Source: Motilimonas eburnea (GTDB lineage: Bacteria; Pseudomonadota; Gammaproteobacteria; Enterobacterales; CBDFNC01). From it: 64,000 nucleotides of DNA. Positions within the stretch are counted from its first letter, which is position 1, and every line of letters begins with the position of its first letter. The position numbers and the translations under genes were made by a program. The stretch lies in the NCBI RefSeq assembly GCF_021295345.1, contig NZ_JAIMJB010000001.1, positions 1 to 64,000 of the forward strand. Reading direction: 5' to 3'. The notes beneath the pieces are model-generated. The model was not told the origin of the DNA and did no database searches. It was given only the letters and a program-made list of their open reading frames with translations. Positions 1 through 64,000 of the stretch are shown one piece after another.

Positions 1-1
1 A

Positions 2-91
2 CGCAATGTGCGCAACTGTACACCGGTTGGGCCGACAACGTTGAATCCAGAAAAAGAGTCAATTAAACAGACAGAAAAACAGGCCGCCTAA
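2..91 (+). CDS. C-terminal end of an unidentified gene (runs in from left edge)
   Basis: The second reading frame is open from the left edge to a TAA at 89-91 and encodes 29 residues ending KQTEKQAA. The tail is polar and charged, as loose C-termini often are. No domain is recognisable and the reading could be fortuitous. The next open frame (from about 67) overlaps it, which fits a deletion junction between this gene and the truncated barrel gene downstream. Confidence 0.25.
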   Translation, partial: RNVRNCTPVGPTTLNPEKESIKQTEKQAA

Positions 92-99
92 AGCGGCTA

Positions 100-492
100 A
101 TGGTGACAACTAACTTGAAAAACGCCGATAGCTCGGATGTACAAAACCCTTTTGCTGAATATGTCGTCGCCATTAAGGCTTACTATACCTTCCAATGGCC
201 TGTACGTTGGCGGTTAGGGGCTGCGGAAGGATTGTCCTATAGTGAAAAAATATCCTATATCGAACAAAGTGAAATGGATAGGAAAGGTTACAAACCAAGC
301 AAGTTACTAAATTTTTTAGACTTTTCAGTTGATGTGAATCTTGGTGATACATTTAAAAGCAAGTCGTTAGATAAAGTGTGGTTAGGCTATAGTTTACACC
401 ACCGTTCTGGGATTTTTTCAACTTCTTCTGCTTTTGGGCGAATAAAGGGGGGCAGCAACTACAACACTCTTTATCTACAGTGGCACTTTTAG
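100..492 (+). pseudogene. Outer-membrane beta-barrel fragment, PagL/acyloxyacyl-hydrolase-like, N-terminal part missing
   Basis: The 130 residues have alternating hydrophobic/polar strands, the segment GYSLHHRSGIF and a C-terminus ending in Phe (YLQWHF), the usual terminal signature of outer-membrane barrels. The style resembles lipid A deacylase/acyloxyacyl-hydrolase-like proteins (for example a His-Xaa-Ser near the C-terminal strands), but this is from memory of the family. There is no signal peptide, and the first ATG at 100 has no convincing ribosome binding site. The same frame meets a stop at 64-66, so the N-terminal half with its export signal is absent. I read it as a 5'-truncated remnant; sequencing error or an unusual frameshift upstream would be the alternative. 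Confidence 0.45.
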
Positions 493-523
493 GTAGTTAA
501 TTCAGAGGTTAAAAATGTAACAA

Positions 524-539
524 TGCCTGATTTCAGGCA
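524..539 (+). other. Small perfect hairpin TGCCTGA-TT-TCAGGCA
   Basis: Two 7-base arms flank a 2-base spacer, in the gap between the truncated barrel gene and fabV. There is no T-run after it, so it is not a convincing terminator. It may be a DNA-binding dyad or the remains of a terminator. Confidence 0.3.
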
Positions 540-631
540 CATATAAATAAACTTAGTTTTCGTCAAAGACGGAAATAAGGTATCTTTAGCGGGAAAATTA
601 ACCCCTTATAAGTCATAGACAGAGTTAAAAC

Positions 632-1834
632 ATGATTATTAAACCAAAAATTCGTGGATTTATTTGTACGACTACCCATCCCGTTGGCTGTGATGCTAAT
701 GTGGCACAACAAATTGCTTACACTAAATCGAGAGGCCCTATTAAAAATGGCCCTAAACGTGTACTCGTCTTAGGCTGTTCTGCGGGTTATGGTTTATCGT
801 CTCGTATTTCGGCGGCATTCGGTAGTGGCGCTGCAACCTTAGGTGTGTGTTTTGAAAAGCCGGGAACGGCGAAAAAGCCCGGCTCAGCGGGTTGGTACAA
901 TTCAGCCGCGTTTGACAAATACGCAAAAGCCGATGGTCTTTACGCTAAGACGGTCAATGGCGATGCATTCTCAAATGAAGCCAAAGCCAAAGTGATAGAG
1001 CTGATCAAGCAAGACTTAGGTGAGATAGATCTTGTGGTTTATTCATTGGCATCTCCGGTACGTAAAATGCCTGACACGGGTGAGGTTGTACGCTCAAGCC
1101 TTAAGCCGATTGGCGAAACCTACACATCGACCGCCATCGACACCAACAAAGACACCATTATTGAAGCCAGCGTTGAGCCTGCAACAGAAGAAGAAGTGGC
1201 GAACACAGTTACCGTGATGGGCGGTCAAGATTGGGAGCTTTGGATTGAAGCACTGGCTGAAGCGGGCGTATTGGCTAAGGGTGCACAAACCGTGGCTTAC
1301 TCTTACATAGGGACAGAAATTACTTGGCCTATCTACTGGCACGGCGCCCTAGGTAAGGCAAAAGAAGATTTAGACCGCGCAGCGGGCGAACTTAACAACA
1401 AGCTCGCTACTGTTGATGGCTCGGCTTACGTTACCGTACTTAAGAGTGTCGTGACCCAAGCCAGTGCTGCTATTCCTGTTATGCCTCTTTATCTTGCAAT
1501 GGCGTTTAAGATCATGCGCGAGCAAGGTATTCACGAAGGCTGTATGGAGCAAATCCAACGTCTATTCGAAGCGCGTTTATACAAAGAAGACGGTAGCGTG
1601 CCTGAAACTGACGAGGCGAATCGTTTACGTTTAGACGATTGGGAGCTACGTGATAGCGTACAAGACGCCTGTAAGGCATTGTGGCCGCAAGTGACGACAG
1701 AAAACTTATTTGATGTAACGGACTATCAAGTTTACAAAGATGAGTTTATGAAGTTATTTGGTTTTGGCATTGAAGGCGTTGACTACGATGCTGATGTTGA
1801 AACAGAAGTTGAGTTCGACTGTATCCAGCTTTAA
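632..1834 (+). CDS. fabV: trans-2-enoyl-ACP (CoA) reductase FabV
   Basis: FabV is the NADH-dependent enoyl-ACP reductase that performs the last step of each fatty-acid elongation cycle in the cytoplasm; it is a triclosan-tolerant alternative to FabI. The 400-residue length is typical. The sequence shows the cofactor motif GCSAGYG (residues 48-54), the PVRKMP segment (142-147) and the catalytic Tyr235-x8-Lys244 pair in [10 protein letters not shown], the long FabV/TER spacing rather than the Y-x6-K of FabI. It stands alone, with a strong terminator directly after it. Identification is very secure; whether it is the only enoyl reductase of the cell cannot be told from the window. Confidence 0.96.
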
Positions 1835-1856
1835 TTAAGGTGTTCCTACCACAGAC

Positions 1857-1888
1857 AAAAAGCCGCAACTGACATTGCGGCTTTTTTT
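1857..1888 (+). terminator. Rho-independent terminator of fabV
   Basis: AAAAAGCCGCAA and TTGCGGCTTTTT form a long stem around the loop CTGACA, followed by a run of seven T. It begins 23 bases after the fabV stop. Confidence 0.9.
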
Positions 1889-1975
1889 ATGGCTATTTTT
1901 AGCTAGCTTGATCCCTTGGCTTTATTGTAGGCTAGGGGCGGAATACAGTGGTAGGCGACAAGGCAGTCAGCGGTT

Positions 1976-3373
1976 ATGGATCATATTTCTCGAGTATTAC
2001 AGTTAACAGATTATATTGAGGCCAACTTACCGAATGTGTTATCCGTTGGCCAATTGTCTGATTGGCTGGGGGTAAGTAAATGGCACTTGCAGCGAGAGTT
2101 TAAGGAAATCACCGGTCACTCCATCGGTCAATACAGCACCGGGCGACGCCTAAGCTTGGCTGCCCAATCTTTAGCAAAAGACAATTACCGCATTTTGGAT
2201 GTCGCGCTTAATTTTGGCTTTGAATCCCAAGAAGCTTTTGCTCGGGCATTTAAGCGTCATTTTAAAATCTCACCCAAAAACCTAAAGGGCCAGCAAAGTT
2301 GGGCGGATAACATCAAATTCCAGCCTCTGACCCAAGGTTACTTAGAGTGCTATCAAGAACTTAAAAATATTGAGCCGAAGCTTGTTAAGTTCGATAACAT
2401 GCAACTGGTTGCCCTGCCGCGCGCTTATATCACCATTAGGCATGATGAGGCCGAGTTTAACCAGGCCTTACAGGCCCATTGGAACGACTTTAACGACATC
2501 ATGAGCCAACGCTTTCCTGATGTGACCTTGCCCCATGAACAATGCTTTAGTGTGGAGTTTTCAAATCATTGTAGTTATGCAACGGGTGAGTTTTTAATGA
2601 TGTGTGCGGCCTGTATTAACGGCCCTATAGCTCACTTATCCGTTGACCATTCCTCCACGGAGAGTGATTTGATCTATTTTAACTTGGCGGCTAAGTCTTA
2701 CTTTTGTTTTGAACTCGCTAGCCACGATTGGGTGGCGCCTTTTTTACGTTACCTTTGTGAACATTACTTACCTGAACAAAAGCTTGCTTTAGTGGATTTT
2801 CCGGTGCTATGGCAAGGGACAGAGTCGGGAGGAGTCAAATGTTTTTTACCCCTTTCGCCAGATAAAGCCCTCACCAGTGCGCCTAGTGCATTGCAAGGTA
2901 CGCCTCAATTGGTAGCATTTACACCGCCTTTGGTCTGCCTTAAACGCCAGCAAGCCCCGCTGAGTTGTCACAATTTAAGCCAGCGTTTGTGCTACTTTGT
3001 CGAGCAGTTTCCAGAGTTGGTCTGTGATGACAAAAGTGATGTGCAACCGGCCTTGATGATAGGTGACTTACAAGCAAGAAAGTTTAACATCGAGCATGAA
3101 TTTCATGGGGCGCTGGCCACACCTGTTGCATCTGCAGATATGAACAGCGTACAACTCCCAGAAGCGGATTACCTCAGTTGTCAGTTACGAGGTAGTTTAA
3201 CCGCCATAGGCGAAGCCATGGAATATGTTTACCATTACTTCTTATGGGATTCTCCCTTTTATCAAGTGCAAGGCATTGAGTGGTTGACCGATATGACTTG
3301 CCTACCTAATGGCGAATACTGCTGTCAATGGCGGGTACCCGTCAAACACCGCAGCGGGAAAAAGTTACGCTAA
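1976..3373 (+). CDS. AraC-family regulator with N-terminal HTH and two GyrI-like effector domains
   Basis: Residues about 8-105 form the AraC double helix-turn-helix (GQLSDWLGVSKWHLQREF, then VALNFGFESQEAFARAF and FKISP), here at the N-terminus as in Rob, instead of the usual C-terminal position. Two segments follow that each look like a GyrI-like (SOUL/Rob-type) small-molecule-binding module, at about 130-285 and 300-460. The second ends with the family-like pattern YVYHYFLWDSPF and NGEYCCQW. Rob is about 290 residues; this protein is 465, so the effector domain seems duplicated. The ligand is unknown; Rob-like proteins usually respond to hydrophobic or toxic compounds. It is convergent with the M48 gene, with 7 bases between stops. 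Confidence 0.8.
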   Translation: MDHISRVLQLTDYIEANLPNVLSVGQLSDWLGVSKWHLQREFKEITGHSIGQYSTGRRLSLAAQSLAKDNYRILDVALNFGFESQEAFARAFKRHFKISPKNLKGQQSWADNIKFQPLTQGYLECYQELKNIEPKLVKFDNMQLVALPRAYITIRHDEAEFNQALQAHWNDFNDIMSQRFPDVTLPHEQCFSVEFSNHCSYATGEFLMMCAACINGPIAHLSVDHSSTESDLIYFNLAAKSYFCFELASHDWVAPFLRYLCEHYLPEQKLALVDFPVLWQGTESGGVKCFLPLSPDKALTSAPSALQGTPQLVAFTPPLVCLKRQQAPLSCHNLSQRLCYFVEQFPELVCDDKSDVQPALMIGDLQARKFNIEHEFHGALATPVASADMNSVQLPEADYLSCQLRGSLTAIGEAMEYVYHYFLWDSPFYQVQGIEWLTDMTCLPNGEYCCQWRVPVKHRSGKKLR

Positions 3374-3380
3374 GGCGCCC

Positions 3381-5243
3381 TTACTTGATCCGCACGCCAT
3401 GTTTGAGCACTTCTGCCGCCATTTCTTCTTCCTCCCCTGAGCGCACAAACACATAGACGGTGCGCTCAACTTGTTGATTGAGCCAAGCTTCTAATTTGCG
3501 TGCTTTGGTTTCATCGCCAAACCAGCCTTTGAGTTCAACAACGACGATAAAAGGTGCTTTGTCTTGGGCATCGGGCACGACTTTTTCGGCAACAAATGCG
3601 TGCTTAACTAAGCGATGTTGACGCAGGCGTTTAACCAAATAAACGGCCTGTTCGTCCTGCTCTGAGGGAGGTTGCAGCGCATCATCATAGTGGAGTTGGT
3701 TTATTTCTTGCCAGCGCTGCTCAAGCTGTTGGTATTCGTATTGATAGCGTCGATACCAAGTTTGCGCCTCTTTTTCTTTGCCTTGATTTTTTAGGTAATG
3801 CCATGCCATTTCACACGACGCCAGCGCAAATTCTGGATCTTTGGCTGACTTAGTCAGTAGGTCAATGATTTTGTCTTTGTTTTGTTGATAACAAACGCGG
3901 GCGAGGGCATAAGCGGCCTTAGCTTGGTTAGGCCGGCGCTGATAGTAAAGGAAATAGCTTTTGCCGGCGTGTTTAAGGGAATGAAGCTCTTCGAGTAAAT
4001 TGGCCTTTTGCCATAGCTGTTCATCATCTAGCTCACTGGGTTCAATCTTAAGTAACTCGGCTAGTTTGGCTTTTTGCTCCTTAATGTATTGATAACGCTG
4101 ATGCCAGCGTTGGCGCATGGCTTGATACCAAGATAGGTCAAAGTCCTTGACCAAGGTATCAAAGTGATCACCTAGCCAAACCTGCGCTGCATACTGTTTA
4201 GGAGGGGCGGGTAACCTTGGCTCGCCGTCTAACGCTTTAATGCGATCCGCTAACGAAGGGTGGCTATCGGCATAATCTGTTTTAACGGCTAGCGCGGTTG
4301 CTAATTGCTCGTTTAGGTCAATGTTAGCTTGATCGTTATCAATCAAATAGTCGGCAAATCCGCGCCATGGCATGTGTTGGGGCTTGGGTTGGCTGTCGGC
4401 TTGCTTAAAAAATTCATCCCAATAGTTTGATTCCAGGTAATCAGCAATCACATAGCTAGTGATTAGGGCATCACTCATATCTTGGTTAGAGGTGAGCTTG
4501 GCAGCAATGCGATCGGCTTGATATTCATTGGTGCGGGCCAACACAAAAGAATAGGCGTGAAACCGCGGGGCATACCAATTAAAGAAGCTCGCCATTAATT
4601 TTGCGCCCCAAGAGTCTTGCTCTTCGAAGGCTCGCATGATTTTAAGCCAGCTGGCTCGCACTCGGTAGATCCAGCCAGCAAATTGACTGTGATTACCCGA
4701 TAAATGGCCAAGTTCATGGGCCAGCACTGCCTTGGCTTGGGCTGGGCTCATCGCCATTAATAATTCTAGACCAACAAACAAGGTGTTCTTTTGCCAACCA
4801 AAGATACCTAAACGTGGCGTTTGCAAAATCGCGGCATTATGCCTTTGTTCTATGATGACTTGGTGGATCTTGGGCGTTTTAAGCTGGTGGCGCAGTTCGT
4901 CGAGCTGGGCAAAGAACTCGGGGCATAGCCCTCGGGTGAGCTCATAACCTTGAGGCGGCTTAAATTTTATCCAGAGGGATTTGCCTAATATCCAAGCGGC
5001 CGGAATAGCGGCAAAAATGACCTTGGATTTAAGGAGTAAGATAAACAGCCCGGTACTAAAAAATGCGAGGCCGATTAAACCGCCAATGATGCCGAGAAAT
5101 AATGCAAAGGCCCCAAATATAACGAGGTAACCTAGCATGGCAAACGCGAATAAGCGCAGCTTATAGCCACGCTCACTGTTCATCACTAGACGCTCTGCGG
5201 CGATCACCGCGTCTTCAAACACACTGTCGTTGCCTTGGCTCAC
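3381..5243 (-). CDS. M48-family membrane zinc metalloprotease
   Basis: This is a predicted inner-membrane peptidase. Hydrophobic segments at about 31-70 and 74-90 anchor it. The zinc motif is HELGH (176-180) in AVLAHELGH, and the third ligand is probably the Glu of NEYQADR further on, as in M48 (HtpX/Ste24-type) enzymes. The C-terminal half is rich in Trp/Tyr/Gln helices resembling TPR-like repeats, and the last about 90 residues form a small domain of unknown role. At 620 residues it is about twice the size of HtpX, matching the longer M48 proteins of Shewanella and Vibrio. The start is GTG with a weak upstream site. Substrate unknown; membrane-protein quality control is an inference. Confidence 0.85.
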   Translation of the reverse strand: MSQGNDSVFEDAVIAAERLVMNSERGYKLRLFAFAMLGYLVIFGAFALFLGIIGGLIGLAFFSTGLFILLLKSKVIFAAIPAAWILGKSLWIKFKPPQGYELTRGLCPEFFAQLDELRHQLKTPKIHQVIIEQRHNAAILQTPRLGIFGWQKNTLFVGLELLMAMSPAQAKAVLAHELGHLSGNHSQFAGWIYRVRASWLKIMRAFEEQDSWGAKLMASFFNWYAPRFHAYSFVLARTNEYQADRIAAKLTSNQDMSDALITSYVIADYLESNYWDEFFKQADSQPKPQHMPWRGFADYLIDNDQANIDLNEQLATALAVKTDYADSHPSLADRIKALDGEPRLPAPPKQYAAQVWLGDHFDTLVKDFDLSWYQAMRQRWHQRYQYIKEQKAKLAELLKIEPSELDDEQLWQKANLLEELHSLKHAGKSYFLYYQRRPNQAKAAYALARVCYQQNKDKIIDLLTKSAKDPEFALASCEMAWHYLKNQGKEKEAQTWYRRYQYEYQQLEQRWQEINQLHYDDALQPPSEQDEQAVYLVKRLRQHRLVKHAFVAEKVVPDAQDKAPFIVVVELKGWFGDETKARKLEAWLNQQVERTVYVFVRSGEEEEMAAEVLKHGVRIK

Positions 5244-5338
5244 AGATAAATACCTGACAAAAAATAAAAGTGTGAAATTATTGTCAAGTTTCCATGGCTG
5301 GACAAGCCCGCCGCGATCAATTTGTGACCTTAGCTCAC

Positions 5339-5716
5339 CTATTGAAACATAAAATTAGCGATGGTTTTTTGAATGCCTACAACGTCGGTGCCTTTTTTTA
5401 GCTCCTTGACGATGGGCGCAGATGAGCCCGAAATCCAAATCTTTAATTCTGAGTCCATATCAAAGGTGCCAGCCGATTCCACGCAAAAATGGGTGATGGA
5501 TTTATAGGGAATGGAGTGGTATTCCACCTTGCTGCCGGTGATCCCTTGTTTATCAATTAAGATCATACGTTTGTTGGTAAACACAAACATATCGCGGATC
5601 AGCTTATAGGCTAGCGCGAGCTGCTCGTTGTCCGCCATGATAGGCGATAATTCTTGGTTTAACTCGGCTAGGTTAACTTCACTCGCATTGCCTAAGATGG
5701 CATCAAACAGTCCCAT
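5339..5716 (-). CDS. PH-domain protein (bacterial pleckstrin-homology, YokE-like)
   Basis: A 125-residue cytoplasmic protein without signal peptide or membrane segment. The body (about 35-125) has the bacterial PH pattern: FTNKRMILIDKQGITGSK, then YHSIPYKSI and a strand FDMDSELKIW. The ATG is preceded by AAAGGAACGACC, a good ribosome binding site. Such proteins are widespread and their function is mostly unknown. It lies between the M48 protease and small envelope genes on the same strand, separated by 95 bases from the protease. Confidence 0.8.
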   Translation of the reverse strand: MGLFDAILGNASEVNLAELNQELSPIMADNEQLALAYKLIRDMFVFTNKRMILIDKQGITGSKVEYHSIPYKSITHFCVESAGTFDMDSELKIWISGSSAPIVKELKKGTDVVGIQKTIANFMFQ

Positions 5717-5794
5717 GGTCGTTCCTTTTGGATTAACTATTGTGTGTTAGCCAGCCTAAGGTGATATGCGTTCACAGGCAAGACTGAGATAGTG

Positions 5795-5920
5795 TTAAAC
5801 CTTGTTATTCACTAAATAAATTAGAAAATAGAGCAATAGCCCAAATGCGGTGCAACCAAGTATAAACCCCAACACCCCTATCGCTATTTTCTTTATTTCT
5901 GTCATCAGTGATTCAATCAT
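5795..5920 (-). CDS. Small single-span membrane protein (41 residues)
   Basis: A short ORF starting ATG at 5920, with a strong ribosome binding site (AAGGGG, 6 bases before the ATG) and ending TAA. The product has a charged N-terminal part (ESLMTEIKKI) followed by a hydrophobic stretch of about 24 residues (from IAIGVLGFILG to LLLYFLIYLV) and a short tail NNKV. This layout of one transmembrane helix with a cytosolic amphipathic start is typical of bacterial small membrane proteins. I do not recognise a family. Support is the ribosome binding site, the composition and its neat placement in an otherwise empty gap. Confidence 0.6.
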   Translation of the reverse strand: MIESLMTEIKKIAIGVLGFILGCTAFGLLLYFLIYLVNNKV

Positions 5921-5988
5921 AAAAGCCCCTTATCGAAAAAGTGAGCCAGCGCGTTGGCTGCTGGCCCGTGTGATAGCCATCTTGCTTG

Positions 5989-6456
5989 TTAATTCATTTT
6001 TATCTCGGCGGTTTTATCTTGGTTGAGACTAAATTGGACTTGCGCCATGGTTGGTGGCCCCATTAATACCGGGTTATTTGAGTAGCCATAGGGCTCTTGT
6101 GGCATGCCTTGGTGGTTCATGGCTAACTTGTGGTCGTCGTCTAAATCCTGCAGCACAAAAATGGCGTAGTCGCCTGTTGGCACTTGGTTAAGCACGATGG
6201 GAGCAGCGGCTTGCTCTAGGCTATAGGTTTGCTGGAGGTAAGACGCTTGCCCTCTAAGTAAATCATCACTGGTGCGGTACACAAAGAGTTTAATATTGCC
6301 TTCTGGTTTGGATATGTTGCTTAGTTTAATGGTAAGTGTGTGCTGAGATTGAGGCGAGCTCTCAGCTTGGCTTGCGGTTTGAGTGGATGGCGCTGGCTCA
6401 CAGGCCATCAGTAAGCTGGTGACACTGGCGATAAGTAATGCTTTGGTTTTCATCAT
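5989..6456 (-). CDS. DUF2141 lipoprotein
   Basis: The N-terminus MMKTKALLIASVTSLLMAC is a lipoprotein signal with lipobox LMAC, so the mature protein is probably lipid-anchored in the envelope. The body shows the DUF2141 pattern: a small beta-sandwich with GDYAIFVLQDLDDD followed by MPQEPYGYSNN. Start chosen at the ATG pair 6456/6453 because AAGGAAAC lies directly upstream; an open frame extends 13 codons further, but those residues are basic and lack an initiation site. The function of DUF2141 is unknown. Confidence 0.82.
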   Translation of the reverse strand: MMKTKALLIASVTSLLMACEPAPSTQTASQAESSPQSQHTLTIKLSNISKPEGNIKLFVYRTSDDLLRGQASYLQQTYSLEQAAAPIVLNQVPTGDYAIFVLQDLDDDHKLAMNHQGMPQEPYGYSNNPVLMGPPTMAQVQFSLNQDKTAEIKMN

Positions 6457-6516
6457 GTTTCCTTTTTGGATCGGTTTTTTGGTTTTAGTACGCATTTGTT
6501 TTAGAGCGAATAGGGT

Positions 6517-7647
6517 TTAAGCGCGAATAGGGTGGTGAACAATTCGCCGCTGGGCCCGCTGTTGCCAGCCTTGGTGTATCAGGGCGGGGATAAATAAGCT
6601 GCAAGTGATAGCTAAAATAGCCAGCGAGTAATACGGGGTTTGCTTGATAGCAAATAAAAATGGCGTCGCAATAAATATCACTACCGTATGCCAAGCAAAT
6701 ACTTGCAATGAGTGACGACCAAGTAAGCTGAGTCCAGCCATGTTTAGGGCATGTGGCCAGCGTTTGATGATATAGCCAAATAAGTAAGCCAGTAGCAGTA
6801 GGTTTACGAGCCTGAGCCAGCCTAATTCGGGTTTATCGGCTAGGGCGTAAAGCACACCTTGATGAATGCCAAGATCCAACAGGGCACCGTGGTGGACTAA
6901 AAACATGCTAGCACACAGCACGAGAGCTAACCAAACAAGGCTAGGGTAACGGTACCAATTAATTCTGCCTTGACGTCGATAAAAACCAATACAGACGCCA
7001 ACCACAAAAATCAGTTGCCAAGCGAAGGGGTCAAAATAGCCTACGCGAATGGCTAAATCCGGTGAAATCGCATTAAAAAGTGGCGCTAAGTCAGCTTGAT
7101 TAATCCAGCCACTGGCTAGCCAAAGTAGCAAGCTTAGCAGCAGTAAAACGGGCCCAAATCCTTTACGTAGCATCAGCAACATCAAGGGGAGTAGCAGCAT
7201 AAACAAGGTGTACATAGGCAAGATGTCAAAATACGCGGGGCGATTAAGCAGCAAGGCGGATAGCCAGGCTGCGTGCTCCGGTGCATTGATAAAGTTGGGC
7301 ATGATAAACAAGTAAAAATCACGCATCCCAGGGTTGATGGTAATACTGATCCAAGCAACCATAAGCACTAAAACGAGGCAAATCAGATGGTAGTAATACA
7401 AGGTGAAGGCGCGGCTAATCGCCTTGCGGGTCAATTGGGATGGGGTGTACTTTTGATTGGTGTAAATGAAGCCGGCCAGTAATCCCGAAATAAAGATAAA
7501 GCCTTCAGCGGCGCCAACTTGACCCAAAGGTTGCAAGCTAACCAGTTGCAAAACAGTTTGCCCCCCACTGTTCCATACCAGATGATTGATCATCATCAGC
7601 ACCAGAAACAGCCCTCTTAAGGTATCTAATCCATCGATTCTGTTCAT
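6517..7647 (-). CDS. OpgC-like integral membrane acyl/succinyl transferase
   Basis: The protein is 376 residues with about ten hydrophobic helices. The opening RIDGLDTLRGLFLVLMM with a following INHL is characteristic of the OpgC family (PF10129), related to acyltransferase-3 enzymes. OpgC proteins add succinyl groups to osmoregulated periplasmic glucans at the inner membrane. No opgG/opgH genes are seen nearby, so the glucan substrate is an inference and another acceptor is possible. The ATG has a strong site, AGGAGAAGGAAT. It probably shares a transcript with the downstream DUF2141 gene (60 bases away). An imperfect duplication of about 15 bases (GCGAATAGGGT) lies at the 3' end. Confidence 0.78.
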   Translation of the reverse strand: MNRIDGLDTLRGLFLVLMMINHLVWNSGGQTVLQLVSLQPLGQVGAAEGFIFISGLLAGFIYTNQKYTPSQLTRKAISRAFTLYYYHLICLVLVLMVAWISITINPGMRDFYLFIMPNFINAPEHAAWLSALLLNRPAYFDILPMYTLFMLLLPLMLLMLRKGFGPVLLLLSLLLWLASGWINQADLAPLFNAISPDLAIRVGYFDPFAWQLIFVVGVCIGFYRRQGRINWYRYPSLVWLALVLCASMFLVHHGALLDLGIHQGVLYALADKPELGWLRLVNLLLLAYLFGYIIKRWPHALNMAGLSLLGRHSLQVFAWHTVVIFIATPFLFAIKQTPYYSLAILAITCSLFIPALIHQGWQQRAQRRIVHHPIRA

Positions 7648-7806
7648 ATTCCTTCTCCTAGATAGGTTTTCATTGTTAGCTTAGCCACGGCGGGGAAGAG
7701 AAACTGACTAAAAATGCGCATTTAACATTTTTAACGGATTTGACGTCGGGTTAGCCTTTCTGTTTAACTGTCCGTCTTTTTAATTGTCTGAAAATAAAGG
7801 GGTTGT

Positions 7807-8028
7807 ATGCTTAGAGATGCCATAGTTGAGAAGATGATACGAATTTGTGACGAAAAAATAGCGAAGAAGGGAGAGCAAGTTGGCCTTTCATTTTATGCGT
7901 TTTTCGCCAATAAGAACGATGATCCCGCCACTTTAATGGCAGTGGCGACCTGGTGGATCCAAACCCATCAGTTAGATCACTTTGAAAAAGCCGTTAAGAT
8001 AAAAAATATGTTGGCAAATGGGCAATAA
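7807..8028 (+). CDS. DUF6500-like small protein
   Basis: A 73-residue soluble protein, with AAAGGGGTTGT giving a good ribosome binding site before the ATG. The pattern EKMIRICDEKIAKKG, then GLSFYAFFANKNDDP and ATWWIQTHQLDHFEKA, fits what I remember of DUF6500, a short family of Gammaproteobacteria with no known function. The family name is from memory and should be checked. Divergent from the OpgC-like gene. Confidence 0.6.
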   Translation: MLRDAIVEKMIRICDEKIAKKGEQVGLSFYAFFANKNDDPATLMAVATWWIQTHQLDHFEKAVKIKNMLANGQ

Positions 8029-8122
8029 GTTAGTCGCCCTAAAGCGATAGCGGACGAGTTAGGCGATTGCCGCTAAGGTTTGTTACACTGGCCGCCTTTT
8101 TCGTTCTTGTTAAGATGTCGCC

Positions 8123-9388
8123 ATGTCGTTTTCTGCTCTCATTTCTCATCCTCAATTACTTTCTGCCTTGGCTGAGTTGGGCTATCAACAGCCAACGGCA
8201 GTGCAAGCCCAAGCCATTCCCCCCATTTTAGCGGGCCATGATGTGATGGCGGGAGCCCAAACCGGCACAGGTAAAACGGCGGCGTTTTTACTGCCCTTGT
8301 TGCAACAGCTACTGACGACTCAAGCTGATAACCAAGTCGATGACCAAGTCGATGACCAAGGCGATGACCAAGTCGATGACCGAGGCGAAATCCAAATGTT
8401 AGTACTGGTGCCAACGCGTGAGTTAGCCACCCAAGTCGCGGCCAGTTTCAGCGACTATGCCAAGCATACGCAGCTAAAAGCGGCGCTGGTTTATGGCGGG
8501 GTGAGTGTCAGCGCGCAAACCAAAACGTTTAAACAGGGCGTGGAGGTGGTGATAGCCACACCGGGACGCTTGCTGGATCACCTACGCCAAGGCAATCTTC
8601 ATCTCAATAAACTCAAGTATTTAGTGTTTGATGAAGCCGATCGCATGCTTGATATGGGCTTTGCCGATGAAATCAATGCCATATTGCAGCGCTTACCTAA
8701 GCAGCGCCAAACCTTGCTGTTTTCGGCTACCTTCGATGACAAGATCTATCACCTCACCAAGCGTTTGCTTAATCAGCCAAAGCGCATCGTGGTGGATAAC
8801 CTAAACAGTGTTGCCGAGCCCCTAGAGCAGCGCGTTTATGCCATCGACCCTGAGCGCAAACGCGCTGCCGCCGTGAGTTTGTTGAAACAACAACAAGGAC
8901 AGGCGTGTTTAGTGTTTAGTCGCACTAAGGTCGCTGCCGATGAGCTAGCACAGTATTTTTGCCAGCAAGGGCTTACTGCCCATGCTTTTCACGCTGATTT
9001 ATCACAAGCGGTGCGCGAGCAAGTGCTCACGCGTTATCAGCAAGGCGAGCTAAGTGTGCTGGTGGCAACGGATGTCGCTGCCAGAGGATTAGATATTGCC
9101 GATCTTGCTTGTGTGATCAATATGGAGCTGCCTTTTAACGCACAAGATTATGTGCATCGCGTTGGGCGCACTGGACGCGCAGGCAAAGCTGGTCAAGCCA
9201 TTACCTTATTGGCCAGTGAAGAAGAATGGCGTTTAGAGGAAATAGAAGCGCTGATCGATCAACGATTAGCGCCGCAGTGGTTACCAGAATTTGAACCGGA
9301 TCTAACCCGAGCTGTGCCGGTGGATAAGAAAAATAGCCGAGGGGCAAAAAAACGCCGCGCAAAAAAGCGCGGCTATCGAAATCAATGA
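8123..9388 (+). CDS. DEAD-box ATP-dependent RNA helicase (RhlE-like)
   Basis: All superfamily-2 RNA helicase motifs are in place: Q motif around Gln24/Gln28, motif I AQTGTGKT (45-52), PTRELA, TPGR, DEAD, SAT, and HRVGRTGR near the C-terminus, followed by a basic tail (KKRRAKKRG) typical of RhlE/SrmB-type helicases. It unwinds RNA duplexes in ribosome assembly or mRNA decay. Between motifs I and Ia there is an extra acidic stretch of DDQV-type repeats (about residues 69-88) encoded by five 12-bp units, lying in a loop region that normally tolerates length change. The stop is one base from that of the convergent antiporter gene. RhlE assignment is by overall feel, so no symbol is given. Confidence 0.92.
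   Translation: MSFSALISHPQLLSALAELGYQQPTAVQAQAIPPILAGHDVMAGAQTGTGKTAAFLLPLLQQLLTTQADNQVDDQVDDQGDDQVDDRGEIQMLVLVPTRELATQVAASFSDYAKHTQLKAALVYGGVSVSAQTKTFKQGVEVVIATPGRLLDHLRQGNLHLNKLKYLVFDEADRMLDMGFADEINAILQRLPKQRQTLLFSATFDDKIYHLTKRLLNQPKRIVVDNLNSVAEPLEQRVYAIDPERKRAAAVSLLKQQQGQACLVFSRTKVAADELAQYFCQQGLTAHAFHADLSQAVREQVLTRYQQGELSVLVATDVAARGLDIADLACVINMELPFNAQDYVHRVGRTGRAGKAGQAITLLASEEEWRLEEIEALIDQRLAPQWLPEFEPDLTRAVPVDKKNSRGAKKRRAKKRGYRNQ
8327..8386 (+). repeat. Five tandem 12-bp units inside the helicase gene
   Basis: Units of the form GATGACCAAGTC occur at 8327, 8339, 8351, 8363 and 8375, with only single-base differences between neighbours (AAC for GAC, GGC for GTC, CGAGGC in the last). They encode D(D/N)QV-like tetrapeptides in frame, so gain or loss of a unit keeps the gene open. 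Confidence 0.9.
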
Positions 9389-9389
9389 G

Positions 9390-10436
9390 CTAGCTTTGCT
9401 GGCGCAAGTCGCGCTGCAAAGAAAAAAGGACCAAGGCTAAGGTGACAGGCAAAACGCCGTATAACGTCATATTAGCAAGGGATGCGGTGTAGTTTAGACT
9501 CAAGGCAACGCCGATCAGATAGCTGGTATAAAGTAAGTAGAGTAAGAAGAAGGTCGCGCCTTCCGCTCTGCTTAAGGTTGCTCCGGTAAAAAACAATGGG
9601 GCACAAAGCAGCGCAACGCCTAACATAATCGGTAAGTCTAAACTCACTAGCTGCGCATTCGCGGCTAGTCCCTCTGGAGCGATAACCCCAGCAACACCCA
9701 GTACAGCTAAAAGATTAAACACATTACTGCCAATCACGTTGCCTACCGCGATATCTCTTTGCCCTTTAACGGTGGCCACAATAGAAGTGACCACTTCGGG
9801 TAATGAGGTGCCGATAGCGATGATGGTTAAGCCAATTACGGCTTCACTTACCCCAAAGGCCTTGGCAATCGCAACGGCGCTGTTAACCAGTAAGTTGGCC
9901 CCCACGACCAGCAAGACAACCCCTACCAGCAACCAAAGGATGTTGTGCCACCAAGGCGCACTGATATCTTCCTGTGCCTCTTCTTGATCTGGGTTGTTTT
10001 TACCTTGAACAAACAAAAATACAGTATAGCTGATAAGTAGCACCACTAAAATGCAGGCGTCTAGGCGACTGAGTAAGCCATCACTCACCAGCCAATAGAC
10101 TAGTGCTGAAATAGCTATCATCATGGGCACATCTTGCTTGATTAGCTGCTTTGAGATAATCAACGGGCTTAGCATGGCTGCCAGCCCAAGAATGAACAAC
10201 ACATTAAAGATATTGCTGCCGACCACATTGGCTATTGCCATTTCGGTTTCACCGGAAAATGCTGCGCCTATGCTTACAGCAAGCTCAGGGGCACTGGTAC
10301 CAAACGCCACTACGGTAAGGCCCACAACTAGGCTTGGAATGCCAGCCGTTAAAGCCAATCTAGCCGCGCCCTTAACTAAACAGTCCGCGCCGTAAATCAA
10401 CAGTACTAATCCCACCACTAACAACAGATAAACCAC
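9390..10436 (-). CDS. Calcium/sodium antiporter, CaCA family (YrbG-like)
   Basis: An inner-membrane cation exchanger with two homologous halves of about five helices each. Each half carries the alpha-repeat signature: AFGTSAPELAVS plus NVVGSNIFN in the first, and AIGTSLPEVVTS plus NVIGSNVFN in the second. Length of about 350 residues fits YrbG. A hydrophilic loop with several acidic residues (NPDQEEAQED) joins the halves. The frame opens at a GTG at 10454, but the GTG at 10436 (VVYLLLVVG) has AAGGG eight bases upstream and is preferred. Ion specificity cannot be read from sequence. Confidence 0.9.
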   Translation of the reverse strand: MVYLLLVVGLVLLIYGADCLVKGAARLALTAGIPSLVVGLTVVAFGTSAPELAVSIGAAFSGETEMAIANVVGSNIFNVLFILGLAAMLSPLIISKQLIKQDVPMMIAISALVYWLVSDGLLSRLDACILVVLLISYTVFLFVQGKNNPDQEEAQEDISAPWWHNILWLLVGVVLLVVGANLLVNSAVAIAKAFGVSEAVIGLTIIAIGTSLPEVVTSIVATVKGQRDIAVGNVIGSNVFNLLAVLGVAGVIAPEGLAANAQLVSLDLPIMLGVALLCAPLFFTGATLSRAEGATFFLLYLLYTSYLIGVALSLNYTASLANMTLYGVLPVTLALVLFSLQRDLRQQS

Positions 10437-10629
10437 TTTATTTGCCCTTAACACTGGACCAGCTAAGCCGGCTGGAAATAGTCAATACGCCTTTCAATTT
10501 GGCTTATCGGCGCTTAGACAAGGGGATAAAACACCTGTCTATAGATTGCGGATATTAGGCTGTTTTTGATTGATTAGATAGTCTTGTAATAGGGTTGTAT
10601 AAAGATATTTTTCACTGCCAGATTGTTTT

Positions 10630-11514
10630 CTAACTTAATGAAAATGCGTAACTTAATAGCAAAGGCAAGGTGATGATAGCCGCGGCATTACCATACAATA
10701 TCATTGAGGCCACTTTATCGGGCTCGGTATCAAATTGCACCGCATACAGATAATTCATCACCGCAGGCGGTAACATACAAAACAGTACCATCATTTGTTG
10801 TTGTAATACCGGCAGCGGAATGAGTAAAGCAATCATGCAATAAGCCACAGCCCCTGTTACTAGGCTTAAGCCAATACTTTGCAGGCCAATAGTGAGGCCG
10901 TTGAGCTTGAGGTTGGTCATCTGGCTGCCTAGGGATAAGAGCATAATGGGGATAGCGGCTTGACCCAATAATTCAGCGGCTTGGTGTAACGGTGGGTATA
11001 AGGGCAAATTGGCTAAATTCACCACCATCGCCACCAGCGCGGCAATAAATAATGGCATTTTAAATAAGCTGGCTAAGCTACTAAGGCCTCGGCTTGAGCT
11101 TAGCACCAGCCCGCCAAAGATCACGTGGACACAGGTTGATACAACAAACAGCAAGATAGCCGCCTCACTGGCTAAGGTTCCAAATGCATAACCAAACAGA
11201 GGAATGGCCAGATTACCGCTATTACGAAAGCACATAGCAGGGGCCCAAGTTCGAAAGTTAAAGGATTGACTTCTGAGTAAAGCAATCAACACCATGGGGA
11301 TCAATAAAGCCAAGATGGCGGCAAGTAATAGTGGGCCTTGCTCTTTTCCCAGAGGCGCTTGGCTAAGCGCCGAAAAAATGAGAGAGGGGACAAAGACCGC
11401 CATATTCAAGGTATTTAACCCAGAGAAGTCAATTTTTAGGGTTTTATTGACGATAAACCCAGCAATAACCAAGGCAAAAATAGGAAATAAAATAGCGGTG
11501 ACTTGAGCCAGCAT
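10630..11514 (-). CDS. AEC-family (auxin efflux carrier-type) transporter
   Basis: About 294 residues with eight to ten hydrophobic helices in two halves. The N-terminus MLAQVTAILFPIFALVIAGF, the PLFGYAFG segment after FRNSGNLA, and LPPAVMNYLYA near the C-terminus are characteristic of AEC transporters, which move carboxylates or related small acids. The frame extends to a TTG at 11583, but the upstream 23 codons read like non-coding DNA and contain part of the intergenic repeat described separately. The ATG at 11514 has only a weak ribosome binding site. Substrate unknown. Confidence 0.85.
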   Translation of the reverse strand: MLAQVTAILFPIFALVIAGFIVNKTLKIDFSGLNTLNMAVFVPSLIFSALSQAPLGKEQGPLLLAAILALLIPMVLIALLRSQSFNFRTWAPAMCFRNSGNLAIPLFGYAFGTLASEAAILLFVVSTCVHVIFGGLVLSSSRGLSSLASLFKMPLFIAALVAMVVNLANLPLYPPLHQAAELLGQAAIPIMLLSLGSQMTNLKLNGLTIGLQSIGLSLVTGAVAYCMIALLIPLPVLQQQMMVLFCMLPPAVMNYLYAVQFDTEPDKVASMILYGNAAAIITLPLLLSYAFSLS

Positions 11515-11678
11515 TGAGAGGACGTATTCAGTTAGATAAAACACGACGTTACACCATCCCAATTGATAAATATACCCAATCAACTTGAAGGTGCACTCCT
11601 AAAGGGCAAGTTGGTCAAGCGTGTATGCCGCGTTATTGATTTTGATAAGGGGAAGCCATTACCTGTAATTAATACCGT

Positions 11679-11732
11679 GCCCAAACGCCTGTAAACGCTT
11701 GCTGAAATCAAGCTTATCCAGATTGATTGGGG
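11679..11732 (+). repeat. 54-bp intergenic repeat, copy 1
   Basis: This 54-base stretch matches 14519-14572 at 49 of 54 positions in the same orientation, including an identical core of 31 bases (AAACGC, ten bases later AAACGC again, then GCTTG and CAAGC as an inverted pair around CTGAAAT). It lies in the 362-base gap between the AEC transporter and the DUF6482-like gene. A further short match to its 3' end (TTGATTGGGTATAT) occurs on the minus strand at 11570-11583. The gap otherwise shows only loosely protein-like open frames broken by stops. Confidence 0.8.
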
Positions 11733-11876
11733 ACACAAGTTGGCAAGGGCAATGGGGGCGCGTTGCCATCAAACTAACCATGATCAAGTTGCAGCGGCTT
11801 GTGATAAATAGTTTTTGATTAGTTTATTTAAATCTGGTGTGTCCTTGCTAAGCTTAAGTTAACTTAAGGAGGACTT

Positions 11877-12176
11877 ATGCAGCAAAATCAAGTCAAACAA
11901 TGGTTATCCCATGGTGGTAAACCTACCTGTATTTTAATGGCTTATGCAGATTCCGCCTTTTACCGGCCCGAAGTGATAGTGCATCGCCAGCCTGAGCCCA
12001 TCACCGACAATCATGGGGATATTATTCATTTTAATAGTTTAGCTAATGCTAAATTAGCATTAAAAAAACTGGGCTTTGAACAAGCAACCCTTAAGCTCAC
12101 CTTGCCTTACGATGAAATGCTGGGTGAAGCCGTAAAAAGCGAGCATTGCTACCAAGACATGAAGATTTGCTTATAA
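11877..12176 (+). CDS. Small protein, DUF6482-like
   Basis: A 99-residue soluble protein with an almost perfect Shine-Dalgarno sequence (TTAAGGAGG) six bases before the ATG, suggesting high translation. Features are HRQPEPITDNHGDIIHFNS and a helix AKLALKKLGFEQATL. The layout of a short beta sheet plus one helix resembles DUF6482 proteins as I remember them; the family name is uncertain. There is no signal peptide. It stands alone between two transport genes. Confidence 0.6.
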   Translation: MQQNQVKQWLSHGGKPTCILMAYADSAFYRPEVIVHRQPEPITDNHGDIIHFNSLANAKLALKKLGFEQATLKLTLPYDEMLGEAVKSEHCYQDMKICL

Positions 12177-12234
12177 GGCTTAAGTTTTAGGCCATAACCC
12201 AGTGGCAACAAAGCTCTCACTAAATCGTTAACAG

Positions 12235-12267
12235 GGCGCAGTCTGCTTGCCAAAAGTAAACTGCGCC
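12235..12267 (-). terminator. Possible hairpin at 3' end of the BCCT transporter gene
   Basis: GGCGCAGT (12235-12242) and ACTGCGCC (12260-12267) pair perfectly around a 17-base loop, immediately downstream of the minus-strand stop at 12276. No clear T-run follows, so termination strength is doubtful. Confidence 0.4.
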
Positions 12268-12275
12268 GTGATGAG

Positions 12276-14264
12276 TTAGCTTTTTTGGGGCAGGCTCTCT
12301 GCCGCTTCTTCTTCTAATATTTCCGAGCTCGCTAAATACAAGAAATGTAAATGACGCTCATATTGAGTGATGGCATCGGCGATGATTTGCTCTTGGGTAT
12401 AACCAAACACATCATATTGTTGGCCACCTTGGAGCAAAAACACTTCAGCGCGGTAATAATCGTCATGTTTCTCATCGGCGTAAGTAGGCACGACAAAATG
12501 ACGTAAGCGGATCCCGTAAGAAAAGTTTTCCGCCTCTTCTTTGTAGATGGTTAAGCGAATTTTCTCTTGGTCTTCAATGAGCTTGGCGTTGATACCTGCT
12601 TTTTTAAACTGTTCGCATAGTTCAGTCAAAGCTGGACGAACGGTACTCTCAATGAAGCTTTCAGCCTGTTTCAAACGCGGATGCACCAATAGGGTGTTTA
12701 GACGCTCTTGCCACGGCACTTGGCTTTGTGCGAACTGCACTGAGGTATTATGGTTTTGTACGCTGTTTTGCAGCATTAAATCATGGCGCAGTGCTTTAAA
12801 CAGGCCATAGCAAAATAGCAACATGACAAACATAAAAGGAAACGCGCTGGCAATGGTCAGTGTTTGTAACGCTTGTAATCCACCTGCATAGAGTAACGCC
12901 GAGGCAATGATACCGATCATGGCCGTCCAAAATATCCGTTGCCATACCGGCGTGTTTTGTTCACCTCCTGCGGTTAACGTATCGATGACTAAGGCGCCTG
13001 AATCGGCTGAGGTGATAAAAAAGGTAGTGACCAATAAGACAGCAATCAATGACAGCAAAGAGGCTAATGGGAACTGCTCAAAAAACACAAAAATGGCAAT
13101 CGCGACATTATCATTAACGGCTTGAGCTAGGGTGTGCAAGGTGTCAGATGAAATAATATCAATGGCACTATTACCAAACACCGTCATCCATAAAAAGGTA
13201 AAACCAGAAGGGATAAAAAGCACACCAACGATAAATTCACGTATGGTCCGTCCGCGCGAGACTCGGGCAATAAAAGTGCCGACAAAAGGCGACCAAGAAA
13301 CCCACCATCCCCAATACAGCATGGTCCAGCCACCCAACCAGTCTTCTTTATGGTCGTAGGCATACATATTAAAGGTACTATTGACTAACTCACTCATGTA
13401 AGTGCCGGTATTTTCGACAAATGACTGAAACAATTGAGCTGTTGGTCCCAATAGTAAAACACCCACCAACAGCGCAAGTGCTAAGAACATATTTAAATTA
13501 GACAAGCGCTTAATACCGCCGTCTAGGCCAAGTATCACAGAGATCGTGGCTAATATCGTGATCACTACAATTAATGCCAGCTGCACAAGCACGGTTTGTT
13601 CGATTGCAAATAGGTGACTTAACCCCGCATTGAGCTGTTGTACACCGAACCCGAGAGAGGTGGCGACACCAAATAACGTCCCCACCACCGCAAAGGTGTC
13701 CGTAGCATGGCCGATGGGGCCATGAATACGCTCTCCGATAATGGGATATAAAGCTGAACGGGGTAATAGTGGTAGCTTATGGCGATAAGAAAAATACGCT
13801 AAGGCGAGGGCGACGATGGCGTAGATCCCCCACGCATGTAGACCCCAGTGGAAAAAGGTAATTCGCATGGCATCTTTGGCTGCGTCAATGGTCGCCGGAT
13901 CGCCCACGGGCGGGCTGAGATAATGCATCACGGGCTCAGCCACACCAAAGAACATTAAGCCGATACCCATACCAGCTGAAAACAACATAGAGAACCAGGA
14001 GATATTGGAATAATCTGGCTCGCTGTGATCGGGCCCTAATTTGATATCACCCAAACGACTGACCATGACACAAACGATAAAAATCAGAAAAATGGCCACG
14101 CTCAAAATATATAACCAGCTCACTTGGCTCACCAGCCAGTTTTGAACTTGATTAAATAATTGATTACTAAGGTTGGGTTGAAGTGCCGCGAACAAGGCAA
14201 TAGAAACGGCAATGATTAAGGATGAAATGAAGACGGGTTTATTTATTTTTGTTGAAATGTGCAT
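12276..14264 (-). CDS. betT: BCCT-family choline/betaine-type transporter (BetT-like)
   Basis: A 662-residue inner-membrane symporter with twelve predicted helices. Family marks are SAGMGIGLMFFGVAEPVMHY, the tryptophan-rich substrate segment YWGWWVSWSPFVGTF, and ITSADSG. A hydrophilic C-terminal domain of about 150 residues (from about 505 onward) is like that of BetT, where it takes part in osmotic regulation. Substrate is probably choline, betaine or carnitine; the exact one cannot be deduced. It is divergent from an AraC-type regulator across a 348-base region with a copy of the 54-bp repeat, so joint regulation is plausible. No betA/betB genes are nearby. Confidence 0.85.
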   Translation of the reverse strand: MHISTKINKPVFISSLIIAVSIALFAALQPNLSNQLFNQVQNWLVSQVSWLYILSVAIFLIFIVCVMVSRLGDIKLGPDHSEPDYSNISWFSMLFSAGMGIGLMFFGVAEPVMHYLSPPVGDPATIDAAKDAMRITFFHWGLHAWGIYAIVALALAYFSYRHKLPLLPRSALYPIIGERIHGPIGHATDTFAVVGTLFGVATSLGFGVQQLNAGLSHLFAIEQTVLVQLALIVVITILATISVILGLDGGIKRLSNLNMFLALALLVGVLLLGPTAQLFQSFVENTGTYMSELVNSTFNMYAYDHKEDWLGGWTMLYWGWWVSWSPFVGTFIARVSRGRTIREFIVGVLFIPSGFTFLWMTVFGNSAIDIISSDTLHTLAQAVNDNVAIAIFVFFEQFPLASLLSLIAVLLVTTFFITSADSGALVIDTLTAGGEQNTPVWQRIFWTAMIGIIASALLYAGGLQALQTLTIASAFPFMFVMLLFCYGLFKALRHDLMLQNSVQNHNTSVQFAQSQVPWQERLNTLLVHPRLKQAESFIESTVRPALTELCEQFKKAGINAKLIEDQEKIRLTIYKEEAENFSYGIRLRHFVVPTYADEKHDDYYRAEVFLLQGGQQYDVFGYTQEQIIADAITQYERHLHFLYLASSEILEEEAAESLPQKS

Positions 14265-14518
14265 AATTACTCAATAGGTTAGCCAAGAAACACTAGGCTC
14301 CGGACTCAGGGCTCAGGCCTTAGCTAAGGTGGTTTACAAAAGGAAAGCCATGGATGACTATCCCGCTTTATATTCTGTTGTATTTGCTTTTGATATAGGC
14401 AGTGTAATTAATCACTGATAAATATTATTTTAATGGCTTAAAATAGTATTTTTTAATCAAAAGTCCGACTAAATGCTTAATTTTAGCAGGTTTTGGCCAA
14501 AAAGCGAGCACTGCCATT

Positions 14519-14572
14519 GCCTAAACGCCTGTAAACGCTTGCTGAAATCAAGCATATCTAGGTTGATTGGGT
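14519..14572 (+). repeat. 54-bp intergenic repeat, copy 2
   Basis: Second copy of the element at 11679-11732 (five mismatches). It ends 40 bases before the start of the AraC-type regulator gene and lies in the divergent promoter region shared with the BCCT transporter. The AAACGC pair spaced by one helical turn and the GCTTG/CAAGC dyad are fully conserved between copies. Confidence 0.8.
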
Positions 14573-14612
14573 ATATAAACGTTAAATGGTGAGTGCTCAT
14601 AAGGAAGAGGTC

Positions 14613-15467
14613 ATGAGTGACGAAATAAAATGGTTGCAGCTAAAAGACTGGGTTAGGGGGTTGCAAGCCAACCATCCGTTTCCGGGCATAGGTTACGTGC
14701 GTTGCGACAGTCGGCAACAGTTGCGAGACTTGCAAGCGGCACAAAGCTTTTTGGTGATCATTGTTCAGGGCAATAAGCGGGTTGTGAATCAAACCGATCA
14801 ACTGCAAGTGAACAGCAAGCACGCTATGGCGTTTCCTGCTCATGCTGACTTTAGTATCATCAATACGCCAGAAGAGGGGGCATTTTATGCCTTAGTGCTG
14901 CAATTTAGTCCTGATCAATTACAAGGCGTACAAGGCTCACACGGCCAGTTAGTCCAACAAGCATTGGCATCTAAAACGACCTTTCAACCGTTTAAGGTGT
15001 CTGGCTCCTTGCTTTCCAGTTTGTTGCACCTATTAGATGCTTTACACGGTGAGTTGGACTCGACCTTGCTAATGCACAGATACAATGAGGTGCTGCTCGC
15101 GTTGTTGTTGAGCGGCCAAGGTGGCTGTTTATTTGTGCAACCCCAAGCCAAATGGCGTGATAAAGTCAGCCAATTAATCTCCCTTGATCCGGCCAATAAT
15201 TGGTCATTAGAGAGTATGTCTGAGCGATTGCATGTCAGTGAAACGACCCTAAGGCGACGCTTGCGAGAGGAAGGCGTGGGATTTAGGCAAGTATTAGCCG
15301 ACACCCGACTAGGCCACGGTTTGTATTTATTACAAAGTGGGCTTGAGCGCCGCCCAATCAGTGATGTCAGTGAGCGCTGTGGTTATCAATCCGTATCGAG
15401 TTTCAGTGCTCAGTTTAAGTCGCGCTTCGGCATGTTGCCTTCACAATTACAAAAATCAGTGATCTAA
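14613..15467 (+). CDS. AraC-family transcriptional regulator
   Basis: A 284-residue protein: N-terminal cupin-like sensing part (about 20-160, with FPAHADFSIINTP) and a C-terminal AraC DNA-binding domain (about 185-284) with the two helix-turn-helix units LESMSERLHVSETTLRRRLR and ISDVSERCGYQSVSSFSAQFK, then FGMLPSQ. Start set at the ATG 14613 because AAGGAAGAGG precedes it; an ATG nine codons upstream lacks a site. Its position divergent to the BCCT transporter makes it a candidate regulator of that gene (inference). Confidence 0.85.
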   Translation: MSDEIKWLQLKDWVRGLQANHPFPGIGYVRCDSRQQLRDLQAAQSFLVIIVQGNKRVVNQTDQLQVNSKHAMAFPAHADFSIINTPEEGAFYALVLQFSPDQLQGVQGSHGQLVQQALASKTTFQPFKVSGSLLSSLLHLLDALHGELDSTLLMHRYNEVLLALLLSGQGGCLFVQPQAKWRDKVSQLISLDPANNWSLESMSERLHVSETTLRRRLREEGVGFRQVLADTRLGHGLYLLQSGLERRPISDVSERCGYQSVSSFSAQFKSRFGMLPSQLQKSVI

Positions 15468-15472
15468 GTGAC

Positions 15473-15780
15473 TAGGGCCTGCTGATCTTTGGAGCTTGTT
15501 TTTGCAGCGATTTGTTGGGTATTTATACAAAACAATCGTTGTGGGCAGCAACTTTGTGGCATAGTCGCCTACGCGAAAAGGCGCTAACGCAGTAGAAATG
15601 ACCAACAAACGCTGTCCATTGGATTCGGCGAAAGCCCTTCGGGCGTAAGCATTCTGTGCGTCGTTGAGCAGTATTTACTTAGATTGCTAAGCTACACACC
15701 GCTCGCCTCGCCCAAAACGCTTTTAGACAGGGTGTCTCCCACTCGAACAAAAATCAACCACGAAAGGTCAACAGGCCCTA
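15473..15780. mobile_element. MITE-like element with about 31-bp imperfect terminal inverted repeats
   Basis: The 308-base segment starts TAGGGCCTGCTGATCTTT and ends with the inverse of TAGGGCCTGTTGACCTTT; the termini agree at 25 of 31 positions. It has no coding capacity and fills the gap between the AraC gene and the YbhB-like gene. The ends TA...TA could be the target duplication of a TA-targeting transposase. Similar AGGGCCTGTTGA-ended elements are, to my memory, multicopy in Shewanella and Vibrio, but no second copy is present here. Confidence 0.65.
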
Positions 15781-15884
15781 AATCTTAATTGGCCATTTAA
15801 CAATAAATATTGGCCAGTTGACGGCAACATCATAGGGACGCTTATCTTAACCTGTAGTTGTTTTCAAACAACAAGGAAAAGCAG

Positions 15885-16430
15885 ATGAAAAAGATAGGCT
15901 TAGCACTAATTCTTAGCAGTGTCATGGGCTCCGCTCAAGCCCTTGAGTTATCCAGTGATGATATTGTTGAAGGTGGCTTAATGGACATTAAGCATGCTTT
16001 TGACCAATGGGGCTGTGGTGGTAAGAACATTTCTCCGCATTTAAAGTGGAGTGATGTGCCCGAAGGGACCAAGAGTTTTGTGCTGACGGTGTATGATCCC
16101 GATGCGCCTACCATTAGCGGCTTTTGGCATTGGGTCGCGTTTAATATTCCTGCTGATGTGACGGAGTTACCGCAAGGGGCTGGCAATCAGGGCAGCAAGC
16201 TGTTGCCCCAAGGGGTAGTACAATCTAACACGGACTTTAATGCCCAAGGATACGGTGGTCCTTGTCCACCTACCACAGATGGTATGCATCGCTATCAATT
16301 CTCGATTCATGCCATGAAAGTGGATAAGCTCCCTTTTGGTGCTGATATTAATCCCGCTTCTGTGGGTTATCAGATCCATGTTAATAGCTTGGCGTCCGCT
16401 ACCCTTACCGCAACTTACAATCGCGATTAG
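15885..16430 (+). CDS. YbhB/YbcL family (PEBP / Raf-kinase-inhibitor-like) exported protein
   Basis: 181 residues with a signal peptide (MKKIGLALILSSVMGSAQA, cleavage after AQA). The mature part has the PEBP signatures: YDPDAPT after VLTV, the HWVAFNIP segment, and GYGGPCPP with HRYQFSIHA. Bacterial members bind small anions in a surface pocket; their role is not established. The start at 15885 has AAGGAAAAGCAG upstream. Followed by a hairpin at 16458. Confidence 0.9.
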   Translation: MKKIGLALILSSVMGSAQALELSSDDIVEGGLMDIKHAFDQWGCGGKNISPHLKWSDVPEGTKSFVLTVYDPDAPTISGFWHWVAFNIPADVTELPQGAGNQGSKLLPQGVVQSNTDFNAQGYGGPCPPTTDGMHRYQFSIHAMKVDKLPFGADINPASVGYQIHVNSLASATLTATYNRD

Positions 16431-16457
16431 ACACTTGTTCTAGTGTTAATACAATTT

Positions 16458-16482
16458 GATGCCAGACATTGCGTCTGGCATC
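16458..16482. terminator. Hairpin between convergent ybhB-like and ybbP-like genes
   Basis: A perfect 10-bp stem (GATGCCAGAC / GTCTGGCATC) with loop ATTGC, 27 bases after the plus-strand stop and 38 bases after the minus-strand stop. T-runs are weak on both sides, so it may act as a modest bidirectional terminator. Confidence 0.55.
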
Positions 16483-16519
16483 AAGGGCGTGTTTTCCCAT
16501 TGGGACGGTGAACGGCTTT

Positions 16520-18979
16520 TTAGGCCCTGAGCGGTGCCAACAGCTGTTTAAACATGCTTTGGGTAATGATGTAAATTAGGCCAATCGCGATCACAGGCAA
16601 TGCGGCAAAAAGCCACCAGTGCATTTGCGGTTGCATCTCAAAGCCCCATTTCACCATACTGGCAATGACAGCTTGTGCACCTATGGCCGCACAAAAACCC
16701 GCGATAACTGCCATGATGCCGTATTCAGCCCAAAGAGTGGCGCTAATGCGCTTTTTGCTGGCCCCTAGAGTGCGATAGAGCTTAATTTCCCGTTGGCGCT
16801 GCGACACACTTAAACGCAGTAAAGTTAACACTAGGAGTAAACCACTGATCACGGCTAAGCTGGCCAGTACGGTTAATGACCAAGCGACTTGGCCTAGTAA
16901 AGACTGAATTTGGTTGGCCATGGTACGCAGATCCAACACGCTGACCGTTGGGTAGTCTCGTGCCAGTTGGTTTAACAAATCCGATTGTGCTTGTTCAACC
17001 CGGTAACTGATGAGCCAAGTAGCGGGCAAATTGGCCAGCACATCTGGGCTAAAGATAAAGTAAAAATTGGGTTTCATGTTGCGCCATTCAACTGCGCGAA
17101 TGCTGTTTACCTTAGCGCTAAAAGTTTGGCTATTCACACTAAAGTGTAAGGTGTCACCCAGTTCAATGGAGAGCCTTTTGGCGATTTCTTGTTCCACCGA
17201 CACGCCGCCTTGAGAGGTCCACTCTCCAGCTACCAATTCATTATGGCTAGGTAGATTAGCAAGCCAGGTGAAATTTAACTCGCGGCGCAGGGCGGGGTCT
17301 TTTTCACTCTGCTGCGCTTCATCTTGTGTGGCTTGTGAAGACTGTAACACCTCGTCGTTACGCTGGATCAAACGGCCTCGGATCACGGGATAAGCCAGTG
17401 AGTGAGGCAGTTGCCACTGCTCAAGTTGATCTGTATAGGGGGCTACTTGCTCAGGCGCGATATTTATGGCGAATACATTGGCGGCATCAGGCGGTAAGGT
17501 TTGCTGCCAGTTATCAAGCAAATCACTGCGCAGTAGCCAAATTACGCTTAATAGCATTAACGAACAAGTCAACGCCCCAAGCTGAGCGATGCTGGCTGCT
17601 TTACTGCGATTAAGGCGGCTTAAGGCTAAGGTGATGCCCGGCCCCCATTGCTTCTGTTGCAGCAGTTTGGTGACGAATAAGCCTATTCCACCCAACAAAA
17701 TCAGCAGTAGCACAAGGCCAAGTAAGGTTAACCACATCAAGGTATTGCTGCCAAACCAAAGCACCAAGCTTAATAGGGGTAACACGAGTAGGGCAAAGGG
17801 CCAATAGGCTTTGGTTTGCTTGGTTTCACCTTGAATAATGGCGGTAGCGGGCGTGTCTAGTAATCGCAGCAAGCTGATGCCCATGCTGGGCAAACCGACC
17901 AAGAGTGCTACGCCTATACTAATTAGCCATGGGATCAAGCCGATACTCGGTAACGGATCGGGCAGTAGATCTTTAAGAGGCAGCCTCAGTAATTGTTCTA
18001 ATGCGAGCCCGGCAACTAAGCCTAAGGTGCTGGCGAGGCCAAACAACATGAGCAGTTGGCCTGCTAACCAACGCTTTAACCAGCTGCGGCTCGCCCCCAA
18101 GCTTTTTAACATGGCCACGGTGTCGCGCTGGGTATTGCTGTAATGCTGGCTGGTTAGCACTAAGGTGGCGCTGGCCATGAGCAGCACTAAGAGCAGGGTC
18201 AGTGACAAGTATTGCTGTGCTTTATTAAGAAACTCTGCGGTGCGCCCTTGGCTTTGTTCACTGATCCAGCGTTGACTTGGCGTGATAGGGGCTTGCTGCA
18301 ACTGTTTTAGGGCGCTGTCCTCGCCTTTAAAATAGGCGCGATAACTTAATCTGGCGCCTTCGAGTGACGCCCCGGTTTTGGCTAAGTCATCAAGGTGGAT
18401 GATGACTGTGGGCATTTGATTAAATGGGTTAAATGACAATTCGGGATCTTGAGCAATTAAGCCTGAAACGGTTAACTCGGCATCGCCGATGGCCACCGTG
18501 TCACCGACCTTGACGTCCAGCAAATTAAACAAACGCTCGGCAAGCCAAAGTTGATTGGGCTCAACATGGCCATAAAATGCCGCAGTATTATGACTGGCGT
18601 GACTGTTGATGGGGGTGGGGTCTAATACCAGCTCGCCCCTTAATGGGAAATCGCTTTGCATGGCTTTAACGCTTACCAACTGCATGCCATTATCACTAAA
18701 TGCCATGGTGCGAATACGGGTTTGCAAGCTGTATTGTAAGCCTAATTCACTGGCCTGACTTAATAGCTCGGGGCTGATGGCTTGCTGATTGGATACCAAG
18801 ACCAAATCGCCGCCAAGGGCTGAGCGACCTTGGTCGACCATGACTTTGTCAACCCGGGTGACCAGCGCGGCCAAGGCAAACACACAAGCCACAATCAAGG
18901 TTAAGGCTAAGGTAATGGGCCAAAGTTGGCCTTGCCAGCATTCACGCCAACGCCATTTTGTTAACAGATTCCCTTTCAT
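16520..18979 (-). CDS. ybbP: ABC exporter permease, FtsX/MacB-type (YbbP-like)
   Basis: 819 residues: one N-terminal helix, a periplasmic MacB_PCD-like domain, three helices with FtsX core, a second helix group, another periplasmic domain and a final three-helix FtsX unit (LYRTLGASKKRI, the coupling-helix pattern seen also as MLKSLGASRSWL in the first core). This is the double-FtsX architecture of YbbP. The start overlaps the stop of the ATPase gene by four bases (ATGA), so the two are cotranslated. Substrate unknown; ties to lipid or lipoprotein handling are suggested only by its neighbour tesA. Confidence 0.88.
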   Translation of the reverse strand: MKGNLLTKWRWRECWQGQLWPITLALTLIVACVFALAALVTRVDKVMVDQGRSALGGDLVLVSNQQAISPELLSQASELGLQYSLQTRIRTMAFSDNGMQLVSVKAMQSDFPLRGELVLDPTPINSHASHNTAAFYGHVEPNQLWLAERLFNLLDVKVGDTVAIGDAELTVSGLIAQDPELSFNPFNQMPTVIIHLDDLAKTGASLEGARLSYRAYFKGEDSALKQLQQAPITPSQRWISEQSQGRTAEFLNKAQQYLSLTLLLVLLMASATLVLTSQHYSNTQRDTVAMLKSLGASRSWLKRWLAGQLLMLFGLASTLGLVAGLALEQLLRLPLKDLLPDPLPSIGLIPWLISIGVALLVGLPSMGISLLRLLDTPATAIIQGETKQTKAYWPFALLVLPLLSLVLWFGSNTLMWLTLLGLVLLLILLGGIGLFVTKLLQQKQWGPGITLALSRLNRSKAASIAQLGALTCSLMLLSVIWLLRSDLLDNWQQTLPPDAANVFAINIAPEQVAPYTDQLEQWQLPHSLAYPVIRGRLIQRNDEVLQSSQATQDEAQQSEKDPALRRELNFTWLANLPSHNELVAGEWTSQGGVSVEQEIAKRLSIELGDTLHFSVNSQTFSAKVNSIRAVEWRNMKPNFYFIFSPDVLANLPATWLISYRVEQAQSDLLNQLARDYPTVSVLDLRTMANQIQSLLGQVAWSLTVLASLAVISGLLLVLTLLRLSVSQRQREIKLYRTLGASKKRISATLWAEYGIMAVIAGFCAAIGAQAVIASMVKWGFEMQPQMHWWLFAALPVIAIGLIYIITQSMFKQLLAPLRA

Positions 18980-19647
18980 TCGGCCACCTTACCTGCTGCT
19001 ATGTGTAAGGTTCTATCGCAGCGCTCGGCGAGGGAGGGATCATGGGTTACCAGTACTAAGGTGGTGCCGTGCTCTCGGTTAAGCTGGAATAAAAGCTCAA
19101 CAATGCGGCTGGCGGTTTGCTGGTCTAAATTGCCCGTCGGCTCATCAGCAAACAATATTTTGGGCTGGCTAATAAAGGCTCGCGCAAGGGCCACGCGCTG
19201 CTGCTCACCACCGGAAAGCTGTGAGGGTAAATGATCGGCGCGCTCAGCCAACCCCACTTGTTGCAGTAGCTGATTGGCCAATACTTCATCTTGCTTTGCG
19301 CCCTTGATTAAAAACGGTAGCATCACATTTTCCCGTGCGGTTAGGGTTGGGATCAGCAAAAAACTTTGAAACACAAAACTAATATGCTCGCAACGCAGGG
19401 CGGCACGCGCTTCTTCATCGAGTTGAGACAAGGCCTGACCAAGTAAATAAATCTCGCCAGAGCTGGCCACGTCTAATCCGGCAAGTAAGGTCATTAAGGT
19501 GGATTTTCCCGCGCCCGATGGGCCAACAAGGGCTAAGCTTTCACCCGCTTTAACTTGTAGCGAAACGTCTTGCAATATGGTCAAGCTATCCGTGCTTGTG
19601 GTAACTTGTTTAACCACATGTTCAGCTTTAATAATGGGATCAGACAT
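18976..19647 (-). CDS. ybbA: ABC transporter ATP-binding protein (YbbA-like)
   Basis: 223 residues with Walker A GPSGAGKST, ABC signature LSGGEQQR, Walker B ILFADEPTGNLD and the H-loop VTHD: a complete MacB/LolD-type ATPase. It powers the YbbP permease, whose gene overlaps by four bases. Ribosome binding site AAAAAAGG lies before the ATG at 19647. The start codon overlaps that of the divergent tesA. Confidence 0.93.
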   Translation of the reverse strand: MSDPIIKAEHVVKQVTTSTDSLTILQDVSLQVKAGESLALVGPSGAGKSTLMTLLAGLDVASSGEIYLLGQALSQLDEEARAALRCEHISFVFQSFLLIPTLTARENVMLPFLIKGAKQDEVLANQLLQQVGLAERADHLPSQLSGGEQQRVALARAFISQPKILFADEPTGNLDQQTASRIVELLFQLNREHGTTLVLVTHDPSLAERCDRTLHIAAGKVAE

Positions 19648-20254
19648 GTATAAACCTTTTTTGTTTCTTTTAATGACTGGCTTAAGCCTAATGAGTAGCC
19701 TAGTGTACAGTCAAACCTTACTGATTGTGGGTGATAGCCTGAGTGCGGGCTATCAAATGGCAGCTGAGCAAAGCTGGCCCGCCTTATTACCTGAACGCTT
19801 AGCTAAGCAAGGTAAGCCCTATCAAGTCGTTAATGCCAGTATTTCCGGCGATACCTCAGGCAATGGTTTAGCTCGGTTACCTGAGCTGCTTAAATTGCAT
19901 CAACCCGATTACGTGTTTATTACGCTGGGTGCCAATGATGGCTTACGCGGCTTTGCGCCACATATCTTACGTAACAACCTTACCAAGATGATCACTTTAG
20001 TGAAACAAGCAGGTGGCCAAGCCATGATCATGCAAGTGCAAGCGCCGCCCAATTACGGCAAGCGTTACAGTCAAGCCTTTGCTCAAGTCTTCACCGAGGT
20101 GAGTGAGGCGCAAAGTGTGCCATTATTGCCTTTTTTTCTTGAGCCTATCATTCTACAACCGGACTATATGATGCCCGATGGCTTGCACCCGACAGCAGCG
20201 GCGCAACCCCACATCGCTAATTTCGTTAGTGAGCAGTTAATTTCACATCTGTAA
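19646..20254 (+). CDS. tesA: Multifunctional esterase / lysophospholipase TesA
   Basis: 202 residues: signal peptide (MYKPFLFLLMTGLSLMSS, cleavage near VYS-QT), then the SGNH-hydrolase blocks in order: block I VGDSLSAGY with nucleophile Ser, Gly in ISGDTSG, Asn in TLGANDG, and DGLHP holding catalytic Asp and His. TesA is a periplasmic thioesterase I / protease I / lysophospholipase L1. The divergent pairing with ybbA-ybbP is conserved in Gammaproteobacteria. ATG at 19646 is preferred (GGGA six bases upstream); an in-frame ATG at 19634 is possible. The chosen start overlaps the ybbA start codon by two bases on the opposite strand. Confidence 0.93.
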   Translation: MYKPFLFLLMTGLSLMSSLVYSQTLLIVGDSLSAGYQMAAEQSWPALLPERLAKQGKPYQVVNASISGDTSGNGLARLPELLKLHQPDYVFITLGANDGLRGFAPHILRNNLTKMITLVKQAGGQAMIMQVQAPPNYGKRYSQAFAQVFTEVSEAQSVPLLPFFLEPIILQPDYMMPDGLHPTAAAQPHIANFVSEQLISHL

Positions 20255-20280
20255 CCCCATCAATATTTAATCTTTCAAAC

Positions 20281-20307
20281 TTAACTTGTTAATTATTAAC
20301 AGGTTAA
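20281..20307. promoter_or_regulatory. 27-bp A+T-rich dyad between tesA and the speA leader
   Basis: Arms TTAACTTGTTAA and TTAACAGGTTAA around TTA are inverted repeats with one mismatch. No T-run follows, so an operator is as likely as a weak tesA terminator. It does not match the ArgR or TyrR consensus as I know them. Confidence 0.5.
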
Positions 20308-20367
20308 GTTTATTGCAGTATTTCTTTTCTTTACCGTTAATTTATTTTGTTGGACTGTACAGGTTAA

Positions 20368-20454
20368 ATGTTTTTCTATTCGCGCAACCGGACTGTTGCG
20401 GGGCTAGCGCACTGCGCTCAAGCTCAAACGTGCGGCTATTGGGCTGTGAGGTAA
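20368..20454 (+). CDS. Possible 28-codon leader peptide upstream of speA
   Basis: A short ORF with ATG at 20368 and TAA at 20452-20454, AGG five bases before the ATG. The peptide begins MFFYSRNRTV, has a Cys/Gln-rich middle and ends GYWAVR. Arg codons are at positions 6 (CGC), 8 (CGG) and 28 (AGG, rare), the last one directly before the stop. The stop codon lies in the loop and at the base of a terminator-like hairpin. This is the layout of arrest-peptide or attenuation leaders such as SpeFL (which also ends in Arg-stop) and TnaC. No homologue is recognised, so coding status is an inference from layout. Confidence 0.4.
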   Translation: MFFYSRNRTVAGLAHCAQAQTCGYWAVR

Positions 20455-20480
20455 CAGCCTGTTTTTAAATTAATTTTTTT
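20441..20480 (+). terminator. Terminator/attenuator hairpin in the speA 5' region
   Basis: GGCTGT (20442-20447) pairs with ACAGCC (20454-20459), loop GAGGTA, with an extra G-T pair at the base, followed by GTTTTT and, after AAATTAA, a second run of seven T up to 20480. It ends 10 bases before the speA start. A ribosome halted at the leader stop codon (20452-20454) would cover the 3' arm. Alternatively it is just the distant tesA terminator. Confidence 0.6.
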
Positions 20481-20490
20481 GGATTGATCC

Positions 20491-22404
20491 ATGACACAAG
20501 CAACAGATCTAGAAGCCGTTCGCGCTAGCTACAATGTGCGCCACTGGAGCCAGGGTTTTTACGGTATTAATGATGAGGGTGAAGTATATGTTGCGCCTAA
20601 AGCGGACGAGCCTAACCACACCATCGCCTTAACTGAAATCAGTCAGCAGGTGCAAGCGAAAGGGTTAAGTTTACCCGTATTGGTGCGCTTTCCGCAGATA
20701 CTACATCAGCGGGTCCATAATTTATGCGCCGCGTTTAACCAAGCCATCGCTGACTACCAATATGATGAGAAATATTTGCTGGTTTATCCTATTAAGGTGA
20801 ATCAGCAGAAAGAAGTGGTAGACCAATTGCTTGCTAGCCAGCAAGACAAAGAGGTAAAACAGCTTGGCCTTGAAGCGGGCAGTAAAGGTGAATTGCTCGC
20901 CGTGCTAGCGCTGGCACAAAAAGTCAGCTCGGTCATTGTCTGTAATGGTTACAAAGACGAAGAATATATCCGCCTTGCTTTGATCGGTGAAAAGCTGGGC
21001 CACAAGGTGCATATTGTCTTAGAAAAAATGTCTGAATTGGCCATGGTGCTCAGAGAAGCAAAAAAGCTTAACGTATCACCGCGCCTAGGCTTGCGCGTGC
21101 GTTTAGCATCGCAAGGTAAAGGCAAATGGCAAGCCAGTGGCGGCGAAAAATCCAAGTTTGGTTTATCGGCTTCGCAAGTATTGCAAGTACTTGATGTCTT
21201 GAAACAAAACAACCAAGTGGATGCGTTGCAATTGGTGCATTTTCATCTTGGCTCGCAAATGGCCAATATTCGCGATGTGCGCACCGGTGTCAGTGAGGCC
21301 GCACGCTTTTATTGTGAATTACGAGAGCTGGGTGCGAACCTATTGTGCATGGACGTCGGCGGTGGCTTAGCGGTGGACTATGATGGCACGCGCAGTCAAT
21401 CGTCAAATTCCATGAACTACAGCTTGGCCGAATATGCCAATAATATCGTTTATTGTATTGGCGATATTTGTAAGCTTTATAACCAGCCAATGCCGATGAT
21501 TATTTCCGAGTCAGGTCGCGCCCTGACGGCCCATCATGCCGTGCTTATTTCAAATGTGATTGGCGCAGAAAGCTACACGCCCGAGGACATAACACCACCG
21601 GACGCCGAGCAACCTTTACTGCTGCAAAATATGTGGCGCTCTTGGTTACAGTTAAGCGGCCGCAATGATGATCGCGCCTTAATTGAGATCTATCACGACT
21701 GTCAAAGCGATTTGGCCGAAGTGCACAGTCAATTTGCCATGGGCGTGTTAAACCTGACCCAACGCGCCTGGGCGGAGCAGCTTAACTTACGTCTGTGCTA
21801 TGAGCTCAATCAAATGCTGGACACCAAAAACCGTTTTCACCGCCCCATTATGGATGAGTTAACGGAAAAGTTAGCGGATAAGTTCTTTGTCAACTTTTCG
21901 CTATTTCAATCTTTGCCCGATGCGTGGGGGATAGACCAGGTGTTTCCTGTGTTGCCTTTGTCCGGTTTAGATAAGGTGCCCAGCAGCCGTGCTGTGTTAT
22001 TGGATATCACCTGTGATTCCGATGGCACCGTGGACCAATACGTTGATGGTCAAGGCATTGAAACCACCTTGCCTGTCCCGCCTTGGTCGAGTGACAAAGA
22101 ATATTTAATGGGCTTTTTCTTGGTGGGGGCTTATCAAGAAATCTTAGGTGACATGCATAACTTATTTGGCGATACCCACAGTGCGGTTGTGGTGATGGAC
22201 GAGCAAGGCAAAGCAGAGGTGGTGTCGATTGATGAAGGCGATACGGTAGAAGACATGCTGCAATATGTGCATCTCGATGCGCAGGAGTTTAGAGCCGCGT
22301 TCCGTGACTTAATTAGCGCGAAAATCCCAGCCAGCGAGCAGCAACAAATCTACCAAGAGCTGGACTTAGGTTTAAAAGGCTATACCTATCTGGAAGAGGT
22401 ATAA
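20491..22404 (+). CDS. speA: Biosynthetic arginine decarboxylase SpeA
   Basis: Converts L-arginine to agmatine and CO2, first step of the agmatine route to putrescine. The 637 residues match the long SpeA form. The PLP-lysine lies in [11 protein letters not shown] (Lys102), and later marks are [32 protein letters not shown] and the C-terminal LDITCDSDG (second-substrate cysteine). Start ATG 20491 has GGA seven bases upstream. It is followed after 66 bases by speB, so the pair forms a pathway operon. Upstream lies a probable attenuator (20368-20480). Confidence 0.97.
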
Positions 22405-22470
22405 ACTCAACATAATTTGCCGCTAGGGCTAATACGCCCTTGCGGTATCTCATTTATAAATAAAGGCTCG

Positions 22471-23403
22471 ATGGCCATGAATGATGTGTTTTCACAAATA
22501 GATAACTCACTTTACTCCAATGGGATGACGTTTTTACGCCAGCCCTTGGTGCGAAACCCTCTCTCCACCGATGCGGATGTCGTTGTGCTTGGCTTGCCGT
22601 TTGATATGGCTACATCGGGCCGTTCAGGGGCGCGCATGGGGCCCGACGCCATTCGTCGAGCTTCGGTTAACCTAGCTTGGGAAGATCGCCGTTTCCCTTG
22701 GCCTTTTCGATTGTTTGAGCATGTGAAGCTGGTCGATGCCGGTGATTTAGTCTTTAGTTGTGGTGACAGCGCCGATTTTTGTCAGCGTTTGGAATTGGCT
22801 GCATCGCAAATATTAAGCAGCGGCAAAGCCTTATTGGGTTTAGGGGGCGACCATTTTGTCACTTTACCCTTGTTGCGTGCCCATGCTAAAAAACATGGCA
22901 AAATGGCTTTGATCCACTTTGATGCCCATACGGATACTTACAGCAATGGCAGTCGTTATGATCACGGCACCATGTTTTATCATGCTCCCAATGAAGGGCT
23001 TATTGATAAGCACCATTCGGTACAAATCGGTATTCGTACCGATTACACGGAAAAGGGCCATGGTTTTAATGTGATTAATGCGATGCAAGCCAATGACATG
23101 AGCGTTGCCGACATTGTTTCGCAAATCAAAGCCACGGTTGCCGATTTGCCGGTCTATTTAACCTTTGATATTGACTGTTTAGATCCCGCCTTTGCGCCGG
23201 GGACCGGCACGCCCGTTTGCGGTGGACTAACCACAGATAAAATACTGAAAATCATACGCGGTTTACAAGGTTTACCCCTAGTCGGGATGGATGTAGTTGA
23301 AGTTGCACCTGCTTATGATAACAGTGAGATCACCGCGTTAGCCGGGGCGACCATTGCCCTAGAGCTGCTTCACTTGTGGGCTGTAACCCATCAGTCATGT
23401 TAA
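22471..23403 (+). CDS. speB: Agmatinase SpeB
   Basis: Hydrolyses agmatine to putrescine and urea with a di-manganese centre. Metal-ligand motifs are [13 protein letters not shown] and the pair of Asp in [16 protein letters not shown]. The 310-residue length is normal. The frame is open 18 codons further upstream, but AAAGG four bases before the ATG at 22471 marks the start. The stop TAA shares bases with the stop of the convergent HBM-like gene (TTAA at 23400-23403). Works directly after SpeA. Confidence 0.96.
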
Positions 23404-24251
23404 GGCCTGTTGGCCTTATGACGCCGGCTCAATAAGATGAGGCCAATGAAAACTAAGCCATAGCTAAGCCAACGACTCGATTGCCATTGGTTTAGCTTAT
23501 GGTCGAGTTGCGCTTGCAATGACGCCAGTTGTTCTTCAATCTGATGTGCGCTGTTTCGCATCGCCTTCATTTCACCCTGTTCGTGAGCAAATCTTACCTC
23601 CTTCATTAGGTCGTCAATACTTTGTATTTGAAGTGAAAAATCGGTTACGGATTGTCGCAACTCAGGGGGAACCCCTTGCCACTTTTGCAGGCGAGACAGG
23701 GTGTTTTGAATGTCAGCTAATAGTTGATGATTATCTTCTGTTACATAATTAAGTAAGCGCTCGCGCAAACCCAGTAGTTGGGCGTAAAAAGCAATATTAA
23801 ATTCCCTTGCTTGGTTTTCTAGCTCTTTTTGCTTCACCATCAGTAAGTTGAGTTCGCTGAGCTCTTGTTGAGGGCGATAATCTAGTTCACGAATGGTGGC
23901 GGAAAAGTGCTCTTGATATTGGTTGAGTAATTGGGTTATTTGCTCAATTTGCGCCGCTGAATCGGTTGTGCAATGTCTGGCAAGGTTCACTTCTTGATAG
24001 AGCTGCCCGCTTCTGTCGAACAATTGGTTTTTATACTCGGCTTGGCGTCTCGCGATGTAATCTTTCTCATGGCGTCGTAAGGTTAATAACGAAATTTGCG
24101 CTTGTTGAATGGTGTATTGGCATTGATAAACCTGATTTTGCTGATAATAGCCGAGCTCCAATAGAATAGCGGCTAATACTAAACTGGTGATAGCAAATAG
24201 CATACCTCGATTGAGGGCTCGATTGAGTCTTCGACTAAGCGCCTTGGCCAT
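23400..24251 (-). CDS. Membrane protein with HBM-like helical sensor domain and no output domain
   Basis: 283 residues: an N-terminal helix (about 16-34), a long all-helical periplasmic region (about 40-255) starting with [12 protein letters not shown], the charged pattern typical of helical bimodular (HBM) ligand-binding domains of chemoreceptors, then a second helix (about 260-275) and only six or so cytosolic residues (RRHKANRP). HAMP, MA or kinase modules are absent, so it is not a chemoreceptor by itself. It is last in a minus-strand run with DUF3541, DUF3080 and LysR genes. AGGG precedes the ATG. Role unknown. Confidence 0.6.
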
Positions 24252-24355
24252 TTAGATCCCTATACTGCTCATGTTTTGTCAAATTATAGACCAAGTTAGC
24301 CACGGACAGCTTGCTCGAGCAGCCCTAAAGTGATGTCTTATGGTTGCCATCGGAA

Positions 24356-25462
24356 CTATTTTGCCATTAAGCCATACGGTGGGCTTACGACCATGGCGGG
24401 ACTTGCCTGAGTGGTGCTCGTGGCCGCTAACCCTTGCCAATCCAGTAACATGATGGCTAAAACATTGCGGTGCTCGCCACGCTCTAAATTAATATCGCCA
24501 CTGACTGACGGGATCATATTATGCAGTGGGTGAATGGCTTGGCTGATGGCTTGTTGGGTTTTTTGCACAACGGGATCATGATCTAACTGAGCCAACAAAA
24601 AGTTGAGTCCTACCTCGGCGATGACGTCTTCTTTACAGCGAGCCAATATGCTGTCTATGTTGTTACGGTAGTAATCAAATATCCATTGATGCTGACTTTC
24701 GACGACAGGCTTAAGGTAATATTGGGAGTCGGCAAAAATAATATGGCTCATGCCATAGATCTTATTGTTAAATTGCTGCTCACTTAACAGGTGATCTTGT
24801 TCGTCTGGATAGGCAAGACGAAAAGCCTGGCTAAAGGCTTGCGTTAAATCTTGCTCCCCTAATTGGCGCAACCAATAAACATGATTTGCCATTTGCGCAG
24901 CCCAAGCGCGGATCATCTCTGGATCCATGGCGTACTTGGCAAAATCATAACGGCGAATGATCTCTCTCAATTTGGCATCCTCTTTGTGCTTAAGGCCAAA
25001 CTCATCCGCTCTTGCCATGGCGCTTAGTAAATCTAATCCCAGATACATATATTCGGCTTGATTCAGCGTTGCTTGGTAACGGCGTTTTTCGCGCTCGGTT
25101 TGCTTACCTTTCAGGCTCTGCAAACGCGATAGCGCATAAGCTTGGATTTGAGTGGGTGTGTGGACATCGCTGGCAAAATGATTAAGGCGATTGGCAACAC
25201 GTGCGAGATCAACCCAAAGAGATAACAGGTATTTAGGATCATGGGTTTGGCGATGCATTCGCAGGCCATAATGGGCGAAAGTGTAGGGCTTTAGGGTAAA
25301 TAATGCGGCTTCATAAGTGGTTTTTATTCGCTGTGCTTGCTCAATATATTGCTGTTTTAGTGCTTGTTCTGGTGCGACTTGGGCCTGACAAGTCGAAAAC
25401 AGACTAAACCAAATAAACAGGAGCAGGCAAATACCGGAAATACGTTGGGGAAAGAGCTTCAT
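24356..25462 (-). CDS. Exported DUF3541-like protein
   Basis: 368 residues with a signal peptide ending near TCQA-QV. The mature protein is all-helical, with LKPYTFAHYGLRMHRQT and later IYGMSHIIFADSQYY and HRNVLAIMLLDWQGL, which match my memory of DUF3541 from Vibrio and Shewanella. It is a predicted periplasmic protein of unknown role. It lies 104 bases upstream of the HBM-like gene on the same strand. Confidence 0.65.
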   Translation of the reverse strand: MKLFPQRISGICLLLFIWFSLFSTCQAQVAPEQALKQQYIEQAQRIKTTYEAALFTLKPYTFAHYGLRMHRQTHDPKYLLSLWVDLARVANRLNHFASDVHTPTQIQAYALSRLQSLKGKQTEREKRRYQATLNQAEYMYLGLDLLSAMARADEFGLKHKEDAKLREIIRRYDFAKYAMDPEMIRAWAAQMANHVYWLRQLGEQDLTQAFSQAFRLAYPDEQDHLLSEQQFNNKIYGMSHIIFADSQYYLKPVVESQHQWIFDYYRNNIDSILARCKEDVIAEVGLNFLLAQLDHDPVVQKTQQAISQAIHPLHNMIPSVSGDINLERGEHRNVLAIMLLDWQGLAATSTTQASPAMVVSPPYGLMAK

Positions 25463-25592
25463 CGTCCATGACTTTTGTGAGTAGTGTCTAGCTAGATGCT
25501 ATCAAGTTATCGCGCTGTGCGCGCTGATATTTTTTTACCCTTAGATAAACCATGGCTTGTCAATGTCACTCCCCTTAAGGAGCGGTGATGCC

Positions 25593-26609
25593 TTATTGGC
25601 AGCGGGTAAAGAGTTGCTGCCATTGCTGCTGGTGGCGCCGGCTGGCTTGGGTGAGGCGATGTTGCGTGTTGAGTATTTGCGGTATGGCTTGGCGCGTGGG
25701 CGCTTCAATTGCCTCAGGGATGGGCTCAAATAAGGGGGCAAGTAACGGCATCACTTGGTGCAGCTCACTATTTAAGGTGGCGATATAGGGCTGCATCAAC
25801 GCCACGTAGCGGTGACTAAAAATGGCTTTTAACTTGTTAAATGACATGGGATGGCGACGGCTATGGCAGGGGATTTCCTTGCCCTGAGAAACCAACAAAT
25901 CAGTGGCAAAATCCAGTGCTTTGATAGCGTGCTCAGAGGTCATTAATAGGCTCGGTAGATAACGGCTTCGGCTCATGACCTCTAAGTGAAGATTGAGTTG
26001 GGCTGCTGAGTGTGCCTCGCTCGATGGTGGCTGGCTAAGCTTAACTTGGTTTAAATATTTTAGGGTCGCCAAACTCGCTTGGCTAAATTGATGACCTTGT
26101 AAGGGAAAAAGCTGGCTATGGCCAAAGAAAAAACCATACCCCATGTTATCACTGAATAACAGTTGCCAGAAATAGAGGGGGCGTTTTTGCTGTTTTTCAA
26201 TCTTTAGCTCACTGAGGAAGGCACGCTCTTTAGGGCTTAATGTGTCGACAGTATTTAGGCAATGGGTAAGCTGTTTAATTAAGTTAACTTGGAACAAAAA
26301 ACGATCACCACCTCCTTGGTGCTTGTTGAGGATTTGATTTTTGTCACTGGCCGCATACAAAAGATCGCATTGTTTAAGTATCAGGCTTTCTAACAAGGTT
26401 AACTGGCGATCAGGTGACGCCAGCGTTAAGTGACGCTTGCTGGGGAAATCAGTGATTTCTCTATCGGCTTTAGGCACATTAAAGGCATCAGCCAGAAAAT
26501 CACTGTATTGGTATAAGGCCTGTTGTTCTGCTTGGCGGCATCCTGATAACAAGACCGTTGAGCCCATCATGATCAAGAGTAGGCATGCCCATTTTGATGT
26601 ACTTATCAT
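25593..26609 (-). CDS. DUF3080 lipoprotein
   Basis: 338 residues with lipoprotein signal MISTSKWACLLLIMMGS and lipobox LLSGC, so probably lipid-anchored in the envelope. The body contains QYSDFLADAFNV, LNKHQGGGDRFLFQ and FWQLLFSDNMGYG, in line with DUF3080. Function unknown. Its start is only four bases from the stop of the LysR gene, implying one transcript. Confidence 0.75.
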   Translation of the reverse strand: MISTSKWACLLLIMMGSTVLLSGCRQAEQQALYQYSDFLADAFNVPKADREITDFPSKRHLTLASPDRQLTLLESLILKQCDLLYAASDKNQILNKHQGGGDRFLFQVNLIKQLTHCLNTVDTLSPKERAFLSELKIEKQQKRPLYFWQLLFSDNMGYGFFFGHSQLFPLQGHQFSQASLATLKYLNQVKLSQPPSSEAHSAAQLNLHLEVMSRSRYLPSLLMTSEHAIKALDFATDLLVSQGKEIPCHSRRHPMSFNKLKAIFSHRYVALMQPYIATLNSELHQVMPLLAPLFEPIPEAIEAPTRQAIPQILNTQHRLTQASRRHQQQWQQLFTRCQ

Positions 26610-26613
26610 GGTT

Positions 26614-27516
26614 TCAACTAAAACAAGTGGTTAGTAATGTACGTAACCAAACGTTAGCTGGATTCTTATCCATTTTTTTTGACCAATTCATATACATGCT
26701 CATGGGGGCCACTTTAAACGGAACGGGTAAGATTCTGATGGGTAAATACTGTTGCAATTCCATTGCGATGCTCTCGCTACAACAACCTAGGGCATCGCTT
26801 TTTGCAACCATGGCAACCAAGGCCAAAATGGAGGCTTGTTCGCTGTAGAGTGCTCTTTTTGGCAGAGGTTCAAACGCCAATTCATCGACCACAGACTTAT
26901 TGAATCGTCTTAAATTTAAGGTGACATGGCGCTCGTTGAAAAACTGCTCATAGCTGAGGTGATCTTGAATTCTGGGGTGGTCAAGGCGGCAAATACAGCA
27001 CATCTTATCTTCTAACAGTTTCTGTGAATTGATGCTGGCACTGCCAGGTTTGATGAAATCCAAAATCAGGTCAACTTGGCCAATGGCCAGATCATCATAG
27101 GTTTCTTCTTCGTATTTTGAAAAAGCCTTGACGATCACTTGGCATTGGTAAGGACTGAGCAGCTGGGTCAGCTTGTCATTAATGTTAAGCATGTAGCCTT
27201 CATTGGCGTAAACAATTAATTCGCGATGGCTGGTTTTTGGATCAAATGCTTCGTAACCTTTGACGGTTTGTTCCAACGCTAACAATTGCGGTTGCACTTG
27301 GCGGAACAAATCATGGGCGCTGATGGTCGGTTCAACGCCTTTGCTCTTACGGGTAAAAAGCTCGACGCCCAAACGGGTGTTCAATCGTTTGATGGCATGG
27401 CTGACCGCTGAAGGCGTTAAATCTAATTGCTCGGCGCTGTGGCTATAGGAGCAGGTTTGATACACGTGAGTAAACACGCGCAATAGGTTTAAATCAAAGT
27501 GATCGGTTTGTGCCAT
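26614..27516 (-). CDS. LysR-family transcriptional regulator
   Basis: 300 residues: winged helix-turn-helix at about 1-65 (DLNLLRVFTHVYQ, LDLTPSAVSHAIKRLN, GVELFTR) and a periplasmic-binding-like effector domain at about 90-295. The start at 27516 has TAGGTAGGG upstream; an ATG five codons earlier lacks a site. It heads the minus-strand run with DUF3080, DUF3541 and the HBM-like gene, and is divergent from the hybrid kinase gene. The 11-bp tandem repeats in the divergent region could be operator sites, but LysR sites are normally T-N11-A dyads, so this is unproven. Confidence 0.85.
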   Translation of the reverse strand: MAQTDHFDLNLLRVFTHVYQTCSYSHSAEQLDLTPSAVSHAIKRLNTRLGVELFTRKSKGVEPTISAHDLFRQVQPQLLALEQTVKGYEAFDPKTSHRELIVYANEGYMLNINDKLTQLLSPYQCQVIVKAFSKYEEETYDDLAIGQVDLILDFIKPGSASINSQKLLEDKMCCICRLDHPRIQDHLSYEQFFNERHVTLNLRRFNKSVVDELAFEPLPKRALYSEQASILALVAMVAKSDALGCCSESIAMELQQYLPIRILPVPFKVAPMSMYMNWSKKMDKNPANVWLRTLLTTCFS

Positions 27517-27578
27517 AACCCTACCTAACATGCTGAAGTGAAATCTGTTTATAGCATGATGATGAGCGTCTTGTCTGC

Positions 27579-27622
27579 TCTAGGTGCACCTTAGGTATGC
27601 CTTAGGTACGCCTTAGGTACGC
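27579..27622. repeat. Tandem 11-bp repeats in divergent promoter region
   Basis: Four consecutive 11-base units of the form CTTAGGTACGC: 27579 (TCTAGGTGCAC), 27590 (CTTAGGTATGC), 27601 and 27612 (both exactly CTTAGGTACGC), followed by a decayed unit at 27623. The period is one DNA turn, placing each copy on the same face. The block ends 24 bases before the hybrid kinase ATG and 63 bases from the LysR start. Confidence 0.85.
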
Positions 27623-27646
27623 CTTTGGCAGACTCAAGGTTCGGAA

Positions 27647-29425
27647 ATGTTGAAAACTTGGGCTAGACTCAATGAAAAGTCATCAAAACTTCTCTTAATG
27701 TCTGAACTTCAAGGTAAAATTAAATCACGAAATCGATGGGCACTGCTAACCATTGCGGTGTTACTGTCTATGTCTATGTTAATGATTCAATATTTTATCT
27801 CGTTGCAGCGGGCCGATTCTGAAGTCATCAATATTGCGGGTAAGCAGCGTATGTTGTCGCAACAAATTACCCTATATATTGCCTTATCAACCTCTTCTCC
27901 TGATGCTGCTGCACGCTATCGAATCAAGCTTGCAACTGCCATTGAGCAATTTATTGCCGGCCATCGGCACCTACTTAGTGTCGACAATGGCGGTCAGTAT
28001 TTGTACCTAGATAAAGAATTGCAACAATATTACTTCGGGGCGCCAACAGATCTCGACAAATTAACCCGGCATTATTATCAACATGCCCTGTCTTTACTTG
28101 ATGGGCTGGGCCAATCTTCGATGGTCGATATCGAGCACCATGAACAAATAGCCCACCTTTTACTATCCAAGTTAGACGGTGCGGTTGCGTTATTTGAAGA
28201 CAAAGCCAGTCAAAAAGTGACCTTGCTATCGGTTTTAGAATTGCTCACTTGGCTGACCATGTTGGCCTTATTAGCCCTGCAGCTTAAGCGGGTTTTTATC
28301 CCGATGGAGCAAATGATTGCAACGACCTTAAGCCGGCTGACGACAGAGCAGCAACGAACAGAGCAAGTCAATCAAAGTAAAGACCGTTTTATCGCTCGCG
28401 TCAGTCACGAGCTGCGCACCCCTTTACAGGGCTTACTCAGTGCAATTGAAAACCTCACGGTCAACACGGGTCGGCATGGCATTAAGTTGCAAGCCCAGCA
28501 CAGTGTAAGCCGCTTATTGCTGGTATTAGATGAGCTAAGTGATTATCACCAGCTTGCGACGGGCCAGTGGCAATTATTTCCCAGTGTGGCCAATTTACAA
28601 CAAAACCTGATGGCGGTGCTGCCTGCCTTTGATTATGCCTGTCAAGAAAAGGGGCTGGAGCTGAAGGTAGATTTTGATGCTAGCTTAAATTGTGATGCCC
28701 AGTTAGACCATGCTCGGTTAACCCAAGTGGTCAATATTTTGCTCTCCAATGCCCTAAAATATACTCACCAAGGCTTCATTTCTGTGGCGGCTAAAGTTGA
28801 GGCAAACCAGCTTTATTTGGAAGTCAAAGATAGCGGGATCGGCTTCAACGGGGTGTACCCTTATTTAAATGATCAAGGAAGCGAAGAAGACCACTATTTT
28901 CAGGGGCTGCAAACCAGCTTAGCTCGCTTGCAATACATCTTGTCCAAGCAAAATGCGCAGGTTGAATTTAGTGATAACCAACCTCAAGGGGCGGGTGTCA
29001 GTCTGGTTATACCGCTAATCACGGTCACCCATGATTTAGCCCAATGGACGCCTAAGTGTGCGCTGATTGTCGAAGATGAAAGGGTGAACACCCTAGTGTT
29101 ACAGCAGTTATTAAGTCATCTTGGTATTGACTGTGATGCGGTGGAAAATGGCCTGTTAGCGACACAACAATTGGCTGAGCGTGAATACGATGTCGTTTTA
29201 ATGGATATTAATATGCCAGTGATGGATGGTTTTGCCGCCATCGAAGCCATTCGCAATCAATTACATTGCCAAACACCGATTTTGGTGGTGACCGCCAACA
29301 CGGCGGCCAGCACGTTAACGCGGATCTACCAACTGGGGGCGAATGGACATCTGTATAAGCCCATCAACTCGACCAGCTTAACCACGGCGTTGAATATGTT
29401 AGGGGCTAAATTAGCGAGTGGCTAA
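27647..29425 (+). CDS. Hybrid sensor histidine kinase (PilJ-type sensor, HisKA, HATPase, receiver)
   Basis: 592 residues: transmembrane helix about 31-52, periplasmic type-IV-pilus-MCP (PilJ-like) domain with INIAGKQRMLSQQ, second helix about 196-216, HisKA with phospho-His254 in RVSHELRTPL, ATPase domain with N box LSNALKY and G1 DSGIGF (395-400), receiver with Asp520 in LMDINMP and Lys571. The usual glycine-rich G2 box is replaced by GLQTSLARL, so ATP-lid binding may be altered. PilJ domains in several proteins sense nitrate/nitrite, but that ligand is only a guess. Start chosen for AAGG seven bases upstream. No cognate regulator is adjacent. Confidence 0.85.
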   Translation: MLKTWARLNEKSSKLLLMSELQGKIKSRNRWALLTIAVLLSMSMLMIQYFISLQRADSEVINIAGKQRMLSQQITLYIALSTSSPDAAARYRIKLATAIEQFIAGHRHLLSVDNGGQYLYLDKELQQYYFGAPTDLDKLTRHYYQHALSLLDGLGQSSMVDIEHHEQIAHLLLSKLDGAVALFEDKASQKVTLLSVLELLTWLTMLALLALQLKRVFIPMEQMIATTLSRLTTEQQRTEQVNQSKDRFIARVSHELRTPLQGLLSAIENLTVNTGRHGIKLQAQHSVSRLLLVLDELSDYHQLATGQWQLFPSVANLQQNLMAVLPAFDYACQEKGLELKVDFDASLNCDAQLDHARLTQVVNILLSNALKYTHQGFISVAAKVEANQLYLEVKDSGIGFNGVYPYLNDQGSEEDHYFQGLQTSLARLQYILSKQNAQVEFSDNQPQGAGVSLVIPLITVTHDLAQWTPKCALIVEDERVNTLVLQQLLSHLGIDCDAVENGLLATQQLAEREYDVVLMDINMPVMDGFAAIEAIRNQLHCQTPILVVTANTAASTLTRIYQLGANGHLYKPINSTSLTTALNMLGAKLASG

Positions 29426-29443
29426 ATTAGTTAGTCGTTAAAT

Positions 29444-30433
29444 CTAGGCCTCATTAGGGTAGTTGAGCTGCCAATCTTGGCGTAGCTGATCCATTAATCC
29501 CAATACGCTAAGGCTAAGCTTTGCGGGCACCAAGGGACTCATTGTGAGTCCTTGCGCCAAACAAGCTTGCATGTGCCGCACTTCTAATTCATAGGCACTG
29601 CCTTGATAGGGGCAGGGAAGCGTTTTAAGTAAGTGCCCACTTTTATCTATCACCTTGATGGCACTTGGGGCAAAGCTAAAGTTATCAATTTCTGCCATGG
29701 CTTTATCGCCCATTACCCTCGCTTGGCAGGGGATGTAATGACCGATACTAAAATCCAAATTGGCCATTAAGCCATGTTTAAAAACTAGCTGCACTTGAGC
29801 GTGTAAATCCACGCCCGTTGGCGCTTTTTCCACTTGGCTATGTCGTTGAGTGATGTCGCCCCCGCCTATAAGGTAAGCAAACGTCAAGGGGTAGATGCCG
29901 ATGTCTAGCAGCGCGCCGCCGCCTAAATCTGGATTAAATACGCGGTTTTGCCAGTCTTGCTCCGCCGCAAACCCCATACTTGCTTGAATGCCTTTTAGTT
30001 GGCCTAACTCACCATCGGCAATGAGTTTTTGCAGTGTGCTAAAAGCAGGAAACTGCGGGATCATCATGGCTTCCATCAGCATCACTTGATGCTTTTTGGC
30101 GAGGGCAAAAAGCTCGTCGGCTTGTTGGCGGTTTAAACAGATAGGTTTTTCACACAACACGGCTTTGCCCGCCAAAATACTTGCCTTGGCTTGGCTGTAG
30201 TGAAAAGGATGGGGGCTGGCAATATAGACGATATCTAGGCTTGGCTCGGCTAACATCTGCGCGAGATCGTCATAGTAATGGCTGGCATTGTGTTGCTTGG
30301 CAAATGCTTCGGCCGAGCTAAGGGTTCGCGAATAGACCGCCATTAGGTTAGCATCTTGGACTTGTGCTATCCCATTGGCAAATTGTGTGGCGATATTGCC
30401 GGTGGCGATAATTCCCCAGTTAAAACGTGGCAT
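29444..30433 (-). CDS. Gfo/Idh/MocA-family NAD(P)-dependent oxidoreductase
   Basis: 329 residues with an N-terminal Rossmann fold (GIIATGNIATQFANGI), the EKP motif (VLCEKPICLN) and the C-terminal alpha/beta dimer domain (MGFAAEQDWQNRVFNPDLGGGALLDIGIYPL split over the active site: G-x-GGGALLDIG-Y). Acts on a sugar or polyol derivative, or a dihydrodiol; no pathway neighbours tell which. ATG at 30433 is preferred (AAGG six bases upstream) over the one at 30439. Divergent from the LysE-type exporter. Confidence 0.88.
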   Translation of the reverse strand: MPRFNWGIIATGNIATQFANGIAQVQDANLMAVYSRTLSSAEAFAKQHNASHYYDDLAQMLAEPSLDIVYIASPHPFHYSQAKASILAGKAVLCEKPICLNRQQADELFALAKKHQVMLMEAMMIPQFPAFSTLQKLIADGELGQLKGIQASMGFAAEQDWQNRVFNPDLGGGALLDIGIYPLTFAYLIGGGDITQRHSQVEKAPTGVDLHAQVQLVFKHGLMANLDFSIGHYIPCQARVMGDKAMAEIDNFSFAPSAIKVIDKSGHLLKTLPCPYQGSAYELEVRHMQACLAQGLTMSPLVPAKLSLSVLGLMDQLRQDWQLNYPNEA

Positions 30434-30537
30434 TGGCATCCTTGATATTTAGATTGATTTGATTGTGATGGCGCTTGTATAGTGAAACTCTTTTCAGTCG
30501 TACTTTAAAATTTCTTTAGCAGCTTAGGAAGCACTTC

Positions 30538-31170
30538 ATGGATCTTTGGCAAGGCTTGATATTAATTACCTCAATTCATCTGTTGGCTGCAGCCTCACCC
30601 GGGCCAGATTTTGTGTTGGTGTCGCAGCAAACCTTAAGCCGCGGCAAAAAAGCCGGTTTGCTTTGCAGTGTGGGTATCGCGTTGGGGCTTTCCATTCATA
30701 TTCTTTATTCGGCCTTTGGCTTAGCCGCGGTGATTGCCAATTCGACGAGCTTACTTTGGCTGATAAAGGTCTTAGGCGGGGGATACCTTTGTTATCTGGG
30801 CATAAAAGGGCTATTGGCCAAGCCGATTGCGCCTAGTGCGTCAGCTGAGTCTGTTGCGCCAGTTAAGCCATTATCTGGTGCGAAAACCATAGGTTTAGGC
30901 TTTTTATGCAACGCCCTTAATCCTAAGGCGCCGATTTATTTTGTGTCCCTGTTTACCCTAGTGCTCACCCCAGATATTCCCATGGGCCATTTATTTATCT
31001 ATGGCGTATGGATGATGGTGATCCAATTAGCTTGGTTTTCGGCCGTGGTTGGCCTGTTATCTCGCCCCGCGATCAATCGTAAATTTATGCGTTTGGGTCA
31101 TTGGTTAGATCGCATCTTAGGCGGTGCCATGGTGGCATTAGGATTAAAAATTATAGTGAGTAAGAGTTAG
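30538..31170 (+). CDS. LysE/RhtB-family amino-acid exporter
   Basis: 210 residues with six hydrophobic helices. It starts with the family pattern AAASPGPDFVLVSQQTLSRGKKAG, followed by KVLGGGYLCYLGIKGL and a central loop rich in Ala/Pro/Ser, then FLCNALNPKAPIYF. RhtB proteins export neutral amino acids or homoserine lactone-like compounds; the substrate here is unknown. AGGAAG precedes the ATG. A hairpin follows the stop. Confidence 0.9.
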   Translation: MDLWQGLILITSIHLLAAASPGPDFVLVSQQTLSRGKKAGLLCSVGIALGLSIHILYSAFGLAAVIANSTSLLWLIKVLGGGYLCYLGIKGLLAKPIAPSASAESVAPVKPLSGAKTIGLGFLCNALNPKAPIYFVSLFTLVLTPDIPMGHLFIYGVWMMVIQLAWFSAVVGLLSRPAINRKFMRLGHWLDRILGGAMVALGLKIIVSKS

Positions 31171-31186
31171 CTTTACTGCAACCACA

Positions 31187-31209
31187 AAGCCGCACACTAG
31201 GTGCGGCTT
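31187..31209. terminator. Hairpin between convergent lysE-type and M6 protease genes
   Basis: AAGCCGCAC / GTGCGGCTT form a perfect 9-bp stem around ACTAG, sitting between two converging stops. T-runs are weak on both sides, so it is probably a bidirectional terminator of moderate strength. Confidence 0.6.
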
Positions 31210-31239
31210 GGATAGGGTTTAAGCCTTATGTGTTACCTA

Positions 31240-34188
31240 TTATGTGTAACGCGGTCTTCGTCTTGCTGCGACTAAGCCCATCAATGCAGCTAAGCTAAGC
31301 CAAGTTAGGCTACCCCCGCCGCCAGAGCCAGTTGATACTTGACTCTTAGTTTCGGTTGATGTGGTAGACGGATCAAGATCAACAGGGGCTGTGCTAGGCT
31401 CCGCGGTAGGCGCAATCGTAGGCGCAGCCGTTGGTGCAATAGTTGGCGTAGCCGTTGGCTCTGCGGTAGGGGCCGTTGTGGGTTCAGGCGTTGGCTCTAG
31501 TGTGGGCTCTGGCGTAGGCACGGGCGTAGGCTCTGGCCCATTGATAATGACTTGCACTAGGGCTGTGCTTATCCCGCCTTGGCCGTCACTGATTTCATAA
31601 CTGAATTGATCCCTTAATTGCGTGTTGCTGGCAAGAGAGCGGCTTAACTGGCTATCAAACTCGATTTGATGATTAACGATACGGGCCTGACCGTGAGTTG
31701 GGGCGCTGACAATGCGTGTAAGGGTTAACGCATCACCATCGATATCAATATCGTTGGTCAGCACATCTAGCATGGCGAGACTATTTACGTCTTGGTGAAA
31801 ATCATCATCTTGAGCATTGGGCGCGTCGTTCATGGCCGCGATAGTGAGGCTAACTTGTGCTGGCTTGGATTTCACCCCGTTCGCCAAGATCACCCGATAA
31901 CGAAAGCTGTCCTCGCCATTGGCATTGGCAGTGGCTTGATAAAGGCCGCTGGCGGTATCAAACAGGCCCAACTTAGGCGCTTCGACGAGTTCGATTGCCT
32001 GCATTGGATAGCCCAGCTTAATGAAGTCATTCGCCACAATATCGAGTGTCAACTGAGTGTCCTCATCCAGTTGATAGCTATCGCTTTTGGCTTGCACAAA
32101 CTGGTTTACATCGGTTTCTAATAACGCAGCAAAGGGCGCATTAAGATAACCATAATTAAACAGCGCGCCGTCTTGACGCTCTTGCGTGGTGCCAATCCAG
32201 CTTGGCGTAAGATCGTACAAGCGGCTGCTGTAGTCATGGCTATATACCGGGTTAATTTCGAGCTCGCCGCCGGTCACTTCAAATAATAAGATCCCCTTGC
32301 CTATGGGCAAGCTCACCTGAGATGGCAGCATAATGCGCCCTTGTTCTGCATCAACTTGCCCCTGCCACAGCAACTGAGGTGTCCTTGCGTTGAGATCGAG
32401 GGCTAAGCCGGTACCCTCGCTGGCATAGTAGCTAAGGGTTAGGTCAAGTGGGGCAAAGCCAGTGGCATAGGCAAAATAGTTAAACCCGACAAACTGATCA
32501 AAGGTTTCACTGATATCGATGGCAAAAGCAATGTTGTTTAACTGATGTCCACGGTAAAGATAACCTCGCTCAAGGGGAGTAAACCAAGCACTTTTGTTAG
32601 CGTGATCGGGCAAGGTTAAGGTAAAGCTGGCCTGCTCAGCCTGACTTTGAATGTCGCTGATTTCGACGCCCGTTTGCTGGCCATACACATTCAACAGTGA
32701 CGGCGCTGAATGGTCACCGAGTACTGGGTTTTGACTACTGCCCGGGTAGAGGTCGCCTGCGTCACTTTGACCTTGGTTAAAGCCAAGGTGATTGCGGTTA
32801 TCTGCTTGCATGACTTGTACTTGCATTGGGCTGTTGTCATTAAAAGGCTGGCGAATATCCACGCTGGTGATCAGCACCCCTTCACTCACCAAGGCTTGAT
32901 CGTAGCCTTGCAGGCGGCGGTTTTCTATATACAAGCGAGGCCCTGCCTCCTTAAGATAAGGGTCGAGGTACACCATGGCACTGTCATGCTGCGTATCTAG
33001 CCGATATTGGCCGGATTGGGTTAACACCCTTGGCGTCATGAATCCAGCTGCTTGTTTACTCCATGCCGTCATATTTACTGGGGTGTCACCCGCATAGAGG
33101 TCACCGGGTTTTTGCGTCCATGAGCCCCCACCCATTAGGCCCCATTCACCAATCGAACCACGCTCAAAGTAGGAATATAAGTCGGGTAGGCCTAACATCA
33201 AATGACCCAGTTCATGAACGATCACGCCCAGGGTAGCTTGATTGTCATTTTGAAAGTCACCAAACACGCAGTACTCAGAAATACTCACCTGATCTAAGGT
33301 GATAGCAGTATGGGCCGACTTATGAGGCCAGATGGCAGGGGTCTGCAGGCTGCCTGACATATCATTACCGGCAAATACAAACATCACCGATAGTTCGTCA
33401 GGGCTGATTTCACCGTCTTGGTTGTGATCGTACTGGCTTAAATCAATGTAAGGATCGATCTGTTGGTAGGCTTCGCTAAAGGCATAGTCCAACAGCGTAG
33501 GGCAAAAATGTTGATCGTTACAATTTGGGTGGGTTTGGGCCAGACTGACATTAATAATGCCATCATCCACAGTGCCTGCGGTTTCTTTGGCTGGGACAAC
33601 GTGATACTGGTTATTGGAGTTAGCTAAAAAATAATCCGAGGTGCTCTGACCCTCATGGCCAAATACGCGTTGACTAAAGTCATGCACCATATTCTGGTCG
33701 CTAAATGACACTTGCACCACTAATAATGGCTGCGTCACCGTTTTATCAGACGCGCTTCTCCTTTGAATGTGTTGGCGCGCTTGAGGTCTCGTTTGCTCCG
33801 CCTTGGCAAATGCTTTGTTTTGGATGGCGAAGGTGTTGCCAATAAAGGGATTAAAAAAAGCGAAATCAGGTGCGGGCTGCGCTGCCCTAACCGCGATATC
33901 CGAGGCGACAATATGAGTGCGTGAAACCGCACTTTGGTCTTTAATTTGGGTTGTTCGAGCATATACCCAGTGATCTGCTTTGGCGGGATCGCGCGTTATC
34001 GCTGCCCCTTGCTCTGTTTGGTACCAATGTTGGCCAAAGCCACCGCGTATCTGCACTTGTTGCTCACTGCCATCGGCTAAGGTGATGGTATGGGAGCCGG
34101 AGGCGGGAGGGGTGGCCGCCAAACTAGGCATAGCAATGGGCATAGCGGTGAGCACAGCGAGCCAAGGAAACAGCTTGATCTTGTTCAT
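31240..34188 (-). CDS. Secreted M6-family metalloprotease with GlyGly-CTERM sorting signal
   Basis: 982 residues. Signal peptide MNKIKLFPWLAVLTAMP... with cleavage near SLAA. M6 (immune-inhibitor-A-type) protease domain with an EF-hand-like loop DHNQDGEISPDE and zinc motif HELGHLMLGLPD. Then beta-rich C-terminal domains, including tandem Ig/cadherin-like repeats (NDAPNAQDDDF). After a Pro-Thr linker comes the tail GSGGGG, a hydrophobic helix and ARRRPR, a textbook GlyGly-CTERM signal for rhombosortase, which usually goes with type II secretion. Start set at 34188 with AAAAAGGACGAT upstream. Probably degrades extracellular protein. Confidence 0.88.
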   Translation of the reverse strand: MNKIKLFPWLAVLTAMPIAMPSLAATPPASGSHTITLADGSEQQVQIRGGFGQHWYQTEQGAAITRDPAKADHWVYARTTQIKDQSAVSRTHIVASDIAVRAAQPAPDFAFFNPFIGNTFAIQNKAFAKAEQTRPQARQHIQRRSASDKTVTQPLLVVQVSFSDQNMVHDFSQRVFGHEGQSTSDYFLANSNNQYHVVPAKETAGTVDDGIINVSLAQTHPNCNDQHFCPTLLDYAFSEAYQQIDPYIDLSQYDHNQDGEISPDELSVMFVFAGNDMSGSLQTPAIWPHKSAHTAITLDQVSISEYCVFGDFQNDNQATLGVIVHELGHLMLGLPDLYSYFERGSIGEWGLMGGGSWTQKPGDLYAGDTPVNMTAWSKQAAGFMTPRVLTQSGQYRLDTQHDSAMVYLDPYLKEAGPRLYIENRRLQGYDQALVSEGVLITSVDIRQPFNDNSPMQVQVMQADNRNHLGFNQGQSDAGDLYPGSSQNPVLGDHSAPSLLNVYGQQTGVEISDIQSQAEQASFTLTLPDHANKSAWFTPLERGYLYRGHQLNNIAFAIDISETFDQFVGFNYFAYATGFAPLDLTLSYYASEGTGLALDLNARTPQLLWQGQVDAEQGRIMLPSQVSLPIGKGILLFEVTGGELEINPVYSHDYSSRLYDLTPSWIGTTQERQDGALFNYGYLNAPFAALLETDVNQFVQAKSDSYQLDEDTQLTLDIVANDFIKLGYPMQAIELVEAPKLGLFDTASGLYQATANANGEDSFRYRVILANGVKSKPAQVSLTIAAMNDAPNAQDDDFHQDVNSLAMLDVLTNDIDIDGDALTLTRIVSAPTHGQARIVNHQIEFDSQLSRSLASNTQLRDQFSYEISDGQGGISTALVQVIINGPEPTPVPTPEPTLEPTPEPTTAPTAEPTATPTIAPTAAPTIAPTAEPSTAPVDLDPSTTSTETKSQVSTGSGGGGSLTWLSLAALMGLVAARRRPRYT
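31385..31535 (-). repeat. Pro-Thr-rich linker repeats in the M6 protease gene
   Basis: About a dozen 12-base units, roughly GCCTACGCCAGA-like on the minus strand, encode a series of x-P-T tetrapeptides (EPTP, APTA, APTI). This is a flexible, probably surface-exposed linker between the last folded domain and the C-terminal membrane anchor. Confidence 0.7.
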
Positions 34189-34338
34189 ATCGTCCTTTTT
34201 GTACTGCAAAACAAGGGAACCCATGATTGTCGGTGATTAGGACGATTTCTCTAACCGGATTTAAAAAAGGCTCAGATAATGAGACTGGTTTGCTGTTGTA
34301 GTGAGCAGGGGCTTGTGAGCTTGTATTCCAAAGCAAAC

Positions 34339-34363
34339 AAAAAAGCCCCTGAGGTAGGGGCTT
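34339..34363 (-). terminator. Terminator of the alkylsulfatase gene
   Basis: On the minus strand AAGCCCCT / AGGGGCTT form an 8-bp stem around a 5-base loop, followed by TTTTTTGTTTG. It lies 20 bases beyond the minus-strand stop at 34384. Confidence 0.85.
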
Positions 34364-34383
34364 AAGTCCGTCATGATGTGTGA

Positions 34384-36447
34384 TTAGCGGTTAATCGGTG
34401 AAATACCGGTTTTTGCTTTACCATAGCTGTAACCGCTGTGATCTTGTGGCAGAGCCATCTTAAACCAGAACTCAAAATCATCCATGTATTGAGTCAGCTC
34501 ATCTAACTTAGCTGCGTTGCCTTCCAGTTTAGCGCGACCTGATTTTACAAGTTCAGGCAGGCTAACTTGTTTAAGTAGCATCAAGGTCATATCGGCGCGA
34601 TTAAGAATCAGGCTAAAGTCGGCTTCTTTAATGTTATAACCTTCAATGTTGCTTAAGCGACCATTACTGGCTTCAATGGCATACTGTTCATCGCGATCTG
34701 GCATGATCAGGTTTGCCTTAAGGGTAAAACCATCCTCGGCGGCTTTAGGGCCGTTAAAGCGCACGCCCATAAAGTTAAGAAAATCACGTGTGGGCATGGC
34801 TTGCATTATATCCGGTGTCACTGCCTTAGTTGAGTTCACCTTGACGATGCCGTTACGCAGTTCACTGGCGCCAGCAAGGAATACGTTACGTTCGCCCGAT
34901 GATTCGCTTTGGTAGCCAAGCTGCTCTAAACAATCGGCTTGTAGATAACGGGCTTGCATATTTTCTGGGTTGGCAAACACCACGTTATTGACCACGGTCG
35001 CACACCAGCGATATTCACCTTCTTCGAGGGCTTGTTGACCCACTTTAAGGATGTTTTCTTCACCAAAGGCTTCGGTGTACTTGGTGGCTTCATCGACGCT
35101 ATTTAAATGCAACAAGTTAGCTGGGTTCATGTCGAAGTAACCTATGTATTTATTGGCAACCGCTTTAGCGTTGCGGTGATATGAGCCATGATAACCGCGT
35201 AAGTACCATTCATCGGCTAAGGCTTTTGGCACATAAAACTCATCTTGAATGTCGGTGATGCTGACGCCGTGGTTAATCAGACGCAAGGTTTCATCATGTA
35301 AATAGCCATACATGTCACGTTGCTTGCGCATGTAGTCTTGGATTTCGGCATTGCCCCAACGAGGCCAGCCGTGGGAGGCAAACAACAGCTCGGCTTCACC
35401 GCCAAATTTATACAAGGCTTCGTTGATCACATCGGCCCATTGCAAGGTGTCGCGCACAAAGGCGCCGCGCAGGGTGTAAACATTGTGTAGACCCGCTACC
35501 GTGGTTTCTGCACCCCAGTAGGCTTTATAAGCCGGAATATAGGTATTCATTTCCGATGGCGCTTCGGTATCGGGGGCATTTTGCATGATCATCTCAAGGC
35601 CATCGACCGTCACGGTTTCAATGTCTTCATCGACTTGATGAGTGGGTAAAATCAGTGATAAACCGCCGTTAGCTACGCCTTTACCGATCGCCGCATCCAC
35701 TTGACCTAATTCGCTTTTTTCTAAGGTGTTGCCGTACTGATACACCACACGACGCGCCATCACATTGCCTGCCAAGACGTTTTCTGAAATAGCAAAGTCA
35801 GAAAATGCGCGCGGTGCGATGATTTCCACTTCGCCTTTATCCACTTGCTCCTGGCTCACCACGCCTTTTACGCCACCAAAATGGTCACCGTGAGAGTGAG
35901 AGTAAACCACACCTTTTATGGGTAAATTGCCATCTTTAGCGTGTTTTTTAAATAATTCATAGGCGGCGGCCGCCGTTTCTGGAATGGTTAGGGGATCAAA
36001 GACGACCCAACCATTATCACTGCGAACAAAGCTGATCTGAGCGAGATCATAACCGCGCACTTGATACACCTTACCCGGTAGCAACTCATATAAACCGTGC
36101 TTCATGTTCAGCTCGGCTTGACGCTGCATGCTGGGGTGAATGCTGTCGTAATCTTTGCCTTTTAAGAGGTAGTCATAGCTGCCTAACTCCCATACCACAT
36201 TGCCGTTGGCATCTTTTATTTCTAAGTTGTCTTGACGGGCGATAAAGCCTTTATCGGCTAGCTCAAAATCTTTGTCATCGGCAAAAGGCAAGCTCTTGCG
36301 CAGCTCATTTTGGAACTTAATGGTGTGCTCGGAAGCGGGCTTTTGTTTTGCATTCCATTGTTCGTTAGCATCGCCATTGGTTTCGCTAGCCCAAACTGAG
36401 CCAGACATTGCGAGGGCAATTGCGGTCGTGATGGTGGTAAGTTTCAT
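34384..36447 (-). CDS. Alkyl/aryl-sulfatase, SdsA1-type metallo-beta-lactamase fold
   Basis: 687 residues with signal peptide (MKLTTITTAIALAMSGSVWA), so periplasmic or secreted. The metallo-beta-lactamase zinc motif is HSHGDHFGG, with further ligands ahead of the FASHGWPRWGN segment. A helical dimerisation domain and a C-terminal SCP2-like domain (ending in KTGISPINR) complete the architecture of class III alkylsulfatases such as SdsA1, which release sulfate from primary alkyl sulfates like SDS. Ribosome binding site AAGAGGCTC. No regulator or sulfur genes next to it. Confidence 0.92.
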   Translation of the reverse strand: MKLTTITTAIALAMSGSVWASETNGDANEQWNAKQKPASEHTIKFQNELRKSLPFADDKDFELADKGFIARQDNLEIKDANGNVVWELGSYDYLLKGKDYDSIHPSMQRQAELNMKHGLYELLPGKVYQVRGYDLAQISFVRSDNGWVVFDPLTIPETAAAAYELFKKHAKDGNLPIKGVVYSHSHGDHFGGVKGVVSQEQVDKGEVEIIAPRAFSDFAISENVLAGNVMARRVVYQYGNTLEKSELGQVDAAIGKGVANGGLSLILPTHQVDEDIETVTVDGLEMIMQNAPDTEAPSEMNTYIPAYKAYWGAETTVAGLHNVYTLRGAFVRDTLQWADVINEALYKFGGEAELLFASHGWPRWGNAEIQDYMRKQRDMYGYLHDETLRLINHGVSITDIQDEFYVPKALADEWYLRGYHGSYHRNAKAVANKYIGYFDMNPANLLHLNSVDEATKYTEAFGEENILKVGQQALEEGEYRWCATVVNNVVFANPENMQARYLQADCLEQLGYQSESSGERNVFLAGASELRNGIVKVNSTKAVTPDIMQAMPTRDFLNFMGVRFNGPKAAEDGFTLKANLIMPDRDEQYAIEASNGRLSNIEGYNIKEADFSLILNRADMTLMLLKQVSLPELVKSGRAKLEGNAAKLDELTQYMDDFEFWFKMALPQDHSGYSYGKAKTGISPINR

Positions 36448-36534
36448 AGTGAGCCTCTTTAATTGATGGCAAAAAGTGATGAGTTTGTGGCTAGCTCATC
36501 GATGGCAGGCCTTCAACTCGTTGTTCGCGAACAA

Positions 36535-37044
36535 TTAACCGTATGTTCGCTGCATTAATTGGGTAAATTCGGTTTGGCTGGTGGCGTCATGCATTAGCTG
36601 CAAGCGAACAATATCGCTAAAGCTAGCCTGTTTTCTGGCCATGGCCGCGAGTGCATCTACGTCGGTGACCAAGATGTCTTGAAATTGGTCTTTTGGCACT
36701 TCATGTGCATTTAATGTCAGGGATTGACCGTCGCCGCGTAAACGTAAAAAGTGCATACCGCTGGAGTCAAATAAGGTGATATCCAATATTTCGCCTTGGT
36801 AATGCTGCTGCAGCTGACGTTGCATCATAAATTGCACCGTATTTAATGAGGTATTGGCAACGGGCGTGATCTGCCCCTTGCTGATGGCCTGATACATGGC
36901 ATCGGCGAGGGCATAAGTGCCAGCAGGTACGCTGATTAACACCCCGTCAATCGCGCCATCACCAATACAAGCCTGGCTGGTGGCAAGGGGCATGGCACTT
37001 AGCAAGGTGCCTAGGACTAAAGGTCGTAGTCGTGCTGGTTTCAT
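36535..37044 (-). CDS. Exported protein of unknown function
   Basis: 169 residues starting MKPARLRPLVLGTLLSAMP with a signal peptide cleaved near SQA-CI. The mature part is a mixed alpha/beta domain with no family that I recognise. Start set at 37044, where AGG lies six bases upstream; two further in-frame ATGs (37056, 37071) have poorer sites. It lies 87 bases upstream of the alkylsulfatase on the same strand and may be cotranscribed with it. Confidence 0.6.
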   Translation of the reverse strand: MKPARLRPLVLGTLLSAMPLATSQACIGDGAIDGVLISVPAGTYALADAMYQAISKGQITPVANTSLNTVQFMMQRQLQQHYQGEILDITLFDSSGMHFLRLRGDGQSLTLNAHEVPKDQFQDILVTDVDALAAMARKQASFSDIVRLQLMHDATSQTEFTQLMQRTYG

Positions 37045-37154
37045 TTTCGGCCTCATTGCTGTTGAGCGCATAAGGCCATATTAGGAGGTGTCACTTAAGC
37101 TAACAATAAGGCTACCTTAAGTTAAGGTGTGAATTATATTCACATCAATGAGGC

Positions 37155-37637
37155 TTACTGCAAATCTTCTATTGTGATCGGGTGAAATTGACTGCAGGCA
37201 TTGACCAAGGAATTGGCCGTGAGGCTGGGCACGCCATAGACATCACAGCGCACCCCATATTCAGCCAACTTGGTGAGCAATAAATCAAAGTCACCGTCGC
37301 CCGATAACAAAATCACCTTATCGACTTCGCGCACGGCTTCCATCATGTCTATGGTAATGCCCACATCCCAATCGCCTTTGGCTGAGCCATCACTGCGTTG
37401 AATATAGGGTTTTAGTTTCACCTCAAAGCCAATGTGGCGCAGGGCGCTTTGAAATTTATGTTGGCCATCATCATCGCGTGCGATGGCATAAGCGGTGGCG
37501 GCGACGATCTCATCTTGCGCTGCGATGTTTTGCCAAAAGGCGCGGTAGTTAAACGGGCGCCCGTAGGCTTCGCGGGTGGTGTAGTAAATATTTTGCACGT
37601 CAACAAATATGGCAACGCGGCGTGGTGTTTGCTGCAC
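37155..37637 (-). CDS. NYN-domain (LabA/DUF88-type) putative ribonuclease
   Basis: 160 residues making one PIN-like NYN fold. Acidic metal-site residues are visible: Asp13 and Asn16 in IFVDVQNIYY, Asp91 in KGDWDVGI and Asp114/Asp116/Asp118 in LLSGDGDFDLL. LabA-type proteins are predicted RNases, some acting in RNA turnover. It starts at a GTG. RNA substrate unknown; no obvious partner gene. Confidence 0.85.
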   Translation of the reverse strand: MQQTPRRVAIFVDVQNIYYTTREAYGRPFNYRAFWQNIAAQDEIVAATAYAIARDDDGQHKFQSALRHIGFEVKLKPYIQRSDGSAKGDWDVGITIDMMEAVREVDKVILLSGDGDFDLLLTKLAEYGVRCDVYGVPSLTANSLVNACSQFHPITIEDLQ

Positions 37638-37855
37638 AGTCGGTTCCTAACATGATGAAAATTCCGTTTTCACCCTACAGCAGTTGTGACTGGCTGTTAA
37701 GTAATTGATGGTTAATCCTTGCCATCAATAATATTGAATCACTTGTTAAAAATTATCAAATTTTATTATTTGGTGTTCTCACCTAGTCTGATTAGGCGCT
37801 CATGTTTGGCGCTTTGAATATTAAAAAATATGAATCAATAAGATAAGGAGAGGAT

Positions 37856-37918
37856 ATGCAAAGAGAGAGGCTAGATAACAGGTTATCGGGAGGCTGCTAT
37901 TGGCAGTTTGCCTCATGA
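37856..37918 (+). CDS. Possible 20-codon upstream ORF translationally coupled to focA
   Basis: ATG at 37856 follows a very strong site, AAGGAG with five bases spacing. The peptide MQRERLDNRLSGGCYWQFAS ends in TGA at 37916-37918, which overlaps the focA ATG at 37915 in the classic ATGA arrangement. A second Shine-Dalgarno-like GGGAGG sits inside it (37888-37893), 6 bases before an in-frame TTG of focA. Initiation signals this strong are hard to explain unless the small ORF is translated. The peptide itself has no recognised family. Confidence 0.5.
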   Translation: MQRERLDNRLSGGCYWQFAS

Positions 37919-39456
37919 GTCAACTACCTAGGTTGATCTCGGCATCGTCAATCACTGACAAGGAGGCAACTTATCCGACACTGGCGCATTCTGCCCTAGG
38001 GCATGAACAACACCTGCAACCCTTGGCTAAGCCAAGCCTAGTCGATTTGGCGGCGCATTACGGCCACGACAAGGCAGTCAAAGCACCTTGGTACGCGTTT
38101 GGCTTGGCTATTTTTGCCGGCGCATTTATTGCCCTAGCGTTTGTTTTTTACATCACCGTCACGACAGGCGCGGGAGATTTACCTTGGGGATTTGTTCGCT
38201 TGGCAGGCGGTTTAGCGTTTAGCTTAGGTTTGATCTTAGTCGTGGTGTGTGGCGCAGAGCTATTTACCAGCACGGTATTAACCACCATCGCCTGGGCCAA
38301 GAAAACCATTACCACAGGTCAGTTATTGCGCTGCTGGGCTCGCGTTTACAGCGGTAACCTAGTGGGCGCGCTGCTGATGTTGGCCTTGGTAATGGAAGCC
38401 GGTTTGTGGCAATTGGATCTTGGCCAGTGGGGATTAAATGCGCTGCATATTGCACAGCATAAAATTCACCACAGCTGGGGCCAAGCCTTTACCTTAGGGG
38501 TGCTTTGTAACTTATTGGTATGCCTAGGTATTTGGATGACTTTTAGCAGCAAGGACATGTTGACTAAAAGCCTGCTACTGGTACTACCTGTGGCTATGTT
38601 TGTTAGCAGTGGCTTTGAACACAGTATTGCTAACTTGTTCATGGTGCCACTGGGCATCGCTATTCACACCTTTGCCAGTGACGCGCTCGCCAGCAGTTTA
38701 GCCGTCAATCCCGTTGAGTTGACGACTCAATTTAATGATTTAACCCTGGCTCATTTTATCCTTAATAACCTGATCCCGGTGACTCTAGGCAACATAGTTG
38801 GCGGCGGTCTGCTGGTGGGGTTGGGTTATTGGGCCGTTGAGCAGGGAAAGCAACCAATACCAACCACCATCGCAATGAAACACAACCCAATTTCAATACA
38901 GGATGAACAAGAAATGAAAAATGTAATTAACCAATTAGCCGTTAAAGATCTGATGGACACCAGCCCTGTTACCCTCAGTGCCGAGATGAATGTATATCAA
39001 GCCATTGAGCTGTTAGCCGAGCAGCAAGCCCGCTGTGCAGCCGTGGTCGATCCACAACAAAGGTTGTTAGGCTTTGTCTCTGAACAAGATTTATTAAGAG
39101 CCATGTGGTCTGAAGAATACAGCACGCAGATCCAGCTAGTGGTGGGGGATTTAATGCAGTTTGAGATCTTAACCGTGGCACCTAATGACTCGGTTGCGCA
39201 ATTGTTAGAGTCCATGGTGGTGGATAAAGAAGCCCTGTTTCCTGTCTCTAGCACGGGGATGTATTTAGGGGGCGGCTTCCAAAGCTATGAGGCGCGTTTA
39301 CGTAGCGCCAGCGCCCGTCGCCCAAGTGCTTATCCCGTGGTCGAGCAAGGGCAATTATGTGGCATGATCCAACGTGAGCATATTCTAAAATGTTTGGTGC
39401 GTGGCCATAAGCCAAAGCAAATTGAAACTCAAAATGAGGCCGTTAGTGCGGCTTAA
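37915..39456 (+). CDS. focA: Formate/nitrite channel FocA fused to C-terminal CBS domains
   Basis: 513 residues. Residues about 30-300 are a six-helix FNT channel with the selectivity features of FocA: GAELFTSTV and the central His in GFEHSIANLFMVPLG. From about 334 a soluble part begins (MKNVINQLAVKDLM) that contains two CBS motifs (TLSAEMNVYQAIELL ... LLGFVSEQDLL, and LTVAPNDSVAQLL ... CGMIQREHIL) and probably senses adenylates or energy state to gate or regulate transport. Start: ATG 37915 overlaps the stop of a short upstream ORF; TTG 37900 with GGGAGG upstream is an alternative. An internal ATG at 38914 with AGGA upstream could yield a free CBS protein. No pflA/pflB genes adjoin. Confidence 0.88.
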   Translation: MSQLPRLISASSITDKEATYPTLAHSALGHEQHLQPLAKPSLVDLAAHYGHDKAVKAPWYAFGLAIFAGAFIALAFVFYITVTTGAGDLPWGFVRLAGGLAFSLGLILVVVCGAELFTSTVLTTIAWAKKTITTGQLLRCWARVYSGNLVGALLMLALVMEAGLWQLDLGQWGLNALHIAQHKIHHSWGQAFTLGVLCNLLVCLGIWMTFSSKDMLTKSLLLVLPVAMFVSSGFEHSIANLFMVPLGIAIHTFASDALASSLAVNPVELTTQFNDLTLAHFILNNLIPVTLGNIVGGGLLVGLGYWAVEQGKQPIPTTIAMKHNPISIQDEQEMKNVINQLAVKDLMDTSPVTLSAEMNVYQAIELLAEQQARCAAVVDPQQRLLGFVSEQDLLRAMWSEEYSTQIQLVVGDLMQFEILTVAPNDSVAQLLESMVVDKEALFPVSSTGMYLGGGFQSYEARLRSASARRPSAYPVVEQGQLCGMIQREHILKCLVRGHKPKQIETQNEAVSAA

Positions 39457-39487
39457 TAAGCAAAAGCAATAAAAATTAACTAAGCCA

Positions 39488-39521
39488 AAGCCGTTGCAAT
39501 CAAACCTTGCAACGGTTTTTT
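39488..39521. terminator. Bidirectional terminator between focA and the LysR gene
   Basis: CCGTTGCAA / TTGCAACGG with loop TCAAACC, preceded by AAAG and followed by TTTTTT, so a T-run exists on the plus strand and a shorter one on the minus strand. Lies between two convergent stops. Confidence 0.88.
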
Positions 39522-39527
39522 ATCGAT

Positions 39528-40451
39528 TTAGCGAGTGGACTTATTTGCTTGGCGCTCTCTGCGTTTGACTAGGCGTCGCGCTTCGGCCAAAAAGCAATCA
39601 CGCAGCGGGTTTTCACCGGCATCATTACGCCAAATGAAAGACAAGCTGCGTTTCATATTAAGTTGCGGGGTATTAAGCACCACCAAGTGGCCATTCGTCA
39701 CATCTTGCTCGACATCTAAATAGGGCACGCAGCCAAGATAATTGCCGTTTTTGACCAAGGCTTTTAACACGGGCACATGTTCGTATTCCTTCCAGACATT
39801 AATGTTTTCAATCAGGCCGTGCACCGCACCATCAAAAATTCGTCGCGTTCCCGCGCCCTGTTCGCGCAAAACCCATTTGGCTTGCTCAAGCTGAGCTAGG
39901 TTGACCGTGGTATGACGGGCAAAGGGGTGGTGCGGTGAAGCTATCACCACGAGATGATCGTCCATCCAGGTTTCAGAGTGAATCCGTGCGTCATCATTGC
40001 GTCCTTCGATAATGCCCAGTTCATATTCATAATTGAGCAAACCTTCAATGACATTTTCGGTATTTTCAACTATCAGCTCTACCCTAAGCTCTGGAAAGTC
40101 TTCATCAATTTTACTGATGAGATCGGGCAGCAAATGCTCCGCTGCGGTTTGGCTTGAGCCCAATTGCAGTTGGCCACTGATGATATGCTGCTCGTGTAAC
40201 CCTAATTCAATTTGCTGCGCATCTTGCAATAAACGCTTCGCTCTGGGCCTAAGCCACTTGCCCCAGTGGCTTAGACTTAACCGGTTGCCTTGCCGGATAA
40301 ACAACGGGCGATCGAGTAAATTTTCAAGTTGTGACAATGACATGCTGACGGCCGATTGGGTCATGGATAACTTTCTTGCGGCGGCGCTCACACTTTCCAA
40401 ACTGGCGACGGCATCAAATACGGCTAATTGTTTTAGAGAATATTTCATCAT
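39528..40451 (-). CDS. LysR-family transcriptional regulator
   Basis: 307 residues: N-terminal winged helix (LKQLAVFDAVASLE, LSMTQSAVSMSLSQLENLL, RPLFIRQGNRLSL) and LysR substrate-binding domain (GSSQTAAEHLLPDLI, then ELGIIEGR and GAGTRR). The sequence is close in feel to YeiE/CysB-like members with a DNA-binding domain of the TQSAVSM type. Starts with a double ATG. Target unknown; convergent with focA and 302 bases from rlmF. Confidence 0.88.
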   Translation of the reverse strand: MMKYSLKQLAVFDAVASLESVSAAARKLSMTQSAVSMSLSQLENLLDRPLFIRQGNRLSLSHWGKWLRPRAKRLLQDAQQIELGLHEQHIISGQLQLGSSQTAAEHLLPDLISKIDEDFPELRVELIVENTENVIEGLLNYEYELGIIEGRNDDARIHSETWMDDHLVVIASPHHPFARHTTVNLAQLEQAKWVLREQGAGTRRIFDGAVHGLIENINVWKEYEHVPVLKALVKNGNYLGCVPYLDVEQDVTNGHLVVLNTPQLNMKRSLSFIWRNDAGENPLRDCFLAEARRLVKRRERQANKSTR

Positions 40452-40753
40452 GACAAAGGGCTCGGCTAAATGAGGGATGGCACCATATCGAGTGTATTTC
40501 TGTAGCTGGGACTAGGTATCAGAAATATTGATGGTTTATTTGATGCCTATTTTATAAGTTAGCCACAGCCTCAGCAATGCCTTTGTTCTGCGCTGATTTG
40601 ATCTAAGTCGGTATTTATCTTTTAAAAATGAAGCTTTATGCAATTTATCGCGACTAATGTGATAAAAAAGTAGAATAGTTGGATTTACAGCTAGCCATAA
40701 AGCGTCATGCTTTGCGGTTGGCTGAGTCTATATGTGGTTGAAAATGGTGTTTC
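40452..40753. other. Divergent intergenic region between LysR gene and rlmF
   Basis: 302 bases with no ORF that I can support. It holds a small dyad AAAGC-GTCAT-GCTTT at 40699-40713, nested in weaker pairing of AGCC with GGCT, about 40 bases before rlmF. Probably promoters for both divergent genes; no clear boxes were identified. Confidence 0.5.
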
Positions 40754-41872
40754 ATGTCTGTTAATCGTTGCAAAAAGGTCTCTTCTGCTACTTCATCGCG
40801 CGCGCCAAAAAATAAGGGCAAGCGTCACCGGGTTAATTTATCTCCTGCTGGCCGTAAGGCCACGTCCCCTCAAGTGGACAAGGTGAAAGCTCGCCCTGGG
40901 GCGGCAAAAGCAGGGCTGCACCAGCGCAACCCGCATCAAGGGCGATATAACATGGCGGCATTAACTCAAGCCTTACCTGAACTAAAGCAATATCTTCGCC
41001 TGAATCCTCGCGGCGAGCAGACCATCGATTTTGCTAATGAGCAGGCGGTGTTGTGTTTAAACCAAGCCATATTGGCCCATTATTACAAGGTGAAGTTCTG
41101 GCAAATCCCTAAGGGCTATTTATGCCCGCCCATCCCAGGGCGGGCGGATCATATCCACCATATCAGTGAGCTACTGGCCAAACTGAATCATGGCAAGGTC
41201 CCCACAGGCAGTAAGGTTAAATTGCTGGATATCGGCACGGGCGCTAACTGTATTTACCCTATTATTGCCAGTCAAAGCTATGGCTGGCACTGCTTGGCCA
41301 GTGACATTGACCCGGTATCGGTGAATACTGCCAATGCCATTGTTAAATCGAACGCCGTACTGACGGGAAAAGTGGAGGTGAAATTACAATCCAACCCAAA
41401 TCAGTATTTTAAAGGGATCATCAGTGCCGATGACAAGATCAGTTTAACCCTGTGTAACCCCCCGTTTCACAGCTCGTTAGAGCAGGGCTATCGGGGCAGC
41501 CAGCGGAAGTGGCAAAACTTAAGCCGCAACAAGGGAAACCAGCACAACAAGGGTAAAGGGCACGCGCCGCAAAAAGGTAAACCTCAACTTAACTTTGGTG
41601 GCCAACAAGCTGAGTTGTGGTGCCCGGGGGGAGAGCTCGCCTTTGTCAAAGGCATGATTAACGAAAGCCGTCAATTTGCCGATCAGGTGTGCTGGTTTAC
41701 CAGCTTGATTGCCAAGGGCGAGCACGTTAGGCCATTAAAAAAACAGTTAGCTGAGGCGGGAGCGGCTCAGGTCGAAATATTACAGATGCAGCAGGGACAA
41801 AAAATAAGTCGCATCGTCGCGTGGAGTTTTCAAACACCCGCGCAACAAGGTGCGTGGAAAACGCATTGGTAA
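40754..41872 (+). CDS. rlmF: 23S rRNA (adenine(1618)-N(6))-methyltransferase RlmF
   Basis: Methylates N6 of A1618 in 23S rRNA using SAM. SAM site LDIGTGANCIYP, catalytic NPPF in TLCNPPFHSS, and the family blocks FLCPPIPGRADHIHH-like (here YLCPPIPGRADHIHH) and LNFGGQQAELWCPGGE. At 372 residues it is about 60 longer than the E. coli enzyme; the excess is a basic N-terminal tail (about 1-55) and a Lys/Gly/Asn-rich insert (about 254-276), both likely RNA-contacting. Stands alone before the alanine symporter. Confidence 0.95.
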   Translation: MSVNRCKKVSSATSSRAPKNKGKRHRVNLSPAGRKATSPQVDKVKARPGAAKAGLHQRNPHQGRYNMAALTQALPELKQYLRLNPRGEQTIDFANEQAVLCLNQAILAHYYKVKFWQIPKGYLCPPIPGRADHIHHISELLAKLNHGKVPTGSKVKLLDIGTGANCIYPIIASQSYGWHCLASDIDPVSVNTANAIVKSNAVLTGKVEVKLQSNPNQYFKGIISADDKISLTLCNPPFHSSLEQGYRGSQRKWQNLSRNKGNQHNKGKGHAPQKGKPQLNFGGQQAELWCPGGELAFVKGMINESRQFADQVCWFTSLIAKGEHVRPLKKQLAEAGAAQVEILQMQQGQKISRIVAWSFQTPAQQGAWKTHW

Positions 41873-41892
41873 TAATTAAATAAAAGAGGGAA

Positions 41893-43239
41893 ATGATGCA
41901 AACAATAACGGAGTGGGTCAATCTGATTAATGGCTTTGTCTGGGGCACACCTATGTTGGTGATGATCTTAGGGGTGGGGCTATTTTTATCATTAGGCTTA
42001 AAACTATTGCCTATTTTAAAACTAGGCGCTGGCTTTAAGCTGTTATGGCGTGGTCGCAGCGGCGATCAAAGTAAAGAAGGTGATATCAGCCCCTATAATG
42101 CGCTAATGACGTCCCTTTCTGCCACCATAGGCACGGGGAATATAGCGGGGGTTGCCACGGCTATTTTTGTCGGTGGGCCGGGAGCATTATTTTGGATGTG
42201 GTGCACCGCCTTAGTGGGCATGGCGACTAAGTTTTCCGAGGCGGTATTGGCAGTAAAATATCGTGAAGTTGACGCCAACGGCCAGCATATTGGTGGCCCC
42301 ATGTATTACATAAAAAACGGCCTTGGCAGCAAATGGACTTGGCTGGGCACGGCATTTGCGTTTTTTGGTGCGTTTGCTGGCTTTGGCATAGGTAACACGG
42401 TGCAGGCCAACTCCATTGCCGATGCGTTAAATAGCAATTTTGGTATTCCCATGTGGCTAACCGCCGTGGTACTAACGGTGCTGGTAGGCGCGGTGCTCAT
42501 GGGGGGCATCAAGCGTATCGCCGATGTGGCGGGTAAGCTTGTGCCCTTAATGACGGTGTTTTACTTCACCGCAGGGGTAGCGGTGTTAATCATTAATATC
42601 AGCGAAATCCCTGCAGCCATCTCTTTGATTGTGCACAGTGCGTTTAATCCGGTGGCCGCGCAAGGTGGCTTTGCTGGCGCGGCGGTGTGGGCAGCCATTC
42701 GCTTTGGTGTCGCGCGCGGTGTGTTTTCAAATGAAGCTGGCCTAGGTAGTGCCCCTATTGCCCATGCCGCGGCGCAAACCAATAATCCAGTGGAGCAAGG
42801 TCTAGTGGCCATGTTGGGGACCTTCATTGATACCTTGATTGTCTGTTCTATCACCGGCTTAGCGATTATTGTCACTGGGACGTGGACCTCGGGCGAAACG
42901 GGGGCTTCGTTAACTTCATTGGCCTTTGCCGAGGCTATCCCTATGGGCAACTATGTGGTGGCTATCGCGCTGGCAATCTTTGCGTTTACCACTATTTTAG
43001 GTTGGAGCGTGTACAGTGAGAAATGCGTGCAATACTTATTAGGCGAGCGTGCCATTAAGCCGTTTCGTTTAATTTGGACCTTAGTCGTGCCGATTGGTGC
43101 CATGTTGTCGCTGGACTTTGTTTGGTTATTGGCAGATACCTTAAATGCCATGATGGCGATTCCAAACTTGATTGCCCTAGCGCTGTTAAGCCCGGTGGTG
43201 TTTGGTTTGACCAAGCAGTATTTCAACAAGCAGAAATAA
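41893..43239 (+). CDS. Sodium:alanine/glycine symporter (AGCS family)
   Basis: 448 residues with about ten to eleven helices. Family marks: SATIGTGNIAGVATAIFVGGPGALFW in segments, VARGVFSNEAGLGSAPIAHAAA, and GTFIDTLIVCSITGL. AGCS proteins import alanine or glycine with Na+. Starts with a double ATG after GAGGG. It follows rlmF by 20 bases and may share its transcript. Confidence 0.92.
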   Translation: MMQTITEWVNLINGFVWGTPMLVMILGVGLFLSLGLKLLPILKLGAGFKLLWRGRSGDQSKEGDISPYNALMTSLSATIGTGNIAGVATAIFVGGPGALFWMWCTALVGMATKFSEAVLAVKYREVDANGQHIGGPMYYIKNGLGSKWTWLGTAFAFFGAFAGFGIGNTVQANSIADALNSNFGIPMWLTAVVLTVLVGAVLMGGIKRIADVAGKLVPLMTVFYFTAGVAVLIINISEIPAAISLIVHSAFNPVAAQGGFAGAAVWAAIRFGVARGVFSNEAGLGSAPIAHAAAQTNNPVEQGLVAMLGTFIDTLIVCSITGLAIIVTGTWTSGETGASLTSLAFAEAIPMGNYVVAIALAIFAFTTILGWSVYSEKCVQYLLGERAIKPFRLIWTLVVPIGAMLSLDFVWLLADTLNAMMAIPNLIALALLSPVVFGLTKQYFNKQK

Positions 43240-43344
43240 TGTTTCAAGTTAACGCAGCAGTGAGCTAATGCAAAAAGACTGCTGCGTTGACTCGCTAGTT
43301 ACGCCTAAGGCTTAACTAAGTTACAACTTAGTTGTATCGCAGGA

Positions 43345-43698
43345 TTATAAGTAAAGATCCAGTACGGCTCTTGGCTCTAACTCTTCACCATCAAGCTCAT
43401 TGTTCCAGTTTAACCCCACTAGCACCTCATCCGTTGCCAGTGTGGTGAGCCAATCTTCTAAGAATTCCTCAAGTGACAGCTTGGTAGGCACAAAGCTCGC
43501 CCACTCATCCACACAATGACACTGCGCATCTTCCTCTTGGCTCCAAAATGGCATCACTTCCGAGTCTTCAAACTCAGATGAATCTAATGATAGCCACTGG
43601 CCTTGGTCGTTACAAAGCCCCCACACGGTTTCAGTTTTCTGGCTGTCAGCCACAAACAGGGCGGTGTTCTTTTTCACATCTTGGGTTAATTTAGACAT
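43345..43698 (-). CDS. DUF2750 protein
   Basis: A 117-residue acidic soluble protein: TVWGLCNDQGQW, then MPFWSQEEDAQ and CVDEWASFVP, with LEEFLEDWL and VGLNWN, the DUF2750 pattern. No known function. Good agreement in length. It is the last ordinary-composition gene before the A+T-rich patch. Confidence 0.85.
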   Translation of the reverse strand: MSKLTQDVKKNTALFVADSQKTETVWGLCNDQGQWLSLDSSEFEDSEVMPFWSQEEDAQCHCVDEWASFVPTKLSLEEFLEDWLTTLATDEVLVGLNWNNELDGEELEPRAVLDLYL

Positions 43699-43971
43699 AG
43701 TGCGCTCTCAGTGCTTAAGGTTAGAAAGGGTAACAAATTCGATTAAACTCGTTGAATGTGGCAAGCATAAGAAGCTAATGCGATAAAGTCTATATATCTT
43801 TGGATGAAGTTGTGGTGTTGATGTGTGATATCAATAATTGGGTGTGCGATGCAGGGGGGCTCTGGGCTTGCTTGATATTTTAGTTAAGCAACGCGCTTCG
43901 AGGGGACGGCAAGCTGTCTGCAAGCCTGCCCAACTGCACAGGTGGCATAGGTATCATTGAGATTGCCCCCG

Positions 43972-44235
43972 CTATTGCGCTTGTTCCCCGCTATAGACCT
44001 CAACAAATTCAATATCAACAGCTTTAACGCCATATATTTCTTCAAAAGCGTCATTCAAAGATTTAAACGCGCTGACCAGATAAAAAGGGCTAATACTTCC
44101 AAAAACATAGTAAAAAGCAAGTGACTTAGTCATAAGGTCGCCAGCCTGGGAGTCTCTTGCTGGATTAAACTTCCTCATTTTCACTTTCTCATAGAACTCC
44201 ATGATTTCGAAAGATAACTCATCATCTTTAGTCCA
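43972..44235 (-). pseudogene. 3' part of the TAG-interrupted membrane-protein gene
   Basis: The frame of the upstream gene continues without a break after its TAG (44236-44238) for 87 codons to a TGA/TAA-type stop at 43972. It includes an in-frame ATG at 44202, giving a possible 76-residue product (MEFYEKVKMRKFNPARD...). The segment has the same A+T-rich codon use as the 5' part, so the two look like one gene of about 271 codons split by a nonsense mutation. The ATG has no strong ribosome binding site. Confidence 0.5.
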
Positions 44236-44787
44236 CTAGGAAAACCTTGATTCATCATTCAGCACTTGTTGGTATGTATATTTTATGGCCGAAAGGTAGT
44301 CCATAGGAGGTGATATTCTAGGCGTAGAATCAGACAACTTTTTCTGTTTAAAAAACTTATCAAGGTTAGACAAGGAAGCTTCGCTAGCGTTAAAGCTCCC
44401 TTTTCTATCAGGCCAGTTCTTAATATTTGATGGACCAACATCAAGTCCTGCATAGAAGAAGAACATTCCTACCCGATTTGCGACAATTTCCAGTGTTCTC
44501 TTGGACATCTCATAGCATTTTCTTTTATCACTCGCATATTTAATGGATGTCGTCATTACAAAAAATATATATGCAGCAACATATGAATACGACAAATTCT
44601 TGAGAACATTATCTATTTGATCTGCATAAGGAAACCATGGTTCTGCGTTTTCACCAAAAATACCGAAAACCACTATGTAAATAATTCCGATGCAAGCAAC
44701 ACTGAATGCTACCTTATGAGACTTGAAATCTTTTATAAATGCATACCAAAATACACTTTTGAAGGTGTTTCGTAGTTTTCCAATCAT
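44236..44787 (-). CDS. Membrane protein of unknown function, cut short by an in-frame TAG
   Basis: 183 residues with two hydrophobic helices (about 26-44, VAFSVACIGIIYIVVFGIF, and about 65-83, SYSYVAAYIFFVMTTSI) and a soluble C-terminal part. AGGTGAGAA precedes the ATG. No family recognised; the two-helix-plus-cytosolic-tail shape is seen in some phage-defence and accessory proteins, but nothing here proves that. It ends ...DESRFS at TAG, after which the same frame stays open for 87 more codons. Composition is clearly A+T-richer than the neighbours, suggesting horizontal origin. Confidence 0.6.
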   Translation of the reverse strand: MIGKLRNTFKSVFWYAFIKDFKSHKVAFSVACIGIIYIVVFGIFGENAEPWFPYADQIDNVLKNLSYSYVAAYIFFVMTTSIKYASDKRKCYEMSKRTLEIVANRVGMFFFYAGLDVGPSNIKNWPDRKGSFNASEASLSNLDKFFKQKKLSDSTPRISPPMDYLSAIKYTYQQVLNDESRFS

Positions 44788-45102
44788 TTCTCACCTGATG
44801 TTTTATCCTTATCTTTTAGCACCTTACCAACAAACCATTTCATTATAAAGTATTGCCTATGATCTAATATTGGACATATATGGTCACTCCCTATAATTCA
44901 AGGGGAGTGTGTTTAATTTATGTGTATTTTTAGCTCAATATATCACCTTGCACTAAGCTGGAGCTTTCACTGTTGGGGTAACGGTTTCTCGACATATATC
45001 CGGCGTCTTAAAGGCTGTAGTTGTACCACTACACACCAATCCATTTGCGCTAATTTACATCCTACCCCGTAGTAAGTAGAGCACTACACGGCTAAAGCTA
45101 GG
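44788..45102. other. A+T-rich intergenic region upstream of the interrupted gene
   Basis: 315 bases with no supportable gene. It contains two similar small dyads, GTAGT...ACTAC, around 45019-45034 and CCGTAGT...ACTACACGG around 45066-45091. They may be the border of an acquired segment or the terminator area of yegS; no integrase or target repeat is visible. Confidence 0.4.
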
Positions 45103-46014
45103 TTAATTGGGTTTGATCAGGGGGCAGGGATCTGGCAGCACTAACCGAACGGCTCCTTTGACGACTTCAATACGAATGGTTTCTGTTTCAGAATTGACAG
45201 ATTCGCCATCAAAGTTGGCTGGAATGTTGCGGCCAGCGGTTTTGGCTTCTACCCAATCACACTGGAATGTTTTGATAAACTCACCGTTACGGGGAAAGTT
45301 GGATAGCTCACTAATTACTTGCGGCAGCTGGCTGGGTTCGAAATGGCGGATCAGTGTCAGTTCCATTAACCCATCATTGATCCAAGCGTTAGGAGCCAGC
45401 TGTTGCCCCCCTCCAGCCTGAGATCCATTACAGAGAACGCCGGCGAGAATGGTGCCACTGAAGGTAAATGTTGCGCCTTTTAGCGTCACCGGGTAGGGCT
45501 GAAACCCTGCCGCCTTGGCGATGCCCATCAGGGTGTAAGCGCCTCCTCCAAGGAAGTTTTTTAACTCAACCGGGGTTTCTCGGGTTACTTCGGCACCAAA
45601 ACCAGTCGAGATCACGTTGAGACAATAGCGACCAGCCATATTTAGCAGATCACATGCCTCACTTCGCCCTTCAAGAGCCAGCCTTAATGCTTGCTCTGGT
45701 TGCTGTGGAATATTAGCACTGCTAGCAAAGTCATTGGCTGTGCCCAGCGGCAATATAGCGAGTTCCGGTCTTTTGTTATATTCATATTGCATTAATGCGT
45801 TAACTGCTTCGTTAAGACTGCCATCACCACCGCCAACTAAGATCCGTGGTATTGAGCGCTCAATAGCTTCGTCGACAAAGCGCAATATATCGCCGCCTTC
45901 CCAAGTTACTCTCACATCCAACAGTTGCCCCTTATCACGCTGTTGATAGATAGCAGCGCGGATCTCCTCGTTGCTCGCTTTTTTACCGTTGAGGATCACC
46001 ATTAGATGAGACAT
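45103..46014 (-). CDS. yegS: YegS-type lipid kinase
   Basis: 303 residues of the diacylglycerol-kinase catalytic fold. The nucleotide loop is GGGDGSLNE and the second conserved stretch LGTANDFA; NVISTGFGAEV and ANFDGE complete the family pattern. YegS phosphorylates phosphatidylglycerol in vitro and is cytoplasmic or membrane-associated. Site TAAGGAATATTC before the ATG. Single gene between an A+T-rich patch and the CstA-family gene. Confidence 0.93.
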   Translation of the reverse strand: MSHLMVILNGKKASNEEIRAAIYQQRDKGQLLDVRVTWEGGDILRFVDEAIERSIPRILVGGGDGSLNEAVNALMQYEYNKRPELAILPLGTANDFASSANIPQQPEQALRLALEGRSEACDLLNMAGRYCLNVISTGFGAEVTRETPVELKNFLGGGAYTLMGIAKAAGFQPYPVTLKGATFTFSGTILAGVLCNGSQAGGGQQLAPNAWINDGLMELTLIRHFEPSQLPQVISELSNFPRNGEFIKTFQCDWVEAKTAGRNIPANFDGESVNSETETIRIEVVKGAVRLVLPDPCPLIKPN

Positions 46015-46244
46015 GAATATTCCTTATTAGCCTAAGTATAGGGGCTGGCATTTGTATCATTGTTATACATTATTCGTTAAAGGGGAGCAAAAAGTCAGGC
46101 AGCCACTGACTTGATCTATTTCACACCTAAACCAGCTTCAAAAGCAATGCCACCTAAATGAATATTCTAGCGATCCAAGACTTTTTAATAGCTCTTAACC
46201 CAGGAACTAAACCAGTAAACTAAACCTGTAACTAAGGCTCAAAC

Positions 46245-46284
46245 AAAAAATGCTCATACCATCAAGCTTGATGGTATGAGCATT
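46245..46284 (-). terminator. Terminator of the CstA-family gene (perfect 36-bp palindrome)
   Basis: AATGCTCATACCATCAAG and its exact inverse meet at 46266/46267, giving a perfect 36-base palindrome. The minus strand then reads TTTTTTGTTTG, so it terminates transcription coming from the gene ending at 46333. The rest of the 318-base gap upstream of yegS shows nothing else. Confidence 0.85.
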
Positions 46285-46332
46285 GAATAACCTTAATGGA
46301 TACCAGTTTCAGCTACAGCCAAAGTTAAAGGG

Positions 46333-47760
46333 TTATTCCCCTTGTTTAACCTGTGCGACCAAGGGGAGGGTGCGGGTTTTTATGATTAGGGTCACCATAG
46401 CTAAGGTCGCAATGGCTAGGCCAAACACGGTCGACGTGGCCATGGGTAAACCAAAACCTATGCCTGCATTGGCGAGGTAGGTGAAGGTTACCGCGGTCAT
46501 AAAGGTGGCTGGAATACTGCATATCCAGTGGAATTTACCTTCGCGCGCCAAGTAAGCGGCCGCAGCCCATAGCATAATCATGGCGGTGGTTTGGTTGGCC
46601 CAACCAAAGTAGCGCCAAATCACGCCAAATTCGGCATGGGTGATCAGGTAACCAATAATAAACATAGGAATGGCGATTAATAGGCGCTTAGGCATATTTT
46701 GTTGAGGCAGCTTTAAGAAGTCGGCAATGATCAAGCGTGCGCTGCGAAACGCGGTATCACCCGAGGTGATAGGTAGCACGATAACGCCTAAGATTGCCAA
46801 GATGCCGCCTATGGTGCCAAGTAGTGAGGTAGAAACCTCATGCACCACGGCAGAAGGGCCGCCAGCTGCTAGGGTAGCATTTAATGCATCGGTGCTTTCG
46901 TAGAAAGACAAACCTAAAGTACACCAAATCAGTGCGATCACACCTTCACCTATCATGGCGCCATAGAACACAAAGCGGCCTGATTTTTCATTTTGCATGC
47001 AACGCGCCATCAGTGGCGATTGGGTAGCATGAAAGCCCGATACCGCGCCACACGCGATGGTGATAAATAGCAGTGGCCACAAAGGTAAATCCGTTGGATG
47101 CAAATTGCTGAAATCAATGCCTTGTGAGTAAAAACCGTGGTCACTGACCGCAAGGCCGATGACTAAGCCAACGCTCATGAAAATGAGCAGAGCACCAAAA
47201 AAGGGATAAAAGCGGCCAATGATCTTATCCACGGGGACGATAGTGGCAATGACGTAATAAGCAAAAATAAGTGCAATCCACATGCCCACACCGGTATCTG
47301 ACAGGCTACTTAAAAGGCCTGCTGGGCTAAGTACGAAGACCACGCCGACCAAGAGCAAGAGCACCACGGCAAAGGCATTCATAAAATGCTTAGCCACGTT
47401 GCCCAGTTGTTGACCCACTATGGTGGGCACGCTGGCGCCATTGGCGCGCACCGACATCATGCCAGAGAAATAATCGTGCACTGCGCCGGCAAAGATACAA
47501 CCAATCACGATCCAGAGCATGGCAACGGGGCCATATAAAGCACCTAAGATGGGGCCAAAAATGGGGCCAACACCGGCGATATTAAGCAGTTGGATCAGGT
47601 AGACTTTTTTATTGGACATGGGCACAAAGTCAACCCCATCGGTCAGGGTATGGGCCGGGGTTTGGCGCTCAGGTTTAGGGCCAAAAATCTTTTCGATGAC
47701 TTTGCCGTAAGTAAAATAGCCAGCCACTAATAGGCCGGTGCAGAGTAAAAACCACAACAT
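46333..47760 (-). CDS. CstA-family transporter, probably BtsT-like pyruvate or peptide permease
   Basis: 475 residues with about 13-15 helices: the short form of the CstA family (E. coli CstA and BtsT are about 700). Marks: NIAGVGPIFGPILGALYGP, FAGAVHDYFSGMMSVR and GFHATQSPLMARC. E. coli BtsT imports pyruvate with protons under control of BtsSR, CstA imports pyruvate or peptides. Here the promoter region carries three BtsR-type repeats and btsSR lies 3.6 kb upstream on the same strand, so a pyruvate-responsive role is likely. Start at 47760 has AAGGAAGAAATC; an in-frame GTG at 47790 is less likely. Confidence 0.88.
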   Translation of the reverse strand: MLWFLLCTGLLVAGYFTYGKVIEKIFGPKPERQTPAHTLTDGVDFVPMSNKKVYLIQLLNIAGVGPIFGPILGALYGPVAMLWIVIGCIFAGAVHDYFSGMMSVRANGASVPTIVGQQLGNVAKHFMNAFAVVLLLLVGVVFVLSPAGLLSSLSDTGVGMWIALIFAYYVIATIVPVDKIIGRFYPFFGALLIFMSVGLVIGLAVSDHGFYSQGIDFSNLHPTDLPLWPLLFITIACGAVSGFHATQSPLMARCMQNEKSGRFVFYGAMIGEGVIALIWCTLGLSFYESTDALNATLAAGGPSAVVHEVSTSLLGTIGGILAILGVIVLPITSGDTAFRSARLIIADFLKLPQQNMPKRLLIAIPMFIIGYLITHAEFGVIWRYFGWANQTTAMIMLWAAAAYLAREGKFHWICSIPATFMTAVTFTYLANAGIGFGLPMATSTVFGLAIATLAMVTLIIKTRTLPLVAQVKQGE

Positions 47761-47834
47761 GATTTCTTCCTTAATAGAGGGGTTAATCACATCAGGCTAA
47801 TCGATAAACAGATCCTATTCGCGGCCAAATTAGT

Positions 47835-47883
47835 TAAGTGGTCATATTGAATGGCTAAGCGGTTGGCTGGTCAGTTAAGTGGT
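47835..47883 (-). promoter_or_regulatory. Three direct repeats matching the BtsR (YehT) binding motif
   Basis: On the minus strand ACCACTTA (47883-47876), ACCGCTTA (47863-47856) and ACCACTTA (47842-47835), separated by 12 and 13 bases. The published E. coli BtsR motif at the btsT/yjiY promoter is two copies of ACC(G/A)CT(C/T)A with a 13-base spacer, as I remember it. The block ends 74 bases before the CstA-family start codon, a natural activator position. Confidence 0.7.
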
Positions 47884-47901
47884 TTTACTCTTGGTTTCTC
47901 T

Positions 47902-47931
47902 TTGGCTAATCAGGAGCAGTTAATTAGCCAA
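47902..47931. promoter_or_regulatory. Inverted repeat TTGGCTAAT-N12-ATTAGCCAA
   Basis: Perfect 9-base arms around a 12-base spacer, between the HD-GYP gene stop (47998) and the BtsR-type repeats. It could be the 3' hairpin of the HD-GYP transcript (no T-run) or a second operator of the transporter gene. Confidence 0.4.
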
Positions 47932-47997
47932 TCGACCAGCATGTTAAGCAACGGTTACTTAACAATGGATTACAGGTTTAATGTTGAAGAGAGCTAC

Positions 47998-49539
47998 TTA
48001 TTCATCCGTCAGCTCTTCTCTAATGGCTAAAAACTTGTCACGATTGTCTAGTAGTAAGGAAACAAGTAAGGGCTCGAAGAATTTTCCTGATTCTTGCTCA
48101 ATATACTCAAATACCGATTCAATGCTCCATGGCTCTTTGTAGATCCGTTTTGAACAAAGGGCATCAAAGATATCTGCCAAGGCACAAATGCGGCCGAATA
48201 TAGGAATATCGGTGCCAGAAAGCCCCTGTGGGTAACCTTGGCCATCCCATCTTTCATGGTGTGTTCCCGCGATGATGGCGCCCGCATCAAGCAGTGTTAA
48301 ATGAGAGCCCATAAGCATTTGCTGGCCTTTTTCGGCATGGGTTTGCATTAAGGCCCATTCTTCATCATTGAACTTGGCCGGTTTATTTAACACCCTGTCA
48401 GGGATCCCCACTTTACCTATATCATGTAAAGGGGAAGCAAATAAAATGGTCTCACAATCTTCTTCCGATAACCCATATAGTTGGGCGAGTAACTCGCAGT
48501 AACGTGCAACACGTTTGACATGAAATCCGGTTTCATTTGAGCGACTTTCTACCACTTCGGTCAGGCGATAAATGACTTCACGCTGAGCCTTTTTCATCTG
48601 ATCGTTTAGGTCGATGTTTTTAAGGCCGACCACTAAATTTTCGGTGAATACTTCTAGTAAATGTTTATCAAGGGCTTCAAGTGAGGTGTCCACTTGAATA
48701 TAAAAAGCCATGGCATAGTGAGCGCTTTGGCAGTAGATAAGTAATTCTTGCTCTTCGAAAATAGTGCGGCGAGTTGTGATTGCTCGCTCAATAAGCTCGG
48801 CAAATGGCAGGGTTGTGGTGCTGTGTTGTTGTTGCTCTTCTTGGGCAAACTTACCTGTGCCGCAAATGGTGAGAATGGAGCGGCGGTTTATGTCTGTCTC
48901 AAAAACTTGCTTTGTTAAATCAAGCAGTAAGGTGTCTGTTACATTAATAAGGGTGACAATTTGTTCTAAGGCCGCTTTGGTAAATGCAACAAACCCTTGT
49001 TTGTCCATTACATTTTTTGTTGCCTTAACGACTTGTTCCATGCCCACTTTACTGTGCTCTAAAATCATAATGTGTTGATAAGCACGCAGCGCTGTCATGG
49101 TGGTGGTAAAGAGCTTTTGCGCGGTCAGCTCGGTTTTTGCCTTGTAGTCATTAATGTCGTAATCGCGGATCACGGACGTTTCTGGAGCTTGCCCCGGTTG
49201 CCCGGTTCTAAGGACAATTCGCACATTATGATCGTGGAAGTCTTCGCGGATCCATTTCGCTAAATCTAATCCAGCATGTTCATTTTCCATCACAACATCG
49301 AGCAACACCATGGCGATATCACTGTGTTCTTGAAAGGCAAGTTGCCCCTCTTTGCCTGAATAAGCACTGATAAAATGAAGAGGACGGTTCTCAAACTCAA
49401 CGCCAGTCAATGCCAGTTTCGTTACCTTGTGTATTTCTTCTTCATCATCCACAATCAACACATTCCAAGGGGGATATGTGCTTACTTGGTTGTCATCTTC
49501 ATCGGCGAAAAAATCATCACTGAAAAGTTCATCGTTCAT
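47998..49539 (-). CDS. Response regulator with DUF3369 and HD-GYP domains (c-di-GMP phosphodiesterase)
   Basis: 513 residues: receiver about 25-150 with phospho-acceptor Asp81 in VLLDVVM and acidic pair at 31-32; DUF3369 GAF-like domain about 170-335; HD-GYP domain about 345-505 with PLHDIGKVGIPDRVL, HHERWDGQGYPQGL and ADIFDAL. All HD-GYP ligands seem present, so it should hydrolyse c-di-GMP when phosphorylated. The histidine kinase gene lies directly upstream with 2 bases between them, so the pair is a two-component system linking an unknown signal to c-di-GMP. Confidence 0.92.
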   Translation of the reverse strand: MNDELFSDDFFADEDDNQVSTYPPWNVLIVDDEEEIHKVTKLALTGVEFENRPLHFISAYSGKEGQLAFQEHSDIAMVLLDVVMENEHAGLDLAKWIREDFHDHNVRIVLRTGQPGQAPETSVIRDYDINDYKAKTELTAQKLFTTTMTALRAYQHIMILEHSKVGMEQVVKATKNVMDKQGFVAFTKAALEQIVTLINVTDTLLLDLTKQVFETDINRRSILTICGTGKFAQEEQQQHSTTTLPFAELIERAITTRRTIFEEQELLIYCQSAHYAMAFYIQVDTSLEALDKHLLEVFTENLVVGLKNIDLNDQMKKAQREVIYRLTEVVESRSNETGFHVKRVARYCELLAQLYGLSEEDCETILFASPLHDIGKVGIPDRVLNKPAKFNDEEWALMQTHAEKGQQMLMGSHLTLLDAGAIIAGTHHERWDGQGYPQGLSGTDIPIFGRICALADIFDALCSKRIYKEPWSIESVFEYIEQESGKFFEPLLVSLLLDNRDKFLAIREELTDE

Positions 49540-49541
49540 GG

Positions 49542-51158
49542 CTAATCCTCTGCGGGTAAATAGATATCTGCACGTAAACCTGATGGTTGCATATGGTGCA
49601 ATTCAATCTTTCCATCCATTTTGCGAATGATGTTGTATACGATGTTTAACCCCAGTCCTGTCCCACCTTTGCCCCTTTTGGTTGTAAAAAAGGGTTCAAA
49701 AAGTTTGCTTAGAATGTCATCACTCACCCCTGTGCCCGTATCAAAATAACTTAGGTGTAGTTGGCCGCTCTCAATGGCTGCGTTGACTTCTATGGTGCCT
49801 TGGTGGCCGTCGTCAAAGCCATGTACTAACGAATTGTTGACTAAATTAGTGAGTATCTGATTGAGTTTACTGGAGCAAGCGTGGAAGATGACCCCTTCAT
49901 CAATATGGTTGATAAAAGAGATGGGGCGATTTTTGAATTTGTGATGAAAGCTGTTTTGAATATTATCGACTAACTCTTTCATATTGATATCAAAGGTGGC
50001 ATCGATGGACTGGTCAACAGCGAGCTGCTTAAAGCTTTTGATGAGCTCACTGGCACGTTGTAGGTTGTTTTCTATTATTTCACCTGTTTCTAAGGTGTAG
50101 CTAAAATAGGTTTCCAAATCCGACTTTTTCATGGTTTTATTTTGGTACAAGCCTTGGATTTGTTTTGCTTGTACGACGAGGTGTGATGCCGCGGTGACGC
50201 CAATCCCCAAGGGGGTGTTAACTTCATGAGAAACCCCCGCCACTAACCCTCCTAGTGAAGCTAATTTTTCTGACTCGACCAATTCAGATTGCGTTTGCTC
50301 GAGCAATTCGATCTTGTGTTTTAACTGAGATGAGCGCTCGATGACCAAGGCTTCAAGGTTTTCATTAACGTGTTTTAACTCATTTAAATAGTTATAGCGG
50401 ACCAAGGTGTGGCCAAGGGATTGGCCAAACTGGCCTATTATTTCCTTTAGCCAGGGTTGCATGGGGCGTTTATGTACTAAATTATCGCATGCTATCCAGC
50501 CGATGGGCTTATCTCCATCCCACATGGCCGCCATGGCGTTCCAGCCCTTGCCTACCACCTTGTTGTAGTAAAGTAAGTCAACATTTTCCCACACTTCCAC
50601 ATGCTCCTTGGAAGCCAAGGTCATTTCTACCCAAGGGGCTTCGGGTATCGGTCCTCGAAACTGGGTTTCATCTTTTACCTGACCATCTTCATCTGTGCCC
50701 CATGTGCCGACCATTTCATTGGTTTCGGGGTCTAATAGAAAGATGGCTAATCTATCGAGATAAAGGTGCTTTTGTGCCTCAATAATGGCTTGTTTGTACA
50801 GTTGTTCTAATGAATCTACTTGACTGAGTCTAAGCATGATTTCATGCAATCGAGACATGGTGTTGGCAAACATTTGCCAACTTTCTGTCGTTTCATGGTC
50901 AGCATGGCTTAACTCATACAAGTAAAGGCCATCAATGTGACTTACCTTGTCCAGTTGTAGGGAAAGAGCGGTAAAGTCGGGTTGCAATAATTCACTGGCG
51001 TCAAGTTTCTCCAGGAAGCGCTGGATATCGACTGCGCCTCTTGTCAGTTCGGCCTTAAGGGGTTTGCTTTGACAAAGGTAGTGAGACTCAGGCTGATATA
51101 ACATCATCAGCGAAGAGGATTGTGTGCAATATTGTTCGGCCCAAGTGGAAGCTGTCAT
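49542..51158 (-). CDS. GAF-domain sensor histidine kinase, partner of the HD-GYP regulator
   Basis: 538 residues without transmembrane helices, so cytoplasmic. A GAF domain at about 100-260 (IFLLDPETNEMVGTWG, then NAMAAMWDGDKPIGWIACDN), a short coiled coil (about 265-300), HisKA-like His in AGVSHEVNTPLGIG, and a full ATPase domain: N box NLVNNSLVHG, G1 YFDTGTGV, F box LFEPFFTT, G2 GGTGLGL. The closest general type is the NtrB-like/soluble sensor group. The signal is unknown. Translationally close to the response regulator gene. Confidence 0.9.
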   Translation of the reverse strand: MTASTWAEQYCTQSSSLMMLYQPESHYLCQSKPLKAELTRGAVDIQRFLEKLDASELLQPDFTALSLQLDKVSHIDGLYLYELSHADHETTESWQMFANTMSRLHEIMLRLSQVDSLEQLYKQAIIEAQKHLYLDRLAIFLLDPETNEMVGTWGTDEDGQVKDETQFRGPIPEAPWVEMTLASKEHVEVWENVDLLYYNKVVGKGWNAMAAMWDGDKPIGWIACDNLVHKRPMQPWLKEIIGQFGQSLGHTLVRYNYLNELKHVNENLEALVIERSSQLKHKIELLEQTQSELVESEKLASLGGLVAGVSHEVNTPLGIGVTAASHLVVQAKQIQGLYQNKTMKKSDLETYFSYTLETGEIIENNLQRASELIKSFKQLAVDQSIDATFDINMKELVDNIQNSFHHKFKNRPISFINHIDEGVIFHACSSKLNQILTNLVNNSLVHGFDDGHQGTIEVNAAIESGQLHLSYFDTGTGVSDDILSKLFEPFFTTKRGKGGTGLGLNIVYNIIRKMDGKIELHHMQPSGLRADIYLPAED

Positions 51159-51393
51159 ATCCCATACTTTCTCTGTTTATTGTTCAATTTAGTTCAAGAG
51201 CTGAGTTATTGCTAACGGCTTCGTGAGCGCTTTCACGACGACATGCAAAGCATGTGTTAAGCCGAGTGAGTTAATCTGGTGGTCTAATGCGCTGAGCTAT
51301 GGCAGGAGGGAAAGTGTCACGGGAAAGAAAATACTTCTTTATGTAAACCAAGTGTCTGTTGTCATTGTTAGAAGGGCTTGCAGTGCGACCTCT

Positions 51394-52107
51394 TTATTGC
51401 AATCCAAAATGTTGCTTGATGCTTTTTAAATAACGCCGGCTGACGGGGACCTTATGGCCTGAGGGCGTGATGATGTCGGCGTTGCCGTTGTCGTGTAGTT
51501 GGATCTCTTTGATGGCGTGCTCGGCAATCAGGTATTGGCGATGACAGCGCAGCAGCGGGGTTTTTTGCTCTAAGGTTTTTAGGGTTAATTGAGTATGGCT
51601 TTGCCCTGCGGCGGTGATCACATGAATGCCGCAATGATCGCTCAGGACGTATTCCACTTCATTTAAGGCGATCAAACGTATGGTTTGCTGAAAATAGCAA
51701 GGCAGTACATTGAGGGATTCGGTTGTATTGAAGCTGATGGTTTTAGGAGAGCAATCTTGACGAAGGCGCTGTAAGGTTTGGTGCAATCTGGTGCTGGCTA
51801 TAGGCTTTAAAATGTAGTCAAACGCTTTTTCCTCAAAGGCTTTAACGGCAAATTCATCGAAAGCGGTGACAAACACGATGCGCGGCAGGTGCACCTCATC
51901 TAGCATGGCGGCCAGCTCTAAGCCGGTGATTTTGGGCATCTGAATATCTAAGAAGATAAGATCTGGCTTGAGTTTATTGACTAACGCTAAGGCTTCAATG
52001 GCGTTACCTGCCATGCCGACACATTCAAAGTCGGCTTCGCCTTGCATTAAATAGTTTAATTCATCACGAGCCAGTGGCTCATCATCGATAATCAGATAGC
52101 GGATCAT
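51394..52107 (-). CDS. btsR: LytTR response regulator BtsR
   Basis: 237 residues: receiver with Asp54 in IFLDIQMPK and Lys of ILKPI, then a LytTR DNA-binding domain (about 135-235, LLRCHRQYLI, VPVSRRYLK). Its start overlaps the btsS stop by four bases (ATGA). In E. coli BtsR (YehT) activates btsT when BtsS senses pyruvate. The likely target in this genome, the CstA-family gene with matching repeats, lies 3.6 kb away. Confidence 0.92.
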   Translation of the reverse strand: MIRYLIIDDEPLARDELNYLMQGEADFECVGMAGNAIEALALVNKLKPDLIFLDIQMPKITGLELAAMLDEVHLPRIVFVTAFDEFAVKAFEEKAFDYILKPIASTRLHQTLQRLRQDCSPKTISFNTTESLNVLPCYFQQTIRLIALNEVEYVLSDHCGIHVITAAGQSHTQLTLKTLEQKTPLLRCHRQYLIAEHAIKEIQLHDNGNADIITPSGHKVPVSRRYLKSIKQHFGLQ

Positions 52108-53822
52108 GGATTTAGCTCCTTGGCTGAGGCTTGGGTTGATGTTTGGGTTGGCAGTGGCAAGCGAATATTGACCCTAGTGGTGACGTTAGGCTCACACTCT
52201 ATAGTAAGGCCGTAGTCGGGGCCAAATTGGCTTTTGATGCGTTTGTCGACGATATCTGAGCCCAACCCCGACTCTTCATCCCTTACTTTTGTTGCTTGAT
52301 ACAAGCCGGCATTATCGGTGACACACAGGCATAAATGTGTGGTATGGGGTTGTATTGAGACCTTGATAACACCGGCCTCAAGCAAGTGCGATGTGCCATG
52401 TTTGATGGCATTTTCGATAATGGGCTGCAAGGTAAAACAAGGCAGTATCAGGCTGCGGTAGGTGTCTGGGATGTCTATTTCAACCGTTAAGCGATCGCCA
52501 AAGCGGGCGCGCTCTATGGTTAGATAGGATTCCACGTGCTTTAGTTCTTCATCTAAGCTGGTGATATCGGCGCTGCGCTTGAGGTTTTTACGGAAAAAGT
52601 GCGATAAGTTCAGCAGTAAGTCGCGCGCCTTGTCGGGGTCGCTGCGGGTGACGGCGCTGATGGTGTTAAGGGCGTTAAACAAAAAGTGTGGGTTGATTTG
52701 GGCGTGGATCAACTTGAGCTCAGATTCTGTTAACAGGCGTTTTTGCTCTAAAAACTGACCAAATAAGATTTGGCTGGACAGCAGCTTGGCGATGCCTTCA
52801 CCTAAGGTTTTGTTTATATTAAGGAATAACTTGTGTTTGGGTTCGTAGAGTTTGATGGTGCCCACTACCTCACCATCACCAATGCGCAGAGGAATGACAA
52901 TGGCCGAGCCCAATTTGCAGTTTTTGTCTATGCTGCATCGATAGGGGATATTAATGCCATCGGCAAACACCACCTTGTTGTTATTAATGGCCTCTAGGGT
53001 GAGGCCGGAGCAGATGGCACGGCCAACCACATGATGCTGGTGGCCGATGCCGGTAAAGGCTAATACGCGTTGTTTATCGGTGACCGCGACGGCTCCAACC
53101 TTGGTTTCTTCTAAGAGAATATTGGCTATTTTTTCTGCGCTGGCTTGATTTAATCCCTTGGCGGCAATGCCTACGGTGCGATCGGCAATCAGCATGGCTT
53201 TGGCCGAAAAGGCACTGGAAAACTTATCAAACATGGCCTTTTGGTCGCGGATCATATGCATAAATAGCGCTGCGCCTAGCGCATTGGCAATCAGCATGGG
53301 CGGGGCAATAAGGGTGACTAAAGCAAGGGCTTGGTCAAACGGTTTGGCGATTAATAAAATGACCCCCATTTGCACGGCTTCAGCGGCCAAGGTAATAAAA
53401 AAAGCCAGCCAAGGGCTAAATAAGCCTTCGATATTGCGTTTTTTCACTAAGTAAAGGTGCAATAACCCGCCCATCAGGCCTTCTAAGGTGGTGGAGATCA
53501 TGCAGGCCAAATCGGTAAAGCCGCCCAGACTATAGCGATGTATACCACCGGTCAGGCCGACCAAAAAGCCTACCACAGGCCCGCCAAGTAACCCGCCTAA
53601 TACCGCGCCAACCGCTCGGGTGTTAGCGATGGCATCTTGTACCTCTAAGCCAAAATAGGTACCCATGATACAAAAGCCACTAAATACAAAGTAAATAACC
53701 ACTTTATGAGGCAAAGAGACGGAAATAGACACTAAGGGCCTAAAAATCGGTGTTTTACTAAACAGGTACGCGATCACCAAAAATACGCTGAGCTGTTGGA
53801 TCAGTGAAATGATAAGGGCCAT
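52104..53822 (-). CDS. btsS: Pyruvate-sensing LytS-type histidine kinase BtsS
   Basis: 572 residues. An N-terminal 5TMR-LYT membrane domain (about 1-195, with GGLLGGPVVGFLVGLTGGIHRYSLGG in pieces), a GAF domain (about 220-345), His_kinase with LIHAQINPHFLFNALNTIS, and the ATPase domain LQPIIENAIKHG. E. coli BtsS (YehU) binds pyruvate with high affinity. The operon with btsR is diagnostic. ATG directly after GGCC; divergent from aroF. Confidence 0.92.
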   Translation of the reverse strand: MALIISLIQQLSVFLVIAYLFSKTPIFRPLVSISVSLPHKVVIYFVFSGFCIMGTYFGLEVQDAIANTRAVGAVLGGLLGGPVVGFLVGLTGGIHRYSLGGFTDLACMISTTLEGLMGGLLHLYLVKKRNIEGLFSPWLAFFITLAAEAVQMGVILLIAKPFDQALALVTLIAPPMLIANALGAALFMHMIRDQKAMFDKFSSAFSAKAMLIADRTVGIAAKGLNQASAEKIANILLEETKVGAVAVTDKQRVLAFTGIGHQHHVVGRAICSGLTLEAINNNKVVFADGINIPYRCSIDKNCKLGSAIVIPLRIGDGEVVGTIKLYEPKHKLFLNINKTLGEGIAKLLSSQILFGQFLEQKRLLTESELKLIHAQINPHFLFNALNTISAVTRSDPDKARDLLLNLSHFFRKNLKRSADITSLDEELKHVESYLTIERARFGDRLTVEIDIPDTYRSLILPCFTLQPIIENAIKHGTSHLLEAGVIKVSIQPHTTHLCLCVTDNAGLYQATKVRDEESGLGSDIVDKRIKSQFGPDYGLTIECEPNVTTRVNIRLPLPTQTSTQASAKELNP

Positions 53823-54184
53823 GGTGTGCTGTCCTGTCAGACTTAGCCCAGCGAAAGGGCTAAATAGGTAAAAAGGGGACTTATCTGTGTTTATTAGATA
53901 TTACAATAGCTTTGCGTGTAACTATGTTAGCTAACCCGCATAAAAAACTATCTTGTCCCACTTTATCTGCTGCTTATATAGCCCGATATGATGAATAAAC
54001 ATGATAAAAACGAAAACTGGCTTGCAAATCAGGGATTGATTGGTATTTTGTCATCTCGGCCTGTGCCGATTTAGCTAAGCTGACCAATGTCGGAATTGGT
54101 CAAACGATAGGCGAAGTAAGGGTTAACAATAACAAAGCCCGAGACTTCAAACTTCAATTCGATATCATAAATAGTGGGTTTATC
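53823..54184. other. Divergent promoter region btsS / aroF
   Basis: 362 bases without a supportable gene. It contains a perfect inverted repeat TGACCAAT-N6-ATTGGTCA at 54081-54102, 83 bases before aroF. No canonical TyrR box (TGTAAA-N6-TTTACA) was found, and no leader peptide rich in Tyr or Phe. Confidence 0.55.
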
Positions 54185-55258
54185 ATGCAAAAAGACAGTT
54201 TAAATAACGTTCATATTTCTTCAGAACAAGTGCTGATCACACCAGCCGAGCTAAAAGCCAAATTACCAGTATCTGAGAAGGCGCTGCAATTCGTACAAGA
54301 TGCACGCACCACCATCTCAAATATCATCCATGGTAAAGATCATCGTTTGCTTATCGTCTGTGGTCCTTGTTCCGTCCATGACCTAGACGCAGCTAAAGAA
54401 TATGCCTATCGTTTGAAAAAATTGCATGAAGAATATAAAGACACCTTGTATATTGTAATGCGTGTCTATTTTGAGAAGCCGCGGACCACAGTTGGTTGGA
54501 AAGGCTTTATCAATGACCCACATATGGATAACTCATTCGATGTTGAAACCGGTTTGCACCTAGGCCGTGAATTATTGGCTTGGATTGCGGAATTAGAGCT
54601 GCCGGTTGCGACCGAAGCCCTCGATCCTATCAGCCCACAATACTTAGCCGAGCTATTCAGCTGGTCGGCAATTGGTGCGCGCACCACAGAATCACAAACA
54701 CACCGTGAAATGGCCAGTGGTTTATCTATGCCAGTGGGCTTTAAAAACGGGACCGACGGCAGCTTAGCCACCGCGATTAATGCGGCGCAATCGGCAGCGG
54801 CGTCTCACCGTTTTATGGGCATCAACCAAGAAGGCCAAGTAGCCTTGCTACAAACCCAAGGTAACCCAGATGGCCACGTGATTTTACGTGGTGGTAAGCA
54901 GCCAAACTATGATTCGGTTAATGTGGCATTAGCCGAGCAAGAAATGGAGAAAGCGGGTCTGCGTCCTGCCATTATGGTGGATTGTAGCCATGCTAACTCA
55001 AGCAAAAATCACGAGTTACAACCTAAGGTGTGTGACAACGTGATCGGCCAAATTCAAGCGGGTAACCGCTCTATCATCGGTGTGATGATCGAAAGTCACA
55101 TCAATGCGGGTAATCAAAGCGCGGATTTACCGCGTGATCAAATGCAATATGGCGTGTCGGTGACCGATGCGTGTATTGATTGGGATACCACGGCCGAGCT
55201 GCTGAAGAAAACCCATGATAATTTGGCCGCGCCGCTGCAAGCGCGTTTGGCTAAGTAA
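54185..55258 (+). CDS. aroF: 3-deoxy-7-phosphoheptulonate synthase (class I-alpha DAHP synthase, AroF)
   Basis: Condenses PEP and erythrose-4-phosphate, the first step of the shikimate pathway. 357 residues with the class I-alpha motifs [12 protein letters not shown] (metal Cys), [26 protein letters not shown] and [10 protein letters not shown], and C-terminal SVTDACIDW. Cotranscribed with tyrA 11 bases downstream, so this is most likely the tyrosine-inhibited isozyme (by analogy to E. coli aroF-tyrA). Confidence 0.95.
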
Positions 55259-55269
55259 TAGGTAGCTGT

Positions 55270-56406
55270 ATGTCGCATCCATTAGATAATTTGCGCCATC
55301 AAATTGATGAAGTGGATCAACAACTCGTTGATCTACTGGCGCGTCGATTAGATTTGGTGCATAAGGTTGGTGAGGTCAAAAGTGAGCATGGCCTGCCGAT
55401 TTACGCGCCGGATCGTGAAGCGGCCATGCTCGCTAAGCGTCGTGAAGAAGCTGAAAACAAAGGCGTGCCGCCGGATCTGATTGAAGATGTGTTGCGCCGC
55501 ACCATGCGTGAATCTTATGCCAGTGAAAACGACACGGGGTTTAAAACCGTTAATCCGGATTTACGTTATGCCGTGGTCATCGGCGGTGGCGGTCAGCTTG
55601 GTAAGCTGTTTGTTAAAATGCTGCGCCTCTCGGGTTATCGCGTTGAAATTCTTGATAAGGATGATTGGCACAAAGCCGATGATTTGCTAAGTCAAGCTGG
55701 CTTAGTGATAGTTGCAGTGCCCATTGAGGTAACCGAAGCCACAATCGCTAAGTTAACTCAGTTGCCGCAAGATTGTGTTCTGGCCGATATCACCAGTACT
55801 AAATCGGGTCCGCTGCAAGCCATGCTTGCCGCTCATGCCGGTCCTGTGGTGGGATTGCACCCTATGTTTGGCCCAGATATTTCTAGCTTTGCTAAGCAGG
55901 TTATCGCGTATTGTGATGGCCGCGGCAGTGAGCAATATCAATGGCTGATCACCCAAATGCAGATCTGGGGTGCGCGTTTGTATCCAACCTCGGCACAGGC
56001 GCATGATGAGGCCATGACCTTGATTCAAGCTCTGCGCCACTTTACCAGTTATGCCTATGGCGTACATTTAGCGGCGGTGGATGCCGATGTGAAGCAGTTA
56101 CTTGAGCTTTCATCGCCTATCTATCGTTTAGAGCTGGCCATGGTGGGACGCTTGTTTGCCCAAGATCCTGAACTTTACGCTGATATAATTATGGCTAATC
56201 CAGATAACCTGAACATGATCCATTCGTATCATGATTCTTTAGGTGAGTCGGTTAAGTTACTTGAAGCCGGCGATAAGGCGGGTTTTGTGGCGTCATTTAA
56301 TCGCGTTAGTGAATGGTTTGGCGATTATGCCCAGCTGTTTATGAAAGAAAGTAAGGCGCTGTTGCAGCAAGCCCATGACAGTCGACACTATCAAGACGAC
56401 AAATAA
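55270..56406 (+). CDS. tyrA: Bifunctional chorismate mutase / prephenate dehydrogenase TyrA
   Basis: 378 residues. Chorismate mutase about 1-90 ([27 protein letters not shown]); prephenate dehydrogenase about 98-370 with the NAD loop [24 protein letters not shown] and GLHPMFGPD. Makes 4-hydroxyphenylpyruvate for tyrosine. Second gene of the aroF operon, closed by a strong terminator. Confidence 0.97.
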
Positions 56407-56422
56407 ACAAAATTAAAGTATG

Positions 56423-56449
56423 AAAAAAGGAGCCTAGGCTCCTTTTTTT
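56423..56449 (+). terminator. Terminator of the aroF-tyrA operon
   Basis: AAAAAAGGAGCC / GGCTCCTTTTTT form a long stem joined by TA, with seven T. Symmetric A- and T-runs make it bidirectional, so it also serves the convergent DUF3108 gene ending at 56465. Confidence 0.92.
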
Positions 56450-56464
56450 AGCTTTCCACTTATT

Positions 56465-57241
56465 TTAGCTTTCCACTTTGGGCTCCTCGCTCTGGCATTC
56501 CAATTTGTGCTCAGTGAGTTCGGCTTCGATGTCGATGATCTTACGTTTGTAGCTGCCTTTGACCAGCTGATAGTTTAGCTCAGGGGCAAACCACAGGTGC
56601 AGTTTTCGATCTTTTTTGCGCACTTGGCTGATCTTGATAGCCTTGATTTCTTTGCCGTTAACCTTAATGGTTTCTTCGCCTTGAGCTTGAAAGAAGTAGC
56701 GGCTGGTTTCATCACTTTTTTGCAGCACAAAATCAAACTCATCACGGTTTTGGGCCATCACATAATGGCGCATTTGCAGCGAGATGGCTTCAAAATCAAC
56801 AATGGGGTGCTCTAGATCGGCGTAATCTGTGGTTTCACCATTTAAGGTTAACTTGCTGGTTAGCCCATTTGCACTGAAGGTCGTTTGAATGGACGTGGTA
56901 CTTAACCCTTTTACATCTTGCTCATACGCTCGAGTTAAATATCGGTTTTGTATTTGGTTCCACTGCACGGTTGCTTGATGCACGCCGCGAAACTTGAACA
57001 TTAAAAAAGAAACCTTACCGGAGGTGGAAGCCTTGATCATGCCGTCCTGCCAAACTTGCTGACGGTTAACATGGCCTACCTTACTGCCTTTATAGCTAAG
57101 TTGATAGGACAGCTTATCTATGCAGTTTGCTTGTTGTGGCTCACTGGCAGCCAAGGGAGCAGACCAAGCCAGACCAAGGAAGACAGAAGAGGCAATAAGG
57201 GCTTGCGCTCTGAGGCGGTGCCATAATTGGTTGACTTGCAC
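56465..57241 (-). CDS. Exported DUF3108 protein
   Basis: 258 residues starting at GTG 57241 with a strong site AGGAGAG six bases upstream. Signal peptide ending near LAASEP. The mature part (LSYQLSYKGSKVGHVNR, then LHLWFAPELNYQLVKGSYKRK) matches DUF3108, a lipocalin-like beta-barrel, periplasmic, of unknown role. It lies 24 bases after pheA and is probably cotranscribed. Directly beyond its stop, 17 bases including the last codons are duplicated (TTTTAGCTTTCCACTT, twice). Confidence 0.85.
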   Translation of the reverse strand: MQVNQLWHRLRAQALIASSVFLGLAWSAPLAASEPQQANCIDKLSYQLSYKGSKVGHVNRQQVWQDGMIKASTSGKVSFLMFKFRGVHQATVQWNQIQNRYLTRAYEQDVKGLSTTSIQTTFSANGLTSKLTLNGETTDYADLEHPIVDFEAISLQMRHYVMAQNRDEFDFVLQKSDETSRYFFQAQGEETIKVNGKEIKAIKISQVRKKDRKLHLWFAPELNYQLVKGSYKRKIIDIEAELTEHKLECQSEEPKVES

Positions 57242-57265
57242 AATTGACTCTCCTGTATTGAGTGT

Positions 57266-59155
57266 TTAGGCCTGATCTATCAGCTTGCTTAGGGCCCCTA
57301 ACTTTTCTAGCTTCGGTATTTCATTGGCATCGCTATCTATGATAGTGCCACTTAAGCCTAACGCAATTAAGTCTTTATTTAACAATAGTAATTCATCTTT
57401 AGCAATGGTGCCTAGGGGGTGAACAAGAATAGGCAACTGAGTTTGGGCCTTTAAGCGGCAGGTTTGTGTTAAGTTTAGTTGGCTGACGTCGCTTTGGTAG
57501 TAGCCCTGTTCACACAAAATGACCTGCTGGTTACCTTGCTCCATGATGGTGGATGCACTGCTTAGCCAATTGTCGTTGTCGGTTGTGGTGGCGCGGCACA
57601 AGATAACTGGGCGATGCTGACGACCGACCTGCTCTAGTAGTTCAACATGATGCATTTGTTCGCCAGCGAGGTAGAGCATATCGGCGTACTTAGCCGCTAT
57701 CGCAACTTCACCAAGCTGTTTGACCGGCAGTATCAGGGAAAGGTTGAGTGCTTTTGCTTGTCGTTGACAAGTTTGCCAATGTTGCATTAGCCCTTGGTTG
57801 CTTAGGGGGGCGTTAAAATGAAGGAGCACGCCTTGCACGCCTGCATTTTTTAGCTTTTGGGCCGCTGGGGCAAATTCCTCTTGGTCGCCTAGGGTGACAT
57901 TAGCGAGTAGTTGATATCCTAGCGTATGGCTTAAGTCAGCATGGGCTTTTGGGGCCGATTGTTGAGACTGAGCTTCACCTTGATGATGGATCTTTGCTAG
58001 CTCGGCTACTGGGACTTGTGTGGCTTTTACCTCATTGCTGGGGTAGCAACCTAACACTTTTAAGTATTGCGTTTGCGGCGTGATTTCACTTAGAGCTTGT
58101 TGCATGGCTGGCGCGTCTAGGTTTGCGGCTAAGTCGATATAAAACATCTCCTCCCAAGGGTTTCCTTGAATAGGGCGCGATTCCAACTTAGTCAGGATGA
58201 GATTGTATTGCTTAAATACACTTAACACATTGAGCAGGGCCCCTGCGCTTTGCCCCGTTGCTAAAACCAAGGTGGTTTTGGCTGGGATCTGACTGGTCAC
58301 TTTAATGGCTTGGCGTGCGATCAAGATATAGCGACTTAAATTATCTTGTTGATTGGTGACAGGGGCTTGCAGTAGGGCTAAGGATTCAACTTGAGGCTGT
58401 TGACGGCTGCAAATCACAGCGCCATGGCTATTTTGCTGCGCTTTATCTAGGGCTTCGCTGCTGTTGTGGCAATACACTAAGCTGACTTGTTCTAGCTGTT
58501 GCAGAAATTGACTCGACTGCTGCGCTATTTGTGGTGTGCAGTAAATGGTTGTCAGTTGAGGTAGGGTGACTCCCTCAGGCGCATAAAGCCCATATTCCGT
58601 ATCTAATACAATTTCACCCACAATAGATAAGCTGGTGTGCTGGAGTAAATCATAGACTTCGTTGATGCTGCCCGCGCTGGTAGTTTCGATGGGAAGAATC
58701 CCTAAGTCAGCATTGCCGTGTTCAACTTCATGTATGGTTTGTTTGAAATGTTTACAAGGCCATTCAACCAAGGCTTTGCCTTGACGGTTTAAGTATTTTT
58801 GTCCCGCAAAAAGGCTTTCACTGTCTGCCACATAGGCCAGTTTAGTTTGTGCCATGGTCGACTCTGGGTTGACTAGCTGCTGTAAGTAGACCTGCTGCGA
58901 GCGCACCGAATCTTCTAAGATGGTGTGGTATATTTCGGTGATGTAGTGGGCGTCTAGGCCGAGGGCTTTACCTTGTGTTATGAGCCGGGCTAATAAGGCT
59001 TGCTCGCGCTCTTCGTCTCGAACTGGCCTTGGATTGGCTTGCTTACTGCGCGCCACATCTAACGCGATCGCTTTGCGTTTGGCTAACAAGGTTAATAATT
59101 GACTATCGAGTTCGGTGATCGTGCGTCTAATTTCTTCTAAATCTAAACTGGCCAT
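57266..59155 (-). CDS. pheA: Bifunctional chorismate mutase / prephenate dehydratase PheA with extra DAHP-synthase-like C-terminal domain
   Basis: 629 residues, against about 385 for the usual P-protein. Chorismate mutase at 1-95 (PVRDEERE, DSVRSQQ); prephenate dehydratase about 105-283 (LPIETTSAGSINEVYDLL and SRYILIAR); ACT domain about 293-372 with ESRP. From about 410 to the end follows a domain like class I-beta DAHP synthase: ADMLYLAGEQMHHVELLEQVG, RPVILCRATT, GNQQVILCEQGYYQ and TQLPILVHPLG parallel the synthase segments around KPVLLKRG, NVILCERG and HLPIIVDPSH. The catalytic Lys, Arg, Cys and His positions are changed, so it is probably non-catalytic. In the dehydratase, ENTSSG reads ETTSAG and TRF reads SRY. 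Start 59155 has AGGAAAATGT. Confidence 0.93.
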   Translation of the reverse strand: MASLDLEEIRRTITELDSQLLTLLAKRKAIALDVARSKQANPRPVRDEEREQALLARLITQGKALGLDAHYITEIYHTILEDSVRSQQVYLQQLVNPESTMAQTKLAYVADSESLFAGQKYLNRQGKALVEWPCKHFKQTIHEVEHGNADLGILPIETTSAGSINEVYDLLQHTSLSIVGEIVLDTEYGLYAPEGVTLPQLTTIYCTPQIAQQSSQFLQQLEQVSLVYCHNSSEALDKAQQNSHGAVICSRQQPQVESLALLQAPVTNQQDNLSRYILIARQAIKVTSQIPAKTTLVLATGQSAGALLNVLSVFKQYNLILTKLESRPIQGNPWEEMFYIDLAANLDAPAMQQALSEITPQTQYLKVLGCYPSNEVKATQVPVAELAKIHHQGEAQSQQSAPKAHADLSHTLGYQLLANVTLGDQEEFAPAAQKLKNAGVQGVLLHFNAPLSNQGLMQHWQTCQRQAKALNLSLILPVKQLGEVAIAAKYADMLYLAGEQMHHVELLEQVGRQHRPVILCRATTTDNDNWLSSASTIMEQGNQQVILCEQGYYQSDVSQLNLTQTCRLKAQTQLPILVHPLGTIAKDELLLLNKDLIALGLSGTIIDSDANEIPKLEKLGALSKLIDQA

Positions 59156-59169
59156 ACATTTTCCTGAAT

Positions 59170-59196
59170 AAAAAAACCTCCCCAAGGGGGAGGTTT
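59170..59196 (-). terminator. Terminator between raiA and pheA
   Basis: AAACCTCCCC / GGGGAGGTTT form a 10-bp stem with a 3-base loop. On the minus strand seven T follow (TTTTTTTATT). It lies 37 bases after the raiA stop and ends about 15 bases before the pheA start, where E. coli has the pheL leader. No leader peptide fits in the space, so it is read as the raiA terminator with pheA expressed by readthrough or from an internal promoter. Confidence 0.85.
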
Positions 59197-59232
59197 ATTA
59201 TGGCGATTTTGAGCGGTTTTACCAACTGCGTT

Positions 59233-59571
59233 TTAAGCGGCAACCTCTTCTTGTTCCTCAACGGCGCGCTTATGGGCACTTGAACGCTGTGCATTGGGTT
59301 TGTCGACGTGTTTATGCAGTTGTTTTTCTAATTTTTGTCCTAATTTGTTGATGGCCACATAAAGATCGTCGTGACTGGCGGTGGCAAACAAATCACCGTT
59401 TGGAATGCCGATGGCCGCTTCAATTTTGAATCCTTTTGGCTCCTGAGTAATGATGAAATGCGGCTTGATAAGGGGGATCTGCATCTTTTCTAATCGGTCA
59501 AAACGAGCCGTGATTTTTTCACGCATTGGGGTAGTGATAGTCATGTGTTTACTTGTGATTTCTATAGTCAT
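59233..59571 (-). CDS. raiA: Ribosome-associated inhibitor / hibernation factor (RaiA, HPF family)
   Basis: 112 residues, the short HPF/YfiA form. MTIEITSKHMTITTPMREKI, a central EAAIGIPNGDLFATASHDDLYVAINKLGQKLEKQL segment and a charged C-terminal tail as in RaiA. It binds the 30S subunit in the decoding area and stabilises idle ribosomes in stationary phase or cold. Adjacent to pheA as in E. coli. AGGGGCG lies seven bases upstream. Confidence 0.93.
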   Translation of the reverse strand: MTIEITSKHMTITTPMREKITARFDRLEKMQIPLIKPHFIITQEPKGFKIEAAIGIPNGDLFATASHDDLYVAINKLGQKLEKQLHKHVDKPNAQRSSAHKRAVEEQEEVAA

Positions 59572-59966
59572 AAATAACGCCCCTGATTGTCTTTTTTTGC
59601 TTTGGTTCTGTTTCAGATTACGATTTTTTAGAAATAAAAATGTGATTTTGATCGGTCTTTTGCTTAAGGGAATTTCTATCGATTAAATTTATGATCTAGG
59701 CGAGTTTATGCTTAATTAATCCGGATTTTTGCTTGTTTTCGACTACGCCCTATAGCAATATTGAACAGATAAGCAGCCTGGGTTAGGCAACGGGGGTGCC
59801 GTTGATGTGACGCCCGTGCTGTTATTCTATCTCATCGTCATCGCAGCGATGCTCCTCGATTTTACAAATCAAATTTATCAAATGTTCGCCGTAAACATAA
59901 CGAAATGGGGAGAAACCTAAGTTATCATGTTGTATTCACACCAATTGAGTTCAAGCTATTTGATAT
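59572..59966. other. Intergenic region upstream of raiA and the GGDEF-EAL gene
   Basis: 395 bases without a supportable ORF. It contains an odd-centred dyad CATCGC-A-GCGATG (59839-59851) and a GC-rich part around 59790-59820 (CAACGGGGGTGCCGTTG). It is presumably the divergent promoter region of raiA and the signalling gene; no boxes assigned with confidence. Confidence 0.5.
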
Positions 59967-62900
59967 ATGTTTAAAGGGATATTTACGAAAAAGGCGACCG
60001 ATGCCGAAGAAGCCCATCAACTTGATTCTCCTGAGCTGCCTTTAGCCAGAGCGAAACTGGTTGAGTCTCGGTCTGATGCTAATCCCTATGAAGGACAAAG
60101 TGTTTTTTGGTATTGGGATGTCGGCCAAGACAGGATAGTGTTTCAAGGCTGCAACTCGACCAAGATGCAAAAGGTAGCCGGGCAAGTAGAACTAACCAGC
60201 CAGCGTTTGATTGAGTTTGTTTGTCCTGAAGATCGCGCCGCATTTCGGGTTTTTCTCGATGAAGCATGGCGAGGGGAAGCGCCCGCCCCGATGGAATACC
60301 GAATGATAGCCCCCGATGGTGAGGAGTTTTGGGTAGTCACCACTTTAAGTACCCCGATTTTAGATGATTTAAGTAAGCCATGTATCCTGGCTACCACCAC
60401 AGAGCAAACCCTCTACCGCAGCGCAAATGAACAGCGCCAACGCCAAAATGATATGTTGTTGCACTTGGCCACGGATCCAGCCTTGAGCCAAGGCGACAGT
60501 GCTAATTTCTTTGCTCACTTGGCAAGGCACTTATTCGAGTTGTTTAAATTACGTCATGTTAGCTTTTGGATGGCAAACGAGACATTAACATCGCTAACTT
60601 GTGTTGAGTATTTGGGCGACGGCTTTGGCAAATTGGGTGAAGTGTTATTGCACCAAGACCATCCTGCATTTTTTGCTTCGGTGATGGAGAGCAAAATTAT
60701 TGTCTCTAGCGAGATGGCCTATGCCCCCCATTCGCAAAGTTTAGAAGTACCAGAGCATATTCGCTCGAGTATGCAAGGGAGCATTGTTGCCGAAGGGGTG
60801 GTCAAAGGGGTTATCTTATGCCAAGTTGCAGGCAAGGTTCGCCAATGGAGTATTGACGAACAAGCATTTTTAAAATCTGCAGCCGCATTGGCGGCCCGCG
60901 TGATGGAAATGGCACAGCGCGGGCAACAAGAAAAAGCGCGCTTACAACGTGAAGGGTTAATAGACGTTATTTCTAGTGCGATTTCTGCACAAACCGGTCA
61001 AAGCTTTTTTAATGCCTTAGTGGCCGAGCTTGCAAAGGCATTAAAAATGCGCACGGTGATGTTGTGTGAAATCGAATCGGATTACACCGCACGCACCTTG
61101 GCCATGGTTGAAGATGGCGAAATGCAACAAAGCATGATTTTTTATACCGCGGGCTCACCCTGTGAAAGGGTGAGTGAAGCGGGGCCGCAAATATTTAAAA
61201 AAGAGGTTAAGAAGTATTTTCCTGACTGTGGTGAGTTTGTTGATTGGCAAGTAGAAGGTTACGTTGCTTGGCCATTGCACAATGGACGAGAGCAAATCAT
61301 CGGCTATTTAGTGTTAATGACCGACGATGTGATTGTCGATGATGCCAATGTTAAAGCGCTATTGAATACGTTTTCGGTCAGGGCGTCAGCTGAATTGGTG
61401 CGTAAACAAGATGAAGCACAAATGAAGCTGTCGGCAGTGGCATTTGAAACCAATGAAGGCATCATTATTGCCGACCCTAACGCACTGATCCTGCGTGTTA
61501 ATCATGCTTTTACCGAAATTACGGGCTACAGTGCCGATGAGGTTGCAGGCCAAGATATCAGTATATTAAATGGTGAGCGCCGCAGTGACCAAGATATTTC
61601 CCTTTCACAAAAACTCGATGAAGAGGGTAAGTGGAGCGGTGAATGTTGGCGTTTACGTAAAAATGGCGAGCTTTACCCGCAATGGGAAACCATTACCTCG
61701 GTGCGGGATGATGAAGGTAATGTGACCCATTATGTGATTTGTTTTGAGGATATGTCGGAGCGAAAAGCGGCGGAAAAACGTATTGAGAACCTCGCTTATT
61801 ATGATGAGCTGACCGGTTTACCGAATCGGCGTATGCTGCTTGAGAGTTTATCGGATGCCTTTGAACAAGCCCGAGCCAATAATATGGTGGGGGCGTTACT
61901 GTTTATCGACCTAGACCATTTCAAAACCATTAATGACTCTCTTGGCCACGCTGCCGGTGACTGGATTTTAGAGCAGGTTGCCAGTCGTTTACGTAATATG
62001 ATCCGTGACGATGATATATTGGCGCGCCTTGGCGGGGATGAGTTTGTCTTGCTATTACCTGACCTTTCTGAAAATCCACCGCACGCAGAGCAGCAAGCCA
62101 ATATTGTGGGTGAGCGCTTGATCCAAATCGTCTCCGCGCCTTATCACTATGGCGAGCAAACCCTTCATATTGGCGCCAGTGTCGGTATTACCCTGTTCCC
62201 GGGCAAAAAACAAAGCGCGAGTGACTTACTAAAACAGGCCGACACAGCCATGTATCAAGCTAAGTCTGCCGGGCGTAAAACCTTGATGTTCTTTGATATT
62301 GGCATGCAAAAGCAGGCCGATAAACGCTTGACCATACATAATGCGCTACGCTCAGCCATTGAAAAGAATGAGTTATTGTTACATTTTCAGCCGCAGCACA
62401 TGGTTAGCACTGGGGAAATAGTTGGGGTCGAAGCACTGATCCGCTGGCAGCCTGAAGGAAAGATGATGGTGAGCCCCGTTGAGTTTATTCCTATTGCTGA
62501 AGAAAGTGATTTAATCATCGAAATTGGGTACTGGGTCTTAGTAGAGTCTTGTAAACAATATATGCGTTGGGTTGAGCAAGACATCCATTTACCGCAAATT
62601 GCGGTTAATGTCAGCGCGAAACAGTTCCACCACCCAGATTTTGTTGAGCAGGTGGAAGAGGCCCTTAGGTTATCGGGGATGGAGCCAAGCCATCTGAACT
62701 TAGAAATCACCGAGTCAGTGGTGCTTGGGCATGCAGAAGAAACCATTCGCAAAATGACCTTATTAAAAGATAAAGGCATTAGCTTTTCGGTGGATGATTT
62801 TGGGGCAGGGTATTCATCGCTGTCATACCTTAAGCGTTTACCTGCCGATGAACTCAAGATTGACCGTTCATTTATCCGCGATATCCCGCGTGATACACGG

Positions 62901-63098
62901 GATATGGCGATAGTTGAAGCGGTGTTGGCGCTCGCCAAACACATGGGATTCAGTGTGACCGCAGAAGGCGCAGAAACGCGCCAGCAATTGGAATTTTTGC
63001 AAAAACAAGAATGTAATTTTTATCAAGGTTACTTGGCTAGCAAACCCATTACTGGCGATGCAATAGTTCGCTATGTCAAGCGCTTAAAAACCATCTAA
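59967..63098 (+). CDS. PAS-GAF-GAF-PAS-GGDEF-EAL c-di-GMP signalling protein
   Basis: 1043 residues, no membrane helix. PAS about 45-150; GAF about 160-305; GAF about 325-470; second PAS about 480-600 (FETNEGIIIADPNALI, FTEITGYSADEV); diguanylate cyclase about 610-770 with active-site RLGGDEF intact and I-site RDDD five residues before it; phosphodiesterase about 785-1035 with VEALIRW, NLEITES, DDFGAGYSSL and AEGAE. Both catalytic sites appear complete, so it may make or hydrolyse c-di-GMP according to signals bound by PAS/GAF. Monocistronic. Confidence 0.94.
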   Translation: MFKGIFTKKATDAEEAHQLDSPELPLARAKLVESRSDANPYEGQSVFWYWDVGQDRIVFQGCNSTKMQKVAGQVELTSQRLIEFVCPEDRAAFRVFLDEAWRGEAPAPMEYRMIAPDGEEFWVVTTLSTPILDDLSKPCILATTTEQTLYRSANEQRQRQNDMLLHLATDPALSQGDSANFFAHLARHLFELFKLRHVSFWMANETLTSLTCVEYLGDGFGKLGEVLLHQDHPAFFASVMESKIIVSSEMAYAPHSQSLEVPEHIRSSMQGSIVAEGVVKGVILCQVAGKVRQWSIDEQAFLKSAAALAARVMEMAQRGQQEKARLQREGLIDVISSAISAQTGQSFFNALVAELAKALKMRTVMLCEIESDYTARTLAMVEDGEMQQSMIFYTAGSPCERVSEAGPQIFKKEVKKYFPDCGEFVDWQVEGYVAWPLHNGREQIIGYLVLMTDDVIVDDANVKALLNTFSVRASAELVRKQDEAQMKLSAVAFETNEGIIIADPNALILRVNHAFTEITGYSADEVAGQDISILNGERRSDQDISLSQKLDEEGKWSGECWRLRKNGELYPQWETITSVRDDEGNVTHYVICFEDMSERKAAEKRIENLAYYDELTGLPNRRMLLESLSDAFEQARANNMVGALLFIDLDHFKTINDSLGHAAGDWILEQVASRLRNMIRDDDILARLGGDEFVLLLPDLSENPPHAEQQANIVGERLIQIVSAPYHYGEQTLHIGASVGITLFPGKKQSASDLLKQADTAMYQAKSAGRKTLMFFDIGMQKQADKRLTIHNALRSAIEKNELLLHFQPQHMVSTGEIVGVEALIRWQPEGKMMVSPVEFIPIAEESDLIIEIGYWVLVESCKQYMRWVEQDIHLPQIAVNVSAKQFHHPDFVEQVEEALRLSGMEPSHLNLEITESVVLGHAEETIRKMTLLKDKGISFSVDDFGAGYSSLSYLKRLPADELKIDRSFIRDIPRDTRDMAIVEAVLALAKHMGFSVTAEGAETRQQLEFLQKQECNFYQGYLASKPITGDAIVRYVKRLKTI

Positions 63099-63103
63099 TC
63101 GAA

Positions 63104-63132
63104 ACAACAGTGACAGTTTATGTCGCTGTTGT
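63104..63132 (+). terminator. Hairpin after the GGDEF-EAL gene
   Basis: ACAACAGTGACA pairs with TGTCGCTGTTGT over 12 positions (one G-T pair), loop GTTTA, five bases after the stop. The following bases are CACCGTTTGTCG, with no proper T-run, so termination may be partial. Confidence 0.6.
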
Positions 63133-63231
63133 CACCGTTTGTCGCAACTTTTGTTTATCTTTATTTGATTTTGTCGGTTTTCTGATAAACTGGCGCCTCC
63201 AATCTTGATTGAGTGTGACAAGGACGGTTAT

Positions 63232-63636
63232 ATGCAGCTCAAATCGCTTTTATTGTTTGTTGGCTTGCTTAGTGCACCTGTATTTGCGGGTAAAATATAC
63301 ACTTGGACCGATGCGAATGGTACGGTGCACTACAGTGCTACCCCTAGAATTGATGCTAATGCTAAGCAGTTTGATGTCTCCACGACCAATGTGATTAAAG
63401 CCGATCCTATCGACATCAAAACCGCTGCTCACGCCTCCCCTGATACCGACTATTCAAGCCAAGATGCCGCCAATATGATGAGTAGTGACATGTGCCGAGG
63501 GGCTAAACGCAAACTCAAGTTTAGCTCGCAAATGATTACCAGTGGCAATTATGAGTGGAAGGGCAACAAATTCAATAAAGAGCATATAAAAGCGATGCAA
63601 AAAAACGCCAAGAAACAAGTTGAAGCATTTTGTTAG
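63232..63636 (+). CDS. Exported DUF4124 protein
   Basis: 134 residues with signal peptide MQLKSLLLFVGLLSAPVFA-GK. The mature N-terminus KIYTWTDANGTVHYSATP is the DUF4124 signature, a short beta-motif found in many gammaproteobacterial periplasmic proteins. The C-terminal part has KRKLKF and a basic helix. AAGGACGG lies before the ATG at 63232. Role unknown. Confidence 0.9.
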   Translation: MQLKSLLLFVGLLSAPVFAGKIYTWTDANGTVHYSATPRIDANAKQFDVSTTNVIKADPIDIKTAAHASPDTDYSSQDAANMMSSDMCRGAKRKLKFSSQMITSGNYEWKGNKFNKEHIKAMQKNAKKQVEAFC

Positions 63637-63753
63637 GATAAAGTTTACTAAGTTCAATGGCGATAACCATGGATTTTGTATCTTATGGGGCGGTGACAAC
63701 CCGCGCTTTGGTTAAAGGGGTGATCATTCTTCACAGATTGGCTCTTGTTGAAT

Positions 63754-63780
63754 TTGACAATAACCGCTAACCTCTATGCT
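63754..63780 (+). promoter_or_regulatory. Candidate promoter for the yejA-like gene
   Basis: TTGACA (63754-63759) and TATGCT (63775-63780) with a 15-base spacer, shorter than the ideal 17, ending 47 bases before the ATG at 63828. Based on consensus likeness only. Confidence 0.35.
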
Positions 63781-63827
63781 ACGTTTTGTTTTTCAATATG
63801 TTAAGCATGGTTTGAGGTTGTGAGTTG

Positions 63828-64000
63828 ATGAGAAAATTAGCTTGTCTTTGGTGCTTTATCTGGGTTAACTTTCTTTTTGTAGTCACTTCATTGGCAAACC
63901 CGCTGCCAGAACAGGCTAAGCATGCGATTGCCATGCATGGTGACGTGAAATATCCCGCCGGTTTTAAACATTTCGATTACGTCAACCCTAAGGCGCCAAA
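63828..64000 (+). CDS. yejA: Start of an ABC peptide-binding protein (YejA-like), truncated by window end
   Basis: The ATG at 63828 opens a frame running to the edge. It begins with a signal peptide (MRKLACLWCFIWVNFLFVVT, cleavage near SLA-NP). The following HAIAMHGDVKYPAGFKHFDY and VNPKAP strongly resemble the YejA N-terminus (family-5 extracellular solute-binding protein for oligopeptides). Only 57 residues are visible. The permease/ATPase genes yejB/E/F would be expected beyond the window. Confidence 0.8.
   Translation, partial: MRKLACLWCFIWVNFLFVVTSLANPLPEQAKHAIAMHGDVKYPAGFKHFDYVNPKAP

Follow-up and report, generated by a model that had tools for sequence, protein, structure and literature searches.

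A promoter-like block and a probably non-coding, structured leader upstream of speA in Motilimonas eburnea

In Escherichia coli, the speA 5' UTR undergoes Rho-dependent premature transcription termination, and yqgB-speA is listed among the upstream ORFs with nearby 3' ends (available parts of PMC7815308). For Shewanella oneidensis, a terminator was predicted in the speA 5' UTR with RSSVM, and the authors proposed to test its role in speA regulation (PMC2659441, in excerpt). A leader ORF of a related gene is better documented: SpeFL, also named ORF34, precedes speF, and its translation was shown and is needed (PMC6386406 and PMC8429421, available sections). An earlier note on the DNA studied here had stated that no speA attenuator was described, which needs amending in view of the E. 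coli termination (PMC7815308) and the Shewanella prediction (PMC2659441), as far as the accessible text of both papers goes. No description of a speA leader from Motilimonas or Pseudoalteromonas was found in the open-access literature.

The locus lies in a window of 64,000 nucleotides from Motilimonas eburnea (contig NZ_JAIMJB010000001.1, positions 1 to 64,000). All features are on the + strand unless stated otherwise. The gene speA (20491–22404) encodes a biosynthetic arginine decarboxylase of 637 amino acids (TIGR01273, 868.5 bits, cut-off 624.1). The earlier note had pointed to Shewanella for comparison; the nearest named relatives are in fact other Motilimonas, among them Motilimonas cestriensis and Motilimonas sp. 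E26, with SpeA 89% identical. Three further Motilimonas genomes were compared: G001 (locus L002), G002 (M. cestriensis, L003), and G003 (L008, SpeA 69%).

Our reading, to which we assign a probability of about 0.65, is that speA has a sigma70-type promoter of its own and a non-coding leader in which a hairpin, P3, probably ends some transcription early. Transcription would start at about 20386 and yield a leader of approximately 105 nt, in which a helix P1 encloses a hairpin P2 and is followed by P3 with its T-run just before speA. P3 would most likely stop part of the transcription ahead of speA, and the leader would thereby set or tune speA output.

So read, the locus resembles the E. coli speA 5' UTR in early termination before the same gene, which was measured there (PMC7815308, in the parts available) and is predicted from sequence for Motilimonas. 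It differs from yqgB-speA in that the E. coli termination is Rho-dependent, as the same excerpts describe, and in that the ORF of the window is unlike YqgB and YqgG and is lost in relatives. The yqgB uORF lies 8 bases before speA. With the S. oneidensis speA 5' UTR the locus shares a terminator-like structure, known there by prediction and compared by its description only (PMC2659441, excerpt). SpeFL/ORF34 is alike as a regulated leader of a polyamine-synthesis gene with Arg codons in the peptide; its ORF is translated, whereas that of the window is unconserved and has a start codon that is probably not transcribed (PMC6386406 and PMC8429421, in part).

The 28-codon ORF (20368–20454) encodes MFFYSRNRTVAGLAHCAQAQTCGYWAVR and is present as the earlier note described it, with Arg codons at positions 6 (CGC), 8 (CGG), and 28 (AGG), the last directly before the TAA at 20452–20454. 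AGG is indeed rare: in 33 long ORFs of the window, it accounts for 2.4 of every 1000 codons. A further AGG four bases 5' of the ATG (20368–20370) could serve as a weak ribosome-binding site. The ATG lies 123 bases 5' of the speA start (20491), which places ORF and hairpin within 125 bases of speA as claimed, and the final base of the TAA is also the first of the 3' arm of P3. When the 236-base tesA-speA gap was shuffled 3000 times with dinucleotides preserved, 26% of the shuffles contained an ATG-initiated ORF of at least 28 codons, and 64% did so when GTG and TTG starts were allowed. An ORF of that length with Arg before the stop was found in 0.9% of the shuffles (4.3% with GTG/TTG), a trait that was picked after the fact and is one among many features that could have been selected. 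A 60-codon TTG ORF overlaps the 28-codon ORF in another frame.

Comparison of the sequences revealed that the ORF is lost in L002 and L003, the loci of the closest two Motilimonas genomes. Both have no ATG in this frame, carry a 9-base deletion there, and show TAG in place of a TAT of the window; the frame ends in Gly-stop or the equivalent, with no Arg before the earlier stop. Over 20386–20454, the differences at codon positions 1, 2, and 3 number 6/8/7 between the window and L002 and 6/9/6 between the window and L003. There was no excess at third positions of the ORF frame against either locus, and a conserved peptide would not be expected to show so even a distribution. The leader of L008 is unrelated and contains no such ORF. 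Searches with the ORF product gave no match in Pfam and NCBIfam up to E 10, and BLASTP detected no resemblance to YqgB or YqgG of E. coli. The outcome that the earlier note had named as speaking against its proposal, loss of the ORF in close relatives with retention of the hairpin, was thus observed.

The start of the ORF falls within a promoter-like block (20351–20384) that recurs before speA in relatives. It consists of a predicted -35 element TGGACT (20351–20356), a predicted -10 element TTCTAT (20374–20379), both assigned by pattern and matrix from relatives, and a GC-rich stretch TCGCG (20380–20384) resembling a discriminator. The transcription start is predicted from the -10 at 20386, give or take about 3 bases. 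The counterpart of the -10 is TTTTAT in L002 and L003, and GTTAAT in L008. The ATG of the ORF sits in the spacer between the two hexamers.

The pattern T[AG]GAC-N17-NWNNAT followed by a GC-rich block was searched up to 250 bases from speA in 147 upstream loci, representing 145 or fewer genomes (G107 and G127 are included twice). At a spacing of 17 bases, 42 loci matched (41 genomes, one in twice), and every other spacing between 12 and 23 bases yielded at most 1 match. Five shuffles of the 147 loci yielded 0, 0, 1, 0, and 1 match at spacing 17. GCG, GCC, or CCG follows the -10 in 42/42 strict matches by construction of the pattern. Since pattern and spacing were first spotted by eye in sequences that included Motilimonas, and the pattern was written after this inspection, the promoter tests are not fully independent. 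Many of the 105 loci without the pattern belong to families further removed and to Vibrio-like genomes, where the upstream sequences are different; the block is therefore not general. Genome-wide, the strict pattern matched once in 4.59 Mb, at a site other than speA, compared to 7 matches for the reversed control.

A matrix built from 14 non-redundant loci of genera other than Motilimonas, in which the spacers vary while the hexamers stay, had its best match at one and the same position in each of the four Motilimonas upstream regions. Out of 1000 shuffles, 34 scored as well for the window, 2 for L002, and none for L003 and L008. The copy in the window is the best position within its 260-base upstream stretch. 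It is also the weakest of the four and does not match the strict pattern, owing to its -10 TTCTAT and TCGCG. Two hexamers about 17 bases apart are thus kept in place among relatives as in a sigma70-type promoter, less clearly so in the window.

An A/T-rich block (20331–20350), often ACGACAAA, located 12–20 bases 5' of the -35, is common to the 14 non-redundant relatives; by its sequence it resembles an UP element or operator. The GC-rich stretch after the -10 resembles the discriminator of rRNA promoters. Promoters of the rRNA type share with the speA block an A/T-rich upstream block and -35 and -10 elements at 17 bases, and with the block of the relatives also GCGC after the -10. A search for 16S rRNA in the nearly complete assembly of M. 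eburnea gave no match, probably because the draft does not include the rRNA operons.

The hairpin P3 (20440–20461; TGGGCTGT / ACAGCCTG) was obtained by folding. Its core, GGCTGT (20442–20447) with ACAGCC (20454–20459), is extended by two G-T pairs, and the T-run TTTTT (20462–20466) follows; a second, more distal T-run, TTTTTTT, also precedes speA. The local stability is -11.6 kcal/mol (z -3.0). Only one terminator-like site was detected in 2 kb, below the shuffled mean of 2.1, and the fold of 20340–20600 was no better than shuffles (z +0.98); the weight of P3 comes from its retention in two relatives. A T-A pair of the window is A-T in L002 and L003, and a C-G pair is T-G. A GC-rich stem followed by a T-run, as in an intrinsic terminator, is found in the window, where the tail TGTTTTT after the stem makes termination plausible; the T-runs are poorer in L002 (TAAAATTTT) and L003 (CAATTTTTT). 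By eye, AGCTCAA (20421–20427) could pair with TTGGGCT (20439–20445) in the window as a possible antiterminator, and no counterpart was found in L002.

The gene upstream was read as tesA in the earlier note. It is followed by an A/T-rich hairpin of 16 bp (20277–20311; -15.9 kcal/mol, z -6.4, 0/200 shuffles as good), which is likely the end of the upstream transcript, as judged from folding. An inverted repeat was seen by eye at this position in L002 and L003 as well. At its other end, the gene read as tesA (ATG 19646) overlaps at the start codons (19645–19648) with a divergent gene on the - strand (start 19647), which appears ABC-ATPase-like by eye.

The remaining part of the leader fold was predicted by folding and alignment. 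The helix P1 pairs CCGGACT (20388–20394) with CGTGCGG (20429–20435) over 20388–20435, with two internal mismatches in the window, and the hairpin P2 pairs GGGCT (20401–20405) with AGCTC (20421–20425) over 20401–20425. In L002 and L003, the arms of P2 are AAGCT/GGCTT and the loop region is 9 bases shorter. The leader of the window from about 20386 folds at -34.6 kcal/mol (z -2.1, 2/200 shuffles as good); when the cut was extended slightly, z was -1.5. Single-sequence folds of L002 (z -0.6), L003 (z -0.7), and L008 (z +0.1) were near shuffles, and for 33 selected leaders that have the promoter block, the mean z was -1.34, with z < -1 in 19 of them. The three-leader consensus of P1, P2, and P3 from an unguided MAFFT alignment reached -20.5 kcal/mol (z -4.7, 1/500 column shuffles as good). 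A hand alignment gave -23.6 kcal/mol (z -6.1, 0/500 shuffles), a score that is biased because this alignment was anchored on the arms. The consensus is a fold of three genomes (window, L002, and L003), two of them close. In P2, a G-C pair is replaced on both sides by A-T, and in P3 a T-A pair likewise by A-T; five further pairs changed on one side only. P1 is supported by invariance only, as it is unchanged except for one pair broken in the window. A stretch of 16 bases, CAACCGGACTGTTGCG, is identical in all three leaders, again from three genomes of which two are close.

Of 394 genomes scanned with a covariance model from these three leaders, 3 had a strong match (77.5 to 100.5 bits), a single one per genome and located at speA. 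Weak matches of at most 28.6 bits appeared in 27 further genomes; in the nine of these in which the position of speA is known, none lay at speA. Among 53 sources, strong matches were limited to the same three Motilimonas leaders, and the fold is missing from the fourth Motilimonas (L008/G003). The Rfam library gave no match to E 1 in 19000–24000 of the window, nor any at gathering thresholds in the loci of 18 relatives.

The first explanation to be weighed is that of the earlier note, in which the 28-codon ORF is translated and, in the presence of arginine or a polyamine, a ribosome stalled at Arg-stop covers the terminator so that more SpeA is made. The layout in the window alone, with rare AGG before TAA, a stop codon that overlaps the hairpin's 3' arm, and a possible weak ribosome-binding site, invites it. 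With ATG, length, and Arg-stop gone in both close relatives where the hairpin stays, differences spread evenly over codon positions, a length common in shuffles, a product resembling neither a known family nor YqgB or YqgG, and a start inside the promoter-like block, we regard this model as highly improbable. The ORF looks like chance since its start sits within that conserved block, and we judge it fortuitous; its ATG would be promoter DNA, absent from the message if transcription begins at about 20386. The comparison thus removes a plausible-looking leader peptide upstream of speA. A shorter peptide might instead begin at a conserved ATG overlapping the -10 (MRPTGLLRS in L002 and L003), as 48 of 57 loci have a -10 that continues into ATG (e.g., GTTAATGCGC), often with an Arg codon next. 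The codon at this position is ATC in 8 loci and ATT in the window, and reading on from it gives scattered lengths of 4 to 39 codons, with two loci stopless in the 300 bases read. TTAATGCGC is explained by a -10 plus a GC-rich discriminator, and the constant spacing of 17 bases favours promoter DNA over a start codon. This peptide is scarcely credible and was rejected; a promoter -10 with its discriminator can mimic a start codon.

The remaining alternatives concern P3. That it is merely a distal terminator of tesA would agree with its position downstream of this gene on the same strand, and is very unlikely given the far stronger hairpin directly after tesA and the promoter-like block between the two. 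From the simpler view offered in the earlier note, the chance ORF stands and the distal tesA terminator is unlikely, and the hairpin with its T-runs appears to be part of the speA leader, as the note had supposed, being kept in two relatives while tesA has its own hairpin. A possible though unlikely variant keeps promoter and leader and leaves P3 unregulated, the folds protecting the mRNA end, pausing the polymerase, or constantly tuning speA translation. The poor T-runs after P3 in L002 and L003 would fit, as would Pseudoalteromonas-like loci, in which the Shine-Dalgarno is covered in 24/24 and the second hairpin lacks a long T-run. The terminator-like stem and tail of the window speak against it, as does the premature termination measured before speA in E. 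coli, although that is Rho-dependent (PMC7815308, available parts). A further proposal, which we consider doubtful, is that P1 and P2 with their invariant unpaired bases form a genus-restricted sensor of agmatine, arginine, or a polyamine that decides termination at P3, a peptide-free attenuator. Should termination at P3 respond to a metabolite, polyamine synthesis from arginine would be controlled without a peptide. The promoter with a non-coding leader and partial termination at P3 is the reading we prefer.

Structured speA leaders recur in block-carrying relatives, but one shared fold is absent, and the leader sequences vary between groups. In 24 Pseudoalteromonas-like leaders (19 distinct), two hairpins chosen by us had 92.3% pairing, and 7 of their pairs varied in both bases (equalled in 4/500 shuffles; covariation score 0/500). 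An invariant GGCCC/GAGGTC pairing lies over the Shine-Dalgarno. This leader (e.g., L055:3403-3506:-) is a candidate cis-regulatory RNA and had no Rfam match in the scanned loci. A MAFFT alignment of 12 other Pseudoalteromonas-like leaders, forming a second group, yielded no common pair with RNAalifold; single folds of these leaders do show hairpins. CsrA-type GGA loops were considered by eye and did not look general. An element that is missing from the short gap after speA in the window, CGCGGTATAAATACCGCTCCCACAAAGTGCGAC, is present in two copies in M. cestriensis just 3' of speA, before the next gene (L003, approximately 1290–1430, unoriented).
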